Positions 1 to 59,556 of a DNA stretch of 59,556 bases are shown piece after piece. The notes beneath the pieces were generated by a model. It saw only the letters and a program-made list of their open reading frames with translations. It did no database searches and had not been told where the DNA came from. The DNA lies in NCBI GenBank assembly GCA_025937235.1, contig JAICRU010000007.1, forward strand, positions 1 through 59,556. Direction: 5' to 3'. Position 1 is the stretch's first letter. Each line of letters begins with the position of its first letter. Position numbers and translations under genes: made by a program. The DNA comes from Acidimicrobiia bacterium (GTDB lineage: Bacteria; Actinomycetota; Acidimicrobiia; Spongiisociales; ZC4RG35).

Positions 1-766
1 GGGGGCGGCCACGTCCCGCCCCCCTCTGAAATTCCCAATCTCAACTTCGCTGGACGAAGCATTACTTGACGGGGGTTCTAAAGCCGCTGAACGACCGACC
101 GGCTAGACCAAGGGAAGCATGCTCTGAGTAGCCCAGATCGAGGCCGTGTTGAAGCAACGCTTATGATCGGCGCGCCCGATCGGATCAATGCTCACATCGT
201 GGCGACGGATCCTGTCACGGGAGAGGTGCTGTTGTTCGAACGCAACAGCGTGCTCGCACTCCTTGGGTAGCACAACGATCAGAGCTATCGACTGGAACCT
301 TGTTGTTCGTGTGTTTGCAGACCAGTATGGTTCAAGAAGTGGGGAGGCGCGCGAGTGTCAGGACTCTCACCGATCGCATCAGTAATCATCGCCGGCTACG
401 CCAGAAGGTAGCCCTCCCCAACTGCGCCTATACCAACCTACCGACAAACAGGAAAGGGGCGGCTCCTTTTTTGCGCCTGAAAAGAGCCAAGCCGTGGCGG
501 GTTCGCCCGTCCACAACGTAATATTCAGGACAGAAGTTCTAAGGCTTCCCTCGCCCAGCAGGGGAAGGCGAGAAATCACCCAGCGCCTCCAGGCCCGTAC
601 CCCCGGGTCGGAGGCGCTCTCGCGTATGTAATCGCCGAATCGGAGCCGGGGGATACTCGAAATCATCATCGCAACGTTCATCGTCGCGCCGCTTGCCGCG
701 TCACCCCGAAGGTTCAGCCTCGAATCCCGCGATGAGGAGGATATCCAGGGGTCTTTCTGCGTGCGT
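1..766. other. No convincing gene
   Basis: I see no gene that I can support here. One frame on the plus strand is open from 91 to 270 and ends in a stretch that reads like ordinary protein (IVATDPVTGEVLLFERN, then a TAG stop), with an in-frame ATG at 163 but no ribosome binding site. It may be the tail of a decayed gene. Other open frames in this stretch have no recognisable domain. Confidence 0.3.
453..472 (+). terminator. Weak terminator-like hairpin
   Basis: AAAGG pairs with CCTTT across a 7-nt loop and the 3' side runs into a T tract of six. The stem is only 5 bp, so this may be chance; no confident gene lies immediately upstream. Confidence 0.2.
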
Positions 767-793
767 GTTTCGTCGCAGCCATCGACCGGGTAA
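767..793 (+). promoter_or_regulatory. Possible SigB/SigF-type promoter
   Basis: GTTT at 767-770 and GGGTAA at 788-793 are separated by 17 nt, close to the GTTT-N15-17-GGGTAT pattern of SigF/SigB-type stress promoters in actinobacteria. It lies about 65 nt upstream of an RsbW-like anti-sigma gene, the kind of gene such promoters often autoregulate. The match is by eye only. Confidence 0.35.
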
Positions 794-859
794 ACATCCC
801 GTCATGGCTATATCGATCTGCCCGCCACGCACCAACTGGGAAGGGTCGGGCTAGCCGCG

Positions 860-1264
860 GTGACCAACAGACCGGGCGCAGCGATTGAATTCCCCAATGA
901 GCCCGCATCTGTGGCGGCGGCCCGCAAGTTCGTACGCGACGTGTTGTACCCATTCGGTCTTGACGATGTGGTGCCTCGGATCGTCACGTCCGAGTTGGCC
1001 AGCAATGCAGTGCGCCATGCTCAGACGCCGTTCCGGGTAGCTGTCGATGTGAACCCGGGGACTATTCGAATCGAGGTCGAGGACGGGGCTGGCGCACAGA
1101 AGATCGCCACGGAGATCGCTTCGCCAAACACAGGTCGGGGCCTGCGGATCGTCGAAGACGTCGCTACATCATGGGGTGTTGAACATCGAGGCGAGAAGAA
1201 GGCAGTTTGGATCGAATTGCCTGCAACGCCAAAGGACCCGGAATCTGTGGCTGGACTTCCCTGA
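860..1264 (+). CDS. RsbW/SpoIIAB-like anti-sigma factor kinase
   Basis: This 134-residue protein is essentially a lone HATPase_c_2 domain of the anti-sigma-factor serine kinase family. The N box is TSELASNAVRHA (43-54), the G1 box EVEDGAG (72-78) and the G2 box GRGLRIV (92-98). Family members bind a sigma factor and phosphorylate a partner STAS protein, releasing or retaining sigma according to stress. The start is GTG with no strong Shine-Dalgarno. The next gene, 19 nt downstream, encodes a STAS protein, so the two probably form a partner-switching pair. No sigma gene or PP2C phosphatase is in the window, so its target sigma factor is unknown. Confidence 0.85.
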   Translation: MTNRPGAAIEFPNEPASVAAARKFVRDVLYPFGLDDVVPRIVTSELASNAVRHAQTPFRVAVDVNPGTIRIEVEDGAGAQKIATEIASPNTGRGLRIVEDVATSWGVEHRGEKKAVWIELPATPKDPESVAGLP

Positions 1265-1283
1265 AACACCTGTAGGGTTGATA

Positions 1284-1661
1284 ATGGCAGCGAATCAAGG
1301 ATCGAAGGACACAGTCAACGCACCATCCATTCACGTCGAATCTCACAAGGTTGACACAGGCGAAACACAACTCGTCGTCATCGGCGAGATAGATCTCGCC
1401 ACTTCGTCTGTCGTGGATAGCGCCCTATCGAAGTTGAAGGGTCGTGTCGTCCTCGACCTCAGGAGGGTCGAATTCATGGATTCGACCGGCATCCGTTTGA
1501 TCCTCACGCACCTCGAGCGACTCAACGCGTCTGGCGGGCATCTCCGGATCGTGGCCGACTCGGGGCCCGTTCTCAAGCTGATCCAGATTGCAGGTCTCGC
1601 CGACATTCTGGACATCAGCGACACGCTCCGACCTCAGACTCCCGAATCTGAAGTCGTCTAA
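1284..1661 (+). CDS. STAS-domain anti-anti-sigma factor
   Basis: The product has 125 residues with a single STAS domain at about 28-112 and the signature DSTGIRLIL starting near residue 66. Ser67 in the DSTG motif is the expected phosphorylation site. Proteins of this family (RsbV/SpoIIAA) bind the cognate kinase when unphosphorylated and so free a sigma factor. I chose the ATG at 1284 because the frame is open further upstream only as overlap with the kinase gene, and the protein from 1284 has the family length. The pair is probably co-transcribed. The N-terminal 20 residues and the acidic tail are outside the domain. Confidence 0.85.
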   Translation: MAANQGSKDTVNAPSIHVESHKVDTGETQLVVIGEIDLATSSVVDSALSKLKGRVVLDLRRVEFMDSTGIRLILTHLERLNASGGHLRIVADSGPVLKLIQIAGLADILDISDTLRPQTPESEVV

Positions 1662-1847
1662 CAGGGCACACCGGCCAGGGGTCCGTGCACGCGCCCCCGG
1701 TCTCGAAGAAGGGAACGACGTGTCGGAAGACACCACTACCGATCGCGACGCACCTCGGGGCCGAACGGCATGGATGCAATGAAAAGACCCCCCTCCGGCG
1801 GGAGTGTTGTATCTCGGGCTTCCGGGCTCGTGGCCGGGTGTTCATGT

Positions 1848-1899
1848 GCCCTGAGACGCAAAGGGCCTTTGTCCTCTGTTCCTCCCGAGGCCTCAGGGC
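1848..1899 (+). promoter_or_regulatory. Long hairpin in 5' leader of 1924 gene
   Basis: GCCCTGAG (1848-1855) and CTCAGGGC (1892-1899) form an 8-bp inverted repeat. Inside it the 13-mer CAAAGGGCCTTTG (1859-1871) is a perfect palindrome with one central base. The structure ends about 14 nt before an AAAGGAGG ribosome binding site, so it could be an mRNA fold or a protein operator. I cannot tell which from sequence alone. Confidence 0.4.
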
Positions 1900-1923
1900 G
1901 ACCCTGGGACAAAGGAGGTCGAG

Positions 1924-2319
1924 ATGGGCGACAGCTACATCCTCTTCGATATCCCCGGCGGGGGAAGGCCGATCGACCAGGGCTTCCTCGAGCAGCTCGG
2001 CCACAGGGTCATGGTCTGCCCGGGTCCCGCACCGGGGACGCTTTGCCCCATCCTCAGCGGTGAGGGCTGTCCGTTGGCCGAGTCAGCTCACGGGATCGTC
2101 TTCGAGCTCGATCTCGATCGCCCGCAGCATCGCACCATCCTGAAGCGATACAAGGAGACGCTCCGGGAGGACGTGCCGATTCGCGTGGTGCTCGAGCCGG
2201 GCCAGGCCGAGCGATATCCAGACCTGATACGCGGTCTGAAGGTGGTCGACCACGCCCCGGTGGCCGGTGACCTGGACGCCCTGGCCGCCGAGGTGGACGC
2301 CGCCGACGGTCTCGCCTGA
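1924..2319 (+). CDS. Hypothetical protein, soluble, about 131 aa
   Basis: I do not recognise a named family. The product is a soluble 131-residue acidic protein with a pattern of short strands and helices. It has a cysteine-containing segment (MVCPGPAPGTLCPILSGEGC, about 31-50) and a C-terminal half rich in Val/Leu/Asp that resembles the end of a receiver-like or universal-stress-like fold. An excellent AAAGGAGG ribosome binding site 5-6 nt before ATG 1924 supports the start. It lies between the STAS gene and a convergent cyclase gene and is preceded by a strong hairpin. GC at third positions is high and even, consistent with a real gene. Confidence 0.7.
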   Translation: MGDSYILFDIPGGGRPIDQGFLEQLGHRVMVCPGPAPGTLCPILSGEGCPLAESAHGIVFELDLDRPQHRTILKRYKETLREDVPIRVVLEPGQAERYPDLIRGLKVVDHAPVAGDLDALAAEVDAADGLA

Positions 2320-2390
2320 CCAGCGCCCGGATCCGGGCCCATTGTCGAAACCGTATCTCTGGGCGGCCCGGCGGCCGTCCCGGGGATACC

Positions 2391-3965
2391 TCAATCGTTA
2401 ACATCGCGTAGCCGAAAGACCCCAAGCCGGTTGGCTCGCCCGGCAAGATCGAGCAGCCCCACCGGCTCCACCGTCAACCGCTCCCGTGCAGCTTCGTAGG
2501 TTGTTTCCCCGATGAGTACCTCACCAGGCACCGCCTTGGCCTGGAGACGGGCGGCGACGTTGACCGTGTCGCCGATGGCGGTGAAGCTCCTGCGCTCCTC
2601 AGAGCCCACGTTGCCGACGACGGCGGGTCCGGTGTTGACACCAATCCGGAACCGAGGCCAATCCAGGTGACGCCCGGCGACCTGCTCGCTGCCCTCCTGG
2701 AAGCCAAGTCCCGCTCTGCATCCGCGCAGGGCGTGATCGTCCTGATCCCCGGCGACATTGAACACCACCAGGACGGCATCACCGGCGATGCTGTCGACGA
2801 ACCCCCCGTTGGCCTCGACCACTGGGAGTGTCAGCGACCAGTATTCGTTGAGCATTTCCAGCACCTGCCCCGGCTCCGCCTCCTCGGAGAAGGTGGTGAA
2901 CCCCCGGAGGTCGGCGAAAAGCACCGTGATGTCACGCGTCTCCCCGCCAAGCTCGGTCACCTCCGGGTTGCGACGTATTCGGGACGCAAGCTGAGTCGAC
3001 AGGTAGGGGGCGAATAGCTCATCGAGCCTCCGTATCTCCCTTGCTGCATGTGCCAGCAGCTCGGCCTCGTCTGCGGATAGCTCGAATGTGGCGGACAGAT
3101 CTTCGATTCCGGCATCGTGGGAGACCAATGCCTTCACCGCGTCAGCCCGCTCTCGGTCTACCCGGCCGAGGGTGGAGTCGAGATAGAGGCTGCTGAAGGC
3201 GGCCGCGACGGAGTCCTGTCGGCGGTACTCCTTGCGTACTGCCAGAGCGGCTATCACAAAGGCCACCGCCATCAGAACGTGCCATTCCCACCAGCTCAGG
3301 TGCCAGTTGGATGAAACAGTCACCGCAAGCATCGCTTCGCCGAGGAGGACCCACGTTGCCACGATCGCCAGAACCAACGACGCCGAACGCTGGCGATATA
3401 TCGCGGTGTAACGAAATGCGGCGAGGCCGTAGAGGACCATCCCCGCTATGCCGATCACGATCAGCCAGCCTTCGCCGGCCTCGACCAGGTCTGGATCGCC
3501 GAAAGGGGGCCAGCCCGCGAGTGAGAGGACGGCCCATGCCAGCAGCAGGCCGAGGACACCCGATCGGAGCAATTGCTGTGATCGGCCCAGCCACCTGGCG
3601 CTTGGCGAGAGCAGGGCGAGACCCGACGCAGCGGCGAAACACGAGCCAACGAACAGCCCGATGGGCATGGCGACGTCGAAGCCGGCATTGGGCCCCGCCA
3701 GCAGGACACCGGGCGTAGCCAGGGCGTGCAGGGCGAGGAAGCCGGCGCTCGAGATGAAAGCGAGGGAGACCAGGAACACCCTGACGTCTCTCCGCTTGCG
3801 CGCCGCCTCGCCCATCACCAACCCGAGGAGCACCGCGAGCCCACTCACCACGATCACCAACCAGAAGTGGGTGGGATTGTGCTGCCATTGCAGATCCAGC
3901 TCGGGTCGGATCAGCAGCAGGAGCAGACCTGCCAGAGGGAGGGCGAGGGCGATGATGATCAACAT
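2391..3965 (-). CDS. Membrane-anchored class III adenylate/guanylate cyclase
   Basis: The 524-residue protein has about seven hydrophobic segments in residues 1-245, a linker or helical signalling segment (250-330) and a C-terminal class III nucleotidyl cyclase domain (about 340-510). Metal-binding aspartates are visible in FADLRGFT (D352) and GDAVLVVF (D396), and the GDTVNVAARL motif (465-474) supplies the transition-state Asn/Arg. The position usually occupied by the purine-reading Lys, just before the second GD motif, is Ser392, so substrate preference is uncertain. It converges on the 1924 gene. Cyclic-nucleotide output is plausible here because a cyclic-nucleotide-binding histidine kinase is encoded at 39.3-40.6 kb, but that link is inference. 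Confidence 0.9.
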   Translation of the reverse strand: MLIIIALALPLAGLLLLLIRPELDLQWQHNPTHFWLVIVVSGLAVLLGLVMGEAARKRRDVRVFLVSLAFISSAGFLALHALATPGVLLAGPNAGFDVAMPIGLFVGSCFAAASGLALLSPSARWLGRSQQLLRSGVLGLLLAWAVLSLAGWPPFGDPDLVEAGEGWLIVIGIAGMVLYGLAAFRYTAIYRQRSASLVLAIVATWVLLGEAMLAVTVSSNWHLSWWEWHVLMAVAFVIAALAVRKEYRRQDSVAAAFSSLYLDSTLGRVDRERADAVKALVSHDAGIEDLSATFELSADEAELLAHAAREIRRLDELFAPYLSTQLASRIRRNPEVTELGGETRDITVLFADLRGFTTFSEEAEPGQVLEMLNEYWSLTLPVVEANGGFVDSIAGDAVLVVFNVAGDQDDHALRGCRAGLGFQEGSEQVAGRHLDWPRFRIGVNTGPAVVGNVGSEERRSFTAIGDTVNVAARLQAKAVPGEVLIGETTYEAARERLTVEPVGLLDLAGRANRLGVFRLRDVND

Positions 3966-4117
3966 GACGGCTGACCGCAGATGACCGCGATGGGACTCAG
4001 ATACTCATGTCTGTCCATCCAGGGTATCCGGTTGGTTCTACCCGGTGAGCGATTGGAGCCGGGCTCGCCTCATCACTCAACCATGTGGAATATCGGACGA
4101 CTAGGTCACATGGAGAC

Positions 4118-4333
4118 CTATTGAGCACCATCGAGCATCAGGTCGACGTCGAGGAAGCCGTCACCCTCCTCGACTCTGACCACCCGAAGACGGGCGTTCG
4201 GCTTCGAGATCCACGCAGTACGGTTTCGCAGACGGATCTCGGTGGCGCGATTGTCCTGCGTCATCACCCGTATCCTCGCTCGACCCGTCGTTCTGAGCAG
4301 GGCGAGGGCAGCGTCGATGGCGCCTTCGATCAT
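4118..4333 (-). CDS. Small hypothetical protein, 71 aa
   Basis: The frame encodes 71 residues, mostly beta-type, with many charged residues (RARIRVMTQDNRATEIRLRN) and no membrane segment. I do not recognise it. It starts with ATG, has no strong Shine-Dalgarno, and lies alone between a cyclase gene transcribed the same way and a plus-strand small membrane protein. The regular amino-acid composition argues for coding, but the competing frames make this uncertain. The 225 nt up to the next gene hold nothing that I can support. Confidence 0.45.
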   Translation of the reverse strand: MIEGAIDAALALLRTTGRARIRVMTQDNRATEIRLRNRTAWISKPNARLRVVRVEEGDGFLDVDLMLDGAQ

Positions 4334-4558
4334 GTCGGGAGCCTACGCATTGCCCTCGACCGAAGACCCCAGGTCGCGAAACCATTATTGGCATTGGCCT
4401 CCAGTCGAAGGAGATCAGACCGATCACAAGTCTTGGTGGGGTGGCACCGATGGTCAGGAGTCTCCGCTGCTTGCCGTCGCCCCAGAAATCGGCGTCCCTG
4501 CTGCGCCAGGGACCGGTAAGGAGCGGTCAACGGCTCCAATGACGAGAGGTTTGGCTGA

Positions 4559-4756
4559 ATGACACTGATGCACATGGTTTTGGGGGCGCTGTCTTCGATC
4601 CTGGGCGCCCATCTGTCCTGGGCCCTCACCGATTGGATCATCGAACGGAAGATGGCTGGGCGTCCTGTCCTCATGCCCGCGATCGCATCGGTCGCCGGAC
4701 TCGCGTTGCTCCTCGTTACGTTCGGGGTAGTGCTGTCGGAGACAGCGGCGGCCTGA
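4559..4756 (+). CDS. Small membrane protein, 65 aa
   Basis: The 65-residue product has two hydrophobic helices (about 5-25 and 40-62) joined by a short charged loop (IIERKMAGRP). GAGAGG lies upstream of ATG 4559. It ends 10 nt from the 3' end of another small membrane protein on the opposite strand, so the two genes converge. No family recognised. Confidence 0.5.
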   Translation: MTLMHMVLGALSSILGAHLSWALTDWIIERKMAGRPVLMPAIASVAGLALLLVTFGVVLSETAAA

Positions 4757-4765
4757 ACCGGGTAG

Positions 4766-4969
4766 TCACCGTCGGCCGGACCGACCCCTCCAGAACAACA
4801 GGCCGCCGGCCACCATCGCCACCACACCCCAGGCCACCCACGCCATCTCGCCGGTCATGAAGCTCTGCGGAGCAAAGGCGACGTCGAATCCCTGGAGGAT
4901 CCAGACCAATCCGATGATGGCCAGGACCATCCCCGCCGCCCTGCTCAGATCTCGCATCGCTCTTGACAT
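4766..4969 (-). CDS. Small membrane protein, 67 aa
   Basis: The 67-residue product has two predicted membrane helices, about 11-30 and 42-60, a basic N-terminus (MSRAMRDLSRAAG) and a basic C-terminus (WRGRSGRR). This is a common layout for small actinobacterial inner-membrane proteins of unknown function. It is divergent from the leader-peptide region of the aromatic biosynthesis gene, and the 31 nt to the leader ATG must hold both promoters or parts of them. Confidence 0.55.
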   Translation of the reverse strand: MSRAMRDLSRAAGMVLAIIGLVWILQGFDVAFAPQSFMTGEMAWVAWGVVAMVAGGLLFWRGRSGRR

Positions 4970-5000
4970 TCTCCATCAGGTCAGCGAATAATCAGCGCCC

Positions 5001-5075
5001 ATGACGACGAGCCCGACCTCGATCTCCGACGCCATCTCCCGGCGCTTCTTCGGGTTCGTCTATTTCGGCGCCTAG
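5001..5075 (+). CDS. Phe/Tyr-rich leader peptide
   Basis: A 24-codon ORF begins at ATG 5001 and ends at TAG 5073-5075, 69 nt before the aromatic biosynthesis fusion gene. Its last codons read RRFFGFVYFGA, so five of the last nine residues are Phe or Tyr. This is the composition of pheA-type leader peptides, where ribosome stalling at Phe codons reports charged tRNA-Phe supply. The peptide is short, has no domain, and its stop codon lies inside a perfect hairpin. There is no obvious Shine-Dalgarno. Function is inferred from composition and location. Confidence 0.65.
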   Translation: MTTSPTSISDAISRRFFGFVYFGA

Positions 5076-5136
5076 CGCCGATCCACCTCACCCCGCGCCA
5101 CTCCGTAACTCTTCACCCTTCGAACGCGCCGAGGCG
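5066..5136 (+). promoter_or_regulatory. Alternative hairpins between leader and aro fusion
   Basis: CGGCGC (5066-5071) pairs with GCGCCG (5075-5080) across the loop CTA, and the leader stop codon sits in this stem-loop. The same hexamer GCGCCG recurs at 5126-5131, so the first arm can pair with either copy. A third short stem, CGCC/GGCG (5127-5136), lies just before the fusion gene start. No T tract follows, so control by translation or Rho is more likely than an intrinsic terminator. Confidence 0.4.
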
Positions 5137-5144
5137 AACCCCAA

Positions 5145-7178
5145 ATGGACCAGAGAACAAATCCCAACCCAGGTGACATCGAACGGATCCGGGACGACAT
5201 CGACCGGATCGACGCAGACATCCTCAAGCTCCTCGCCGAGCGTAAGGCACACAGCCTTCGCATCGCCAAGGAGAAGGGGATCCACGATCGCCCCTCCCGT
5301 GATCAGACGAGGGAGGAGGGTCTCATCTCCGACCGCATCGCCTCCGGGATGGAGCATGACCTCGACTCAGGTCTGGTGAACCGGCTCTGGAGGGAGATCG
5401 TCAACGACTCGGTCCGGATCCAGCAGGAGTTCCTGGATCGCATGGAAGGCCCCGATTCGGCGGTGACCGTGGCCATCCAGGGCATCGACGGCTCCTACAG
5501 CCAACTCGCCGCCCAGCAGTACTTCGATCACAAGGGAACCTCGGTCAACTACGTCAGGTCGCCAACCTTCGCAGCCGCCATCGCTGCCGTGCAGCGGGGC
5601 GAGGCCGACGTGGCGGTCCTCCCCATCGAGAACACGACATCGGGTGCGATTTCCGAGGTCTACGACCTCCTCCTCGACAGCAACCTCCGTTTCGTGGGTG
5701 ACGTCCGGTTCCGGATACGTCATTGCCTGCTCGGGATCGAAGGCGCGTCGATCTCGGAGCTGCGCCGGATCTACTGCCATCCACAGGCGGTGGCCCAATG
5801 CTCCGAGTTTCTCGCCCAGCTCGACCATTGCGAGATCGTCTACTTCTCCGACACTGCCCTGTCCGGGCAGAAGATCCGTGATCTCGACGATCGCACCATC
5901 GCCGCCATAGCCAGTGAGGAGGCGGGGCGGATCTTCGGTCTCGACGTCCTCAAGACGGGGATCGCCAACCGCGACGAGAACTACACCAGGTTCGTCGTCG
6001 TCGCCCCCGAGCCGGCCCACGTGCCTGAAGGCGTCCCCACCAAGACCTCGATCGTGATGGCGGTCGGCAACCATCCGGGAGCGCTAATGGACGCCCTCGG
6101 TGTGTTCCACGACGCCGACATCAACCTGGTCATGCTCGAGTCACGGCCGATCCCGAACAACCCGCGAGAGGAGCTGTTCTATCTCGACTTCGACGGCAAC
6201 ATCTCGGATCAGTCGGTCGTCGACGTGCTCGACGTCCTGACCCGGCAAGTCCGTTTCATGCGGGTTCTGGGTAGCTATCCCTCCCGCGATCTCCGGCCCA
6301 AGCCCGTCGAGCGCAAGGTGAGACAGGTCATCCCCAAGGGCCGCTCGGCCCTGACCCAGCTCGAGCCGTTGCCATCCAGCCCTACGGGCTACCGGCTGGG
6401 CAGCCGGGGACACAAGGAGCAGAACACGATCGTCGAAGTCGCCGGGGTGAAACTCGGTGGCGAGGACCTCGTCGTGATCGCCGGGCCATGCGCGGTGGAG
6501 TCTTGGGATCAGGTGATGACCGCGGCCAAGGTGGTCAAGGAGAGGGGTGGCTCCATCCTCAGGGGTGGCTGCTTCAAGCCCCGGACCTCGCCCTACAGCT
6601 TCCAGGGGCTGGGCTTCGAGGCCCTGGAAATGCTGGTCGAGGCGGGCAAGGCCTATGGGCTTCCAGTGGTCACCGAGGTGGTGTCCCCCGAAGACGTCGA
6701 GGGTGTGGCTCGCAAGGCGGACATCCTCCAGATCGGCACTCGCAACATGCAGAACTTCTCGTTGCTGTCGGCGGTGGGCCGGGCCCATCGTCCGGTGATG
6801 CTGAAGCGGGGCATGAGCTCCTCGCTGGAAGAGCTCTTGCAGGCCGCGGAGTACATCCTCTCCGAGGGGAACCAGCAGGTCTTCCTCTGCGAGCGGGGGA
6901 TCAGGACATTCGAGACCTCGACCCGGAACACCCTCGATCTGAGCGCGGTTCCCGTGCTCCGGCAGCGGACCCATCTGCCTGTGATCGTGGACCCGTCACA
7001 CGCGGCGGGGGACCGTGACCTGGTCCCGCCCTTGGCACTGGCTGCCCAGGCGATAGGGGCTCATGGGATCATGGTCGAGATCCACCCGGATCCGGATTCG
7101 GCGTTGAGTGACGGCCCCCAGTCATTGACGCTGGATCAGTTCCGGGACATGATGGTGGCGCTGGGGCTGAGCAGCTGA
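5145..7178 (+). CDS. Chorismate mutase-prephenate dehydratase-DAHP synthase fusion
   Basis: This 677-residue protein joins three enzymes of aromatic amino-acid synthesis. An AroQ-type chorismate mutase occupies about 10-95 ([18 protein letters not shown]). A prephenate dehydratase follows at 106-288 with the catalytic TRF motif at 281-283. An ACT domain at 299-376 carries GALM (312-315) and ESRP (332-335), the signatures of phenylalanine binding. A class I-beta DAHP synthase occupies 425-675 with GPCAVES (447-453), LRGGCFKPR (472-480) and DPSH (616-619). One polypeptide thus holds the first step of the shikimate pathway and the two Phe-specific steps. Start ATG 5145 has no clear Shine-Dalgarno, which fits control by the upstream leader. 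Confidence 0.93.
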
Positions 7179-7193
7179 CGCCTTCGCCGCCCA

Positions 7194-7238
7194 AATTGGG
7201 ACGGATAGCGACCAAATGCGGAACCCACGCTCCCAATT
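7194..7238. repeat. Inverted repeat between convergent genes
   Basis: AATTGGGA (7194-7201) and TCCCAATT (7231-7238) form an 8-bp inverted repeat with a 29-nt loop in the 80-nt gap where the aro fusion gene and leuD converge. It could act as a two-way termination structure; there is no T tract. Confidence 0.3.
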
Positions 7239-7258
7239 ACGGGTTAGGCGGCTGTCAA

Positions 7259-7879
7259 TCACGAAGTGGGGCTGGCCTCGACCGTGGTCGGGAGCCAGCT
7301 GTCCCTGGCCTCCTCGTGAGCCGAGATGAGGTCGTCGTGGGTCAGGGTCGCCCCGATCGGGTCCAGGCCCCGCCGAAGGCGGTTCTTAGCAGTGGGGTCG
7401 ATGTCGAAAAACTCTTCGATCCCATCGGCGGTAACGGTCTGCGTTTCCAGGTCGATTGTGACCTCGGAGCCCGGATTGGCGGCCAGGTCGATGAGCCTGC
7501 TCACGACGTCCTGGGGCAACTCGACCACCAGCAGCCCGACGTTGCTCGAGTTGTTGCGGAAGATATCCGCTGCCGATGGCGTGATCACGGCCTCGAACCC
7601 CCATTGCTCGATGGCCCACGGAGCGTGTTCCCGGGAGGAGCCACACCCAAAGTTGGGGCCCGTCACCAGGACCTTGGCACCCCGTCGGGCCGGGTCATTG
7701 ATGATGAAGTCGGAGCTCGGCGTCCCATCGTCGGTGTGGGCCCAGTTGTAGAAGAGGAACTCGCCGTACCCATCCCGCTCGATCCGTTTGAGGAACTGCT
7801 GGGGGATGATCTGGTCGGTGTCGACGTCGGAGCGGTCGAGCGGGACCATCCGGCCCGTCACCGTGCTCACTGGCTTCAT
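7259..7879 (-). CDS. leuD: 3-Isopropylmalate dehydratase small subunit
   Basis: LeuD of 206 residues is the swivel domain that completes isopropylmalate isomerase with LeuC. The signature [12 protein letters not shown] is present, with the substrate-contacting segment [12 protein letters not shown]. Length is typical of the family. The start ATG at 7879 overlaps the leuC stop in an ATGA motif; longer upstream readings run into leuC and are rejected. It is the last gene of the ilvBN-leuABCD operon and converges on the aromatic fusion gene. Confidence 0.95.
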
Positions 7880-9282
7880 GAGCGCTCCCACTCCCTGACG
7901 TCGACGAAGTGCCCGGCGACGGCTGCGGCTGCCGCCATGGCCGGGCTGACCAGATGGGTCCTCGCTCCCCGGCCCTGGCGCCCTTCGTAGTTGCGGTTCG
8001 AGGTCGACGCGCACCGTTCACCCGCGGGGATCACGTCCGGGTTCATGGCCAGACAGCTGGAGCAGCCGGCGTCCCGCCAGGAGAAACCGGCTGATTCGAA
8101 GACGTCATCGAGACCCTCGGCCTCGGCTTGGGCCTTGACCTGCATCGAGCCCGGAACCACCACCGCATTCACGCGGGAGTCCACCTTCCGGCCCTCGAGC
8201 ACTTTGGCCGCTGCGCGTAGGTCTTCTATCCGACCGTTCGTGCAAGAGCCGAGGAACACGTGGTCGATGGCGATGTCGAAGATCGGAGTGCCCGGCCGCA
8301 ACGCCATGTACTCCAGCGCCCTCACCGCGGCATCTCGCTGTAGGGGGTCTTCGTAGGAATCGGGCGAGGGCACCTCACCGGTGACTGGGACGGTCTGGGC
8401 CGGGTTGACCCCCCAACTGACGTGGGGAACCAGCCGGCCGGCATCGATCTGCACCATCTTGTCGAATGTGGCGTCCTCGTCGGTCACCAACCGCTCCCAA
8501 GCCGACACCGCCTCGTCCCATTGCCTGCCCTCAGGGGCGAAGGGACGGCCTTCGATGTATCGGATGGTGGTCTCGTCGGGTGCGATCATGCCGGCACGGG
8601 CACCCCCCTCGATCGACATGTTGCAGATGGTCATCCGCTGTTCCATCGTGAGGTCGTGGATCGTTTCTCCCCGGTATTCGATCACGTGGCGGGCTCCGCC
8701 CGATACGCCGATCTGGGCGATGATCCCGAGAATCAGGTCTTTCGCCGACACGCCCCAGGGGAGGGCGCCCTCGACCTCCACCGCCATGGTCCGCGGCCGG
8801 GCCTGCCAGATGGTCTGTGTGGCCAACACATGTTCGACCTCCGTAGTCCCGATCCCGAAAGCGAGCGCTCCGAACGCGCCATGGGTGGAGGTGTGACTAT
8901 CGCCACAGACGACCAGCAGCCCCGGCTGGGTCAACCCTTGCTCGGGGCCGACGACGTGGACAATCCCCTGGCGGGGGTCGTCCAGCCCGAACAGGGTGAT
9001 CCCGTGCTCACGGCAGTTCTCCACCATGGCATCGATCTGCCGCTTCGAAAGAGGGTCTCTGATGCCGAGCGCCCGACCCGTGGTCGGGATTCCGTGGTCC
9101 ACAGTCCCGATGGTCAGATCCGGTCGGCGCACGGCCCTTCCCGAGGCCTTCAGCCCGGCGAATGCCTGGGGTGAGGTGACCTCGTGAACGAGGTGGAGGT
9201 CGGCATATAGAAGAGATGGGTCGGCGTCGATCACCAGGTGGTTGTCCCAGACCTTCTCGAAGAGGGTGCGTGGCGTGGTCAT
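7876..9282 (-). CDS. leuC: 3-Isopropylmalate dehydratase large subunit
   Basis: LeuC (468 residues) is the aconitase-family [4Fe-4S] subunit that interconverts 2- and 3-isopropylmalate. Cluster cysteines are seen in LGSCTNGR and [11 protein letters not shown], and the active-site stretch [20 protein letters not shown] is intact. The frame is open far upstream into leuB, but homology begins at ATG 9282 ([15 protein letters not shown]), which overlaps the leuB stop by an ATGA. The tight overlaps imply translational coupling of leuB, leuC and leuD. Confidence 0.96.
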
Positions 9283-10358
9283 GCCCGGGCTGCGGCCTTC
9301 TCGGGCTCGGCGACCAGAGAGGCGACGCGATCGCCCACCTCGGAGGTGCTGATTCCCATCTCCCCGGCCCGAAGCGAGGGGAGAGATCCGGCTATCTCGC
9401 CTACCGCTTTCTCGACGGCGTCCGCGCCGGCAGCCTCCCCGAGGACGCGGAGCAGCATCCCGGCGGCGCCGATCGCTGCCAGTGGGTTGATCTGTCCGGT
9501 GCCCTCGAAGCCGGGCGCGGTGCCACCGATCGGCTCGAACATGGAGACACCGTTGGGGTTGATGTTCCCTCCGGAGGCGATGCCGAGGCCCCCCTGGATG
9601 GCAGCAGCGAGATCGGTGATGATGTCCCCGAACATGTTGTCGGTGACGATGACGTCGAAACGGCCCGGATCCTCGATCATCCAGAGGCTGGTGGCGTCGA
9701 CGTGGGCGTAGTTGGTCTCGACATGGGGATACTCCGACCCGACCTCTTCGAAGACCCTGGCCCAGAGATCCCAGGCGTAGGTGAGGACGTTGGTCTTCCC
9801 GCAGAGGGTGAGACTTCGACGGGGCCGCCCGGCAGCCACGTCGAAGGCGTAACGGATGCAACGCTCGACTGCAAACCTGCTGTTCACCGAGTGCTGGACC
9901 GCCACCTCGAAAGGTGAGCCTTTGGCGGTGAACTCTCCCTGGCCTACGTATAGGCCCTCGCTGTTCTCCCTGACCACCACGAAATCGACCTCTTCCGGGG
10001 CGACGTCGCGGAGTGGGCCTTTGACGCCGGGGTGCAGCTTTACCGGCCGAAGATTGATGAACTGGTCGAGCTCTCGTCGCATCCGCAGCAATATGTCCTG
10101 TTCGAGGACCCCCGGAGGGACCCGGGGATGGCCCACGGCGCCGAACAGGATGGCGTCGGCGTTGCCCAGCGATTGGAGGTCTGCACCGGTGAGCGTCTCG
10201 CCCGTCCTGATGTAGCGCTCGCCGCCGAGGTCGATCTCGTCGTATTCGATCTCGAACCCGTGGACCCTTCCTGCCACGTCCAGGACTTTCACTGCCTCGG
10301 CAACGACCTCGGGCCCGGTCCCGTCACCGGGTACCTTCGCTATCGAATACGTGCTCAT
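9279..10358 (-). CDS. leuB: 3-Isopropylmalate dehydrogenase
   Basis: LeuB is a 359-residue NAD-dependent beta-decarboxylating dehydrogenase that turns 3-isopropylmalate into 2-oxoisocaproate. The N-terminal GDGTGPEV motif, the substrate arginines in the [10 protein letters not shown] segment, and the metal/substrate site [12 protein letters not shown] are present. [17 protein letters not shown] gives the NAD-binding region. Length and motifs are typical. It is sandwiched by 4-nt overlaps with leuA and leuC. Other members of the family (tartrate and homoisocitrate dehydrogenases) are possible on sequence alone, but the operon fixes the assignment. Confidence 0.95.
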
Positions 10359-11551
10359 TCGAACGAGGCCGTGACCCCGTCCAGCACCTCGAGCCCTGCG
10401 GCGACCTCTTCGATGATGTCGCGGATCTGATCCTGAGACACCTCACCCGACTGGTCGGCCACCTCTTTCATGCGGTGGAACGCGGCCTCGAAGACTGTGT
10501 CGCTCACCCCGATGCCGAGTTGGTCCAGCGAGTGCTTGAAAGCGGCACGTCCCGAGTGCTTGCCGATCACGATCATCGAGTCGCCCATACCGACTGCCAT
10601 CGGGTCCATTATCTCGTATGTGGTTCGCTCCCGCAGCACCCCGTGCTGGTGGATGCCCGACTCATGGGCGAAGGCGTTCCGCCCGACGACGGCCTTGTTG
10701 TACTGGACCGGGTAGCCGGTCTGCTCCGAGACGAGGCGCGACGTCTCGTAGATCTCCTCGGTCGTGACCCCGACGCCGACGCCGTAGGCGTCGGCACGTA
10801 CGCGCAACGCCATCACCACCTCCTCGATCGAGGTGTTGCCCGCCCGCTCGCCGATCCCGTTGATGGCCCCTTCGACCTGCCGGGCGCCGGCTTCCACTGC
10901 AGCGAGGGAGTTGGCCACCGCCAGCCCCAGGTCGTTGTGACAGTGGGCCGATATCACGACATCATGGCGATGAGCCTTCACCTCCACCACGACACGTCGG
11001 ATCAGGTGCCCGTAGTCCGTTGGGGTGGCGTAGCCGACGGTATCGGGGATGTTGATCGTGGTGGCTCCGGCCTCGACCGCCGCCTGGCATACCGCCACGA
11101 CGAAATCGGGTTCGGAGCGGGTGGCGTCCTCGGGGGAGTACTCGACGTTCTGGGTGTAGTCGCGGGCTCGTGCCACGTTGGTTTTTACCGTGGCCATCAC
11201 CTCTTCCTCGCTCATCCGGAGCTTGTGCTCCATGTGGATCGGTGACGTGGCCAGGAACACGTGGATGCGCGGATCAGCGGCGTATTTGATCGCCTCCCAG
11301 GCGCGGTCCACGTCCTGAGACTGGGCACGGGCCAACGCCGCGATGGTGGGGCCCTGCACCTCCTGTGCAATACGGGTCACGGCTCGGAAGTCGCCCGGTG
11401 AGGAGATGGGGAAGCCCGCCTCGATGATGTCGACCCCGAGCCGGGCCAACTGGCTGGCTATCGCCACCTTCTGCTCGGGGTCGAGGGCGATGCCCGGGGC
11501 CTGCTCTCCGTCTCTGAGTGTGCTGTCGAAAATCCGTACTCGGTCTTCCAT
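10355..11551 (-). CDS. leuA: 2-Isopropylmalate synthase lacking regulatory domain
   Basis: LeuA condenses acetyl-CoA with 2-oxoisovalerate, the committed step to leucine. The TIM-barrel features are intact: STLRDGEQAPG at the N-terminus, the metal site HCHNDLGLAVANS, and the linker-region motif HESGIHQHGVL. The protein stops at 398 residues, shortly after subdomain II. The roughly 110-120-residue C-terminal LeuA_dimer domain that binds leucine in full-length enzymes (about 510 residues) is absent, and leuB begins at the stop codon. Feedback inhibition is therefore expected to be weak or absent. A related acyltransferase such as citramalate or homocitrate synthase is possible but less likely in this operon. 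Confidence 0.92.
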   Translation of the reverse strand: MEDRVRIFDSTLRDGEQAPGIALDPEQKVAIASQLARLGVDIIEAGFPISSPGDFRAVTRIAQEVQGPTIAALARAQSQDVDRAWEAIKYAADPRIHVFLATSPIHMEHKLRMSEEEVMATVKTNVARARDYTQNVEYSPEDATRSEPDFVVAVCQAAVEAGATTINIPDTVGYATPTDYGHLIRRVVVEVKAHRHDVVISAHCHNDLGLAVANSLAAVEAGARQVEGAINGIGERAGNTSIEEVVMALRVRADAYGVGVGVTTEEIYETSRLVSEQTGYPVQYNKAVVGRNAFAHESGIHQHGVLRERTTYEIMDPMAVGMGDSMIVIGKHSGRAAFKHSLDQLGIGVSDTVFEAAFHRMKEVADQSGEVSQDQIRDIIEEVAAGLEVLDGVTASFE

Positions 11552-11611
11552 GTCGTCTCCTGAATCTCGGTGTCTCGCTTGGGCGCCGGTCGGCCTGGTC
11601 GGGCGTTCCGG

Positions 11612-11662
11612 CTAGATAAGAGCGAGGCCGAGAGGACTCGGAAGAAGAGGGTGACGGCTCAC
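11612..11662 (-). CDS. Leu-rich mini-ORF, candidate leu leader
   Basis: A 16-codon ORF (VSRHPLLPSPLGLALI, GTG start) lies between ilvN and leuA. Five of 16 residues are Leu and the last is Ile. Its GTG overlaps the ilvN TGA (GTGA), so ribosomes finishing ilvN can re-initiate on it directly, and it ends 60 nt before the leuA start. No intrinsic terminator follows. The composition and position fit an internal leucine-sensing leader, but no pairing scheme is obvious and chance cannot be excluded. Confidence 0.45.
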   Translation of the reverse strand: MSRHPLLPSPLGLALI

Positions 11663-12168
11663 TTGCCAACCCCCACGACCACCGGCGCCGGAGTCAGCTC
11701 CGATTCCCGCTTCATGGCGATGCGACCCGACTTGACCAGGTCGATGACCCCATAGGGGCCGAGATGCTCGAGGAAGGTCTTGAGATGCTGGGGCGTGCCC
11801 GCCACCTCGAAGGTCATGGCCGAAGAGCTGATGTCGATGACTCTGGCGTCGAACAGGGACGCGGTGTCGCGAACCTCACCTCTGGTGGAGGGCTGGGCGC
11901 TGACCCTGATGATCATGACTTCTCGTTCCAGAGCCTCGGCCGGCTCCATCTCCTGGACCTTGATCACGTTGACCAGCTTGTTGAGCTGCTTCTTCAGCTG
12001 CTCGAGCTCGGGTGCGTCGACGACGAGGGTTATCCGGGACCGTCCGTCCTGGTGGGTGGGCCCGACTGCGAGGGAGTGAATGTTGAAGCCACGGTTGGAG
12101 AACATGGCGGAGATCCGGGCCAAGACCCCCGGCTTGTCCTCGACGATGACGGTCAGGGTGTGCTGCAT
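11659..12168 (-). CDS. ilvN: Acetolactate synthase small (regulatory) subunit
   Basis: The 169-residue product has an N-terminal ACT domain (MQHTLTVIVEDKPGVLARIS, about 1-80) and the C-terminal ALS_ss_C domain, which together bind valine and activate IlvB. The length is typical of IlvN/IlvH. The ATG at 12168 overlaps the ilvB TGA in a TGATG motif. Its own stop overlaps the start of the Leu-rich mini-ORF that precedes leuA. Confidence 0.95.
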   Translation of the reverse strand: MQHTLTVIVEDKPGVLARISAMFSNRGFNIHSLAVGPTHQDGRSRITLVVDAPELEQLKKQLNKLVNVIKVQEMEPAEALEREVMIIRVSAQPSTRGEVRDTASLFDARVIDISSSAMTFEVAGTPQHLKTFLEHLGPYGVIDLVKSGRIAMKRESELTPAPVVVGVGK

Positions 12169-13889
12169 CAGAGCTCGTCCCTGGTCATGACGATGCGGTC
12201 GTTCGACCCGCCCGCCGGCACCATCGGGAAGCACATCTCATCACCATCGACCACGACCTCGAGGACGACCGGCCGGTCGTTGACGGTAAGCATCTTCTCG
12301 ATGACGGGGTCGATCTCCGTGGGATGGTCCACCTTGAGGCCCACACATCCCATCGCCTCTGCCAGTTTGGGGTAATCGGGATAGGTGAAGCCGAGGTCGA
12401 CTGCGGAGAGGCGCCCTCCGTAGAACAGGTTCTGCCATTGCTTGACCATGCCGTAGCCGCCGTTGTTGAACACGACGACCTTCACCGGGATGTCCTCGGT
12501 GGAGGCGGTGATCAACTCCTGCATGGTCATCTGGAAACACCCGTCGCCATCCAGGGCGATGACGAGGGCGTCGGGGCGGGCCGTCTTGGCGCCGACCGCG
12601 GCCGGAACGGCGAATCCCATGGTCCCCAGGCCACCGGAGTTCACCCAGGAACGCGGGTTGCGGAATCCCCAGAACTGCGAGGCCCACATCTGGTGCTGCC
12701 CGACACCTGCTGCGATGACCGCTTCGCCGCCGGTGATGGCGTAGAGACGCTCGATGAAGTGTTGGACCTTGATCGGCCCGTCCGGTGGCTGCTCGTAGGC
12801 GAGGGGGAACTGGTTCTTCCAGGATTGGATCTGGGCGAACCACTCATCACGCGCGGGGTGGTCCACTGGGTCCCGGCGGGCCTGGAGAGTCGAGAGCAGG
12901 TCGATCAGGACCGACCGGGCATCACCGACGATCGGGACCTCGGCCGCCCTGACCTTGCCGATCTCGGCAGGATCGACATCGATGTGGATGATCTTGGCGC
13001 CCGGTGCGAATGCATCGGGATTGCCCGTGACCCGGTCATCGAACCGGGCCCCGATGGAGACCAAGACGTCGCACTTCTGGATTGCGGTCGTCGCGGTGTA
13101 CACGCCATGCATCCCTGGCATCCCCAGAGCCAATGGATGATCGTCGGGAAACGCGCCGCGTGCCATCAGGGTCGTGACCACGGGGGCATTGACTGCTTCT
13201 GCGAAGGCGAGCAGTTGGTCCGAGCCGCCCGCTTTGATCACCCCACCTCCGACGTACAGGACGGGACGCTCCGACCTTTCGATCAACTCTATGGCGGCCC
13301 TGATCTGCATCGGATGGCCGGAGACGGTCGGTTTGTAGCCGGGCAGGTTGTGCAGATGCGGCTCACGCCAGGTCGTGACCTGATTGAGGACGTCTTTCGG
13401 GATGTCGACGAGAACCGGGCCGGGACGGCCGGTGGCGGCGAGATGGAACGCCTCATGAATCAGATTGGGGATGTCGTCGGCGTCGGTTGCCATGTAGGAG
13501 TGCTTGGTGCAGTGCATGGCGAGACCGGTGGTGTAGGCCTCCTGGAATGCGTCGCTTCCGATCGCCGAGGTGGGGACCTGACCGGTGATGGCGACGATCG
13601 GTGTCGAATCCATCAGCGCGTTCTGCAAGGGTGTGATCAGGTTGGTGGCCCCGGGCCCGGAGGTAGCCATCACCACGCCCACCAGTCCGGTGGCCTGGGC
13701 AAAGCCCTCGGCCATGTGCCCGGCGCCCTGCTCGTGCCGGGCCAGCACATGCCTTATCGGACTGTCAAGGAGGGGGTCGTAGGCGGGGAGAATGGCACCT
13801 CCGGGCACGCCGAAGATGATCTCGACTCCTTCGTGCTCGAGGCTGCGAAGGAGGGAATGTGATCCGGTGAATTTGCTTGCTTCTGTCAT
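12168..13889 (-). CDS. ilvB: Acetolactate synthase large subunit
   Basis: IlvB (573 residues) is the ThDP- and FAD-dependent catalytic subunit making acetolactate and acetohydroxybutyrate. The catalytic Glu lies in RHEQGAGHMAEG (E53). The ThDP-binding motif GDGCFQMTMQELITA and its Asn-containing end are present in the C-terminal third, as is the FAD/ThDP-typical PTSAIGSDAFQEA segment. It is the first structural gene of the ilvBN-leuABCD operon and lies behind an attenuator: a leader peptide, a perfect terminator and a consensus-like promoter. Confidence 0.96.
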   Translation of the reverse strand: MTEASKFTGSHSLLRSLEHEGVEIIFGVPGGAILPAYDPLLDSPIRHVLARHEQGAGHMAEGFAQATGLVGVVMATSGPGATNLITPLQNALMDSTPIVAITGQVPTSAIGSDAFQEAYTTGLAMHCTKHSYMATDADDIPNLIHEAFHLAATGRPGPVLVDIPKDVLNQVTTWREPHLHNLPGYKPTVSGHPMQIRAAIELIERSERPVLYVGGGVIKAGGSDQLLAFAEAVNAPVVTTLMARGAFPDDHPLALGMPGMHGVYTATTAIQKCDVLVSIGARFDDRVTGNPDAFAPGAKIIHIDVDPAEIGKVRAAEVPIVGDARSVLIDLLSTLQARRDPVDHPARDEWFAQIQSWKNQFPLAYEQPPDGPIKVQHFIERLYAITGGEAVIAAGVGQHQMWASQFWGFRNPRSWVNSGGLGTMGFAVPAAVGAKTARPDALVIALDGDGCFQMTMQELITASTEDIPVKVVVFNNGGYGMVKQWQNLFYGGRLSAVDLGFTYPDYPKLAEAMGCVGLKVDHPTEIDPVIEKMLTVNDRPVVLEVVVDGDEMCFPMVPAGGSNDRIVMTRDEL

Positions 13890-13903
13890 GTCTTCTGGGG
13901 AAC

Positions 13904-13926
13904 AAAAAACCCTCCGGGTGGGAGGG
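13904..13926 (-). terminator. Intrinsic terminator of the ilv attenuator
   Basis: Read on the minus strand, CCCTCC pairs with GGAGGG across CACCC and is followed by TTTTTT, a textbook Rho-independent terminator. It sits between the Ile/Leu/Val leader peptide and ilvB and is therefore the expected premature stop of an attenuator. The ilvB start lies 15 nt downstream. Confidence 0.85.
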
Positions 13927-13955
13927 TTGAGCGCACGCAGGTCTGTTTGCGCGCG

Positions 13956-14003
13956 CTACTCGATGAGAAGGAGTACCTGGGCGGCGGCGATCGGCTGCTT
14001 CAT
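13956..14003 (-). CDS. Ile/Val/Leu leader peptide of ilvB operon
   Basis: A 15-codon ORF reads MKQPIAAAQVLLLIE and stops at 13956. The run V-L-L-L-I near the end holds branched-chain residues that would stall a ribosome when charged tRNA is short. About 30 nt after its stop lies a perfect intrinsic terminator ahead of ilvB. Promoter, leader and terminator are in the order of classical ilv/leu attenuators. Confidence 0.75.
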   Translation of the reverse strand: MKQPIAAAQVLLLIE

Positions 14004-14015
14004 ATGCGGTTGCCA

Positions 14016-14044
14016 AGTAAACAACCTGGCCGTTCTCATGTCAA
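14016..14044 (-). promoter_or_regulatory. Promoter of ilvBN-leuABCD operon
   Basis: On the minus strand a perfect -35 TTGACA (14039-14044) is followed after 17 nt by TTTACT (14016-14021), an acceptable -10. Transcription would start at about 14008, just ahead of the leader peptide ATG at 14003, giving a nearly leaderless leader ORF. Confidence 0.65.
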
Positions 14045-14116
14045 GAACATCGGCCGTTTTCGACGTGTCATTAACCCTTCTGCGCCCGGAGGATGAGTTC
14101 CCCGTACATTCGGCGC

Positions 14117-14986
14117 ATGCCTGTTCATGGTGCGGTGGAGATAGGGGGGACCCGGACCTCGTTTGGGGTGGGGTCGTCGCCCGACGATCTGGCGCCACGG
14201 AGCATCTCCACGGGCGGTCCGGACGACACCCTGGGCGAGGTGGTCGCATTTCTCGTGGAAGTCGAGCCGGACGGAGTCGGGATCGCCTCATTCGGCCCAC
14301 TCGACCTGGCAGCCGGCCGGATCCGGGTGACTCCAAAACCGGGTTGGTCGGGGACCGATCTCCTCAGGCCTCTTCGCACTGCTCTCGATGTCCCCATCGG
14401 CCTCGACACCGACGTCAACGGGGCGGCCCTGGGAGAGGCCAGGTGGGGGGCCGGTCGGGGCCTCGGATCGTTTGCCTATGTGACGGTGGGCACGGGTATC
14501 GGCGGCGGAGCCATGATCGGTGGGGACCCTCTCCACGGACTGGGACATCCCGAGATGGGGCACGTAACGGTTCGAAGGCACCCCGAGGACCGATGCCCGG
14601 GAGTGTGCCCGCTGCATGGCGACTGTCTCGAGGGGCTCGCCTCCGGACCGGCCGTCGCCGCTCGGGCGGGGAAGCCGGCACAGGAGCTGACAGGTGCCGA
14701 TCTGCGGACAGCGGTCGACATGGAAGCCTTCTACCTGGCCCAACTGGTGCGGGACCTGGTCTATGTGCTGGCCCCGGAGAGGGTGATCGTCGGAGGTGGG
14801 GTGGCCTGGCTCCCCGGCCTCCTCGACCTGGTCAACGAGCGGCTGGATGACGAGCTGGCGGGATATCCCGGGCTCGCCGCGCATGAGGCCGGGTTCGTCG
14901 TCCCACCGGGCTTGGGCCACCTCTCCGGAATGGCCGGTGGATTGATCCTGGCGGAGCGGGCGGTGGCGTCTATGTCGTCCGGGTGA
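14117..14986 (+). CDS. ROK-family sugar kinase, fructokinase-like
   Basis: This 289-residue ROK kinase has the N-terminal ATP-binding motif EIGGTRTSFG, the mid-domain GTGIGGG, and the metal-binding stretch GHPEMGHVTVRRHPEDRCPG followed by CPLHGDCLEGLASGPA. The CPxHGxCLEGLASGPA form is typical of ROK fructokinases. ATG 14117 begins at the conserved EIGG strand; the frame is open 8 codons further. The gene lies alone on the plus strand and its last 17 nt overlap the 3' end of the SIS-domain gene, which is transcribed towards it. It may phosphorylate fructose or a related hexose released by the neighbouring amino-sugar pathway. Confidence 0.85.
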   Translation: MPVHGAVEIGGTRTSFGVGSSPDDLAPRSISTGGPDDTLGEVVAFLVEVEPDGVGIASFGPLDLAAGRIRVTPKPGWSGTDLLRPLRTALDVPIGLDTDVNGAALGEARWGAGRGLGSFAYVTVGTGIGGGAMIGGDPLHGLGHPEMGHVTVRRHPEDRCPGVCPLHGDCLEGLASGPAVAARAGKPAQELTGADLRTAVDMEAFYLAQLVRDLVYVLAPERVIVGGGVAWLPGLLDLVNERLDDELAGYPGLAAHEAGFVVPPGLGHLSGMAGGLILAERAVASMSSG

Positions 14987-15986
14987 CCTTGTGCAGCCCT
15001 CTCGGCTGGTCAGGGTCCAGACCCTTGGCCAGGGTGAGGTGGTGGGCGAAGAGCTGCCCGATCACCGCCGCCGGGATGGGCGAGAGCCACTCCTCGACGG
15101 TAGGGTCGAACTCGAGGAGTGGTCCCACCTGTCCCAGCCTCGGATCATTGCCGATGAGGACCAAAGACGCCCCGGCCTGACGGCAGCGCTCGAGCACGGC
15201 GATGACGTCCTCGAGGGCGGGCCCTTTGGCCGCCACGGCCAGCACGGGGTAATCCGGCTCCAACACGGCGATCGGTCCATGGAGGAAGTCGGCTGTCGAG
15301 AAGGGCTGGGCGACGACGTGGGTCAGCTCTTGGATCTTCAGTGCCCATTCGAAGGCCGTCGATTGGTTGAAGCCGCGGCCCAGCACGGCGCAATGTTCCA
15401 TGTCCGCCTCGTTTGCGGCCATCTCTGCGGCGCGGTCGTTCTGTGCCAACGCGGCGCTGACCGAGGCGGGGATGCCGTCGAGCGCGCCACTTCCGCCGGT
15501 CATGGCTTCGGATATCACGGCAACGGCAGCCAGCTGTGCCGTGTAGGTCTTGGTCGCCGCCACCGCCTTTTCCTCGCCTGCGACCAGATCGATGACGACA
15601 TCGGCGAAATCAGCGAGGGGCGAGTGGGCTTCGTTGGTGATTGCCACCGTGGGGCGGCGCTGTTCCCGTCCTTCCTCCAGGACGGAGACGATGTCCGGGG
15701 ACTCGCCACTCTGGGAGATGCCCACCACCAACGCCCCGTCCAATCGGGGCGGCCGGTCGTAGACGGAAAAGAGCGAGGGCGTGGTGAGACCGACCGACAG
15801 CCCGTTGCGGGTGCCCCAGACATACTGGGCGTAACGACCGGCGTTGTCCGATGTGCCTCGGGCTGCGATCACGGCGTGGGTGCACGCCGCGGCCAGGGCG
15901 GCGACCTGCGCGGCCGGGCCCGCGTTGACATGGGCTGTTCGCTCGATGACCTCCGGCTGCTCGTGTATCTCCGTCAATAGGCTCAT
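14970..15986 (-). CDS. SIS-domain GlcN-6-P deaminase/isomerase (NagB-II-like)
   Basis: The product has 338 residues with two SIS domains like the isomerase half of GlmS but without the glutaminase half. Motifs include ARGTSDNAGRYAQY (N-terminal SIS), SGESPDIV, TKTYTAQLA and LGRGFNQSTAFEWALKIQE in the second SIS region. Proteins of this layout next to nagA act as glucosamine-6-phosphate deaminases (NagB-II) or keto-sugar isomerases (AgaS). Start ATG 15986 overlaps the nagA stop in an ATGA motif. Last gene of the amino-sugar operon; its end overlaps the opposing ROK kinase gene by 17 nt. Confidence 0.88.
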   Translation of the reverse strand: MSLLTEIHEQPEVIERTAHVNAGPAAQVAALAAACTHAVIAARGTSDNAGRYAQYVWGTRNGLSVGLTTPSLFSVYDRPPRLDGALVVGISQSGESPDIVSVLEEGREQRRPTVAITNEAHSPLADFADVVIDLVAGEEKAVAATKTYTAQLAAVAVISEAMTGGSGALDGIPASVSAALAQNDRAAEMAANEADMEHCAVLGRGFNQSTAFEWALKIQELTHVVAQPFSTADFLHGPIAVLEPDYPVLAVAAKGPALEDVIAVLERCRQAGASLVLIGNDPRLGQVGPLLEFDPTVEEWLSPIPAAVIGQLFAHHLTLAKGLDPDQPRGLHKVTRTT

Positions 15987-16900
15987 CGCGGGCTGCCGGC
16001 CTGACCCGACTCGACATCCAATCCGAGCAGCCGGGCGGGGTTCGCCGAGGAACATGCACGCGCCTGGGCACCGGTTGCCCCGGTCCAGGCACGGAGATTG
16101 ACCACTGCCTGCTCCATGGTCAACGTGCTGCCGGCCAGTGTCTCTGCTCCGATGCGGGGGCCGTCATCGCCGACCACGACCTGGTGATCGCCCAGCCGAT
16201 AGCTGCCTTGGCCCAAACCTGCGGCAGCCATGGCGTCGGTGATCAGCACCAGCCGGTCCGGGCCCAGGAGCTTCCATGCCAACCGGACCGCGGACGGATC
16301 ACTGTGAATGCCGTCGACGATCAGCCCACAAGGGCGATCGGACAACAATGCGGCTCCGACCAGGCCGGGGGAGCGATGATGGAACGGGCTCATCTGGTTG
16401 AAGAGATGGGTGACAGATCGCCATGGCCCGGAAAGAGCCTTGGTGGAGGTCTCGAAATCGGCACCGCTGTGACCCGCCGACACGACGACTCCTGCTTCTG
16501 CCAGCACGGTGGCGACCTCGAACGCGTCGTCCAGCTCCGGGGCCATCGTGACCATACGGACCATCCCGGTCTCGGCCCATTCTCGGGCAATGCCGATGTC
16601 GGGCGGAAGGAGATGGGCCGGGTTGTGGGCTCCGTGCCATTGGGGCGAGATCCATGGGCCCTCGACGTGGAGGCCCAGCACCCGGGCGCCGCCGTAATCG
16701 TCTGGGGGCCCGGTGCGAACGACATCGATGGCCGCTGCCACTCTCTCGTACGGGGCGCTCACGATGGTGGGGAGGAACGAGGTCACACCTGTGCTGGGGA
16801 GATGGGCGCCGACTTGCCAGATGGTCTCTGGGTCCGCGGTGAAGTCGTGGCCCCACCCGCCGTTGATCTGGATTTCGACGTATCCGGGCTCTTGGCTCAT
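15983..16900 (-). CDS. nagA: Minimal N-acetylglucosamine-6-phosphate deacetylase
   Basis: The 305-residue product matches the TIM barrel of NagA. Metal and catalytic residues are present: E80 in LHVEGPW, H144 in SAGHSGA, H165 in THLFNQM and D222 in LITDAM; H198 (VDGIHS) is the substrate histidine. Both halves of the usual small beta-sandwich domain are missing. The protein begins at the barrel's first strand (PGYVEIQINGG) and stops right after NPARLLGLD, where family members (about 380 residues) continue with GxLxxGxxADLV. Overlapping starts and stops with nagZ and the SIS gene argue that this is the intended ORF rather than decay. Confidence 0.85.
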   Translation of the reverse strand: MSQEPGYVEIQINGGWGHDFTADPETIWQVGAHLPSTGVTSFLPTIVSAPYERVAAAIDVVRTGPPDDYGGARVLGLHVEGPWISPQWHGAHNPAHLLPPDIGIAREWAETGMVRMVTMAPELDDAFEVATVLAEAGVVVSAGHSGADFETSTKALSGPWRSVTHLFNQMSPFHHRSPGLVGAALLSDRPCGLIVDGIHSDPSAVRLAWKLLGPDRLVLITDAMAAAGLGQGSYRLGDHQVVVGDDGPRIGAETLAGSTLTMEQAVVNLRAWTGATGAQARACSSANPARLLGLDVESGQAGSPR

Positions 16901-18468
16901 GCAGACATGCCGTGACCCCTCGGGTACAGACCTGGTATCGCCACAGGGAGACGCCCCAGGAACGGGGCATGGCCCAACAAGGCCGAACTCAATGCGTCGA
17001 GCGTGGGCCGGTGCCCGCTGTAGGTGCATACATGGGTCCCCGCCGTTGGGTAGGAGGCAAGGTCGTATGGGGTGCGCAGGGCCACGGTGACGACCGGCTT
17101 GCCGGTGGCGAGGAGGCCCTGGACCATCCGAGCCTGCCCGGGGGTGGCGCTGACCGTTCCCACTATCACCAGGTCGTGGTCGAGGGCCTGGCCGATTGCC
17201 GCCGAGATGTCGTTGACCTCGGGCCGATGGGGATAGACCAACCCGTCGACGTTCCCGTGTCTGGCCCCGAGCGCGGCGGCCAACTCAGGTGGGTAGAAGG
17301 TCGTGGTGTCCGCAAGCGTGACGAGAGCGGGCTCTGGCTCGAGGGCGAGGATCCTGAGGTCGGGATCGGGTCGGATGGGGAGAAGGCTTTGCTCATCCCG
17401 GACCAACGTGATCGACGCCGCGGCCAGTCGATTGGCCAGGGCGAGATGTTGCGCCGAGGCGACGGTCTCCGGGCGGGCTTCCCCAAGATGGAGCGAGGCG
17501 CGCACCCGTTCGATCCTGGCCCGCGACTCCTCGAGCTTTGGGCCCGGGATGAGGCCCCTCGAGTGTCCGCGTTCCACGGCCACCCGGGTGCGCTCTTGGA
17601 GATCGGCATCGGGCATGCAGAGAAGCAGGTCGGTCCCGCTGCGCATCATCGCGATTATCTCCACTACCTGGGCCGGGCCCTGATCCAGCGCCCTCATGTC
17701 GAGTGCGTCCGTGATCACGATGGCGTCGAATCCGAGCTCGCCCCGAACGAAGCCGTCGATCGCCTTCTCCGATGCACAGACCGGGACCTCAGCACTGTCG
17801 GTCAGGGCCGGCACAACCTCATGAGCCACCATCAACAGCTTGGCCCCGGCCATTATCCCGGCCCGAAATGGCGGCAACTCCACTGTCTCCAGACGCTCCC
17901 GCCCAAGGTCGAGGACAGGTAGCCGGTAGTGAGGGTCGACGGACGCCTCACCCATGCCCGGGAAATGCTTCAGGGTGGGAAGGACGCCGCCCCGGCTGAA
18001 ACCCTCCACCATGGCCGCGGTGAGCTCGGCGACCTGGGACGGATCGTCACCAAAGCTACGGATGCCGAGACCAGGGTTGTCCGCCCTGGTGGCCACGTCG
18101 GCCACGGGTGAGTAGCTGACGTTCACCCCGACCGCGGCCAACTCGGCGCCCATGGCCTCGGCCACCTCTGCCGCGAGGGCCGGGTCCCCCGCTGCCCCCA
18201 AGGCCATGTTCCCGGCAAAGGGTGTCGAGCCTGCCAACCCGAGCAACTGGCCCCCCTCCTGGTCGACCGCGATGATCAGAGGAAGATTCGAGGAGCTCGC
18301 AGCCTGGAGGTCGGCGGTGAGCTCGGCCACCTGCTGAGGCGAGTCCATGTTCCATTCCCGAAACAGGGACACCCCGGCTGCAGGTGACTCCTCGAGTTGC
18401 TTGCGCAGCCATCGAGGGACCTCGGTCCCCTCGAAGGCGAGCATCAAGTGCGGGTCGGCGACGTTCAT
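16897..18468 (-). CDS. nagZ: GH3 beta-N-acetylhexosaminidase, NagZ-like
   Basis: The 523-residue protein is a glycoside hydrolase family 3 member of the NagZ branch. KHFPGMG (167-173) and the loop DPHYRLP with the general acid/base His180 mark this branch, and D254 in VITDALDM is the nucleophile. The C-terminal domain (about 340-520) is the extra alpha/beta domain seen in longer GH3 hexosaminidases. No signal peptide is visible from ATG 18468, so it probably acts in the cytoplasm on imported GlcNAc-containing disaccharides. Its stop overlaps nagA. The frame is open upstream into the permease region without homology. Confidence 0.92.
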   Translation of the reverse strand: MNVADPHLMLAFEGTEVPRWLRKQLEESPAAGVSLFREWNMDSPQQVAELTADLQAASSSNLPLIIAVDQEGGQLLGLAGSTPFAGNMALGAAGDPALAAEVAEAMGAELAAVGVNVSYSPVADVATRADNPGLGIRSFGDDPSQVAELTAAMVEGFSRGGVLPTLKHFPGMGEASVDPHYRLPVLDLGRERLETVELPPFRAGIMAGAKLLMVAHEVVPALTDSAEVPVCASEKAIDGFVRGELGFDAIVITDALDMRALDQGPAQVVEIIAMMRSGTDLLLCMPDADLQERTRVAVERGHSRGLIPGPKLEESRARIERVRASLHLGEARPETVASAQHLALANRLAAASITLVRDEQSLLPIRPDPDLRILALEPEPALVTLADTTTFYPPELAAALGARHGNVDGLVYPHRPEVNDISAAIGQALDHDLVIVGTVSATPGQARMVQGLLATGKPVVTVALRTPYDLASYPTAGTHVCTYSGHRPTLDALSSALLGHAPFLGRLPVAIPGLYPRGHGMSA

Positions 18469-18485
18469 GAGCGCCGGGCGGGGCC

Positions 18486-19409
18486 TCAGCCCTTGACGGA
18501 GCCGGCCAGGATCCCGCGGACGAAGAATCGCTGCATGGTCAGGAAGACGATCAAGGGAATGATCATGGAGACGAAAGCCCCGGCGGTCAGCAGATGCCAC
18601 GCCGCACCACGGCTCCCTACGAGCTGCGCCAAGCTGACTGTCAGCACGGCGATATCAGGGTTGGTGCCCAGGAAGACCAGCGACACCAGCAGGTCGTTCC
18701 AAACCCAGAGGAACTGGAAGATGGCGAACGCGGCGAGCGCCGGGTAGGACAACGGGATCACCAATCGGGTGAATGCGGTGAAAGGCGTGGCACCGTCGAT
18801 GTGGGCCGACTCGAAGATGTCCTTGGGCAGCTGGGAGATGTAGTTGTAGAGGATGTAGATCGCCAGCGGAAGCCCGAAACCGGCGTGGGCCAGCCAGACG
18901 CCGACGAACGTGCCTGTCAAGTCATAGTTGCCGTACAGCCTGAGCAGGGGGACAAGCGACATCTGTAACGGGATCACCAGCAGCCCTACCACCACGGCGA
19001 ACAGGAAGCTGCGGCCACGGAACCTGGTCCAGGCAAACGCGTAGGCGGCGAATGCGGCCAGGGTGATCGGGATCACAGTCGCCGGGATGGTCACGATGAG
19101 GCTGTTGACGAACGCCTCGAACATGTCCTCTGCGGTGAGCACCCTCGAGTAATTGGCCAACGTGTACTGGGTGAAGTCGAAGGGGTGGGCAAACACCGTC
19201 CACCAGCCACTGCTGGAGACATCGACCTCGGCCCGAAACGAGCTGACGAGCACACCGGCAGTGGGGATCGTCCAGGCCACTGCGATGATGAGGACCAAAA
19301 CCTTCGCCACCCACCCGCTCGACTGGCGGGGTCGAGCGGCCCGGGCGGTCCGGACCGCAGTGGTATCGGCGGTCTTCGGAGGGATGCCTTCTACGGTCTC
19401 GGCTGTCAT
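18486..19409 (-). CDS. Sugar ABC transporter permease, MalG/AraQ type
   Basis: The 307-residue inner-membrane protein has about six membrane helices and the EAA motif (FESAHIDGATPFTAFTRLVIP) typical of carbohydrate-uptake family 1 permeases. The first 35 residues are a hydrophilic, Arg/Ala-rich cytoplasmic tail. It pairs with the preceding permease, whose stop overlaps this ATG by 4 nt. The cognate ATPase is not in this operon; an MsmK/UgpC-type ATPase lies at 25.6 kb. Confidence 0.93.
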   Translation of the reverse strand: MTAETVEGIPPKTADTTAVRTARAARPRQSSGWVAKVLVLIIAVAWTIPTAGVLVSSFRAEVDVSSSGWWTVFAHPFDFTQYTLANYSRVLTAEDMFEAFVNSLIVTIPATVIPITLAAFAAYAFAWTRFRGRSFLFAVVVGLLVIPLQMSLVPLLRLYGNYDLTGTFVGVWLAHAGFGLPLAIYILYNYISQLPKDIFESAHIDGATPFTAFTRLVIPLSYPALAAFAIFQFLWVWNDLLVSLVFLGTNPDIAVLTVSLAQLVGSRGAAWHLLTAGAFVSMIIPLIVFLTMQRFFVRGILAGSVKG

Positions 19410-20527
19410 GCCCCGATCCCTTGTCGACGGAGATTTCGTACGTTGACCACGATGATCGGGACCACGGCCACCAAGAGGATGACGGCGAGCGCGGTCGCGA
19501 AGCCGAAGTTCCTGAATCGGAACATCTCATTGAACATCCGATTGGCGATCACGTCGGTCTGGAAGTTCCCGTTGGTGGTCACGTAGACGATGTCGAACAC
19601 CTTCAGCACGGCGATTGCGCTGAGGGTGAACACCGTGATGACCGATCCCCGAATCGAAGGCATCACCACCCGGAGGAAGGTCTGCAGTTCGCCGGCCCCG
19701 TCGATCCGGGCCGCCTCCATCAATTCGATCGGAACGCCTTTGATGGCGGCGGAGAGGATCACCATGGCAAAACCGGTCTGGATCCAGATGAAGGCGACGA
19801 TGAGGGCCAGGGTGTTGACCGGGATCTCCTGCAGCCACGGCACGGGCTCCCCGCCAAGAGCGGTGACGAAGGCGTTGAGGATGCCGATCTGCGGTTGGCC
19901 CGGAGGGCGCCATTCGTAGATGAAGCGCCAGATGACGGCTACCCCGGCCCCCGAGATACAAAGTGGGAGGAATATGAAGGCCTTGGCCAGGGACTCCCGC
20001 TTGACTCGGTCGACCAGGCCGGCGAAGGCCAAGCCAATGAGGAGGGATCCGGCCGGAGCCAGGATCAACCAGATCGCATTGTTGCGCAACGCCACCTGGA
20101 GGGCCGGATCGGTGAATGCCTGGGCGTAGTTGTACAAGGGCCCTTCCCCCTCGGGGACCTCGGTGAAGCTCTGGATGATCGTCCCGATTGCGGGAGCCAC
20201 CAGGAAGATGGAGACCACCGCGATCGCCGGGCCGACGAACAGATAGGGGCGAACGAACGTCGTCGCTCGAGCGGGAAGGAGCTCGACCAGGGAATTGCCC
20301 ACCACGAAGAGGGCCCAGATCCCCACGACGCCGAGCACGATGCCGATGACAGCCTGTACCAGCTTGCCGGCCAAAGGCCCGAGAGCTTCGAGAGCAGTCT
20401 CGGAACGGAGCACCCTCAGACCAAGCCAGATCAGGACGACCACGGCGACGGCCACCGCGAGGTCACGCCCGATCGTCCATCGTGGGCGTCGGTTCGCCTC
20501 CAGTCGAGCTTCAACCGCCTCCGCCAA
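19406..20527 (-). CDS. Sugar ABC transporter permease, MalF/UgpA type
   Basis: The 373-residue permease has an N-terminal extra membrane helix (DLAVAVAVVVLIWLGLRV) and a further pair of helices before the canonical six-helix core with EAA motif (ELMEAARIDGAGELQTFLRV). I chose a TTG start at 20527 because a good AGGAG lies 5 nt upstream; the frame is open to a second TTG at 20563 with no ribosome binding site. A strong hairpin separates it from the binding-protein gene upstream, which would lower permease expression relative to the binding protein. Confidence 0.88.
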   Translation of the reverse strand: MAEAVEARLEANRRPRWTIGRDLAVAVAVVVLIWLGLRVLRSETALEALGPLAGKLVQAVIGIVLGVVGIWALFVVGNSLVELLPARATTFVRPYLFVGPAIAVVSIFLVAPAIGTIIQSFTEVPEGEGPLYNYAQAFTDPALQVALRNNAIWLILAPAGSLLIGLAFAGLVDRVKRESLAKAFIFLPLCISGAGVAVIWRFIYEWRPPGQPQIGILNAFVTALGGEPVPWLQEIPVNTLALIVAFIWIQTGFAMVILSAAIKGVPIELMEAARIDGAGELQTFLRVVMPSIRGSVITVFTLSAIAVLKVFDIVYVTTNGNFQTDVIANRMFNEMFRFRNFGFATALAVILLVAVVPIIVVNVRNLRRQGIGA

Positions 20528-20558
20528 GCCAACTCCTGTAGAGCCGATGACCCAACCT

Positions 20559-20598
20559 AACAAAGAGAGGTCCCCGACGTCGCCGCCGGGGACCTCTC
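20559..20598 (-). terminator. Hairpin between binding protein and permease
   Basis: On the minus strand a 12-bp perfect stem (GAGAGGTCCCCG with CGGGGACCTCTC, 10-nt loop) is followed by TTTGTT. It lies 12 nt after the binding-protein stop and about 40 nt before the permease start. Such structures after malE-type genes act as partial terminators or mRNA 3' stabilisers. Confidence 0.75.
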
Positions 20599-20610
20599 GT
20601 CAGCGATGAC

Positions 20611-22056
20611 TCAGCCCGCGGGCCAGCCATCCTCGATCGATTGGAAGATCTCCTCGGTGCCTTCGCCGTTGGCGGCCACCCAGTTGACCATCCCGGTCCA
20701 GAACGAGCCGGCGCCGACCTCTGCCGGCATCAGGTCGCTGGCATCGAAGCCAAAGGCGTCGGCGTTGTTCAGGATCGGAACCAAGTCGGTGTTGGGGTAC
20801 GACGTGTACCACTCGGTCGGGACCGTCGTGTTGGGGCTGATGAAGCCACCTATCTCGATCCAGGCCTGCGCACCTTGCGGTGTGGCCAGGTACTCGAGCA
20901 GCGCCCGCACCTCGGGCCGATCACCATCCGTGAACATGACGAACATGTCGCCTGCTCCCAGGACCGGGTTGCCCACATCGGGGTCGATGCCCGGGAAGTA
21001 GAAGAACGAGCTCGCCTCTCCGGGCGGGTTTGCCCAGGCCTCACGGTCGGCCACGTCACGGTTCCCCGGCCAGAATTCGGGGATCCACGACGCCTGCTTC
21101 TGGAACCAGCACTGTGGTCCGGCCGGATCGAACATCGGGTTCGCCACGTCACGGATGTTGGTGGCGTTGATGGCCGTGTTCCCGCCGTATACGTAGTCCG
21201 GGGCGAACCAGATGGCTGCCATCTCATCGGCCGCGGCCAGGACCTCGGGTGAGTTGAACGGCACCTCGTGCCTCCACCACTGGTTGTAGAAGTCGACGCC
21301 TGCCGTGCGCAGGATGATGTCCTCGAGCCAGTCGGTGGCGACCCAGCCGTCGGCGGCCTCGGACTCGATACCGATGCACCATGGGTTCCCGTTGCCGTCG
21401 GCGATGATCTGGTCGCTCAGGGCGGTCAGTTCGTCCCATGTGGTCGGGATGGTGTAGCCGGCCTCTTCGAACGGTGCTACCGGGTACCACACGATCGACT
21501 TGACGTCGGTCTTGTAGTACACCCCGTAGACGGCGCCGTCGACCTCGGTGAGGTCGACGAAGCCCTCGACCTGCTCCTCGCGCAGCCTGTCGACGTCGAA
21601 CCAGCCGCTGATGTCCACCAGGGCCCCGTCTGCCGCGTATGACGCCATCTTGCCCGGCTGGGCAATCTGGGCTAGATCGGGAGCGTCGTTACCGTCGACT
21701 CTGGTCTGCAGGGCCAGCTCGTAGTCGGGCAGACCCTCGTAGACCACGTCGATGCCCGTCGCCTCACGGAATGGATCGAGAGCAGCGTTGAAGTTCTCCT
21801 CTTCGCCTTCGACCCATTGGGCGACGATGTCAACCGTCGTTCCCTCGAACTCGCCTGCAAAGGCCCGGTCGAGGTGCTCATATCCGGTGTCCCCGGCCGC
21901 TCCGCCTTCCCCGGCGGTGGTAGTGGCGCCATCGCCGGCAGTGGTTGCAGCACCGTCACCGGCAGTAGTGGTGGCCCCGTCACCTCCGTCGCCACCGCAG
22001 GCTGCAACCACCATCGCCATCGCGACGGCGAGCCACAGCCATCGGTATTTCTTCAT
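20611..22056 (-). CDS. Sugar ABC transporter substrate-binding lipoprotein
   Basis: The 481-residue product begins with a lipoprotein signal peptide (MKKYRWLWLAVAMAMVVAAC, lipobox Cys20), then a Thr/Ala/Gly-rich repetitive linker (about 22-50) that tethers the receptor to the membrane. The rest is a family 1 extracellular solute-binding protein. A strong GGAGGAG precedes ATG 22056. It is third in the operon after a ROK regulator and a ROK kinase, and upstream of two permeases, NagZ and NagA, so a GlcNAc-containing saccharide is the likely cargo. Binding specificity cannot be read from the sequence. Confidence 0.93.
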   Translation of the reverse strand: MKKYRWLWLAVAMAMVVAACGGDGGDGATTTAGDGAATTAGDGATTTAGEGGAAGDTGYEHLDRAFAGEFEGTTVDIVAQWVEGEEENFNAALDPFREATGIDVVYEGLPDYELALQTRVDGNDAPDLAQIAQPGKMASYAADGALVDISGWFDVDRLREEQVEGFVDLTEVDGAVYGVYYKTDVKSIVWYPVAPFEEAGYTIPTTWDELTALSDQIIADGNGNPWCIGIESEAADGWVATDWLEDIILRTAGVDFYNQWWRHEVPFNSPEVLAAADEMAAIWFAPDYVYGGNTAINATNIRDVANPMFDPAGPQCWFQKQASWIPEFWPGNRDVADREAWANPPGEASSFFYFPGIDPDVGNPVLGAGDMFVMFTDGDRPEVRALLEYLATPQGAQAWIEIGGFISPNTTVPTEWYTSYPNTDLVPILNNADAFGFDASDLMPAEVGAGSFWTGMVNWVAANGEGTEEIFQSIEDGWPAG

Positions 22057-22079
22057 ACCGCTCCTCCTTACTTGTGTCC

Positions 22080-23033
22080 TCATTGTCTTTCCTTGCTTGC
22101 TGCGGGTGACTCCCGCCTCTCGATAAGCCTTGCGGCCAGCACGGCCGCCCCCAACGCGCCCGGAGCATCATCGACCCTAGCCAGGACCACCTGCTCAGGT
22201 CGAAGACGACGCGCCGCCAGTTCCGACGCAAGACCGCGTCGCTCGACCTGTTCGCGTACCGCCTCCAGGAAGGGCTGCCCGGCAGTGGAGACGCCGCCGG
22301 CGAGCACGATCATCTCGGAATCGTGGGTGGCCGACAGCCAGATCAGCGCGGTGGTCAGGTGACCGGCGATCCGTCCCGCCACCTTCTGGGCGGCGGCGTC
22401 GCCCTCGGCCGCGGCACCGAACAAGGCAGTGGCCGCCGAGCCGGCGGCGCCCCTCGGCCAGGCGCGGGCGATGGAAGGGCCCGCCGCCACTGCCTCGAGA
22501 CAGCCCCGCTGCCCGCACCGGCATACCGGCCCGGATTCGTCGACGACCACATGCCCGATCTCACCGGCCATGCCATGCGCACCACGCAGCACTTCACCAT
22601 GCAATACGACACCGGCCCCGATTCCGGTTCCGATGCTGACGAGCGCCAGGGTGTCGGGCGCGCCGCCATTCAGGCGGAGTGCCTCATGGGCCCCCACCGC
22701 CGCCGCGTGCACGTCGTTCTCCAACGTCACCGGAACTCCGAGCGCGTCTTCTAGCTCGGCGCCCAGATCCAGCGGCCCCGAGCCGATGCCGAGGTTCACG
22801 GCCATGCGCACCTGGCCGGTGACCGGATCGACCTGCCCGGGAACACCAACTCCTACCGCGTCGAAATCGTCGACTCCGAAAACGCTCACCGCGGCCAGCG
22901 CCGCGGAGACGATTTGTCGCCCGCCATCGACGCCGCCGCTTACGTGATGACGGCCAAAGATCTGACCCTCGTGATCGATTGCGATCGCCGTGGTGGACGA
23001 CCCGCCGATGTCGATTCCGATGGTGGTGGTCAT
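22080..23033 (-). CDS. ROK-family hexose kinase
   Basis: The 317-residue protein has the ATP-binding motif GIDIGGSSTTAI, GTGIGAG in the centre, and the ROK zinc motif CRCGQRGCLEAVAAGPS. The zinc site and GEIGHVVVD histidine fit glucokinase, GlcNAc kinase or N-acetylmannosamine kinase. The frame is open far upstream but the family N-terminus is MTTTIGIDIGG at 23033, which overlaps the ROK regulator stop by an ATGA. Given NagA and NagZ downstream, GlcNAc phosphorylation is the likely role. Confidence 0.9.
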   Translation of the reverse strand: MTTTIGIDIGGSSTTAIAIDHEGQIFGRHHVSGGVDGGRQIVSAALAAVSVFGVDDFDAVGVGVPGQVDPVTGQVRMAVNLGIGSGPLDLGAELEDALGVPVTLENDVHAAAVGAHEALRLNGGAPDTLALVSIGTGIGAGVVLHGEVLRGAHGMAGEIGHVVVDESGPVCRCGQRGCLEAVAAGPSIARAWPRGAAGSAATALFGAAAEGDAAAQKVAGRIAGHLTTALIWLSATHDSEMIVLAGGVSTAGQPFLEAVREQVERRGLASELAARRLRPEQVVLARVDDAPGALGAAVLAARLIERRESPAASKERQ

Positions 23034-24202
23034 CGCAGGGCCACCCCGAGACAGTCGACCAGGACTCCTGATGCGGCTCCCGCCAGGACGAGATCCCCAC
23101 CCAACTGAGTGGCCTCGATCTCGACCAGGTCGGCGGTGGCGGGCAGGATTCGGCTCGCCAGCTCGGCCCGGATCTCGTCGATGAGGATGTCGCTCGCGTT
23201 CCTGAGGTCGGGAGCGAGCACGACATGGCCGATGTCGAGGAGGGCCACCACGTTGGCGAGCACCATTCCGAGATGACGCCCCGCCTCTGCCAGGGCGCGA
23301 CGCACCGGCTCCTCGCCGACCAGGCCGGCCAGGGCCAGGGCGTCCCACGTCTGAAGTTCGGGGTCGGCGCCGAGGCGACGCAGGATGGCCGGCACCGATG
23401 CGACCGTCTCCAGGCAGCCACTGTTGCCGCAGCGGCATGCCTCACCGTCGTCCTGGACCCGAACGTGGCCTATCTCGCCAGCGGCGGAGTGCTCGCCACG
23501 GTGGAGTGTGCCGTCTATCACGACACCGGCACCCACCCCGCGGCCCAGCTTCACCAATATCAGGTTCCGATTCGTGGGCCGGCGTCGGTATTCCACGAGG
23601 GCGGCCATCGCAGCATCGTTCGCGATCGAGACCGGGATATCGAATCGTCGACGCAACTCCGCCCCGAGGTCGAGCCCGTGCCAGTCGAGGTTGGCCGCCT
23701 CCAGCACTGTGCCGTCGGGATCGATCACACCCGGAGTGCCGACCCCGATCCCGAGCACCGGGGCCGTGGCCTTGGCGATGAGCGATTCGATGAGCTCGAT
23801 GGCTACCTGATGGGCCCTGTCCCCCACGGGTGCGATCGGTTCGGCGTCGGCCTCGATGCGCTCATGGATGCGTCCGCTCAGATCGACCAGCGCTCCGCGA
23901 AAGGGCCGACGGCCGAGATCGAGGGCGACGATGTCCCGACCCCTCTCGTTGACTGCCAGCAGGGTGGGCGGCTTGCCACCGGCGGAGGTGCCTTGGCCGA
24001 GCTCACGGAGGAGGCCGCTCTCGATGAGCTCGCCGACGAGGCTGGAGACGGCTGCCCGGGAGAGCCCGGTCTGTCTGGCGATCTCCGCCCGGCTGGTCGC
24101 CCCCTGGTTGGAGACCAGTTCCAGGGTCGTGCCGAGGTTGGTGCGACGGGAGTCGTGACGGGTCGCCTTGGGGTGCCGTCTTTCCTGAATGCCGTCGGCC
24201 AC
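23030..24202 (-). CDS. ROK-family transcriptional regulator (NagC/XylR type)
   Basis: The 390-residue protein has an N-terminal winged helix-turn-helix (about 30-85; SRAEIARQTGLSRAAVSSLV) followed by a ROK domain with GVGAGVV and CRCGNSGCLETVASVPA. Proteins of this family repress sugar operons and release DNA on binding a sugar or sugar phosphate. It is the first gene of the amino-sugar operon, starts at GTG 24202 behind GGAGGAGGAAG, and a palindromic operator lies in its promoter region, so autoregulation is expected. Confidence 0.92.
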   Translation of the reverse strand: MADGIQERRHPKATRHDSRRTNLGTTLELVSNQGATSRAEIARQTGLSRAAVSSLVGELIESGLLRELGQGTSAGGKPPTLLAVNERGRDIVALDLGRRPFRGALVDLSGRIHERIEADAEPIAPVGDRAHQVAIELIESLIAKATAPVLGIGVGTPGVIDPDGTVLEAANLDWHGLDLGAELRRRFDIPVSIANDAAMAALVEYRRRPTNRNLILVKLGRGVGAGVVIDGTLHRGEHSAAGEIGHVRVQDDGEACRCGNSGCLETVASVPAILRRLGADPELQTWDALALAGLVGEEPVRRALAEAGRHLGMVLANVVALLDIGHVVLAPDLRNASDILIDEIRAELASRILPATADLVEIEATQLGGDLVLAGAASGVLVDCLGVALR

Positions 24203-24218
24203 CTTCCTCCTCCAAAGA

Positions 24219-24233
24219 AAGTTAAGTGAACTT
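24219..24233. promoter_or_regulatory. Probable ROK repressor operator
   Basis: AAGTT-AAGTG-AACTT is an inverted repeat with a 5-nt centre, AT-rich in a GC-rich surrounding, 17 nt upstream of the ROK regulator start and between two divergent transcription units. ROK repressors recognise similar AGTT/AACT palindromes. The divergent DUF4032-msmK-GH1 unit could be controlled from the same site. Confidence 0.55.
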
Positions 24234-24317
24234 ACAAAGTCGTTTGGCGTGGTGTCAAGGGACTTCCGGCCCTAGGCGAGGTGGCGGGACCGATCAGGAG
24301 GACGCGACAATGGATCA

Positions 24318-25508
24318 GTGGGCACACCACATCTCCTGGTCCGCCCGGGCAACCCCGACTTCCTCGATTTGCCCTGGGATGTCCCCATCTCCGAATGGTC
24401 ACACGGGCGCCTGGTGGAGATGCCTTCCGGCATCCACCGACATCCCGTCGTGTTCGTCGCCTATGACGAGGGTGTGTTCGTGATCAAGGAGCTGTCCCGA
24501 CGTCTGGCCGTGAACGAGTACAACGTGTTCCGCGCCCTCGAGGAGCGGACGACCAGATCGGCGGAGCCGGTGGGGTTGGTGGAGCGGGGATGGGTCGACC
24601 CTCACGACGAGCAGTCGGCGGCAGTGATCACGAAGTACGTCGAACACACCTTCCCCTACCGCCACCTGGTCAGCGGGCCGGGATTCGGCCGACGCCGTAG
24701 CCAGATGCTCGACGCCATCGCCGGGCTCCTCGTGGAGATCCATGTTTCGGGCTGCTTCTGGGGAGACTGCTCGCTCTCCAATCTGCTCTATCGATTCGAC
24801 GCCGATGCGATCGAGTCGATCATGATCGACGCCGAGACCTCGCGGCTCTACGACCGCCTTTCTGACGGCCAGCGGGCCGAGGATCTCGAGATCATGAAGC
24901 TCAACCTCGCCGGCGAGATGGCGGATATCGCCGCCATGACCGGGGTCGAGATCGATCAAGCCGACCTCACGCTCGGCGAAGATGTGGAGTCCAGGTACTC
25001 GTCGCTGTGGGCCGAGCTCACCGAGGAGCTGGTGATCACCCGTGACGAGAGCTATCTGATCAGGGAGCGGATCGGGCGGCTCAACCAGCTCGGGTTCTCG
25101 GTCAGCGATGTTCACCTGACGCCCACCGAGGAGGGGAGCCTGGTGAAGATGAATGTCGAGGTGGGGGGGAGGACGTTCCACTCATCGCACCTCCGACAGC
25201 AGACCGGGATCGAGGCGTCGGAGAATCAGGCCCGCGTGATCCTCAGCGACCTCAACTACTTCCTGGCCAAGAACGGCTCGATCACGGCTTCCGGCAAGAG
25301 TGTCGGGACGTTCAAGTGGCTCACCACGTCCTTTCAGCCCATGATGACGAGGATCGCCGATGCCCGCCCCGGGGACCCGGTCCAGGGATACTGCGATCTC
25401 CTCCATCATCGGTTCCTCCTCGCTCAGAGGCGCGGGCAGGACGTTTCCAACGAAGAGGCGTTGGCCGATTGGATCTCGGCGGGTACACCGGGCTTCGATC
25501 TGGTCTGA
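24318..25508 (+). CDS. DUF4032 protein, kinase-like N-terminal domain
   Basis: The 396-residue protein belongs to an actinobacterial DUF4032 family. The N-terminal half (about 45-220) has a protein-kinase-like/LPS-kinase-like pattern with VFVIKEL as a possible ATP-lysine strand and IHVSGCFWGDCSLSNLLYR as a possible catalytic loop. The C-terminal half carries the DUF4032 segment. The only start giving the family N-terminus (HLLVRPGNPDFLDLPWD) is GTG 24318. AGGAGG at 24297 is better spaced for an out-of-frame ATG at 24310, an odd conflict. It lies divergent from the ROK regulator. Confidence 0.85.
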   Translation: MGTPHLLVRPGNPDFLDLPWDVPISEWSHGRLVEMPSGIHRHPVVFVAYDEGVFVIKELSRRLAVNEYNVFRALEERTTRSAEPVGLVERGWVDPHDEQSAAVITKYVEHTFPYRHLVSGPGFGRRRSQMLDAIAGLLVEIHVSGCFWGDCSLSNLLYRFDADAIESIMIDAETSRLYDRLSDGQRAEDLEIMKLNLAGEMADIAAMTGVEIDQADLTLGEDVESRYSSLWAELTEELVITRDESYLIRERIGRLNQLGFSVSDVHLTPTEEGSLVKMNVEVGGRTFHSSHLRQQTGIEASENQARVILSDLNYFLAKNGSITASGKSVGTFKWLTTSFQPMMTRIADARPGDPVQGYCDLLHHRFLLAQRRGQDVSNEEALADWISAGTPGFDLV

Positions 25509-25615
25509 CCTCGGGCCAGGCAGCTCGGGTGCGCCGGGACCGCGAATTTCCGCTAGGTTCAGTCCGGCGGTGGTCGCCGGACACCTGGTGGACGTGACGT
25601 GAGGGAGTAGCGCAG

Positions 25616-26845
25616 ATGGCTCGAATCAAGATGGAAGGCCTGGGCAAGGTCTACGACGATGGGACCCGGGCGGTGGGCAATCTCGACCTCGAGATCGAAG
25701 ACGGCGAGTTCCTGGTGTTGGTTGGGCCCTCAGGGTGTGGCAAGTCGACCGTGCTGCGGATGATTGCCGGTCTGGAGGACATCACCGAGGGCACCATGAC
25801 CATCGGCGACAGGGTGGTCAACGACATAGCCCCCAAAGACCGCGACATCGCCATGGTCTTCCAGAACTACGCCCTATATCCCCACATGTCCGTGTACGAC
25901 AACATGGCGTTCGGTCTCAAGCTGAGGAAATTCTCCAAAGACGAGATCCAACGCCGGGTCGAGGAGGCAGCGGACATCCTCGAGATCCGTGAGTACCTGC
26001 AGCGCAAGCCCAAGGCGCTTTCCGGCGGCCAGCGGCAGCGGGTCGCGATGGGTCGGGCCATCGTTCGCGAGCCCGCGGCATTCCTGATGGACGAGCCTCT
26101 GTCCAACCTCGACGCCAAGCTCCGGGTGCAGATGCGGGCCGAACTGGAACGACTCCACGGCCGTCTCGAGACTACGACTGTCTATGTGACCCACGACCAG
26201 GTCGAGGCGATGACCCTGGGCGACAGGGTGGCGGTGCTTCGCCCCGTCTCCTCGGCGCGGCCCTGGAACCTGCAGCAGGTAGGTAGGCCAACCGATCTCT
26301 TCGACCACCCCGACAACCTGTTCGTAGCAGGTTTCATCGGCAGCCCGGCTATGAACCTGGCGTACGGTCGGCTGGAGAACCGCGGGGACCAGGTATGGGC
26401 GGTGCTGCCCAACGCGGAGCTCAGGGTCGATCCCCGCGCCCTGGAGGCACACCCAGGGCTCGAGAATCGGATGGGCGACGAACTGGTGGTGGGCATTCGA
26501 CCCAACTCACTCGAGGCTGCCGCGGTCAAGGGACCCGACCCCGATCGAACGCTCAAGGCGACTGTGGAAGTCACCGAGATGCTCGGGGCGGAGACCTACG
26601 TCCACTTCACGGTCCACCGACCTCCGGTGGTCACTCCCGACATCGAAGAGTTGCTGGCCGACACCGGGCAGGACCCGTCCACTCTCGGTGACACCACCAA
26701 CTTCATCGCCAGAGTCAGCCCAGATGCCCGGATCTCTCGGGGTGACGAGATCGAGCTGATCGTCGACACCGCCAAGCTGCATTTCTTCGATCCGAAGAGT
26801 GGAATCAGGGTCGGGTCCGAACAGAAGGTAGGCGCCAGCGTCTGA
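25616..26845 (+). CDS. Sugar ABC transporter ATPase, MsmK/UgpC family
   Basis: The 409-residue ATPase has Walker A GPSGCGKST, the Q-loop, signature LSGGQRQRVAMGRA and Walker B FLMDEPLSNLDAKL, then an H-loop (YVTHDQ) and the C-terminal TOBE/MalK-type regulatory domain (about 240-400). Such ATPases are shared by several sugar permease pairs. The ABC permease operon on the other strand has no ATPase of its own, so this gene probably energises it. Confidence 0.94.
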   Translation: MARIKMEGLGKVYDDGTRAVGNLDLEIEDGEFLVLVGPSGCGKSTVLRMIAGLEDITEGTMTIGDRVVNDIAPKDRDIAMVFQNYALYPHMSVYDNMAFGLKLRKFSKDEIQRRVEEAADILEIREYLQRKPKALSGGQRQRVAMGRAIVREPAAFLMDEPLSNLDAKLRVQMRAELERLHGRLETTTVYVTHDQVEAMTLGDRVAVLRPVSSARPWNLQQVGRPTDLFDHPDNLFVAGFIGSPAMNLAYGRLENRGDQVWAVLPNAELRVDPRALEAHPGLENRMGDELVVGIRPNSLEAAAVKGPDPDRTLKATVEVTEMLGAETYVHFTVHRPPVVTPDIEELLADTGQDPSTLGDTTNFIARVSPDARISRGDEIELIVDTAKLHFFDPKSGIRVGSEQKVGASV

Positions 26846-26864
26846 GCCGCGACCCTCTGAGGAA

Positions 26865-28232
26865 CTGACCGGAGGAGCGGCATCCGCGGGGTCGTTTCCC
26901 GAAGACTTCGCCTGGGGCGTGGCCACCGCGGCCTATCAGATCGAGGGTGGTCGCCACGAGCAGGGGAAGGGCGACTCGATCTGGGATCGGTTCTCCGACC
27001 TGGGCCGGCTGCGTGACCCGGGCGACGTGGCCTGTGATCACTACCACCGCTGGGAGGAGGATCTCGACCTCCTGGCCCGGCTCGGGGTCTCCTCGTATCG
27101 TTTCTCCGTCTCCTGGCCAAGGGTCATCCCCGATGGGGACGGACGTGTCAACCAGGCCGGGCTCGACTTCTACCGCCGGCTCGTGGCCGGTCTGCGGGCA
27201 AGGGGAATCGCCCCGTTCGTCACCCTGTACCACTGGGACCTGCCCCAGGTCCTGCAGGACAAGGGTGGCTGGGCCTCCCGACAAACCGTGGAGGCATTCG
27301 CCCGCTACGCCTGTGTGGTGGCCGGCGCCCTGGGCGATGACACGACTCACTGGATCACGCAGAACGAGCCATGGGTGACGACGATGCTCGGGCACCGGGA
27401 CGGGGTATTCGCGCCGGGCATCTCCGACTGGCAAACGGCCATGACCGTCGGACATCATCTGCTCGTGGCTCACGGCATGGCCGCCGAGGAAGTCAAGGGG
27501 GTGCTCCCCGACGCCCAGGTGGGGATCGGGATCGACTGTCGACCAGCTCGCGCGGCGTCGGATTCGGATGAGGACCATGCCGCGGCCCGTCACTTCGACG
27601 GCGCCAGGAACCGGTGGTTCTTCGACCCGATCTTCGGCCACGGCTATCCCGACGACGTGATGCGTACCTATCGTGACCGGCGCCAGATCGACCCCGACCT
27701 GGTCACGACGGCCGACCTGGCGATCATCGCCACGCCGATCGACTTCCTCGGGCTCAACTACTACACGACCGTCACCATCGGGGCAGGCCAGGAGGACGGG
27801 CCCGATCCAGGCCCGGAATCGGGCAAAGATCCGGGGCCCGGGTACACCGACATGGGTTGGAGAGTCGACCCGGCCGGGCTGACCCGGTATCTGCGTCACA
27901 TCCACGACACCTACGCGCCCCGATCGATCTTGATCACCGAGAACGGTGCCAGCTACTCCGACGGCCCCGACGAGCGCGGGATCATCGACGATGTCCGACG
28001 CATCGACTATTTGAGGTCACACGTGGAGGCGACGGCGGCGGCCAGGGACCGGGGGGTACCAGTCGACGGTTACTTCGTGTGGAGCCTGATGGACAATCTG
28101 GAATGGGTGGAGGGCTTTTCCCAGCGCTTCGGGCTGATCTGGGTCGATCGAGAGACACTGGACAGGACACCAAAGAGGAGCTTCGACTGGTACCGCGGCA
28201 TTGTCACCGCCGGTACTTTGGCGGCGTCATGA
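26865..28232 (+). CDS. GH1 beta-glucosidase with non-standard start
   Basis: This is a glycoside hydrolase family 1 enzyme of about 455 residues. The acid/base Glu is in WITQNEPW, the nucleophile Glu in ITENGASYSD, and NLEWVEGFSQRFGLIWVD contributes the sugar-binding C-terminal part. Homology starts at SFPEDFAWGVATAAYQIEGG, encoded from about 26889, but that stretch has no ATG, GTG or TTG before it. The only alternatives are CTG 26865, used here as the start, or GTG 26919, which would remove the first beta strand (SFPEDFAWG). GGAGGAG at 26871 suggests initiation close to 26885. Sits 20 nt after the ATPase gene. Confidence 0.85.
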   Translation: MTGGAASAGSFPEDFAWGVATAAYQIEGGRHEQGKGDSIWDRFSDLGRLRDPGDVACDHYHRWEEDLDLLARLGVSSYRFSVSWPRVIPDGDGRVNQAGLDFYRRLVAGLRARGIAPFVTLYHWDLPQVLQDKGGWASRQTVEAFARYACVVAGALGDDTTHWITQNEPWVTTMLGHRDGVFAPGISDWQTAMTVGHHLLVAHGMAAEEVKGVLPDAQVGIGIDCRPARAASDSDEDHAAARHFDGARNRWFFDPIFGHGYPDDVMRTYRDRRQIDPDLVTTADLAIIATPIDFLGLNYYTTVTIGAGQEDGPDPGPESGKDPGPGYTDMGWRVDPAGLTRYLRHIHDTYAPRSILITENGASYSDGPDERGIIDDVRRIDYLRSHVEATAAARDRGVPVDGYFVWSLMDNLEWVEGFSQRFGLIWVDRETLDRTPKRSFDWYRGIVTAGTLAAS

Positions 28233-28969
28233 GTCGCTCGATGACATGTGTGTGTCAGGTCGTCATCACGGCCGAGGACACCGAGTCGCTGATCGCGCCG
28301 GTCAAGGAGCATTTCGACCAGGAGCATCCCGACTACCTCGTGAGCACAGCCAATGTCCGGAACACGCTCGAGTCCGAGGATCGTGCCACCGGTCCCACCG
28401 AGCCCCTGGGGTCGATCGGCCCACTGGAGATCGTTCCCATCACACCCGGGTCGGCCGAGGACGTCGCCCGCTTCTTCGACGTCGATGCTTTCCCCGACAA
28501 CCCGTGGTGGGGCGCCTGCTACTGCATGTTCTTCCCGCGGGGTGGCAGACAGAACGAGAACTGGGGTGAGGAGCCCTGGCAGGAAAACCGGAACGATCAG
28601 CTATCCCGGATCCACTCGGGAAGGACGACGGGGATGCTGGCCTACGCCGACGGAAAGCTGGTCGGCTGGTGCAACGCCACCGCCAGGTCGGAGTTTCCCT
28701 CGCTGGCTACCGGGGACGACGACGGGGTTGCATCGATCGTCTGTTTCGTCGTATCACCTCCCCACCGCGGGCACGGGGTCGCCACAGGTCTGTTGGACGG
28801 GGTGGTGCAGACGTTCCCCGAGCGCGGCTTTCACCGTCTGGAGGCTTATCCGGTGAAGGACGCGTCCGATCAGAGAAAGGCGTTCCACGGCACGGTTGAT
28901 CTCTTCACGAGCGCCGGTTTCACGCTGGTCAACGAGGAGCCACTGGTCATGTCGAGAGATCTGCCATGA
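28229..28969 (+). CDS. DUF1059-GNAT acetyltransferase fusion
   Basis: The 246-residue protein has an N-terminal DUF1059-like segment of about 50 residues (SMTCVCQVVITAEDTESLIA) followed by a GNAT domain (about 65-246). The acetyl-CoA motif is in VVSPPHRGHGVATGLLDGVV, matching the Q/RxxGxG/A pattern, and FYMF-like cysteines occur in WGACYCMFF. The start overlaps the GH1 stop (ATGA). The reading frame upstream in the GH1 gene shows no homology. The acetylated substrate is unknown. Confidence 0.85.
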   Translation: MSRSMTCVCQVVITAEDTESLIAPVKEHFDQEHPDYLVSTANVRNTLESEDRATGPTEPLGSIGPLEIVPITPGSAEDVARFFDVDAFPDNPWWGACYCMFFPRGGRQNENWGEEPWQENRNDQLSRIHSGRTTGMLAYADGKLVGWCNATARSEFPSLATGDDDGVASIVCFVVSPPHRGHGVATGLLDGVVQTFPERGFHRLEAYPVKDASDQRKAFHGTVDLFTSAGFTLVNEEPLVMSRDLP

Positions 28970-29334
28970 GCGAGCGTCTCGATGATTGGATGGAGGGCTA
29001 TATCGAGGCGTGGACGACGAACGACGAGCACGACATCGCGGCGCTGTTCACACCCGATGCGATATACGACCCGCAGACGGCGGATGGCGAGCGACACGGC
29101 CACGCCGAGATCATCGAGTGGTGGCAGGACGTCGGCGATCGGCCCGGCGACTGGGATTTCGAGTGGCTCCCGCTGATCGAGACCGAAGAAATGGCGGTGA
29201 TCACGGGCACGACGCGCTACACGGCGCCACCGGCGACCTATCGCAATCTGTTCGTGATCCGATTCGATGACGACGGGCGCTGCAGCGATTTCACCGAGTG
29301 GTACATCGAAGAAGAGGGGACGGAGGAGGAGTGA
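28966..29334 (+). CDS. SnoaL-like/NTF2-fold protein
   Basis: The 122-residue protein has the layout of SnoaL-like polyketide-cyclase/NTF2 folds: N-terminal helix with WMEGYIEAWTTNDEHDIAALF, then TPDAIYDPQTADGERHGHAE and beta strands that end in FVIRFDDDGRCSDFTEWY. Function in such proteins is diverse. Its ATG overlaps the stop of the GNAT gene by 4 nt, so the two are translated together. Confidence 0.85.
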   Translation: MSERLDDWMEGYIEAWTTNDEHDIAALFTPDAIYDPQTADGERHGHAEIIEWWQDVGDRPGDWDFEWLPLIETEEMAVITGTTRYTAPPATYRNLFVIRFDDDGRCSDFTEWYIEEEGTEEE

Positions 29335-29492
29335 TGGCCGTCTCGATGGCCGGCCTTCCTCGGCCGGAGGCCGCTTTCGAGCCCCGGTCGGCGATGATGT
29401 GCCCGGGCCATCACACCCCGGGCCGAACAGACGTCGGTCGGCCGGGGCTTCGACTCCATGGCCAGGTCCGGCGCAGCGCTGTATCCGGGTAG
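29334..29492 (+). CDS. Possible coupled small ORF, 52 aa
   Basis: A 52-codon frame starts with ATG overlapping the NTF2-like gene's TGA (TGATG), behind GGAGGAGG, and its TAG overlaps the GTG start of the patatin gene (TAGTG). Such double coupling is what a real operon gene shows. The protein is Pro/Arg-rich with one CPGHH stretch and has no recognisable domain. It may only be a translation bridge. Confidence 0.3.
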   Translation: MAVSMAGLPRPEAAFEPRSAMMCPGHHTPGRTDVGRPGLRLHGQVRRSAVSG

Positions 29493-30319
29493 TGACCACC
29501 GCTTTCGTCCTCGGGGGTGGCGGGCGCTGGGGAGCGGTCGAGGTCGGGATGCTGCGGGCCCTCGACGAAACGGGGATCGAGCCTGACCTGATCCTCGGCA
29601 CGTCGATCGGGGCATTCAACGGCTCGGTGATGGCCGATCGCCCCGGGCAGGCCGGTGTCGAGGCACTGACCCGGCTCTGGGCGGAGATCGCCGAAAGCGA
29701 CGTCCTGCAGGGGAGCCGCATGGATCGTCTCAAGAACGTGGCCACTTTCCGACCAGCGCTGCACGAGACCTCCGAGCTTCGCACCTTGCTCGAGCATGTC
29801 CATCCACGGGACCGGCGCATCGAAGAGCTGGCCGTGCCCTTCCAGTGTGTCGCTGCTTCGATCGAGCGGGCTGCAGAGCATTGGTTCTCCAGTGGCCCTC
29901 TGGTCGACGCATTGCTGGCGTCTTCTGCAGTCCCGGCTCTCTTTCCCCCAGTCGAGATCGGGGGAGAGCACTTCTACGACGGCGGGCTGGTGAACTCGGT
30001 GCCGCTGGCCCGAGCCGTGGAACTGGGCGCAAGCGAGATATACGTGCTGCAGGTGGGCCGCCTGGAGTCGCCACTCCGCCCGCCTGAGCGTCTCCATGAG
30101 GCGGCTCTGATCTCGTTCGAGATCGCCCGGCGTCACCGTTACACCACGGCGGTGGAGAACCTCCCAGAAGGCATCGATCTCCACGTGCTGCCCTCTGGGA
30201 ACCCGGTCGCATTCGATGACACCAGACAACTGAAATGGCGGGACGTCGGCTCGACCAAAGCCCTCGTCGAAGGCGCCTATCTGGCTTCGATGGCCTATCT
30301 CGACCCGGCCCATTCGTGA
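29492..30319 (+). CDS. Patatin-like phospholipase
   Basis: The 275-residue protein is a patatin/RssA-type acyl hydrolase. Oxyanion hole GGGGRWGAVEVGM lies at the N-terminus, the nucleophile is in GTSIGA and the catalytic Asp in YDGGLVNSVPL. Length and motifs are typical. GTG 29492 gives the family N-terminus (TTAFVLGGGG); upstream extension overlaps the previous gene. Its stop overlaps the next start in a GTGA, so it is coupled to an acyltransferase, which suggests phospholipid acyl turnover. Confidence 0.92.
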   Translation: MTTAFVLGGGGRWGAVEVGMLRALDETGIEPDLILGTSIGAFNGSVMADRPGQAGVEALTRLWAEIAESDVLQGSRMDRLKNVATFRPALHETSELRTLLEHVHPRDRRIEELAVPFQCVAASIERAAEHWFSSGPLVDALLASSAVPALFPPVEIGGEHFYDGGLVNSVPLARAVELGASEIYVLQVGRLESPLRPPERLHEAALISFEIARRHRYTTAVENLPEGIDLHVLPSGNPVAFDDTRQLKWRDVGSTKALVEGAYLASMAYLDPAHS

Positions 30320-31350
30320 CGGCGCCACCTCTCCCGCCACGATGGCTGAGACGGATCCTGATCGATCCTGCAGTCGTCGCATTGGTGGTCTTTGCCGTTC
30401 TCTCCCTGCCCCTCTGGATCATTGCCGCAGCCTTTCTCTCCAGATACGTGCCGGGCAACTGGCGCATCCTCCGCCTCGCCTGGTTCCTCTTTCTCTATGT
30501 TCTCGTGGAGGCGGCCGCTCTCACGGTTATGTTCCTCACCTGGGTCTTCTCTGGACTCGGGTGGAAGATTCGGTCGCCGTTCTTCATCGAGACCCACTAT
30601 CGGCTTCTCGGGTTGATGCTGTCCGTCGTGATGCGATCCGGACAGCGGACCTTCAAGCTGCGGATCGTCGGGACACAGGAACGTCCCACCACCACGACCA
30701 ACGGGGGGCAGCCCCGTTCGATCCTCGTCCTCTCGCGGCACGCCGGGCCCGGTGACTCGTTCCTGCTGATGGACGGCTTGGTGAATGGCTATGGGCGGGA
30801 GCCGCGCATCGTCCTCAAGGAGTTCATGCAGTGGGACCCTGCGGTCGATGTCATCCTCAACCGCCTCCCCACCGCCTTCGTCCCTGTCGGCAGGAAGGGC
30901 GGCGACGTCCTGATTCAGTCCATCTCGGATCTCGCCGGAACCATGGATCACGACGATGCCTTCGTGATCTTCCCTGAGGGCGCCAACTACACCGAAGGCA
31001 GGCACGCCCGCGCCATCCAGAAGCTGCGTGAGATCGGGCGGCCCGATCTGGCGGAGCGGGCTGAGGAGCTGAAGCAGACCCTCCCTCCCCGGTCGCTAGG
31101 CGTGATGACCGCTCTGGCGGCTGCACCGGCCGACACGGATGTCTTCCTGGTGGGTCATGCCGGGCTGGAGACCTTCATCACCGCCGGCGACATCTGGAGG
31201 GCGATGCCGATGGACACCGAGGTCGAGGTGAAGATCTGGCACGTTCGGGCCGAGGAGATCCCGCCGGCCGACCAACAGGAGGCCTGGCTCTACGACCTCT
31301 GGTCCGAGATCGACGATTGGATAAGTGCCGAATTGTCCCGGACCGGTTAG
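30316..31350 (+). CDS. PlsC-like lysophospholipid acyltransferase, membrane
   Basis: The 344-residue membrane protein has two or three N-terminal helices (about 15-100), then an acyltransferase domain with the HX4D motif RHAGPGDS and the FPEGANYTEGRHARAI segment. Length is longer than classical PlsC (about 240). GTG 30316 overlaps the patatin stop by 4 nt. It probably acylates lysophospholipid products released by the patatin partner, an inference from neighbourhood only. Confidence 0.88.
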   Translation: MTAPPLPPRWLRRILIDPAVVALVVFAVLSLPLWIIAAAFLSRYVPGNWRILRLAWFLFLYVLVEAAALTVMFLTWVFSGLGWKIRSPFFIETHYRLLGLMLSVVMRSGQRTFKLRIVGTQERPTTTTNGGQPRSILVLSRHAGPGDSFLLMDGLVNGYGREPRIVLKEFMQWDPAVDVILNRLPTAFVPVGRKGGDVLIQSISDLAGTMDHDDAFVIFPEGANYTEGRHARAIQKLREIGRPDLAERAEELKQTLPPRSLGVMTALAAAPADTDVFLVGHAGLETFITAGDIWRAMPMDTEVEVKIWHVRAEEIPPADQQEAWLYDLWSEIDDWISAELSRTG

Positions 31351-31361
31351 GTTTTGGCTCG

Positions 31362-31862
31362 ATGACTCTCATCGGGAACATCCTCTGGCTCATCCTCTGC
31401 GGTTTCTGGATGGCGATCCTCTATCTGATCGGTGGCCTGCTCGGTCTGGTCCTGATCGTCACCATCCCCCTCGGCATCCAGGCTTTCAAGCTGGCCGGTT
31501 ATGTGATCTGGCCCTTCGGGCGAACCGTGGTGAGCCAGCCGGGGGCGTCGCCGGTGTGGACTGCCATCGGCAACGTCATCTGGGTGATCCTGATCGGCTG
31601 GTGGCTGGCCCTGGCCCACGTGGTGGCCGCTGTCCTCTTCTTCATCACCATCATCGGGATCCCCTTCGGGGTGGCCAATCTCAAGCTGGCCCGCCTGGCG
31701 CTGCTGCCCTTCGGATTCGATGTCGCCACGCGGCCGATGGGTGGCGAGCCGGTGCTCTACGTCCCCCAGCTCGGGACATCGACGACGGTCCCGGTGGACA
31801 CCCTTCCCTCGGCGACGCCTCTCGAACCGCCCCAGGTCACGGGGCCGTCTTCGGCTCCATGA
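31362..31862 (+). CDS. YccF-family inner-membrane protein
   Basis: The 166-residue protein has two repeats of the YccF-type domain, each with paired hydrophobic segments and the signature [19 protein letters not shown] or [19 protein letters not shown]. The C-terminal 40 residues are Thr/Pro-rich. ATG 31362 is 11 nt after the acyltransferase stop. The last 26 nt overlap the 3' end of ilvC on the opposite strand. Confidence 0.9.
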
Positions 31863-32841
31863 AAGGCATCATCTTGCGCAGCTCCCGGCCCACGTCTTCG
31901 ATCTGGTGGGCCCGGTTGGCCGCTCGCTGCTCGTAGAGGAACGGCGCTCCCTCCCGGGCCTGGGCCATCCACTCATTGGCGAAGGCGCCTGATTGGATGT
32001 CGGCCAGGGCGTTCTTCATGGCGGCGCGGGTCTCGTCGGTGATGATGCGAGAGCCGCGGGTGTAGTCCCCGTATTCGGCGGTGTCCGACACCGAGTAACG
32101 CATCCAGGAGAGACCTCCCTCATAGAGGAGATCTACGATCAGCTTCAGCTCGTGGAGGGTCTCGAAGTAGGCCGACTCCGGCTGATACCCCGCCTCCACC
32201 AGGGTCTCGAAGGATGCCTTGATCAGCTCCGAGATCCCACCGCAAAGAATGACCTGCTCACCGAACAGATCAGTCTCGGTCTCCTCCTTGAAGGTCGTCT
32301 CCAGGATCCCTGCCCGCCCACCACCGATGCCCGAGGCGTAGGAGAGGGCAAGGGAACGAGCATTCCCGGATGCGTCCTGATGGACGGCGAGTAGGCAGGG
32401 GACCCCCGATCCTTCGGTATAGGTGCGTCGAACCAGATGGCCCGGTCCCTTCGGGGCGATCATGGCGACGTCGACGTCTTCGGGGGGCACGATCTCACCG
32501 AAGTGGATGTTGAAGCCGTGGGCGAAGAGCAGAGTGTCGCCGGAGTCCAGGTAGGGCTCGACCGATTCGGAGTAGATGACCCCCATCACCTGGTCCGGGA
32601 CCAGCATCATGATGGTGTCCGCCCATTCGGCAGCCGCGTCGGGCGTCAGGACCGTCAGTCCCTCCGACTCGGCCGCGGCCCAACTCGATGAGCCCTCACG
32701 CAACCCGACTACCACATCGACACCGGACTCCTTCAGATTCAGGGCATGAGCGTGACCCTGACTGCCGTAGCCGATGACGGCGACCTTCTTGGCCTTGATG
32801 AGGTCGAGATCGCTGTCCGCGTCGTAGTAGATGGTTGCCAT
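31837..32841 (-). CDS. ilvC: Ketol-acid reductoisomerase
   Basis: IlvC (334 residues) is a class I ketol-acid reductoisomerase. The Rossmann motif [10 protein letters not shown] and the NADP loop [14 protein letters not shown] are at the N-terminus. Metal-site residues are in [18 protein letters not shown] and the C-terminal knotted domain is complete. The end overlaps yccF by 26 nt. It is divergent from ilvD with a 60-nt shared promoter gap; it joins neither the ilvBN-leu operon nor its attenuator. Confidence 0.96.
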
Positions 32842-32901
32842 GCCTCGATTGTGGTCGGTTTGGCGCTCGCGAAAAACTCGGGGTCATAGGATGCCTGAGG
32901 C

Positions 32902-34569
32902 ATGACGACCAAGATCAGATCTCAGGAGGTGACCGAGGGCGCGGCCAAGGCTGGTGCGAGGGCGATGCTCCGTGCGGTCGGCCTCACCGAAGCGGACTTC
33001 GACCGTGCTCAGGTCGGGGTGGTGTCGGCGGGGAACGAGGTGACGCCGTGCAACCTCACCGGGCCCGAGCTGTCCCGGCATGCCAAGACCGGGGTGGCCT
33101 CGGCCGGGGGAGTCGGATTGGTCTTCTCCACCATCGCCGTCTCGGATGGGATCTCGATGGGCCACGAGGGGATGCGCGCCTCCCTCGTCTCCCGTGAGGT
33201 GATCGCCGACTCGGTCGAGCTGGTGATGCATGCCGAGCGGTTCGATGCGTTGGTCGCCATCGCAGGGTGCGACAAGTCGCTACCCGGGATGCTGATGGCT
33301 GCTGCCCGGCTCGATCTCCCTGCGGTGTTCCTCTACGGCGGCTCCAGTCTTCCCGGGCACTACGCCGGCCGCGACATCTCGATCGTCGACGTGTTCGAGG
33401 GTATAGGCGCCGAGTCCGAAGGCCGGATAACGATCGATGAGCTCCTCGCCATAGAACGGGCGGCCTGCCCTGGAGCAGGTTCCTGTGCTGGGATGTTCAC
33501 AGCAAACACGATGGCATCGGTCGGGGAGGCGATCGGCATGTCCCTTCCGGGCTCGGCCTCGGTTCCGGCCGTCGATCCGCGGCTGCACGACTACGCCGAG
33601 AGATCCGGTGCGGCTGTGATGAGACTGCTCGAGGACGGGGTTCGCCCCAGGGACATCATGACCCGCCCTGCCTTCGAGAATGCGATCACCACCGTGATGG
33701 CGCTCGGTGGCTCCACCAACGCGGTGCTCCATCTTCTCGCCATCGCCCATGAGGCCGGTGTGCACCTCGAGCTGGAGGATTTCGACCAGATCTCACGACG
33801 CACCCCGCACCTGGGTGACCTCAAGCCATTCGGCAGGTATCACATGGTGGACCTGGACCGTGTGGGTGGCGTGCCCATCGTCCTCAGGGCCCTCCTCGAC
33901 GAAGGTCTGCTTCACGGCGACACGATGACAGTGACCGGTAGCACGATGGCGGAGAACCTGGCTGAGACCGTCTTCGAGACCGGCCAGGACGTCATCGCCC
34001 CGCCCGGCTCGCCGCTGGCGGCAGAAGGGGGGATCGCCGTTCTCAGGGGCAACCTCGCCCCCGGTGGGGCCGTCGTCAAGGTCGCCGGCATCGACCTCGA
34101 TGTATTCGAGGGGCCGGCCCGTGTTTTCGACGGCGAACAGGGCGCCCTCCAGGCCCTCTTCGACCATCTCATCCAGCCCGGCGATGTCGTCATCATCCGG
34201 ACCGAGGGCCCCAAGGGCGGCCCCGGGATGCGCGAGATGCTCCAGATCACCGCCGCCATCAAGGGGGTTGGGCTGGGCAAAGAAGTCCTTCTGGTCACGG
34301 ACGGGCGGTTCTCCGGCGGGACCACCGGATTGTGCATCGGGCATGTGGCTCCCGAGTCAGAGGCGGGAGGGCCGATGGCCCTGGTCGAGGAAGGCGACCG
34401 GATCCGGGTCGATGTCGCCTCGCGAAGCCTCGACATCCTGGTCGGCGACGAGGTGCTGGCCGATCGTGCCGCCAGATGGTCTCCCCACCCCGCCAGGTAC
34501 GAGACCGGCGCCCTGGCCAAATACGCCCGTCTCGTTGGGTCGGCCGAGACCGGAGCTGTGACCGGTTGA
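32902..34569 (+). CDS. ilvD: Dihydroxy-acid dehydratase
   Basis: IlvD (555 residues) dehydrates dihydroxy acids in Ile/Val synthesis. Cluster cysteines are in [16 protein letters not shown] and [14 protein letters not shown]. The catalytic-region GSTMAENL and [17 protein letters not shown] segments are intact. Divergent from ilvC. No leader peptide or attenuator is visible in the 60-nt gap. Confidence 0.96.
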
Positions 34570-34593
34570 CCAGGGGCAACTAGCTTCTCCGGT

Positions 34594-35574
34594 GTGAGCG
34601 CCGAGCCAGTTCCACAGGAGAAGGAACGCAGAGGGCTGTTCAGACGCGCTGCCCGGGGAGCCACCAATGTCGCTCTGGAAGTCGTGGATCCCGACGTGGT
34701 GCTCGATCACGTCGATGTCAACGCCCTCATCGAGAGGGTGGACGTCAATCAGCTGTTGGACCGGATCGACGTCGAACGTCTCATCGGCCGGATCGACATC
34801 GATGAATTGCTCAAGCGCGCCGACATCGATGCGCTAATGGAGCGGGTCGACGTCAAGGCCCTGGTCGACCGGGCCGGCATTCCCGAGATCGTGGCCGAGA
34901 GCACGAGCCACCTCACGGGCTCTGCCCTGGACCTGTTTCGCAAGCCGATAGTCGGGATCGACGAGATCTCATATCGCGGCCTGAACCGGCTGATCGGTCG
35001 TGATCCCCGTGACTTCCCCTCGGGCCCAGGCGCCCTCGTCAATTGGGTGGATGAGCACACTCACGACACAGGTGTCCGGACCGGGCGCTACGCCGGGCCG
35101 GTGACCCGTTTGATCGCCTTCGTCCTCGACAGTTTGATCGTCACCACCGGTTTCACCCTGATCGTCGCCGGCGTCACCTATTTGATCGAGTTGGTCAGCA
35201 GCCGTGAGGTGAGTGCAGAGGGACCCGGGCTCTGGTATGTCCTCGGGTTCGTCCTCTGGGCATTCCTCTACCTCTGGCTGTCTATTGCCATATTCGGCAA
35301 GACACTGGGCAAGACGATCATGGGTGTACGCGTGGTAGGGCGAGACGGGTCGTTGGCCCTTCACGGGCGTCAGGCGTTCCTGCGGGCTCTCAGCTATCCC
35401 CTGAGCTTCGCCATCGTCGGCATCGGGCTGCTCGGCATAGTCTTCGGCCGGGAACGGAGGGCCTGGCACGACCACTTCGCACGCACTGCAGTCGTCTACG
35501 ACTGGGGGAGCCGAGAGGCCCGTCTCTCCACCCCGCTGGCAGCCTGGCTGGAGCGGAAAGGTCTGGAAGGCTGA
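34594..35574 (+). CDS. RDD-family membrane protein with nonapeptide repeats
   Basis: The 326-residue protein has seven tandem 9-residue repeats at 40-102 with the pattern [V/I/A]-D-[V/I]-x-x-L-[L/I/M]-x-R, then a C-terminal RDD domain (about 165-305) with three or so membrane helices and the conserved GKTLGKTIMGVRVV. Repeats of this kind are expected to form a solenoid or amphipathic helix array. GTG 34594 is the likely start. It stands 24 nt after ilvD and may be co-transcribed. Function unknown. Confidence 0.88.
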   Translation: MSAEPVPQEKERRGLFRRAARGATNVALEVVDPDVVLDHVDVNALIERVDVNQLLDRIDVERLIGRIDIDELLKRADIDALMERVDVKALVDRAGIPEIVAESTSHLTGSALDLFRKPIVGIDEISYRGLNRLIGRDPRDFPSGPGALVNWVDEHTHDTGVRTGRYAGPVTRLIAFVLDSLIVTTGFTLIVAGVTYLIELVSSREVSAEGPGLWYVLGFVLWAFLYLWLSIAIFGKTLGKTIMGVRVVGRDGSLALHGRQAFLRALSYPLSFAIVGIGLLGIVFGRERRAWHDHFARTAVVYDWGSREARLSTPLAAWLERKGLEG

Positions 35575-35575
35575 C

Positions 35576-36673
35576 CTAGCGGAAGCGTGCCGGCGTGTAT
35601 CTCCCGGCATCCACACCGGCGGCGCCGAGGTATGGCGGGGGAGCGGTCCCAGTCACCAGTGCCGCGATCAGCGCACCGGCCCCCGGTGAGGTCTGGATGC
35701 CGGTGCCGCCCTGACCCACCAGCCAGAAGAACCCCGGAGCGCTCTCCTCTTCACCGATCACCATCTCCCGGTCCGGGGCGAAGGTCCTCAGCCCGGTCCA
35801 TTGCGAGTTCACCGTCCGGATGCCGAGTGTGGTGGCCTCGTTGATGCGATCGATCGCCAGGGCGATGTCAGCCATCTCGGGTCGGGGATCGGTGGGGAAT
35901 GAGGGCGTCTCTTCGGCCAGGGAGCAGAGGAGTTGGGCGCCGTCGGGCCGGAAATAGAACCGTTCCTCCACGTCGACCACGAAGGGCCAGGCCGAGAAAG
36001 CGCTGTCACCGGGCACCATGAAGGCCGTGCGGCGCAGGGGCCGGAGGCCGATCGGACCGATGCCGGCCAGCCCGGCGACGACGTCACCCCAAGCACCGCT
36101 GGCATTGACCACGGCCCTGCAGTCGACGTGGCCGCCGGGTGTCGAAACCCGCCATCCGTCCTTTCGCCGGACGAGCCCGGTCACCGGTGTGCTCAGACGC
36201 AACTCGGCGTCATACCGGCGGGCGATCCTCACGAAGGCCTGGTGGAGCCCGGCGACATCGATGTCGAGGGCGTTTGGCTCGTAGAGCCCGCCGGCCACCC
36301 AGTCCGATCTCATTCGGGGCACCAACCGGATCACCTCCGACGCGTCGACCAGGGTGGAGCCGGTGCCGGCGGCCTTCTCCTCGAGCAGACGGGTGCGTTC
36401 TCTGGTTGCGACCCAGAGCAGGCCGCGGGTGGATAGCAGCGACGCATCGGCGGAGCCGTCCGGCGGGCCGTCGAGGAACGCCTTGCTGGCGGCGGCCAAG
36501 GGTCGTGTCCCCTTTCCGCCGTAGTTGGCCACGTACATCGCCGCCGACCGCCCGGTCGTGTGAAAGGCGAGGGTGCGCTCCGTCTCGAGCAGGGTCACCG
36601 AGCCGTTGGGGGCGAGGTGGGCCGCCGCGGACACGCCCGCGATGCCCCCACCGATCACGACGAAGTCGGTCAC
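35576..36673 (-). CDS. FAD-dependent D-amino-acid dehydrogenase-like (DAO)
   Basis: The 365-residue protein is a DAO-family FAD oxidoreductase. GGGIAGVSAAAHL is the FAD-binding motif, and HTTGRSAAMYVANYG resembles the substrate-gating region of D-arginine dehydrogenase (DauA). VGQGGTGIQTSPGAG closes the FAD domain. The gene converges tightly on the RDD gene (1 nt apart). D-amino acid or glycine substrates are likely; the exact one is not visible. Confidence 0.88.
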   Translation of the reverse strand: MTDFVVIGGGIAGVSAAAHLAPNGSVTLLETERTLAFHTTGRSAAMYVANYGGKGTRPLAAASKAFLDGPPDGSADASLLSTRGLLWVATRERTRLLEEKAAGTGSTLVDASEVIRLVPRMRSDWVAGGLYEPNALDIDVAGLHQAFVRIARRYDAELRLSTPVTGLVRRKDGWRVSTPGGHVDCRAVVNASGAWGDVVAGLAGIGPIGLRPLRRTAFMVPGDSAFSAWPFVVDVEERFYFRPDGAQLLCSLAEETPSFPTDPRPEMADIALAIDRINEATTLGIRTVNSQWTGLRTFAPDREMVIGEEESAPGFFWLVGQGGTGIQTSPGAGALIAALVTGTAPPPYLGAAGVDAGRYTPARFR

Positions 36674-36688
36674 GAAGGGGCGGTCACT

Positions 36689-37672
36689 TCAGTGTTGCGC
36701 CCCGGGTGTGATCACCACCCGGCCGATGACCTTGCGTTCGGCGACCCAACGCATGGCCTCGAGCGCGTCGGCGAGCGGGTAGGTCTTCTGCACCAACGGG
36801 CGAAGGGTCCCGTCGGCCACCCACTCCATGATCCGTCGGTTGTTCTCGGAGCTCCTCTCCGGCTCCTCCAGGTTGAATCGGCCCCAGAACACACCGATCA
36901 CCGAGTTCCCCTTGACCAGGTTCAAATTCAAGGGGATCTTCGGGATCACACCGGAGGCAAAGCCGACAACGAGGACCCGCCCGTTCCAATTGGTCGAGCG
37001 AACGGCCTGCTCGGTTGCCGCACCTCCAACCGGGTCATAGACCACGTCCACTCCTCCACCTGACGTCGCGGCCGCGATCCCGTCCCGGAGCGGCACCCTG
37101 TCATATCGGATGACCGAATCGGCGCCGGCCGCCCGCACCGCATCGGCCTTGTCGGCCGAGGAGACGGCAGCCAGCACCCTGGCACCCAGCGCCTTTCCGA
37201 TCTGAACGGCCGAGATCCCCACCCCGCCACCTGCCCCGAGCACCAGCAGAGTCTCGCCCTCGACCAGCCCGGCCCGATCGACGAGGGCGTGGTAGGAGGT
37301 CCCGTAGGCGACCGGGATAGCTGCGCCCTCTTCGAACCCGATCGTCTCCGGCAACGGCATGATCGCGCCCGGGTAAGCAATCGTCCATTCGGCCAGAGCT
37401 CCCATGCCGACGAAGCCGCATACCCGGTCACCCGGGGAGAGACCTTCGACCCCGTCTGCCGTCTCGACGACCCCGGCGAACTCGTTGCCCGGCACGAAGG
37501 GAAGCTCGGGCTTCACCTGGTACTGGCCGGCGACTACGAGCAGATCGGCGAAGTTCACCGCGGCCGCCTCGACTCGGACCAATGCGGTGCCGTGCAACGG
37601 CTCCGGATCCGGCATCTCGCCGACCCTCAGGGCCTGCCAGCCGTCATAGCTGTCACAGATCAGGGCGCGCAT
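36689..37672 (-). CDS. Zinc-free quinone oxidoreductase (MDR family)
   Basis: The 327-residue protein is a medium-chain dehydrogenase/reductase of the zeta-crystallin/NADPH:quinone oxidoreductase type. GAGGGVGISAVQIGKALGAR is the nucleotide-binding motif and PELPFVPGNEFAGVVE marks the N-terminal domain. The catalytic and structural zinc ligands of alcohol dehydrogenases are missing. Enoyl-CoA reduction is a possible alternative. It lies 15 nt upstream of the DAO gene and may be transcribed with it. Confidence 0.9.
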   Translation of the reverse strand: MRALICDSYDGWQALRVGEMPDPEPLHGTALVRVEAAAVNFADLLVVAGQYQVKPELPFVPGNEFAGVVETADGVEGLSPGDRVCGFVGMGALAEWTIAYPGAIMPLPETIGFEEGAAIPVAYGTSYHALVDRAGLVEGETLLVLGAGGGVGISAVQIGKALGARVLAAVSSADKADAVRAAGADSVIRYDRVPLRDGIAAATSGGGVDVVYDPVGGAATEQAVRSTNWNGRVLVVGFASGVIPKIPLNLNLVKGNSVIGVFWGRFNLEEPERSSENNRRIMEWVADGTLRPLVQKTYPLADALEAMRWVAERKVIGRVVITPGAQH

Positions 37673-37723
37673 CGTCGAGCCAGCCTACGGACATCGGGCG
37701 CCACGCTCTGACACAATCGGGGA

Positions 37724-38401
37724 GTGCCGATAGAGCCGATACCTTCCAGGTTCGACCTGCCCAACCCGGGACCTGACGACGGCGACGTTGTCGCGGTCGG
37801 GGCCGATCTCGAGCCGGGCACGCTTCTCCAGGCGTACCGGAAGGGTCTGTTCCCCATGGGTCTTCCGGACGGGCATCTCGGGTGGTGGTCCCCAGTCGAC
37901 CGGGCCATCCTGCCCCTGCGGGGGCTCCACATCAGCAGATCGCTCCGCCAATCGACCCGGCGCTTCCAGGTCTCCGTCGATGCCGACTTCGAGGGCGTGA
38001 TCCGCGGCTGTGCCGACTCGAGACGTCGTGACCCCTGGATCACAGACGAGTTCGTCGACGCCTACACCCAGCTCCACCGGCTCGGGTGGGCTCACTCGGT
38101 GGAAGTCTGGGACCACGATGGCCGGTTGGCCGGTGGGCTCTATGGAGTCTCCATCGGAGGCCTCTTTGCAGGGGAGTCGATGTTCCATGAGGCCAGGGAC
38201 GCCTCGAAGGTGGCCCTCGTGCACCTGGTGGTGGTGATGACCAGAGGCGGGGGGCGTCTCCTCGACGTGCAGTGGCAGACCCCACACCTGCAGTCCCTGG
38301 GGGCGGTGATCATCGGCCGGGAGGCGTATCTGGACAGGTTGGATGCGGCTCTCGCCGGGCCGGACGTGTTCGACTCGGCCCACGAGAGCGACAGCGTCTG
38401 A
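37724..38401 (+). CDS. aat: Leucyl/phenylalanyl-tRNA-protein transferase
   Basis: Aat (225 residues) adds Leu or Phe from tRNA to proteins with N-terminal Arg or Lys, marking them for ClpS/ClpAP-type degradation. The signature FPMGLPDGHLGWWSPVDRAI and the GNAT-like core with GGLYGVSIGGLFAGESMFH are visible. GTG 37724 is the start. Divergent from the quinone oxidoreductase. clpS is not in the window. Confidence 0.93.
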   Translation: MPIEPIPSRFDLPNPGPDDGDVVAVGADLEPGTLLQAYRKGLFPMGLPDGHLGWWSPVDRAILPLRGLHISRSLRQSTRRFQVSVDADFEGVIRGCADSRRRDPWITDEFVDAYTQLHRLGWAHSVEVWDHDGRLAGGLYGVSIGGLFAGESMFHEARDASKVALVHLVVVMTRGGGRLLDVQWQTPHLQSLGAVIIGREAYLDRLDAALAGPDVFDSAHESDSV

Positions 38402-38434
38402 CAGCTAGAGTCGCATCTCAGTCCTGGAGGAACG

Positions 38435-39289
38435 TTGCGGGCCGTCGTTGCCGGAGTCGATCTGACCGCCATGGGCCGGCGCGTCGCCGAGCGGGCCGGG
38501 ATGATGGCCGAGTCGGCCGGTGACCGTCTTCGTCTGGTCCACGTCCTCGAGCCTGTCGGGGAGGCGATGATCGAGCCTTCCCTGGCGAAGCTCATGCGCG
38601 AGTACCAGGTGGCCGAGGCGACCAAGCTCGCCCAGTGGGTGAAGCAGCGGGCATCGGTAGAGGTGGACCTGGATCTGGTCAAGGGCTCCCCCTCTTGGGA
38701 GCTGACTGCTGCGGGGAAGACTGCCGGGCTGGTGGTGGTCGGGTCGTCGTCGATAAACGCCTTTTCGGTGGGCCCGGTGGCGAAGCGGGTGGCCCGCAAG
38801 TCGACCACCGATACCCTGCTGGTGCGTCGCCAACCGCGTGTCCCCTATCGGAAGGTGATCGCCGCGGTCGACTTCTCGGAGCATTCCCGACTGGCGGTCA
38901 ACCGCGCCATCGACATGTTCCCTGGCGCAGACGTGACGGCGCTCTATTCGATGCCGTCACGTTTCGACCCGCTCCTGGCGGGGGCGGGTCTGTTCGCCGA
39001 AGAGTTGGAGGCATCGCGCGGGGCCCGGCTCCGTATGGCCGAAGAACGCATGGCTGAGTTCACCGCGCCCTGGGATAGCAGCATCCGGACCTTGGTGGTC
39101 GACGGTCCCCCGACAGAGACCATCGACGAGGTGGTGCGACGGAGAGGCGCGGACCTCGTCATCGTCGCCAGCCGGGGCGCCACGGCCACCCGCATGGTCC
39201 TGCTCGGCAACGTCGCCGAGGGCCTCGTCTCGGAGGCCCCTTGCGACGTTCTCGTCGCCAAGGCGAAGGCGCCGTTCCGGCGCCCTTGA
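38435..39289 (+). CDS. Tandem universal stress protein
   Basis: The 284-residue product contains two UspA domains. The N-terminal one (about 1-135) starts RAVVAGVDLTAMGRRVAE, and the C-terminal one (about 145-280) starts YRKVIAAVDFSEHSRLAVN. The C-terminal copy has the ATP-binding GASRGATATRM-like stretch (IVASRGATATRMVLLGNVAE). The start is TTG 38435 with GGAGG 4 nt upstream. It converges on the cyclic-nucleotide-binding kinase gene (4-nt gap). Confidence 0.9.
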   Translation: MRAVVAGVDLTAMGRRVAERAGMMAESAGDRLRLVHVLEPVGEAMIEPSLAKLMREYQVAEATKLAQWVKQRASVEVDLDLVKGSPSWELTAAGKTAGLVVVGSSSINAFSVGPVAKRVARKSTTDTLLVRRQPRVPYRKVIAAVDFSEHSRLAVNRAIDMFPGADVTALYSMPSRFDPLLAGAGLFAEELEASRGARLRMAEERMAEFTAPWDSSIRTLVVDGPPTETIDEVVRRRGADLVIVASRGATATRMVLLGNVAEGLVSEAPCDVLVAKAKAPFRRP

Positions 39290-39293
39290 CCAT

Positions 39294-40643
39294 CTAGTCG
39301 ATCGGGAACCTGATGGTGAAGCTGGTTCCCGACGGGTTGGAGTCGACCGATATCTCGCCGCCGGTGCGGTTGACGATGGTGTGGACAGTGTGGAGTCCGA
39401 GACCGGTCCCTTGACCCGGCGCCTTGGTGGTGAAAAAGGGATCGAAGATCCGGCTCGTCACGTCCGGGTCGATGCCGGGGCCGGTGTCCGAAACGCGCAC
39501 GACGACAGACTCGTCCTCTCGTGATGCCTCGATCGTGAGGGTCCCCGATCCATCCATGGCATCGGCGGCGTTGTCGATGAGGTTGGTCCACACCTGATTC
39601 AGGTCTCGGCCCGAGGCCTCGATCGCCGGCAGGTCGGGCTCGATGTCCATGACTGTCTCGATCCCGCGCAGCTTGTGCTTGAGGAGGATGAGCGTGTCCC
39701 GTATCCCGTCGGTCGGATCGATGCGCTGCACCGGTCCCTGGTCGAGATAGGAGTAGTTCTTCACCACCCGGACCAGCTCCGAGATCCTCCCGGCGGCTAT
39801 GCGTACCTCGCCGATCAGCTGAGAGGCGAGGACCCTGAGGCCCAGCCACCGGCTGAATTTGGACACGGTCTCCTCGTCCAGCCCGGCGACGGTGGTCTCC
39901 AAAAGGTCGCTATCCCAGCCATCGGCGACCAGGGCGGCGGCCAGCTCCCAGGCGTCGTCCACATCGCGTTGCTCGAGCCAGCCGGCCACATCCTCTTCCA
40001 GTCCCGACCGCGACAGAGGGTCGAGCCCGTCGGGTGGTTCGGGTACCGGGATTGGGCCGTCCATGACGTTGGCGATGCCGGCGAGGTCGATGGTGGCCGC
40101 GCCCAGGTCCACATACACCTCCTCGGCCCGTGCCATGCTCCGGCCGACCGCCGCAGCCGGATTGTTCAGCTCGTGCATGAGCTGGGCCGCCATCCGGCCG
40201 AGGGCGGCCATTCGTTCCTCGTGCCGGAGGGTGTCCTCGATTCCTCGAAGCCGTGAGGTGACTGTGCGGAACATGCGGCGCACCACTCTGGAGTCCTCGA
40301 TCAGGTCCTCGAAGGCGTTGGCCGGGATCCGGATGAGGGTCGCGGGGGTGGCTGTGGTGACGCTGGCCGTTCGAGGCGCGTTGTCGAGAAGAGCGATCTC
40401 TCCGACGACCTCGCCAGGGCCGAGTGTGGCGAGCGTGACTTCGCGATCGGCTCCCTGCTTGGTCACCCTCAGTTCCCCGTCGACGATCACGAACATGTCC
40501 TCGGAGAGGGAGTCCTCCTCGATGATGACCTTCTCCGCTTCGACCTCGATTCGCTCCGACTTGCTGCACACCTGGTCGAGCAAGGTCTGAGGGAGATCGG
40601 CGAAGTAGGGCAGCCCCCGCAGCACATCCGCGATGTCGTTCAA
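39294..40643 (-). CDS. Histidine kinase with cyclic-nucleotide-binding domain
   Basis: The 449-residue protein has a CRP-like cNMP-binding domain at about 10-125 with the phosphate-binding-cassette-like GEIALLDNAPRTASV (81-95), including Arg91. A dimerisation/phosphoacceptor segment follows (LGRMAAQLMHELNNPAAAV, H157), then a variable insert (about 175-255), and a C-terminal HATPase domain with DNAADAMDGSG, DTGPGID and GTGLGLHTVH. There is no membrane helix, so it is cytoplasmic. Its start overlaps the end of the REC-redox gene by an ATGA, so the two form a fused operon pair. The kinase would be expected to phosphorylate the REC domain encoded just upstream. Confidence 0.92.
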   Translation of the reverse strand: MNDIADVLRGLPYFADLPQTLLDQVCSKSERIEVEAEKVIIEEDSLSEDMFVIVDGELRVTKQGADREVTLATLGPGEVVGEIALLDNAPRTASVTTATPATLIRIPANAFEDLIEDSRVVRRMFRTVTSRLRGIEDTLRHEERMAALGRMAAQLMHELNNPAAAVGRSMARAEEVYVDLGAATIDLAGIANVMDGPIPVPEPPDGLDPLSRSGLEEDVAGWLEQRDVDDAWELAAALVADGWDSDLLETTVAGLDEETVSKFSRWLGLRVLASQLIGEVRIAAGRISELVRVVKNYSYLDQGPVQRIDPTDGIRDTLILLKHKLRGIETVMDIEPDLPAIEASGRDLNQVWTNLIDNAADAMDGSGTLTIEASREDESVVVRVSDTGPGIDPDVTSRIFDPFFTTKAPGQGTGLGLHTVHTIVNRTGGEISVDSNPSGTSFTIRFPID

Positions 40644-42295
40644 AGCTCCGCCAGGTGAGTGTGAACGAACCGGATTGCGGTGGCGCCTTCGCCGACCGCA
40701 CCGGCCACCCGCTTGATCGAACCGTGCCGGACGTCACCGGCCGCGAATATCCCCGGGACGCTGCTCTCGAGCGGCAACGGATCACGTTCCATGCTCCAGC
40801 CCTTGAGCGGGCCCAGGTCCTCGCCCGTGAGGATGAACCCGCGATCGTCCAGCTGGACCAGCCCCTCGAGCCATTCGGTGTGGGCTGTCTGGCCGATGAA
40901 GATGAAGACGGCCCCGGCCGGGACCTTCTCCTCTTCCTGCGTCTCACGGTCCCTCAGCACCAAGGTCTCGAGGTGGGTGTCACCGTATGCCGACACGACC
41001 TGGGCATGGGGCCGCACGTGGACCGCTGGGTTGGCCTCGAGATTGTCGATCAGGTACTTCGACATCGTTCGGGTCAGGTCGTCATCTTTGATGAGGATGG
41101 TCACCGAGTCGGTGAATCTCGACAGGAAGAGTGCAGCCTGGCCGGCCGAGTTCCCACCCCCGACGACGAACATCGGCTGGTCACGATGATTTGACGCCTC
41201 GATGTTCGAAGTCCCGTAGTACACGCCCGCTCCAATGAGCGGCTCGAGACCTTCGGCGGTGAGCTTTCGGTAGGAGACGCCGGAGGCGATGATCATTGCC
41301 TTGCAGGTGATGGCAGAGCCATCGTCTAGATGAACGATGGTGAAAGGGTCGTTTCTCGTCAGTCGGCTGACCGTCCCGGGCACCAGGATCTCCGCCCCCA
41401 GGCGCTCTGCCTGTGCCGACGCTCGCCGGGCCAGATCATTGCCACTCAGCCCCTTGGGAAAGCCGAGGTAGTTCTCGATCAGAGAGCTCTGCCCGGCCTG
41501 TCCCCCCGGCGCCTCGCTCTCGATGAGCAGGGTGCTCAGGCCCTCGGATGCTCCGTAGACGGCGGCGGCGAGTCCTGCCGGGCCGGCGCCGATGATGACC
41601 ACGTCGTAGACCTCAGACGTGGCGTGAGTTTTGAGGCCGACGCGCTCGGCCACCTGCGCGGGCGTCGGATTGAAGATCGGTGGCCCATCACCGAACAGCA
41701 CCACCGGCAGGTCGGCCATGTTGGCCCCTGCCTCCTCGGTCAGTATCCAGGCCTGCGGATCGGTCTCGATGTCCATCGAGCGATAGGGGATCTGGTTGCG
41801 GGCCAGGAAGGCCTTGAGCTCATGGGCGGCACGAGACCATTGCTGTCCGATCACCCTGATCCCATCGAATCTGGGCCGGTATGCCGCCATCCAGTCCTCG
41901 AGCAGGTCGTCGAGTATCGGGTAGAGCTTGTCCTCGGGTGGATCCCACGGCTTCATGATGTAGTGGTCGAGCCCAACGTCGTTGATGGCCTGGATGGCCG
42001 CCTCTGTGTCCGCATACGCAGTGAGCAAGGCGCGTTTGGCGTTGGGGTGAATCTCGAGGGTCTCCCGTAGGACGTCGATGCCGGTCACCGACGGCATTCT
42101 CTGGTCGACCACCATGAGCGCTACCGGCGTGCCCTGGAGGGCGAGGGTGCGAAGGGTGTCGATGGCTTCCTGGCCGCCGCCGGCCCACACGATTCGATAG
42201 TCGTCCGCGTACCGGGCGCGCAGGTCCCTCTGGACCGCCTGGACGACTTCCGGCTCGTCGTCGACGGCGATTATGATCGGCTTGACCTCGGTCAT
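40640..42295 (-). CDS. REC-glutaredoxin-like-TrxR-like fusion oxidoreductase
   Basis: The 551-residue protein has three parts. A response-regulator domain occupies 5-125 with phosphoacceptor D64 and K115. A thioredoxin/glutaredoxin-like segment lies at 145-222 (RVIGQQWSRAAHELKAFLAR), without a CXXC motif. A pyridine-nucleotide-disulfide oxidoreductase of thioredoxin-reductase type occupies 228-551, with FAD motif GAGPAGLA and NAD(P) motif GGGNSAGQAALFL. The redox-active CXXC of TrxR, expected in the NADPH domain, is absent; the region reads GGGNSAGQ only. A response regulator whose output is a flavoprotein is a rare layout. Start ATG 42295 overlaps the UBP zinc-finger stop by an ATGA. Confidence 0.9.
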   Translation of the reverse strand: MTEVKPIIIAVDDEPEVVQAVQRDLRARYADDYRIVWAGGGQEAIDTLRTLALQGTPVALMVVDQRMPSVTGIDVLRETLEIHPNAKRALLTAYADTEAAIQAINDVGLDHYIMKPWDPPEDKLYPILDDLLEDWMAAYRPRFDGIRVIGQQWSRAAHELKAFLARNQIPYRSMDIETDPQAWILTEEAGANMADLPVVLFGDGPPIFNPTPAQVAERVGLKTHATSEVYDVVIIGAGPAGLAAAVYGASEGLSTLLIESEAPGGQAGQSSLIENYLGFPKGLSGNDLARRASAQAERLGAEILVPGTVSRLTRNDPFTIVHLDDGSAITCKAMIIASGVSYRKLTAEGLEPLIGAGVYYGTSNIEASNHRDQPMFVVGGGNSAGQAALFLSRFTDSVTILIKDDDLTRTMSKYLIDNLEANPAVHVRPHAQVVSAYGDTHLETLVLRDRETQEEEKVPAGAVFIFIGQTAHTEWLEGLVQLDDRGFILTGEDLGPLKGWSMERDPLPLESSVPGIFAAGDVRHGSIKRVAGAVGEGATAIRFVHTHLAEL

Positions 42296-42552
42296 CTCTC
42301 CACGACCAGGTCCTCGAAGCAGAACTTCCAGGTCTCCCCGGGCTCGATCGAGCGGATGAGGGGATGTCCGATGTTCTCCCAATGCTTTCGGGCGTGTCTG
42401 TTCTTCGAGGCATCACAGCAGCCCACCGCACCGCAGGTGAGGCAGGCCCGGAGATGGACCCATCGGTCACCGAGCTCTACGCACTGCTCACACACGGTGG
42501 CAGTGGGCTCCGCCGGCACCAGCCCGACGAAGTGCTCACAAGGCGCATTCAC
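42292..42552 (-). CDS. UBP-type zinc-finger protein
   Basis: The 86-residue protein is almost entirely a UBP (ZnF-UBP) domain: CEHFVG, CEQCVELGDRWVHLRACLTC, CCDASKNRHARKHWENIGH. The Cys/His spacing is that of ubiquitin-carboxyl-terminal zinc fingers, which in eukaryotes bind the ubiquitin C-terminus. Bacteria have no ubiquitin of this kind, so its ligand is unknown. GTG 42552 follows GGAGGTGA. It is the first gene of a three-gene operon with the REC-redox fusion and the cNMP histidine kinase. Confidence 0.9.
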   Translation of the reverse strand: MNAPCEHFVGLVPAEPTATVCEQCVELGDRWVHLRACLTCGAVGCCDASKNRHARKHWENIGHPLIRSIEPGETWKFCFEDLVVER

Positions 42553-42593
42553 GTCCGTAGGTCACCTCCCACCCCCCGAAAATAGCGTTCCCG

Positions 42594-42630
42594 ATATCGA
42601 TATGGCGCGACGACCAGACCCTAGAGGGTC
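42594..42630 (-). promoter_or_regulatory. Palindromes upstream of UBP-REC operon
   Basis: Two perfect palindromes lie in the 110-nt gap upstream of the UBP gene: ATATCGATAT (42594-42603) and GACCCTAGAGGGTC (42617-42630, 6-bp arms around AG). They are candidates for regulator binding sites of the three-gene operon. No promoter consensus was clear. Confidence 0.35.
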
Positions 42631-42662
42631 AGATCGCCGCGAAAGTCAGGAGCCTCACCCGG

Positions 42663-43520
42663 TCAGACGGCGTCCAGGGCCTGCCTCAGCGCCCGCGCCA
42701 CGAACACCTTTGCCAGGTGGCTCTTGTACTCGACCGACCCGTAGAGGTCCTCCAGGACGGTCACGGCCTCGAGGGCGTGCTCGGCTGCGGCCTTCACCGC
42801 CTCGTCGGACCCGTCGGTGCCGACGAGAGCATTGGCCACACCGAGGGCTAGCGAGGGCTTGGTGCCCACTCCGGTCAGCCCCACGCGGACGTCTTGGACC
42901 GTCCCGTTGCTCTTCTTGACCCAGGCGGCCGCACCGGCCACGGCGTAGTCACTGTGCCCACCCCTCCGGCCCAGCTTGTCGTAGGCGGACGCCTCGCCGG
43001 GCCCCATCTTGGGCAGCTGGATCTCGACCAGTATCTCGTCGGGTTCCAAAGCGGAGGTCAGTGCGTCGATGCAGAACTCCGACGCCTGGATCTCTCTCGA
43101 GCCCGATGCCGACCTTGCGATCATCTTCCCGCCCAAGGCAATCACAGCTGCGGGCTGGTCGGCGGCGACGTCTGAGTGTGCCAGCGAGCCGCATGTGGTG
43201 CCACGGTTCCGAACCTGCACGTCCCCGGTCACCTGTGCCGCCCTCGATAGGGCGGCGCCATGTTCGGCGATCAAGGAGTCCGACGCGGTGGTGGCATGGG
43301 TCACCAGCGCCGGCACCGAGATGTAATCGCCCTGATCGGTGATCTCGCCGAGACCGGGGAGACGGCTGATGTCGACGACGACGGGTGGTGAGAACAGCCT
43401 GGTCTTCATCAGCGGGATGAGGCTCATCCCGCCGGCGAGGACCTTCGATCCCTCACCGACCGCTCCGAGCGCCTCGTCCAGCGTGGACGGGACCACGTAG
43501 TCGAACTGGCGTGGGTACAT
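42663..43520 (-). CDS. Molybdenum hydroxylase medium (FAD) subunit, copy 2
   Basis: The 285-residue CoxM-type subunit binds FAD. AGGMSLIPLMKTRLF is the FAD-contact motif and VQVRNRGTTCGSLAHSDVAA the second. The N-terminus is [16 protein letters not shown] 43520 overlaps the stop of the small-subunit gene. With the adjacent small subunit it forms a complete electron-transfer pair, but there is no large subunit gene with it. Confidence 0.9.
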   Translation of the reverse strand: MYPRQFDYVVPSTLDEALGAVGEGSKVLAGGMSLIPLMKTRLFSPPVVVDISRLPGLGEITDQGDYISVPALVTHATTASDSLIAEHGAALSRAAQVTGDVQVRNRGTTCGSLAHSDVAADQPAAVIALGGKMIARSASGSREIQASEFCIDALTSALEPDEILVEIQLPKMGPGEASAYDKLGRRGGHSDYAVAGAAAWVKKSNGTVQDVRVGLTGVGTKPSLALGVANALVGTDGSDEAVKAAAEHALEAVTVLEDLYGSVEYKSHLAKVFVARALRQALDAV

Positions 43521-44020
43521 CAGGAGCCCGTATCCCAATCCGGAGGTGGCGGTTCATCCCCCCGCATCCTGGCCGAGGCGTACTCAACGGCCCGGACGAT
43601 GTTGTGATAGCCGGTGCAGCGGCAGAGGTTGCCCTCGATGCCGTGCCGAATCTCTGCTTCGGAAGGGTTGTCGTTCCCGTCGAGGAGGGCGATCGCCGAC
43701 ATGATCATGCCTGGAGTGCAGAAACCGCATTGCAGGCCATGTCGTTCCCAGAAGCCTTCCTGGACGGGGTGAAGGGTCTCACCATCGGCCACTCCCTCGA
43801 TAGTCGTAATGTCGGCGGCCTCGGCTTGAACGGCGAACATCGTGCACGACTTGACGGCCTTGCCGTCCAAATGGACCGTGCATGCGCCGCAGTAGCCGGT
43901 CTCACATCCCACGTGCGTGCCCGTGAGCCCCATGGCTTCCCGGATGAAATGGACGAGAAGAGTTCGGGGCTCGACATCGGCCGTGACCGCCCGGCCATTG
44001 ATATTCATTGATACTTCCAT
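43520..44020 (-). CDS. Molybdenum hydroxylase small [2Fe-2S] subunit, copy 2
   Basis: The 166-residue CoxS-type subunit has both cluster motifs: [21 protein letters not shown] (proximal domain) and [10 protein letters not shown] with [14 protein letters not shown] (distal domain). It starts at ATG 44020 and overlaps coxM2 by TGATG. It is closely similar in layout to the second small subunit at 47.7-48.1 kb, so the pair arose by duplication or was acquired separately. Confidence 0.92.
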
Positions 44021-44105
44021 GCCCGCAACACGCTAGTGGTAAGACAAGGGACCAACCCACCCCTACATTGGTAACCCGAGGGCCGCCAGGATCAGATCAA
44101 GAGAG

Positions 44106-44369
44106 TCACTCGACGAGGAAGTGGTCGGGGAAGCAATACTTCCAGGTCTCTCCGGCCTCGAGCGACCGGATGAGGGGATGCCCGTCTTGCTCCCAGTGCT
44201 TTCGGGCGTGTCGATTCTTTGAATTGTCGCAGCACCCGACCTGTCCGCATGAGAGGCACGATCGCAGGTGAACCCATGTGTCTCCTGCTGCTACGCACTG
44301 GTCACACACCTCCGAGCGGGGATCGGCCTCGGTCTCGAGCCGTCTGAAGTGAAAGCACGGCCTGGTCAC
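44106..44369 (-). CDS. Second UBP-type zinc-finger protein
   Basis: The 87-residue protein is a ZnF-UBP domain: CFHFRRLE, CDQCVAAGDTWVHLRSCLSC, CCDNSKNRHARKHWEQDGH. It resembles the 42.3-kb copy over its whole length. It lies between the two CoxS/CoxM sets, 64 nt upstream of the copy-2 large gap and 86 nt upstream of coxS2. GTG 44369 is the start. Its role in a molybdenum hydroxylase cluster is unknown. Confidence 0.9.
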   Translation of the reverse strand: MTRPCFHFRRLETEADPRSEVCDQCVAAGDTWVHLRSCLSCGQVGCCDNSKNRHARKHWEQDGHPLIRSLEAGETWKYCFPDHFLVE

Positions 44370-44433
44370 GCCATGGATGGCATCGGGAAGGAGGCCCCCG
44401 GCTGAGGCGGCTTCCTGCCGTCAGTTCTTCTGT

Positions 44434-45300
44434 TCAACCGGCGCGAGCTCCTGCAGCCACGAGGGCACGGCCAACGAAGATCGGCAGCATGTCGCGACGG
44501 TAATCCTCGCCCGCGTACAGGTCTCCCATGATGTCGTCACCGACCTCGTCGACAGCGGCTCGGGCAGCGGCTTCGGCGGAGTCATCCGTGATCGGGTTGC
44601 CCACCAGGCCATCGGCCACGGACTCGAGGACTGTCGCCTTGGGAGTGAGGCCGCCGACCGCGACCGTGCACGAGGTGCAGGTTCCGTCTCCGTCTACGTC
44701 CACCACCGCGCAAGCGCCGACGATGGCATACCGGGACGCCGGGTTGAAAAGCTTGGCGTAGGCGGAACCCTGACTCTCTCCTTCGGCAGACAGCCTTATG
44801 GCCGTCAGCAGCTCGTCTTCGTTCAAAGCGGATTCGAACAGGCCGGTGAAGAAGTCTGGGGCAGCCATGTCGCGGGTAGCGCCACCTTTGGACATCGCCG
44901 TCATCGTCGCGCCGAGAGCAGCGAACACGGTGGGGAGGTCCGAGGCAGGATCGGCATGAGCAACATTGCCGCCGACTGTGCCGCGATTCCTCACCTGGGG
45001 GTCGCCGATCATCCCGGCAGCCTCTTTCAGCGCAGCCGGGAACCCGGCTGCGCTCTCTGAGGCCAGCATCGAGTGCGTTGTCAGGGCACCGATGGTGAAT
45101 CCGCCGTTGGAGCTGATCCCGCGAAGGTCGTCGATGCGCCCGATGTCGATCAATGTCCCCGGTGAGGTCATGCGGATCTTCATCATCGGGAGCAGACTGT
45201 GCCCGCCGGCGATGAAACGGCCCCCGGTGTCTGACTTGAGGTCGAGCGCCTGTCCGACCGACTCGGCGCGCACGTACTCGAACGGCCGCGGGTACATCAT
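44434..45300 (-). CDS. Molybdenum hydroxylase medium (FAD) subunit, copy 1
   Basis: The 288-residue CoxM-like protein has FIAGGHSLLPMMKIRM and the second FAD motif MIGDPQVRNRGTVGGNVAHA. The C-terminus CO-dehydrogenase-like FAD domain is complete. The start overlaps the coxL stop (ATGATG). It is the third gene of the small-large-medium unit read from 48.1 kb. Confidence 0.92.
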   Translation of the reverse strand: MMYPRPFEYVRAESVGQALDLKSDTGGRFIAGGHSLLPMMKIRMTSPGTLIDIGRIDDLRGISSNGGFTIGALTTHSMLASESAAGFPAALKEAAGMIGDPQVRNRGTVGGNVAHADPASDLPTVFAALGATMTAMSKGGATRDMAAPDFFTGLFESALNEDELLTAIRLSAEGESQGSAYAKLFNPASRYAIVGACAVVDVDGDGTCTSCTVAVGGLTPKATVLESVADGLVGNPITDDSAEAAARAAVDEVGDDIMGDLYAGEDYRRDMLPIFVGRALVAAGARAG

Positions 45301-47675
45301 TCACCTCCGCCATTGTCGGCTGCTGCGATCGCTTTCTGGATCTTCTCGGGGGTCAGGGGCATGTTCATGTGGGTGACCCCCAGTGGTGCCAGGGCGTCCA
45401 GCACCGCACTCGAGACTGCTGCGGTGGCAGCGATCGTCCCCATCTCTCCAGCCCCTTTCACGCCCAACGGGTTGTGTGGTGAGGGAGTCTCGATGCGATC
45501 GACCGAGATCGAGGGGAATCCGTCGGCTCGGGGCAGGGCATACGAGAGCATCGAGCCGGAAAGAAGCTGTCCGTTCTCGTCGTAGATTCCGTGCTCCCAG
45601 AGCGCTTGACCGACCCCCTGAACGATCCCACCGAGGATCTGGCCTTCGACGATCATCGGGTTGATCACGTTGCCCACGTCGTCGACAGCTGCGTAGCTCT
45701 GCAGATCGACTTCGCCGGTCTTCGGATCGATCTCGATCTTGGCGACATGCGCGCTCGCCGGGAAAGTGAAGTTGGAAGGGTCGTAGAAGGTCATCTCTTC
45801 GAGGCCCGGTTCCATGCCTTCCGGGAGGTTGTCTGCGACGATGCTGGCGAAGGCGAGCTCGGCGAACGTCTTCACCGCTTCGGGCGAGCCTGCCACCGAG
45901 ATCGTGCCCTCGTCTTGGTCGTACACCATGTCTTCGACCGATGCCTCGAGCTGGTGGGCCGCGATCTTCTTCAGCTTCTCGCGGATCTTCTCGGCGCTCC
46001 TGACGAGAGCACTCCCGCCGAGTGCGGCGCTCCGGCTCCCGTAGGTGCCAACGCCGTACTGGACCCGATCCGTGTCGCCGTGGACGATGTCGATGTCTTC
46101 GATTTCGATGCCGAACTGGTCGGCCACAATCTGAGCGAACGTCGTCTCATGGCCTTGGCCATGGGAGTGCGATCCCGTCATCACTGTGACCTTTCCGGTC
46201 GGGTGGACGCGGATGGCCCCGCTCTCGAAGAGGCCGATGGCCGCGCCCAGGCCGACTGCGGCCGCCGATGGGGCCGGCCCGCTCGCCTCGATGCAGCTGG
46301 CGAATCCGACCCCGACCAGACGCCCTTCGGCCCGGGCAGCCTCCTGCTCCTTGCGCAGCGACTCGTAACCAGAGAGACTCTCGATCTTGTCGAACAGAGC
46401 CTGGTAGTTGCCGCTGTCGTAGACGAGAGCAACAGGGGTCTGGTACGGGAATTGGTCGGCCTGGATCAGGTTCTTCCGTCGGAATTCGACCGGGTCCATA
46501 CCCAACTTGCGGGCGGCGAGGTCGACCATGGTCTCCAGCATGTAGGAGGCCTCAGGGCGTCCGGCGCCTCTGTAGGCGTCGACGGGCACTGTGTTCGTGA
46601 ACGTGCCATAGGCCTCACCAAAGATGAGCGGCGTCTTGTAAACGCCGGCGAACAGCGTGATGTACAGGGCCGTTGGGATCAGCGGTGCGAACGTCGACAG
46701 ATAGGCACCCATATTCGCCCACGTGGTGACATGCAACGCCGTCATCGTGCCGTCGTCGTTTACCCCGAGCCTCGCTTTGGTTACGTGGTCGCGACCCTGG
46801 GCATCGGTGACAAAGGACTCTGAACGAGACGCCACCCATTTGACCGGCCGTCCCACGGCACGCGCGACGAACGGGACGATCACCTCCTCCGGGTAGTGGA
46901 AGATCTTGCTTCCAAAACCGCCGCCAACGTCGGGCGATACCACCCGGATCTTGTGCTCGGGGATACCGAGTGTGAAGGCCCCGAGCAGCAGCCGAATGGT
47001 GTGGGGGTTCTGGCTCGTCGTCCAGACCGTCACCGACTGTGTCGCCTCGTCCCACTCGGCTGCTGTGGCACGTGGCTCCAGGGCGTTCGCGATGAGACGT
47101 TGGTTGACGAACTCCAACTCGACCACGTGGTCGGATTGAGACAAGGCTTCGTTCACCTGATCCTCGTCTCCGAGGGGCCAGTGGAAGCTCTGGTTCTTGT
47201 CCACGCTGTCGTGGACGAGTGGTGCGTCGTCGGCCATCGCCGCTCGAGCGTCAACAACAGCCGGCAGTGGTTCGAGATCGACCTCGATGAGATCGAGAGC
47301 GTCTTCGGCGATGTATGGGGACTCGGCGACCACGACTGCGATCCCATCACCGACGTGGCGTACCTTGTCGACCGCTAGAGGATTGTGCGGTGGCACGTTG
47401 AGATCGGGCACCTGCCATCCACATGGCAGCGATCCACACTTGAACCCACCGGTTCCTTCCAGGAGATCCTCGCCTGTGTAGACCGCGATGACCCCCTCGA
47501 GGGCTTCGGCCCGCGAGGTGTCGATGCTGTTGATCGTGGCGTGCGCCAGGGGGCTTCGCTTCACGGCCGCAAAAGCCATATTGGGGAGAACCAGGTTGGC
47601 CACATACTTGCCCTGGCCCTGGAGGAAACGCGGGTCTTCGACTCGCTTTACAGAGGTTCCCATGTATCGGCTCAT
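45297..47675 (-). CDS. Form II CO-dehydrogenase-like large subunit
   Basis: The 792-residue molybdopterin-cytosine-dinucleotide subunit carries the active-site loop AYRGAGR near residue 367. AYxCSFR would mark the true CO dehydrogenase (form I), so this is a form II or related aldehyde/purine-type hydroxylase. Molybdenum cofactor motifs such as GGGFGSK and GQGHETTFAQI and the C-terminal catalytic Glu region (GVKGAGEMG) are intact. ATG 47675 is chosen because it starts the family N-terminus (MSRYMGTSVKRVEDPRFLQG) and overlaps coxS1. The natural substrate is unknown. Confidence 0.92.
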   Translation of the reverse strand: MSRYMGTSVKRVEDPRFLQGQGKYVANLVLPNMAFAAVKRSPLAHATINSIDTSRAEALEGVIAVYTGEDLLEGTGGFKCGSLPCGWQVPDLNVPPHNPLAVDKVRHVGDGIAVVVAESPYIAEDALDLIEVDLEPLPAVVDARAAMADDAPLVHDSVDKNQSFHWPLGDEDQVNEALSQSDHVVELEFVNQRLIANALEPRATAAEWDEATQSVTVWTTSQNPHTIRLLLGAFTLGIPEHKIRVVSPDVGGGFGSKIFHYPEEVIVPFVARAVGRPVKWVASRSESFVTDAQGRDHVTKARLGVNDDGTMTALHVTTWANMGAYLSTFAPLIPTALYITLFAGVYKTPLIFGEAYGTFTNTVPVDAYRGAGRPEASYMLETMVDLAARKLGMDPVEFRRKNLIQADQFPYQTPVALVYDSGNYQALFDKIESLSGYESLRKEQEAARAEGRLVGVGFASCIEASGPAPSAAAVGLGAAIGLFESGAIRVHPTGKVTVMTGSHSHGQGHETTFAQIVADQFGIEIEDIDIVHGDTDRVQYGVGTYGSRSAALGGSALVRSAEKIREKLKKIAAHQLEASVEDMVYDQDEGTISVAGSPEAVKTFAELAFASIVADNLPEGMEPGLEEMTFYDPSNFTFPASAHVAKIEIDPKTGEVDLQSYAAVDDVGNVINPMIVEGQILGGIVQGVGQALWEHGIYDENGQLLSGSMLSYALPRADGFPSISVDRIETPSPHNPLGVKGAGEMGTIAATAAVSSAVLDALAPLGVTHMNMPLTPEKIQKAIAAADNGGGE

Positions 47676-48145
47676 GACTGACCTCCACCCATCGCGGCTG
47701 CCCCCAACTTGACGGCCTTGACGATGTTCTCGTAACCCGTGCAGCGACAGAAGTTTCCTTCGAGCCCATGGCGTACGTCCTGGTCGGTGATCCCCGGGTT
47801 CCCGTCTGCGATCTTCACCGACGCCATGATCATCCCCGGAGTACAGAAGCCGCACTGGAGGCCATGAGCGTCCCAGAACGCCTGCTGCATCGGATGGAGT
47901 TGCCCATTACTCGCCAGTCCCTCGATCGTGGTGATCTCGGAACCGTCAGCCTGAACGGCGAGAACGGTGCATGACTTCACTGCCATGCCGTCCATGTGCA
48001 CGGTGCACGCACCGCATTGGCTCGTGTCACATCCGATGTTGGTTCCGGTGAGACCGAGGTTGTTCCTGACGAAGTCGGCGAGGAGAATCCTCGGTTCGAC
48101 GTCAGCCGAGACCTCCTTGCCATTAATGGTCATGGAGACATTCAT
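47672..48145 (-). CDS. Molybdenum hydroxylase small [2Fe-2S] subunit, copy 1
   Basis: The 157-residue CoxS-like protein has CDTSQCGACTVHMDGMAVKSC and [24 protein letters not shown]. It is first in the small-large-medium operon. AAAGGGG precedes ATG 48145. The frame is open 17 codons upstream without homology, so the shorter start is preferred. Confidence 0.93.
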   Translation of the reverse strand: MNVSMTINGKEVSADVEPRILLADFVRNNLGLTGTNIGCDTSQCGACTVHMDGMAVKSCTVLAVQADGSEITTIEGLASNGQLHPMQQAFWDAHGLQCGFCTPGMIMASVKIADGNPGITDQDVRHGLEGNFCRCTGYENIVKAVKLGAAAMGGGQS

Positions 48146-48346
48146 GGAGGCCCCTTTCAGCCGTGACGCCGCAACCTCGAAACATATCAAAGGCAAAAGG
48201 TGCGTGCGCCCCGAATCTCCCTACGAACCGATTCGTAACGTTCAGGAACGCCCGTGACCTAGACCTCAGTTGGACATCCCATCAGGACGATCCACGTTGG
48301 AGATGACGGTGGCCCCGGCCTCGCTCGGAATCTAGATTCGCAGCTC

Positions 48347-48739
48347 ATGACTGCGCCACGTGCTGCCGCCATCGCGACCTGGGCATACGCCGCCGGGTTC
48401 GGCATTTCGGCTATCCCGGTCGCGATTTTTCTCGCGCGGAGGGGCAGGCTGCCTAACTTCCTCGGTCTTTTCGAAAGCTACGGCGGCCGCTGGTCGGCGC
48501 GGTTCCCAGACGGAGCCTTCATCGCCCTCCTGCTCGCGTTCTTCATCGTCACCGGGGTCGCGGCGTGGTCGGCCTGGTTGCTCTGGAACGGGTCCAGGAC
48601 CGGTGCGGTGATCAACCTTATCCTCCTCCCGGTGGAGGCGATCTTCTGGATTGGGTTCGCGCTACCCATACCCTGGGTGTTCGGCATGGCTCGAGTAGTG
48701 CTCGTCCTCGCCGGATGGAGCTCACTGGCGAAGGCGTAG
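48347..48739 (+). CDS. Four-helix membrane protein, 130 aa
   Basis: The 130-residue protein has about four hydrophobic helices (residues 10-30, 56-78, 84-104, 107-126) and few charged residues. I do not recognise a family. The start is ATG 48347. It lies divergent from the molybdenum hydroxylase operon, with 200 nt between them that hold nothing else I can support. Confidence 0.6.
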   Translation: MTAPRAAAIATWAYAAGFGISAIPVAIFLARRGRLPNFLGLFESYGGRWSARFPDGAFIALLLAFFIVTGVAAWSAWLLWNGSRTGAVINLILLPVEAIFWIGFALPIPWVFGMARVVLVLAGWSSLAKA

Positions 48740-48850
48740 CGAGGGCTGACCGTCGAACGGGAGCCGACCTCGTGCACGGTTGACGTCTGGATGGTTCGGG
48801 GTCGGAATTGGGAGGCGGTTGGGTGGTCGATCGAGGATGGAAGCCCGGTC

Positions 48851-49972
48851 CTACGGTGGAGGCCTGGTGGCCCGACGAAGTCGCCACCGCCCGTGCTTGG
48901 GATGTCGATAGAGGACGAGGCCCAGGCGGTGGATTGCAACATGGTGGTGGAACCAGCACAGAGTGATCAGGTTCTCCGGTTCGGTCGCGCCCCCCTCGCT
49001 CCTGGGAACGATGTGATGCACCTGGAGCCGATTCCGGCTGCCATCGACGACACATCCGTTCCTGTCGCGGTGGATGATCGCCGAACGAAGCGCCGGAGGA
49101 ATCGAGCGGCTCGATCTGCCGTATCGCATCGGTTCGCCCTGTTCCCTGTCGATCATTACGGTGCCAACCGAGTCGCAGAGGACCGCATCGAGGGCATCCC
49201 TGCCCACGGTGGGGCCCGCCTGGAGGTAGACACCCGACCTTGCATCGTTGGCTGTCGCGACTGCGGCGTCGACGAACACCGTGATCTGGGTTTGGGGTGG
49301 GTCGTCACCTGCACACAGCTCGGCCAGGGCCATCGCTCGGCGCCATGCACCGTTCCTGGACTGTGGCATGTCTGGGCCGACAGGCAGCCGGTCGGCGATC
49401 TCGCTCAGAGTGCCGTCGATCATGAGGCCGAGCAGGCCATCGATGCCGCCCCAGATCTTGTACCACGAACGATCCAGTGACGGCTGGAGGACGACGTATG
49501 AGTCCTCGATGGTCCGCCGCTCTTCGGCTGACGACTTTCGGGCGCGGATGGCGGCCTCCCGGTGCACTCCGTTCACCGGGAGGTGGAGAAACAGGGGATC
49601 CGGATCGCGATCGTCGATCCGTGAGGCCGCCTCGACTCGATCGAAGGTCGCAGTCCCTTCGGCCATCGCCTGACGGAGCTCGGGTCTGTGCTCGGTGCGG
49701 CGCATGGTCCTCACCAGGGCGTGTGCGCTGTCGATTCCGAGGTCGAGCCTTCCCGCCACCCATTCGGTCAGGTTGCGAGCGCCGTCGGCAGTGGCCACTT
49801 GGGCCTGATCGATGAGTTGGAGGGCGGCGAGTTGGATCGCTCGGTGATGAGCGATCTGCTCTTCCTCGCCGATCAGGATCTGCTCGAGGGAGTCGACACT
49901 GAGACCTGCGATGGGGAGGGTCGCAATCGTCTGGTCGCCCGGATGGTGGATCGAACATATGTTCGCTCCCAT
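48851..49972 (-). CDS. DUF222/HNH endonuclease-signature protein
   Basis: The 373-residue protein has an N-terminal DUF222-like region (about 25-260) and a C-terminal HNH motif (HHIVPRSEGGATEPENLITLCWFHH). This 13E12-type family is abundant in actinobacteria and often occurs in several copies; enzymatic function is mostly unproven. ATG 49972. The C-terminus is Arg/Pro-rich. Confidence 0.9.
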   Translation of the reverse strand: MGANICSIHHPGDQTIATLPIAGLSVDSLEQILIGEEEQIAHHRAIQLAALQLIDQAQVATADGARNLTEWVAGRLDLGIDSAHALVRTMRRTEHRPELRQAMAEGTATFDRVEAASRIDDRDPDPLFLHLPVNGVHREAAIRARKSSAEERRTIEDSYVVLQPSLDRSWYKIWGGIDGLLGLMIDGTLSEIADRLPVGPDMPQSRNGAWRRAMALAELCAGDDPPQTQITVFVDAAVATANDARSGVYLQAGPTVGRDALDAVLCDSVGTVMIDREQGEPMRYGRSSRSIPPALRSAIIHRDRNGCVVDGSRNRLQVHHIVPRSEGGATEPENLITLCWFHHHVAIHRLGLVLYRHPKHGRWRLRRATRPPP

Positions 49973-50099
49973 GATGTGAACGTACCGCAGGCCAGTGACG
50001 AATTCAATGGGTCCGAGAGGGGTTTCCTCGAACGTGTGGAATGTGGCGTGGCGGGTGACGCTCCGGGCTCGGCCCCCGCGCTCGATCAGGCCACGGCGC

Positions 50100-51002
50100 T
50101 CATTGTCGAACGGCCACAGCCGGCGCCAGGCTCTTTCCGGCGACGATGACGGCTCCGACGACCATGACGGCGCCGATCCATGCCCGGGTGTGTAGTTGCT
50201 CGCCCAGGATCACGTTGCTGGCGGCAACGCCGAAGAGCGGGATCAGATTGATGTATTGGCCCGCAACCGATGCGGGGGTCCTCTGGAGCCCGGTCAGGTA
50301 CAACGAGAAGGCGATTCCGTAGTAGAGGCAGCCCGAGACGATGGCGCTGACCCATGATCCTGCGGATATTGCAGAATCAAGCGGGATGCCACCTGCCAGA
50401 CCCACCACCGAGAGCAGGATCAGTGCGAATCCCAGGGCGGCTGTTTGTTGGTAGATCACGACCCGCAGTGACGACTCATTGATCATCCATCTCCTCGAGA
50501 GAACCGTGTATATGGCACAGGCGGCAACAGCGGCCAGCGTCAGGACGATGCCGATCGGGCGGTTGCTGCGATCTGGCGTGATGACGATGAGAGCCACACC
50601 GGCGGTGGCTACGCCCGCTGCGACCACCCGAGTCTTTGTGATCTGTTCTCGGAGCATTGCCGCAGCGAGGGCCATGATCATGATCGGCTCGGTGGCCCAC
50701 AGGAGCACGGACTCGCTTGCGGTTATGAAGACGAGCCCAAGCAGGCCGAGGGCGTAGGAGATACCCGGGTTGAGGACACCGAGTGCGGTGAGCCTCCCGA
50801 GTCTTCCGGCTGGCGCGAGCTGTCGGTGGCGAACCAACAGGAGGGGCGTCACCAGCATGACGCTGGCACCGAGTTGGATCGGGAGCAGCGTGAGCGGTGG
50901 GATCTCGCCCAGGGCGTGTTTCGTGAGCACTGTGGCGATGCCCCAGCAAGCGGCAGCGCCGATGAGGGCAGGCGCGGAGCGACGACGATGAAGGGTCAGC
51001 AC
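50100..51002 (-). CDS. EamA-family (DMT) transporter
   Basis: The 300-residue protein has ten hydrophobic helices arranged as two EamA repeats (about 10-140 and 150-290). GTG 51002 is 5 nt after AAGGAG, better than the ATG 69 nt upstream. The exported metabolite cannot be read from the sequence. About 140 nt between it and arsM hold no gene that I can support. Confidence 0.9.
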   Translation of the reverse strand: MLTLHRRRSAPALIGAAACWGIATVLTKHALGEIPPLTLLPIQLGASVMLVTPLLLVRHRQLAPAGRLGRLTALGVLNPGISYALGLLGLVFITASESVLLWATEPIMIMALAAAMLREQITKTRVVAAGVATAGVALIVITPDRSNRPIGIVLTLAAVAACAIYTVLSRRWMINESSLRVVIYQQTAALGFALILLSVVGLAGGIPLDSAISAGSWVSAIVSGCLYYGIAFSLYLTGLQRTPASVAGQYINLIPLFGVAASNVILGEQLHTRAWIGAVMVVGAVIVAGKSLAPAVAVRQ

Positions 51003-51146
51003 CGGACTCCTTGGACTGGTGGATGGACGGGTCAGGTGGGGTGCTGGCTCGTCGGGTCCTCGGAGTCGCAATAGCTGTAGCCGGGAAGCCGTATCCGTCT
51101 GAGGTTGCGGCGGCCCTGCGTCATGTGCACAACGCTACCGCGGCTC

Positions 51147-51890
51147 TCAACCCGGCTTGCGAGCCTTGATGATTACCGAGTCCATGCCGTCCGTCGCCTG
51201 ATGGCTCGTAGTGAGCGTGACCTCATCGAATCCCGCGGCGCTGAGCAGGGCCCGGTACTCGCTGTAGGAAAGGGCACCGGCGATACAGCCGACCCAGGAT
51301 CCGCGCTCGGCCCGCTCATCGACGGTGAGCCAGTCGTCGGCGACGATGTCGCTGATTCCGATCCTTCCTCCGGCTCGCAGCACGCGGTGGATCTCGGCAA
51401 AGACGGCAGGCTTGTCCGTGGAGAGGTTGATGACGCAGTTCGAGATGACGACGTCCACAGAACCATCGGGCAGAGGAACGTCCTCGATGTACCCCTTCAG
51501 GAACTCGACATTGGTGACGCCGGCGTCGGCGGCGTTCTTCTCAGCGAGCTCGAGCATCTCATCGGTCATGTCGAGCCCGTAGGCGAACCCTGTGGGACCG
51601 ACCCGATCGGCCGAGAGGAGAACGTCGATGCCTCCACCAGAGCCCAGGTCGAGAACGGTCTCGCCTTCGGATAGCTCGGCCACTGCCGTCGGGTTCCCGC
51701 AGCCGAGGCTGACTTCGACAGCCTTGGCGGGCAGCGTCGAGATCTCGGTCCGGCTGTAGCTGCCCGCAGTCAGGTCGGCATCCAAGGTGTCATCGTGATC
51801 ACAACATTCGGGCCCGCAGCATGACCCTGTCGTGGCGGCTCGGGCATAACGCTCACGTACCTGTTCCCGCATGTCGGCGTCCGTTGTCAT
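51147..51890 (-). CDS. arsM: Arsenite methyltransferase
   Basis: The 247-residue ArsM-type SAM methyltransferase has the N-terminal SCCGPECC segment, SAM motif [16 protein letters not shown], and conserved cysteines in ISNCVINLS and VGCIAGALS that bind arsenite. ATG 51890 fits a GGGA 4 nt upstream and the family start. The operator/promoter gap with arsR lies upstream. It converts arsenite to methylated forms, a detoxification step. Confidence 0.93.
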
Positions 51891-51905
51891 TTCCCTGGCT
51901 CCATT

Positions 51906-51960
51906 CGTATCGACAGACTTCGATACGTCGCACCATACAGATCGTATCGACATCTGTCAA
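51906..51960. promoter_or_regulatory. arsM promoter and ArsR-type operator
   Basis: On the minus strand TTGACA (51955-51960) and TATGGT (51932-51937), 17 nt apart, form the arsM promoter. The 10-mer CGTATCGACA recurs at 51906-51915 and 51943-51952, and TCGATACG (51920-51927) makes an inverted repeat with the downstream CGTATCGA. These overlap the promoter and are the expected sites for the divergently encoded ArsR. Confidence 0.65.
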
Positions 51961-51977
51961 TGTGTTACCGTGAGGGG

Positions 51978-52325
51978 GTGACGTCTTCACAAGCCGAATG
52001 CTGCGTCCCGGTCACTTCCGCCGCTTTATCGATCGCTGATGCGGAGACCATGGCCAACGACTTCAAAGTGTTGGGCGATCCGATTCGGCTCCGGCTGTTG
52101 AGTCTGATCGCGAGTGTGCCCCAGGGAGAGGTCTGCGCTTGTGATCTCAACGACCCGTTGGGCCGCAGTCAGGCGACCGTCAGCCATCACCTCTCGATAC
52201 TGACCGCGGCGGGCCTTGTCACCAGAGAGCAGCGGGGTAAATGGGCTTGGTTCCGTATCGCCCCGGAGCGATCCGAGTTCGTTCGGTCGGTGCTGATCGA
52301 TCACCCTCTGATGTCGGTCAGCTGA
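51978..52325 (+). CDS. arsR: ArsR-family arsenite-responsive repressor
   Basis: The 115-residue winged-helix protein has the metal-binding motif EVCACDL (ELCVCDL in the family) and the recognition helix SQATVSHHLSILTAAGLV. Cysteines at the N-terminus (ECCVPV) may contribute. I prefer GTG 51978, which would be nearly leaderless; ATG 51960, 6 codons upstream, is possible but would overlap the arsM -35 box. The last 8 nt overlap the end of arsC on the other strand. Confidence 0.9.
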   Translation: MTSSQAECCVPVTSAALSIADAETMANDFKVLGDPIRLRLLSLIASVPQGEVCACDLNDPLGRSQATVSHHLSILTAAGLVTREQRGKWAWFRIAPERSEFVRSVLIDHPLMSVS

Positions 52326-52962
52326 GCTCAGCGCCAGGTAGGACCTCTCCGAGCAGAGCCCGGACCCTCACCTCGAGCGCGTCGCGAATCGGCCTGACCT
52401 CCTCGACAGTCTTCCCCGAAGGGTCCTCGAGCTCCCAGTCCACGTATCGCTTGCCCGGATAGATAGGGCAGGCGTCGCCACAGCCCATGGTGACGATGAC
52501 ATCGGCAGCTCTCACCATCTCGTCGGCCCAGGGCTGGGGTATCTCACCGCTGATGTCGATACCGACTTCCGCCATCGCGTCCACCACGGCACTGTTGACC
52601 TGGTCGGCCGGCTCGCTGCCGCCGGAGAACACGTCGATACGGTCGCCACCGAGCTTCCTCGCCCAGCCAGCCGCGATCTGGGACCGACCCGCATTGTGAA
52701 CGCAGAGAAAGAGGATGCTCGGGTTGAGTGCGGAAGAGTCTGACTCGAGTCGAACCAGGGCGCGGAGCCGGTCCCGCGCGAATCGTTCGGCCAGCAAGGG
52801 GATCCAGGCACTGGTCGTGGCCTTCTGCATCAAGGTGTCGAGGGAGTCGTTCATGAAGCGCTCGATGGTTTCCTTGTTCAAGAACCCCGAGAACTGACGT
52901 TGCAGGCGTTCAGCCGCCTCGCGGACCTGGAGCTGCTCGGCTGTGGTCAAGGTGGCTGGCAT
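52318..52962 (-). CDS. arsC: Arsenate reductase with N-terminal helical domain
   Basis: The 214-residue protein has an N-terminal helical segment (about 1-80; AERLQRQFSGFLNKETIERF) seen in actinobacterial phosphatase-like arsenate reductases, then a low-molecular-weight phosphatase-fold ArsC with catalytic CVHNAGRS and CGDACPIYPGKRYVDWELED. ATG 52962 overlaps a TGA in the frame upstream (TGATG), see the next entry. This layout suits a mycothiol- or thioredoxin-linked reductase. Confidence 0.9.
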   Translation of the reverse strand: MPATLTTAEQLQVREAAERLQRQFSGFLNKETIERFMNDSLDTLMQKATTSAWIPLLAERFARDRLRALVRLESDSSALNPSILFLCVHNAGRSQIAAGWARKLGGDRIDVFSGGSEPADQVNSAVVDAMAEVGIDISGEIPQPWADEMVRAADVIVTMGCGDACPIYPGKRYVDWELEDPSGKTVEEVRPIRDALEVRVRALLGEVLPGAELS

Positions 52963-53121
52963 CAGGTGCCCTTCTTCTGGAGTGGAGTCAGCAGGTGAAT
53001 CGAGAGGAAGACTGCGGAAAGCCCACCACCAGCCAGGTGGGCGAGGGCCAGATTCGGATGCCAACGATCTGGTAGCGCGACCCGCCGGTCCCCAGCAGCT
53101 CGCACACCTCTCCCTTCGTGA
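52962..53121 (-). pseudogene. Possible remnant of a channel-like gene
   Basis: Between the two ars reductase genes a frame ends in NLALAHLAGGGLSAVFLSIH and then LLTPLQKKGT, with its TGA overlapping the arsC ATG (TGATG). The hydrophobic tail resembles the last helix of aquaporin-type proteins that often precede arsC in actinobacteria, and the coupling suggests a real former gene. The rest, which would be about 200 codons, is missing. Speculative. Confidence 0.25.
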
Positions 53122-53766
53122 TCATCCAACAAGTGCGTCGACTCGCTGCTCGATCTCGTCGAACGCAGATCGGAAAGCCCCCACCCTGCCGCTGGCCACC
53201 GGATCGGGGATAGACCAGTGGACATGACGTCGCCACCCTGGGAGCTCCTGCTCCCGTGCCCGATCGCACACGGTGATCAACAGCTCCAGGGGCATTTCCA
53301 AGGAGTCATAGCCCTGGGGCGTCGCCTCGCTCAGGTCTACTCCTCGCTCCGAAGCCACCCTGATCGCGATCGGATGCACCACCTGTGCCGGCTCGGCTCC
53401 GGCGCTCTGAACGGGCTGACCCGTGCGGGAACGCCAATACGCGGCCGCGTATTGAGACCGAGCCGAGTTGTGATTGCAGGCGAAGACCACCGAACCTGGA
53501 TTGATCGTGGCGGTGGAGAGCCCAACCATGGCAGAGCGTTGGACGGTCACGTAACGGCGACGACGGTCGCCTTCCGAACGATGCCGAGCGATCAACCCCG
53601 CATCTTCCAAGACGTTGAGATGATGGGCGAGCAGGTTCCCGGGCATCGCCGTTGTGGTAGCGAGTTCCTGAACCGTGCGATCGCTTTCCACGAGAAGGTC
53701 CACAATCCGCAGCCGTGCAACGTCCCCGAGTGCGGAATGGATCTGTGCCCTCTGAAGGATGTCCAT
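53122..53766 (-). CDS. ArsR-ArsC fusion (repressor plus arsenate reductase)
   Basis: The 214-residue protein has an N-terminal winged-helix domain (about 1-80; HSALGDVARLRIVDLL) and a C-terminal low-molecular-weight phosphatase-type arsenate reductase domain with catalytic FACNHNSARSQ and HWSIPDPV. Fusions of this kind link arsenic sensing to reduction. ATG 53766. TTGAGT occurs twice, 15 nt apart, in the upstream 30 nt and may be the operator. Confidence 0.9.
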   Translation of the reverse strand: MDILQRAQIHSALGDVARLRIVDLLVESDRTVQELATTTAMPGNLLAHHLNVLEDAGLIARHRSEGDRRRRYVTVQRSAMVGLSTATINPGSVVFACNHNSARSQYAAAYWRSRTGQPVQSAGAEPAQVVHPIAIRVASERGVDLSEATPQGYDSLEMPLELLITVCDRAREQELPGWRRHVHWSIPDPVASGRVGAFRSAFDEIEQRVDALVG

Positions 53767-53997
53767 TTACTCAAACGATACTGACTCAATAGAGGCTGAT
53801 CAAATCTAACCTGAACCAAGTTCTCGAACGACGTGATGTGGCTGATCGCCGAGGCAAGGCGGCAGGTGGGCTTCGCGGGTGTGGCCCATCAAGCGGGCCT
53901 TGGCCCGGCGTGTTCGCAGACACCGGTCGAGAACCCGAGTGTCCGACTTTCCGAAACAATGCTTCATGCCAGAATCGTCAAACAGATCTGAACATTC

Positions 53998-54037
53998 GGG
54001 CCCGTAGCTCAATCCGGTCAGAGCAGCGGACTCATAA
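53998..54037 (+). repeat. 40-nt direct repeat of tRNA-Ile 5' half (att site)
   Basis: These 40 nt are identical to 57104-57143, the first 40 nt of the tRNA gene, from its 5' end to the last base of the anticodon loop. Identity stops exactly after the loop (TCCGT in the tRNA, CACGA here). It is in the same orientation, so it is a candidate attachment-site copy bounding the island. Confidence 0.8.
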
Positions 54038-54336
54038 CACGAAACCCGCTTGCGCTATGCGGAAACGCGAAATCCCTGGTCATCGGCTCCTGGAGACGGC
54101 CGAAATCTCTCGATTATTCCATTGAGGGAAAGCCCACACTCCGCCGGTTCCCGGCGCCAAATCGTCTTCCGGCGAGGTGTCATCGGTCAGGCCAGTGAGT
54201 ATCAATGGTCCTCGAACCGGCACCCGGCATGGGGCCTAGTGTCGATGACACGGACATAGGGTCGGGCCAGCCCTGAAGTCTATGATCTCGCTGGCAGCAG
54301 GGGTAGGGGTGCAGTTCCGCTCGGGGAGGCACAGAG

Positions 54337-54432
54337 GTGAACTACTTATTGGAAGTAGTGGCGTGGTCAATCGCGTATGTCGTACTGATGTTGGTGATCA
54401 ACTGGGTGATGGAGCGTCGCGACAAATCCTGA
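54337..54432 (+). CDS. 31-aa single-helix membrane peptide
   Basis: GTG 54337 starts a 31-residue peptide, one hydrophobic helix (about 3-24, EVVAWSIAYVVLMLVINWV) with a basic end (MERRDKS). GGGGAGG lies 7 nt upstream and a strong intrinsic terminator follows 18 nt after the stop, so it is a complete expression unit. Type I toxin-like and small membrane regulatory peptides have this layout; function is unknown. Confidence 0.5.
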   Translation: MNYLLEVVAWSIAYVVLMLVINWVMERRDKS

Positions 54433-54449
54433 CCCTGCCTCTAGAGCAG

Positions 54450-54477
54450 AAACCCCCCGGAGCGGTCCGGGGGGTTT
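54450..54477 (+). terminator. Strong intrinsic terminator
   Basis: AAACCCCCCGGA pairs with TCCGGGGGGTTT around GCGG, a 12-bp perfect stem followed by TTTCTTT. It ends the transcript of the 31-aa ORF. Confidence 0.85.
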
Positions 54478-54610
54478 CTTTGGGTCTAGGAAAGCCGCCG
54501 GAATGGTATGGGGCCGGCTTGGGCTCCCATCGACCCGCCGGCACTTTCCCCGAATGCCTCAGGTGGGAATCGCGATTTGCTGTCGTTCCGAAGCGGTACA
54601 CACCGGCTCA

Positions 54611-54828
54611 ATGAGCTGTGTCGACATCACCCCTGAAATGGCGCGGCTGCTTGCCGCCCTGCGCTCCTCGCCGGTAAGCCCTGAAGTCCTGGCGCAGGTC
54701 CGGGCCATGCCCGAGTGGGTGGGGGCTCGGATTCGTCGGGTTGGGTCATGGAATCAGGTGAGCTGACAGGGACCGGCCACCGTCATGCCGGCGAACAGCC
54801 GAGGGGAATTCTCCCGACCGCACTCTGA
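54611..54828 (+). pseudogene. Family P copy A: small gene with frame offset
   Basis: The first frame (54611-54766) begins MSCVDITPEMARLLAALRS and includes SPEVLAQVRAMPEW, then ends. A second frame starts at ATG 54748 and reads ESGELTGTGHRHAGEQPRGI, ending 54828. Related pieces occur at 57877-58086 and 58856-59014. Here the two halves are offset by one base and overlap by 19 nt. In copy B the offset occurs at the same place, so a real two-frame arrangement or shared decay are both possible. No known family. Confidence 0.5.
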
Positions 54829-54989
54829 TCGTGCGGACCACTGAACTTGTGATCTAGAAACCCGGTGGTTGGGTTCAAAACCGGAAGGTCGTCGTATTCC
54901 TCGGGGGTCTTAGGACGGCGTTTGGTTGGTTTGGTGAAGATGACTGCCGCAACCGCGGCAACGAGGAGCAGGAGCACCCACCAATCCAA
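54783..54989 (-). CDS. Small membrane protein, 68 aa (family W)
   Basis: TTG 54989 starts a 68-residue protein with one hydrophobic helix (about 3-19) and a basic, Pro-rich tail (TKPTKRRPKTPEEYDDLPVL). One base upstream in frame the DNA reads EFFDQVWAW, which matches a small ORF at 58290-58400 (EFFQQVWAWILDSWW) if one C is removed. So the true gene may begin at TTG 55026 and carry a frameshift here. Confidence 0.4.
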   Translation of the reverse strand: MDWWVLLLLVAAVAAVIFTKPTKRRPKTPEEYDDLPVLNPTTGFLDHKFSGPHDQSAVGRIPLGCSPA

Positions 54990-55183
54990 GATCCAAGGCC
55001 CAAACCTGATCGAAGAATTCGATCAAGAGGTCTCACAACCTACACGTTGAGAGATCGGACTACGTTTGAGAGTTCCCACGTGGGAGTCGTCGTCACTATT
55101 CGATTTCGCCGCAGGAGCGGCACCCCCGAGCTGTCGAATCACACCTGAGCGCTTAGGACCGTCGGCGAGCAAAGGAGGAAGAC

Positions 55184-55627
55184 ATGACCAAAGTCAAGGC
55201 AATCTTCGGATGGCGTAGGGCGGTCCTGGCAACCGTCTTGATCGTCGCCACCGGAGCAGCGCAGGCGTCCGCGTCGAGCGCGCCGATCGTGATCACGTAC
55301 GAGAAGACGTGTATCGAAGCGGCCGGTATATGCAATGGGACCACCGGAGACGGCGACACGCTGACGATGGTGATTACGGGCGGGCGTCCCACCGGCAAGG
55401 CCGTCCAACTGACAATGAACGAGTCGATCGTCGGAGACTTGACGTTCACCGCCGTGCTGAGCGGGCATTTCAGCCCTGCGGGGTTCATTGTCCTGAACGG
55501 CACAGTCACAGGCGGACCGCATGCGGGAGCGCAGGTCCACCAGCGAAGCAACCTGACGGGCGTCAGCATCGACGGAACCACGACGACGTGGGAGGGAGAA
55601 CTCCGGATCATGCCAGCGAGCTCGTGA
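55184..55627 (+). CDS. Secreted protein of unknown function, 147 aa
   Basis: A strong AAAGGAGG 6 nt before ATG 55184 and a signal peptide (about 1-32; RRAVLATVLIVATGAAQASA) mark a secreted protein. The mature part is beta-rich, has two cysteines (TCIEAAGIC) and repeated Gly/Thr turns; the AFIVLNGTVTGGP-like stretch resembles lipocalin/jelly-roll type folds. I do not recognise a family. It lies inside the island. Confidence 0.75.
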   Translation: MTKVKAIFGWRRAVLATVLIVATGAAQASASSAPIVITYEKTCIEAAGICNGTTGDGDTLTMVITGGRPTGKAVQLTMNESIVGDLTFTAVLSGHFSPAGFIVLNGTVTGGPHAGAQVHQRSNLTGVSIDGTTTTWEGELRIMPASS

Positions 55628-55656
55628 GCCGGGAGCTGAATTAGACACGCGGCGAT

Positions 55657-56100
55657 TCATCCCATTTCTCGAGGAAGCCCGTCGCAAAGGGAAAACCGTG
55701 ACTCTGCGCTGTGCGGGGTGCTAAATTGATCCGATAACCGAGCCCGGCTGTTCTGCCGAAGCCCGCTCGTCTGGCACCGAGCTACTTGAAGGGCTAGCTT
55801 CCGCGTGTCACTCACACCCTCTGAATTTCTGCGCGTACCGCCGCATACTATTTCGATAGTGAATCCTTCTGCGTGTCTGGGATATCGGTAGCACCTGAGG
55901 GTAACAATATGACTTGTCCACGGCTTGAGCTTCTTGGGATCGCTCTGCGGCGGCGCGCCGGTCCTGTAGTTGGCAAACTCCGCGATGCCGTAGTCGATGG
56001 GGCGCCGACCCTTGAATACAACTCGGATGCGGCCATCGGATTCGTCGTGGATCTCGCCGATCGTGCTGCGGCATTCGCACATTCGAAGGGCCGGCTTCAT
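55657..56100 (-). CDS. Island protein next to integrase, 147 aa
   Basis: ATG 56100 overlaps the integrase stop (ATGA). The first 95 or so residues (RMCECRSTIGEIHDESDGRI, RVVFKGRRPIDYGIAEFANY) look like a compact, basic beta-rich domain; the rest is low in pattern. Accessory genes at this position are often excisionases or DNA-binding proteins, but I see no HTH. Coupling to the integrase supports it being real. Confidence 0.45.
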   Translation of the reverse strand: MKPALRMCECRSTIGEIHDESDGRIRVVFKGRRPIDYGIAEFANYRTGAPPQSDPKKLKPWTSHIVTLRCYRYPRHAEGFTIEIVCGGTRRNSEGVSDTRKLALQVARCQTSGLRQNSRARLSDQFSTPHSAESRFSLCDGLPREMG

Positions 56101-57011
56101 GCGTCGTCGCCGATCCCGAGCTCGCGATGTATTTCTCGTGCCCGCTCACTGCCTGCGCTTGCTCCGTAACGGGTGAGCATTTGCGGCGAATCCCATCCCA
56201 TGATCCTCATTAGATCCGTTTCTGGTCCGCCGGCCCGAACCCATTCGTGGGCAAATGAATGCCGGAATTGATGCGGGTGGACTCGCTCTAGGCCGGCGAA
56301 CTCTGACCGCTTGGCGAGAATCTGCGCCACTCCGGATTGGGTTAGTGGCCCGCGGAGGCCTAGCCAGAAGTTGGGAAGGTGGGCGAGTCGGTGCCGACCA
56401 CGTTCCCGCTTGTACCGGTCCAATGAGGCCACCGTGTTCGCCCCGAGGGAGATGCTTCGCACCTTTCGACCCTTGCCGAGCACCGTGACCAGGTCGTGGT
56501 CTAGGTCGACGTCGTCGACGCCGAGTCCGACCAGTTCCGAGAGGCGCATCCCGGTGTTGGCCAGGAGGCGAACGATCGCCGTATCGCGCAAGGACTCGAA
56601 TTTGGGTCCCTCCTTGCAGGCGGCCAAAAGCCAAGTGCGGTCGGTCTTGGAGATGATTGGAACCGGCGTCTCCTGGATCTTGGGTTTCCTGATCCGGTCG
56701 AACGGGTTGGCCGGAATCTCACCTTCCTCGAAGAGCCACTTGAAAAGCTGTTGGAGACTGGCATACCGCTGCTTGGCGGTCGACGAGGCTCGGGTTTCGA
56801 GCATCATCACCAGATAGTCCTGGATCTGACCGTTGGTTATCTCGGCCGCGATGGTGGAATGACCATGCGCGTGGAGGAAAGCGATGAGTTGGCCGGCGGC
56901 GAGGTCATACGATTCGATGGTGCGTGGACTCTTGTTCTCCGCCCGGAGCGATCGGCGCCACGAGGGGAGTAGGTCCTCGAGGGTGTAACCGATAGTTGAC
57001 GGTTCGATCAT
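56097..57011 (-). CDS. Tyrosine recombinase (integrase)
   Basis: The 304-residue protein has an N-terminal core-binding SAM-like domain (about 10-100) and a C-terminal catalytic domain. Catalytic Arg is in NTGMRLSELVGL, then HPHQFRHSFAHEW (HxxR), a Trp replacing the usual second His (MGWDSPQMLTRYG) and the nucleophile Tyr in TRYG. ATG 57011 is preferred, being the family start (MIEPSTIGYTLEDLLPSWRR). It is transcribed away from the tRNA, whose 5' end begins 92 nt upstream. Confidence 0.92.
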   Translation of the reverse strand: MIEPSTIGYTLEDLLPSWRRSLRAENKSPRTIESYDLAAGQLIAFLHAHGHSTIAAEITNGQIQDYLVMMLETRASSTAKQRYASLQQLFKWLFEEGEIPANPFDRIRKPKIQETPVPIISKTDRTWLLAACKEGPKFESLRDTAIVRLLANTGMRLSELVGLGVDDVDLDHDLVTVLGKGRKVRSISLGANTVASLDRYKRERGRHRLAHLPNFWLGLRGPLTQSGVAQILAKRSEFAGLERVHPHQFRHSFAHEWVRAGGPETDLMRIMGWDSPQMLTRYGASAGSERAREIHRELGIGDDA

Positions 57012-57103
57012 TGCCGAATATATTATCCTACTGAGAAGCGCTATGCAAGCATTGCGAGAGGTGGCGACACTGCCAAATTGCCAATAGCTAACTGCCAAAC
57101 CTG

Positions 57104-57181
57104 GGGCCCGTAGCTCAATCCGGTCAGAGCAGCGGACTCATAATCCGTTGGTTGCAGGTTCAAATCCTGCCGGGCCCACCA
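57104..57181 (+). tRNA. tRNA-Ile(CAT), probable lysidine type
   Basis: All arms fold: acceptor GGGCCCG/CGGGCCC, D arm GCTC/GAGC, anticodon stem GCGGA/TCCGT with loop CTCATAA, and T arm GCAGG/CCTGC with CCA encoded. The anticodon is CAT. Elongator tRNA-Met shares it. I favour Ile2 because C4-G69 and C5-G68 are the acceptor pairs that TilS uses to recognise tRNA-Ile2 in E. coli. The tRNA is the integration target of the island to its left. Confidence 0.9.
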
Positions 57182-57204
57182 AACGATCTACCAGGGGAGA
57201 CGGA

Positions 57205-57386
57205 CAGTCCTTCCCCGATTCGTGATCGAGGGTCTCGGTCGCCCTGGCGAGGGTCTCGTCTTCACCGCGCCCCGCGGTGGGCCCCTACGTCACTCCAGCT
57301 TCACCAAGGGCGTCTGGCTCCCCGCCTGTGAAGCCTCGGGGATGCCTGACGGGCTTCTCATCCACGACTCAGGCTCAGGGAGAGCC
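57205..57386 (+). pseudogene. Remnant of a second integrase
   Basis: The frame reads GLVFTAPRGGPLRHSSFTKG, VWLPACEASGMPDGLLIHD and then breaks. This is the end of a phage-type integrase catalytic domain up to the HD/LRHT region; the catalytic HxxR and Tyr parts are missing. It lies 24 nt after the tRNA on the other side from the intact integrase. Confidence 0.7.
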
Positions 57387-57416
57387 AGCGGAGTTCATCC
57401 GTTTAGCCTCGCGTCG

Positions 57417-57864
57417 ATGTTGCGAGTGCTGGTTGCGGTGGCGACCTTCGCCCTTGCCGTCATGAGAACGCGACAGCGGATCAAGGTCTCGATCCAGGGA
57501 CCAATCTGCCTCGAGGGACCTCACCCATACGACTACACGATCACGGTGACGAACCTGTCAACACAACCAAGGATGATCGCTCAAAGCGGCCTTATGGTCG
57601 CCTCGCCTTATGGCACCTGGTGGCTCCGGGGCCAGCCTTCCCAGAAAAACGCGAATAGAGGGACGGGACTCGGCCACTTGGACTGTCGAAGCCGGCGCCT
57701 TGCGGACCCATCTCGTGACCAAGGGACTTCGGGAGGCGCGTGTGTCGGGGTTCTCTCAGCCGGTGATAGGCCCCAGTGATTCGGAAGCTGCGCCCTCGGG
57801 GGGTTCTCTGTACGTGACGTTGGATCGTTTGGCGACGAGTCCCCACGTCACAGCGCCAACGTAG
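57417..57864 (+). pseudogene. Frameshifted conserved-looking gene
   Basis: From ATG 57417 the frame reads MLRVLVAVATFALAVMRTRQ and then YDYTITVTNLSTQPRMIAQS up to about 57650. The next part of a continuous domain, LPRKTRIEGRDSATWTVEAG, is in another frame and ends at 57864. The two fragments together resemble beta-sandwich proteins with the phrase VTNxxxxPxxIxxxGL. Therefore the gene is a frameshifted pseudogene rather than a single ORF. Confidence 0.5.
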
Positions 57865-57876
57865 TCTCACCACTCG

Positions 57877-58086
57877 ATGTCATGCGTGCCGATCAACCCC
57901 TCAAATGGCCCACTTGCTCGAAGCGTGCCGCTCCTGGCCGCTCGCACCAGATGTCCTCGACCAGCTCCACGCGATACCCGAATGGGGTGAGGCTCGAGCA
58001 TGGGGATGGATATGCAGACCGGACGTTTGACCGGGACCGGAGCCCGTCATGCCGGCACTCAGAACCGACGCGGCATCCTCGAGTAG
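57877..58086 (+). pseudogene. Family P copy B, two frameshifts
   Basis: Starting MSCVPINPS, then one base out of frame MAHLLEACRSWPLAPDVL, then DQLHAIPEWGEARAWGWI, and after a one-base loss MQTGRLTGTGARHAGTQNRR and GILE before TAG. The order of segments matches copy A. Nucleotide similarity to the 54.6-kb and 58.9-kb copies is high around the PEW and TGTG motifs. Confidence 0.55.
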
Positions 58087-58289
58087 ACAGAAGTCTCATG
58101 ACTGACCCGACCCGTCCGATGTCAGCTCCGACGTAGGCCAGATACTCCTCCGTCTCAGCGACTACCTGCTGCGCCGCGGCTCAAGGGGGGGTTGCCCGAT
58201 CCCGGCCGGTGGTTGGCTCGGGCCCGACTCCAACCGACTGAGATGTCGCAGGGCCGCCCTTCTTGAGTCAGACGAAAAGTTCGAAGGTC

Positions 58290-58400
58290 GTGGTCGAGTT
58301 CTTCCAACAGGTTTGGGCTTGGATCTTGGATTCGTGGTGGCTCCTGGGCATCGGCGCCCGGTCGATCGGAGCCGGTGGAGTTGATCTGCCCACGTGTTAA
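58290..58400 (+). CDS. Small membrane ORF, 36 aa (family W)
   Basis: GTG 58290 starts 36 residues with VEFFQQVWAWILDSWWLLGI, one hydrophobic helix. It shares a 35-nt stretch of near identity with the opposite-strand small ORF at 54.8-55.0 kb (EFFDQVWA and ILDWW). GAAGG lies upstream. Whether it is translated is unknown. A strong hairpin follows. Confidence 0.3.
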   Translation: MVEFFQQVWAWILDSWWLLGIGARSIGAGGVDLPTC

Positions 58401-58417
58401 CGACGCCGGGTAGACAA

Positions 58418-58448
58418 GAGGGAGAGAGTCCTCCGGACTCTCTCCCTC
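58418..58448. terminator. 14-bp perfect hairpin
   Basis: GAGGGAGAGAGTCC pairs with GGACTCTCTCCCTC around TCC. On the minus strand it lies 22 nt after the stop of the 58471-58761 gene and is probably its terminator; no long T tract follows. Confidence 0.65.
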
Positions 58449-58470
58449 ATTCTTGTCCGTGATGTTTGGA

Positions 58471-58761
58471 TCAGTTGTCGGTGATCGCCACCGTTCGGCC
58501 ACTTCCTCGCTGCGTGCACTGGAAGTCGATCCCGGTTGCGTCTACTTGCTCCGCAAGCACGAGCACATCCGCCACCACCAAGGCACAGACGTTTGCGGCT
58601 ACCCTCGCAGCTACAGCGACGTCGACCTCCTCAAGGATGGTGACGTCTCCGATCGACACGTTCACAAGCCCATCCTGGGTTTGCGCCATGGCGGCGGTCG
58701 GAACCGACAGCGCCAGCACCGTGCCTAGCGCCACACCTGCGATTCGCTTTCTAAGGGACAT
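58471..58761 (-). CDS. Small secreted protein, 96 aa
   Basis: ATG 58761 is preceded by AAGGAGG 6 nt upstream. The protein starts with a signal peptide (about 1-26; LRKRIAGVALGTVLALSVPT, ending AMAQ), followed by a repetitive Val/Ala-rich segment (VNVSIGDVTILEEVDVAVAA) and two cysteines. Many actinobacterial genomes carry small secreted proteins with this VNVSIGDV... pattern and no known function. It lies right of the tRNA, outside the island. Confidence 0.85.
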   Translation of the reverse strand: MSLRKRIAGVALGTVLALSVPTAAMAQTQDGLVNVSIGDVTILEEVDVAVAARVAANVCALVVADVLVLAEQVDATGIDFQCTQRGSGRTVAITDN

Positions 58762-58855
58762 CTTGCCCCTCCTTCCCTTTGGGGCTGCCCCTATGGCTGC
58801 CCTTTCCTGGAACACGCGTACCCTGGCGAGCACCCGTCCAAACTCGGAGTCTGCG

Positions 58856-59014
58856 GCTCATGGCCGGTCAGCCCTGAAGTCCTCGAGCAGATCCAAGCGA
58901 TGCCGGAAATGGGATCAGGCTCGAGCCTGGGGTCGGATCATGCGGACGGGGGAGTTGACGGGGACGGGCTCACGGCAGGCCGGTGCAATCCCGAAAGGGA
59001 TCGTTCACGACTGA
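58856..59014 (+). pseudogene. Family P copy C, partial
   Basis: The left part reads SWPVSPEVLEQIQAMPE and after a one-base shift QARAWGRIMRTGELTGTGS, RQAGAIPKGIVHD, with TGA at 59014. The beginning (MSCV... part) is not recognisable. Only this copy keeps GRIMRTGELTGTG in one frame. About 440 nt follow with no gene that I can support, except for a 9-bp inverted repeat and the partial ORF at the edge. Confidence 0.5.
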
Positions 59015-59072
59015 TGAGGTTGAGATGTTGCCGCGTATCCTCGGGCACCGATTCAGCGATTACTTACGCGAG

Positions 59073-59109
59073 AAGCGCCTCTGACCCGGGGCATGGACCT
59101 GAGGCGCTT
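59073..59109. repeat. 9-bp inverted repeat
   Basis: AAGCGCCTC (59073-59081) and GAGGCGCTT (59101-59109) form a stem with a 19-nt loop, followed within 6 nt by TTTT on the plus strand. It may be a terminator for copy C's former transcript. Confidence 0.35.
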
Positions 59110-59453
59110 GGGTGATTTTCTCGCCTCCCTGCTGGGCGTAGGAAGCCTTCAAAGATTGGTTGGTGGCGACAGGATTCTCGACAGCCTATCCCGGCGAGGT
59201 GTCTTTCGCTCAGTCGAGCCGGCGCTGATATTCCTGGTCATACCCGGGGGCATCGGTGAAGGGTCGAAGGGGTGAACCCGGTCCCCGCGGCTTGACCGAA
59301 GAATGCGGCTAGCAACAGACACCCTCCGGTCTTGGGAGCGGGGGGTTTCTGATGTTGGGGCTGCGTGCCCCTTCTTGTCGCCGGGGAATCTGCTTCCCGC
59401 CGGGAGGAGGATCCGGCACCCGGTTACGGCGCGCACATTTACCCGTATGGGAG

Positions 59454-59556
59454 ATGGCACAAACAGTGGGGCATGACCGCGGGGATAAGAGAAGGCGCGT
59501 CTCATCCACACTGTGGATGCTCGCCTCTTTGACAGCGGCTGGTTGGATCGTATGGA
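59454..59556 (+). CDS. Partial ORF at window edge
   Basis: ATG 59454 opens a frame to the end of the window: a basic stretch (HDRGDKRRRVSS) then TLWMLASLTAAGWIVW, like a signal or membrane anchor. GGGAG lies only 1 nt before the start, so the start itself is uncertain. Incomplete; no family assigned. Confidence 0.35.
   Translation, partial: MAQTVGHDRGDKRRRVSSTLWMLASLTAAGWIVW

Follow-up and report, generated by a model that had tools for sequence, protein, structure and literature searches.

The window analysed here, a 59,556-nucleotide stretch of an Acidimicrobiia genome (contig JAICRU010000007.1), carries a gene that joins chorismate mutase, prephenate dehydratase (PDT), an ACT domain and DAHP synthase in one chain. 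The fusion unites the first step and the Phe branch of aromatic synthesis. The genome of the window (G000) is a close relative of metagenome-assembled Acidimicrobiia, with a 94% identical gene on JAICNB010000009.1. As the preliminary description had reported, a 24-codon ORF ending in ...RRFFGFVYFGA and a stop codon lies upstream of the fusion gene. The distance between the two is 69 nt, and a promoter lies so close to the ATG of the ORF (Table 1) that a leaderless or nearly leaderless transcript is predicted, with a 5′ UTR of 1–3 nt if there is any.

Table 1 Features of the leader region and of the ilvB attenuator in the window
Feature	Position	Strand	Remarks
Promoter TTGACA-18-AATAAT	4963..4992	+	11/12 consensus match; 8 nt upstream of leader ATG
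Leader peptide ORF, MTTSPTSISDAISRRFFGFVYFGA and stop	5001..5075	+	Kept in 16/16 fusion genomes with 20–25 codons and no frameshift
P1 5′ arm (GACGAGCCCGA), directly after leader start codon	5006..5016	+	11 bp with 5050–5060
Putative regulatory Phe/Tyr codons F16 F17 (G) F19 (V) Y21 F22	5046..5066	+	F22 invariant among relatives
P1 3′ arm, overlapping Phe codons	5050..5060	+	Folding, swap test, covariation
P2 hairpin CGGCGC-CTA-GCGCCG, leader TAG in loop	5066..5080	+	RNAalifold, compensatory changes
Untranslated spacer rich in C and poor in G, candidate region for Rho utilization	5081..5125	+	C exceeds G by 19 in 45 nt
Second GCGCCG, possible lineage-specific competitor for P2 5′ arm	5126..5131	+	In 5/16 relatives, 0.33 expected by shuffling
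Weak Shine-Dalgarno GAGG of fusion gene	5131..5134	+	10 nt before ATG at 5145
CM_2-PDT-ACT-DAHP synthase fusion, 677 aa, putative regulated gene	5145..7178	+	Domain content
ilvB attenuator, near-leaderless short ORF MKQPIAAAQVLLLIE and stop	14003–13956	-	Behind TTGACA box 14044–14039
ilvB attenuator terminator AACCCTCC-CACCC-GGAGGGTT and T tract	13928–13904	-	Just before acetolactate synthase gene 13889–12168

The features of the leader exceed what chance would give. Among the 876 short ORFs (15–40 codons) of the window, none but the leader has at least five F or Y residues within its final ten codons. No other short ORF in this 60-kb window has a strong promoter 6–10 nt before its start. A 6-bp hairpin spanning the stop codon is found in 12 of the 876, the leader among them. 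The earlier statement that the fusion gene has no Shine-Dalgarno (SD) sequence is too strong, since GAGG precedes the start codon in the window and an SD-like tetramer is found near the start in 15 of the 16 genomes that carry the fusion.

Conservation of the leader and its two helices

Using the N-terminal part of the fusion as a query against 149 related genomes, we have identified the full fusion in 15 genomes besides G000, with 46–95% identity in that part. A leader ORF lies 62–87 nt upstream of the fusion gene in all 16 fusion genomes of the order, and all 16 leaders share the tail [YFS]FG[AV]-stop. The Phe codon at stop-3 (TTC or TTT) is invariant, while the remaining positions drift among F, Y and others. 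Over the 16 leaders, the final ten codons specify F at 33% and Y at 10% of positions, and Trp at none. A TTGAC(A) box at the same spacing, with a -10 box 7–10 nt before the ATG, is present in 15 of 16 and is weaker in G009; in those 15, transcription would begin at the ATG or right beside it. The claim that a Phe/Tyr leader stands ahead of an aromatic fusion gene therefore holds across relatives: the ORF, the Phe codons and the stop hairpin are kept in every fusion genome, and loss of the ORF or of its Phe codons, which would have spoken against the claim, was not observed.

A covariance model of the element gives E < 1e-8 in exactly the 16 fusion genomes of the order, and its matches lie just upstream of the fusion except for one extra match on a small contig of G031. 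When 396 genomes of the phylum were scanned with the model, E < 1e-4 was reached in two, both already among the known genomes, and no further genome was found. No Phe leader is present at the marginal phylum matches L093 and L094. The same element before other genes or in wider lineages was considered and rejected, as the weak matches (E > 1e-4) mostly fall within coding sequence or come without a leader ORF. One sequence of G098 (L071, 1501–1572) reads ...RGFFASGFFGV-stop with the stop adjoining a GC hairpin (E 9e-4) but has no in-frame start codon; it is a decayed or a chance leader. Both the invariance of Phe at stop-3 amid drifting neighbors and the restriction of strong model matches to the fusion genomes support a reading in terms of phenylalanine. 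On these comparisons, it is very probable that the element is a conserved Phe-responsive leader regulator as far as its Phe-sensing part is concerned.

The tree indicates a single origin of the fusion (99/97 support). The fusion genes of three genomes of family f8 (L099, L103 and L105 in G088, G082 and G078, respectively) nest within those of the window's family, so the fusion and its leader may have been co-transferred horizontally. A sequence titled Acidobacteria (L036, JACZWZ010000031.1) matches G078 of the window's order and probably represents a mislabelled bin. With both its PDT and its DAHP synthase part, the query matches the clostridial genes L038 and L040, which suggests a similar fusion in Firmicutes. 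No convincing Phe leader was found before the clostridial fusion-like genes or the CM-PDT relatives that were checked.

Two helices were evident in the leader RNA. The perfect hairpin described earlier around the leader stop codon (P2) is indeed present, and it is the sole consensus structure predicted by RNAalifold for the 16 leaders, with 99% of cells paired. P2 has 5–7 bp across the 16 genomes, and two of its six pairs have changed on both sides; in one genome, a TGA stop is accompanied by a matching change. The other helix, P1, pairs the beginning of the ORF with its Phe codons. In a swap test, the two arms of each genome were compared with arms taken from other genomes. The native arms of 12 representatives pair at -16.3 kcal/mol and the swapped arms at -12.1 kcal/mol (z from -4 to -5; 0 of 20000 permutations as low), and eight representatives gave the same outcome. 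P1 is unique among the 28 segment pairs tested in showing clear covariation. Among the ten alignable leaders, one P1 column changes between A-U, G-C and U-A while the encoded residue changes between Val, Ala and Asp. With no ribosome on the leader, P1 would close its leaderless start as well as the codons that serve for sensing.

The preliminary description had instead proposed a switch in which the 3′ arm hexamer of P2 recurs 51 nt downstream, giving two exclusive pairings. The repeat exists at the position given, and it is more frequent than expected by chance and lies at a similar position where present, mostly 18–25 nt before the gene. As a conserved feature, however, the exclusive pairing does not stand, with GCGCCG in five and GCGCC in only seven of the 16 genomes; the conserved second structure is P1. 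The swap test is powerless for pairings of P2, including a mutually exclusive antiterminator, because the P2 arm hardly varies. Pairing with the second copy would be lineage-specific at most.

Classical attenuators in the same order

Classical Phe/Tyr attenuators, here called type A, precede stand-alone DAHP synthase genes in sister genomes (loci L125–L142 and L149–L172). At E ≤ 1e-3, the type A model matches 82 of the 121 genomes of the order that lack the fusion and not one of the 16 that carry it (P about 1e-7, Fisher's exact test, computed with 81). A DAHP synthase gene, often DAHPS-AroQ, lies downstream of type A at every inspected locus. Type A leaders include MNKHGFYYGYFFTGLSARAEGAR, MTSTYFAFFFFGPTPG and MHQTRFFAYFAFTGLRPGSA, each followed by a stop codon. 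Behind the last Phe codon of these leaders come a CCGGGC/GCCCGG hairpin and then an intrinsic terminator, CCCGGAGC..GCTCCGGGTTTT. At the gathering score of Rfam, neither the window region nor six type A loci gave a match; the type A family, present in 82 genomes, is absent from Rfam as judged by these loci.

Type A resembles the window leader in being, by prediction, leaderless or nearly so, in its Phe/Tyr codons, in its position before DAHP synthase and in the hairpin that directly follows its last Phe codon. It differs in having an intrinsic terminator, complete with T tract, and also a complementary segment for antitermination, and in lacking a helix between the start and the Phe codons (no equivalent of P1 was found in type A leaders, z +0.8). 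We considered whether the leader was inherited together with an attenuated DAHP synthase gene and rejected this origin. In the tree, the DAHP synthase domain of the fusion clusters with a stand-alone paralogue that has no detected Phe leader, apart from the genes regulated by type A; therefore, judging from sequence, the two leader types are analogous.

The window also contains a second, classical branched-chain attenuator before ilvB (13904–14044, minus strand). The presence of this ordinary attenuator implies that the lineage has not abandoned terminators generally.

Proposed output of the leader and alternative readings

Between the stop hairpin and the fusion gene, an intrinsic terminator (a hairpin and a U tract) was found in none of the 16 genomes, and the same scan detects 16 of 17 type A terminators. 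The earlier remark that no T tract follows P2 is borne out. The spacer, unstructured and 63–87 nt long in the 16 genomes, is rich in C and poor in G: in the window, 0.03% of positions show so large an excess of C over G, the background having a mean of 0 and an sd of 5.3. A rut-like stretch with more C than G, likewise untranslated and identified by composition only, follows the leader stop directly in all 16 genomes, where C minus G over 45 nt ranges from 15 to 27 and at most 0.25% of window positions are so high. Rho sites have no strict consensus, and the composition of the spacer is as expected for Rho loading sites. A Rho gene is encoded in the genome of the window.

Phe-rich leaders such as pheL sense charged tRNA-Phe. 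In the mechanism that we propose, a pioneer ribosome would start on the leader as the ORF emerges. When charged tRNA-Phe is ample, this ribosome would reach the stop codon and leave, P1 and P2 would close, the closed P1 would limit new starts at the leaderless AUG, and the naked C-rich spacer would load Rho, so that transcription ends before the gene. When charged tRNA-Phe is short, the ribosome would park on the last Phe codons, where the leader borders the spacer. The stretch still free would then be too short, or too near the ribosome, for Rho to use, and the fusion enzyme would be made. The input would resemble that of pheL and aroR, and the output that of tnaC. We give somewhat better than even chances to a leader-peptide regulator that responds to Phe starvation and acts through Rho-dependent termination in the spacer. 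The earlier suggestion of an unusual attenuator without a terminator, either translational or Rho-dependent, stands, and the evidence leans to Rho. A fuller proposal would make the element a new class of amino-acid attenuator: codon starvation in a leaderless ORF would gate Rho in place of an intrinsic terminator, P1 would shut the leader again once a single pioneer ribosome has passed, and the whole would have replaced a classical attenuator at the time of gene fusion. This is put forward tentatively, with the odds somewhat against it.

Alternatively, transcription might read through and stalling on the Phe codons might re-pair the RNA, opening the ribosome-binding site of the fusion gene. 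Control of this kind has been proposed for ermC-type systems and for mycobacterial polycysteine leaders, and leaderless short ORFs that are rich in an amino acid and lack terminators act in this way in mycobacteria (Canestrari 2020, via PMC9031893 and PMC13236596). In the genus of the window, the Phe region could pair with the SD region (GGGUUCG:CGAACCC in the fold of G001), and a GCGCC immediately upstream of the SD in seven of the 16 could also support a local RNA switch instead of Rho; the unstructured C-rich spacer, for its part, could have another purpose. However, the predicted accessibility of the SD and start codon is the same whether the ribosome is absent, stalled or at the stop (0.54, 0.56 and 0.56), and swap tests revealed no covariation between the Phe region and the SD. 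Sequestration of the SD by the C-rich spacer was rejected as well, as the pair shows no covariation and a deviation of the opposite sign (z +1.8 and +2.2, the native pairing being weaker than the swapped). We tentatively rank Rho-dependent control above SD occlusion because of the C-rich spacer, the lack of SD covariation and the unchanged SD accessibility, and we consider translational attenuation rather unlikely.

There is a small chance that the nascent peptide itself is responsible, with the C-terminus [YF]FG[AV]-stop stalling the terminating ribosome, perhaps when bound to free Phe. The last four residues are near-invariant (FG[AV]-stop in 16/16) and the stop codon lies in a hairpin, but the G-A/V residues are dictated by the hairpin bases, and arrest by excess product has the wrong sign for a biosynthetic gene. 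Furthermore, the tails of type A leaders (ARAEGAR, GPTPG and RPGSA before the stop) are unrelated to that of the fusion leader, although their Phe/Tyr run still adjoins the hairpin. It is highly improbable that the short ORF merely encodes a small protein, or is a spacer conserved by chance, with no control of the fusion gene. Against such a reading stand the Phe codons beside a covarying stop hairpin, the second helix made from the two ends of the ORF itself, the strict linkage to the fusion in 16 of 16 genomes, and the mutual exclusion with the classical DAHP synthase attenuator in the order.

Relation to known amino-acid leaders

The pheL-pheA system of E. coli is a classical terminator/antiterminator attenuator with an SD-led leader ORF. 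Its enzyme has no DAHP synthase domain, unlike the window fusion. The Phe-rich leader there precedes a CM-PDT gene (PMC11802643). In tnaC of E. coli, a 24-residue leader is followed immediately by a rut site, and a parked ribosome blocks Rho (PMC8429421). The window leader is similar in its 24 residues and in the rut-like stretch right after them; it differs in that tnaC responds to an excess of Trp, its peptide arresting the ribosome at the stop codon (PMC8429421), whereas the window leader would have to use starvation for charged tRNA-Phe. As for an arrest peptide of the tnaC type, the conserved FG[AV]-stop of the window leader is accounted for, in its G-A/V part, by the bases of the hairpin.

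Leaderless amino-acid leaders with Rho-dependent or translational output have precedents in mycobacteria (PMC4633059, PMC9031893, PMC13236596 and PMC12810186). The mycobacterial polycysteine ORFs are leaderless, as is predicted for the window leader, and like it they have a run of the pathway amino acid near the stop and lack a terminator hairpin (Shell 2015, PMC4633059; Canestrari 2020, via PMC9031893; candidates in PMC1262725). Polypyrimidine (polyY) Rho sites were suggested for cys leaders in 2005 (PMC1262725). Those leaders encode Cys, not Phe, and the alignable ones have no conserved terminator-like hairpin; a stop hairpin and a start helix, both present in the window leader, are not described for them (PMC1262725). 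The same survey of actinobacterial leaders reported no phenylalanine leader (PMC1262725).

The closest published case is aroR-aroF of Corynebacterium. The C. glutamicum attenuator, predicted in PMC4046766, responds to limitation of Phe and not of Tyr (Neshat 2014, via PMC11802643). Both it and the window leader are actinobacterial and place a Phe-Tyr-Phe leader peptide before a DAHP synthase gene (PMC11802643). The C. glutamicum case is reported as transcription attenuation of an operon with stand-alone aroF, whereas the window leader stands before a CM-PDT-ACT-DAHPS fusion, lacks an intrinsic terminator, carries its stop codon inside a hairpin, and has a helix from the start to the Phe codons. 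The leader is a new variant among known amino-acid leaders.

How attenuation can do without an intrinsic terminator has long been asked of the Actinobacteria, which are poor in terminators. One order now offers a natural pair, type A with a terminator in 82 genomes and the structurally distinct, terminator-less leader before the fusion in 16, never both. The helix between start and Phe codons adds a new component that can be put to the test. The pair lets one ask how a ribosome-mediated attenuator works, or is rebuilt, without an intrinsic terminator.
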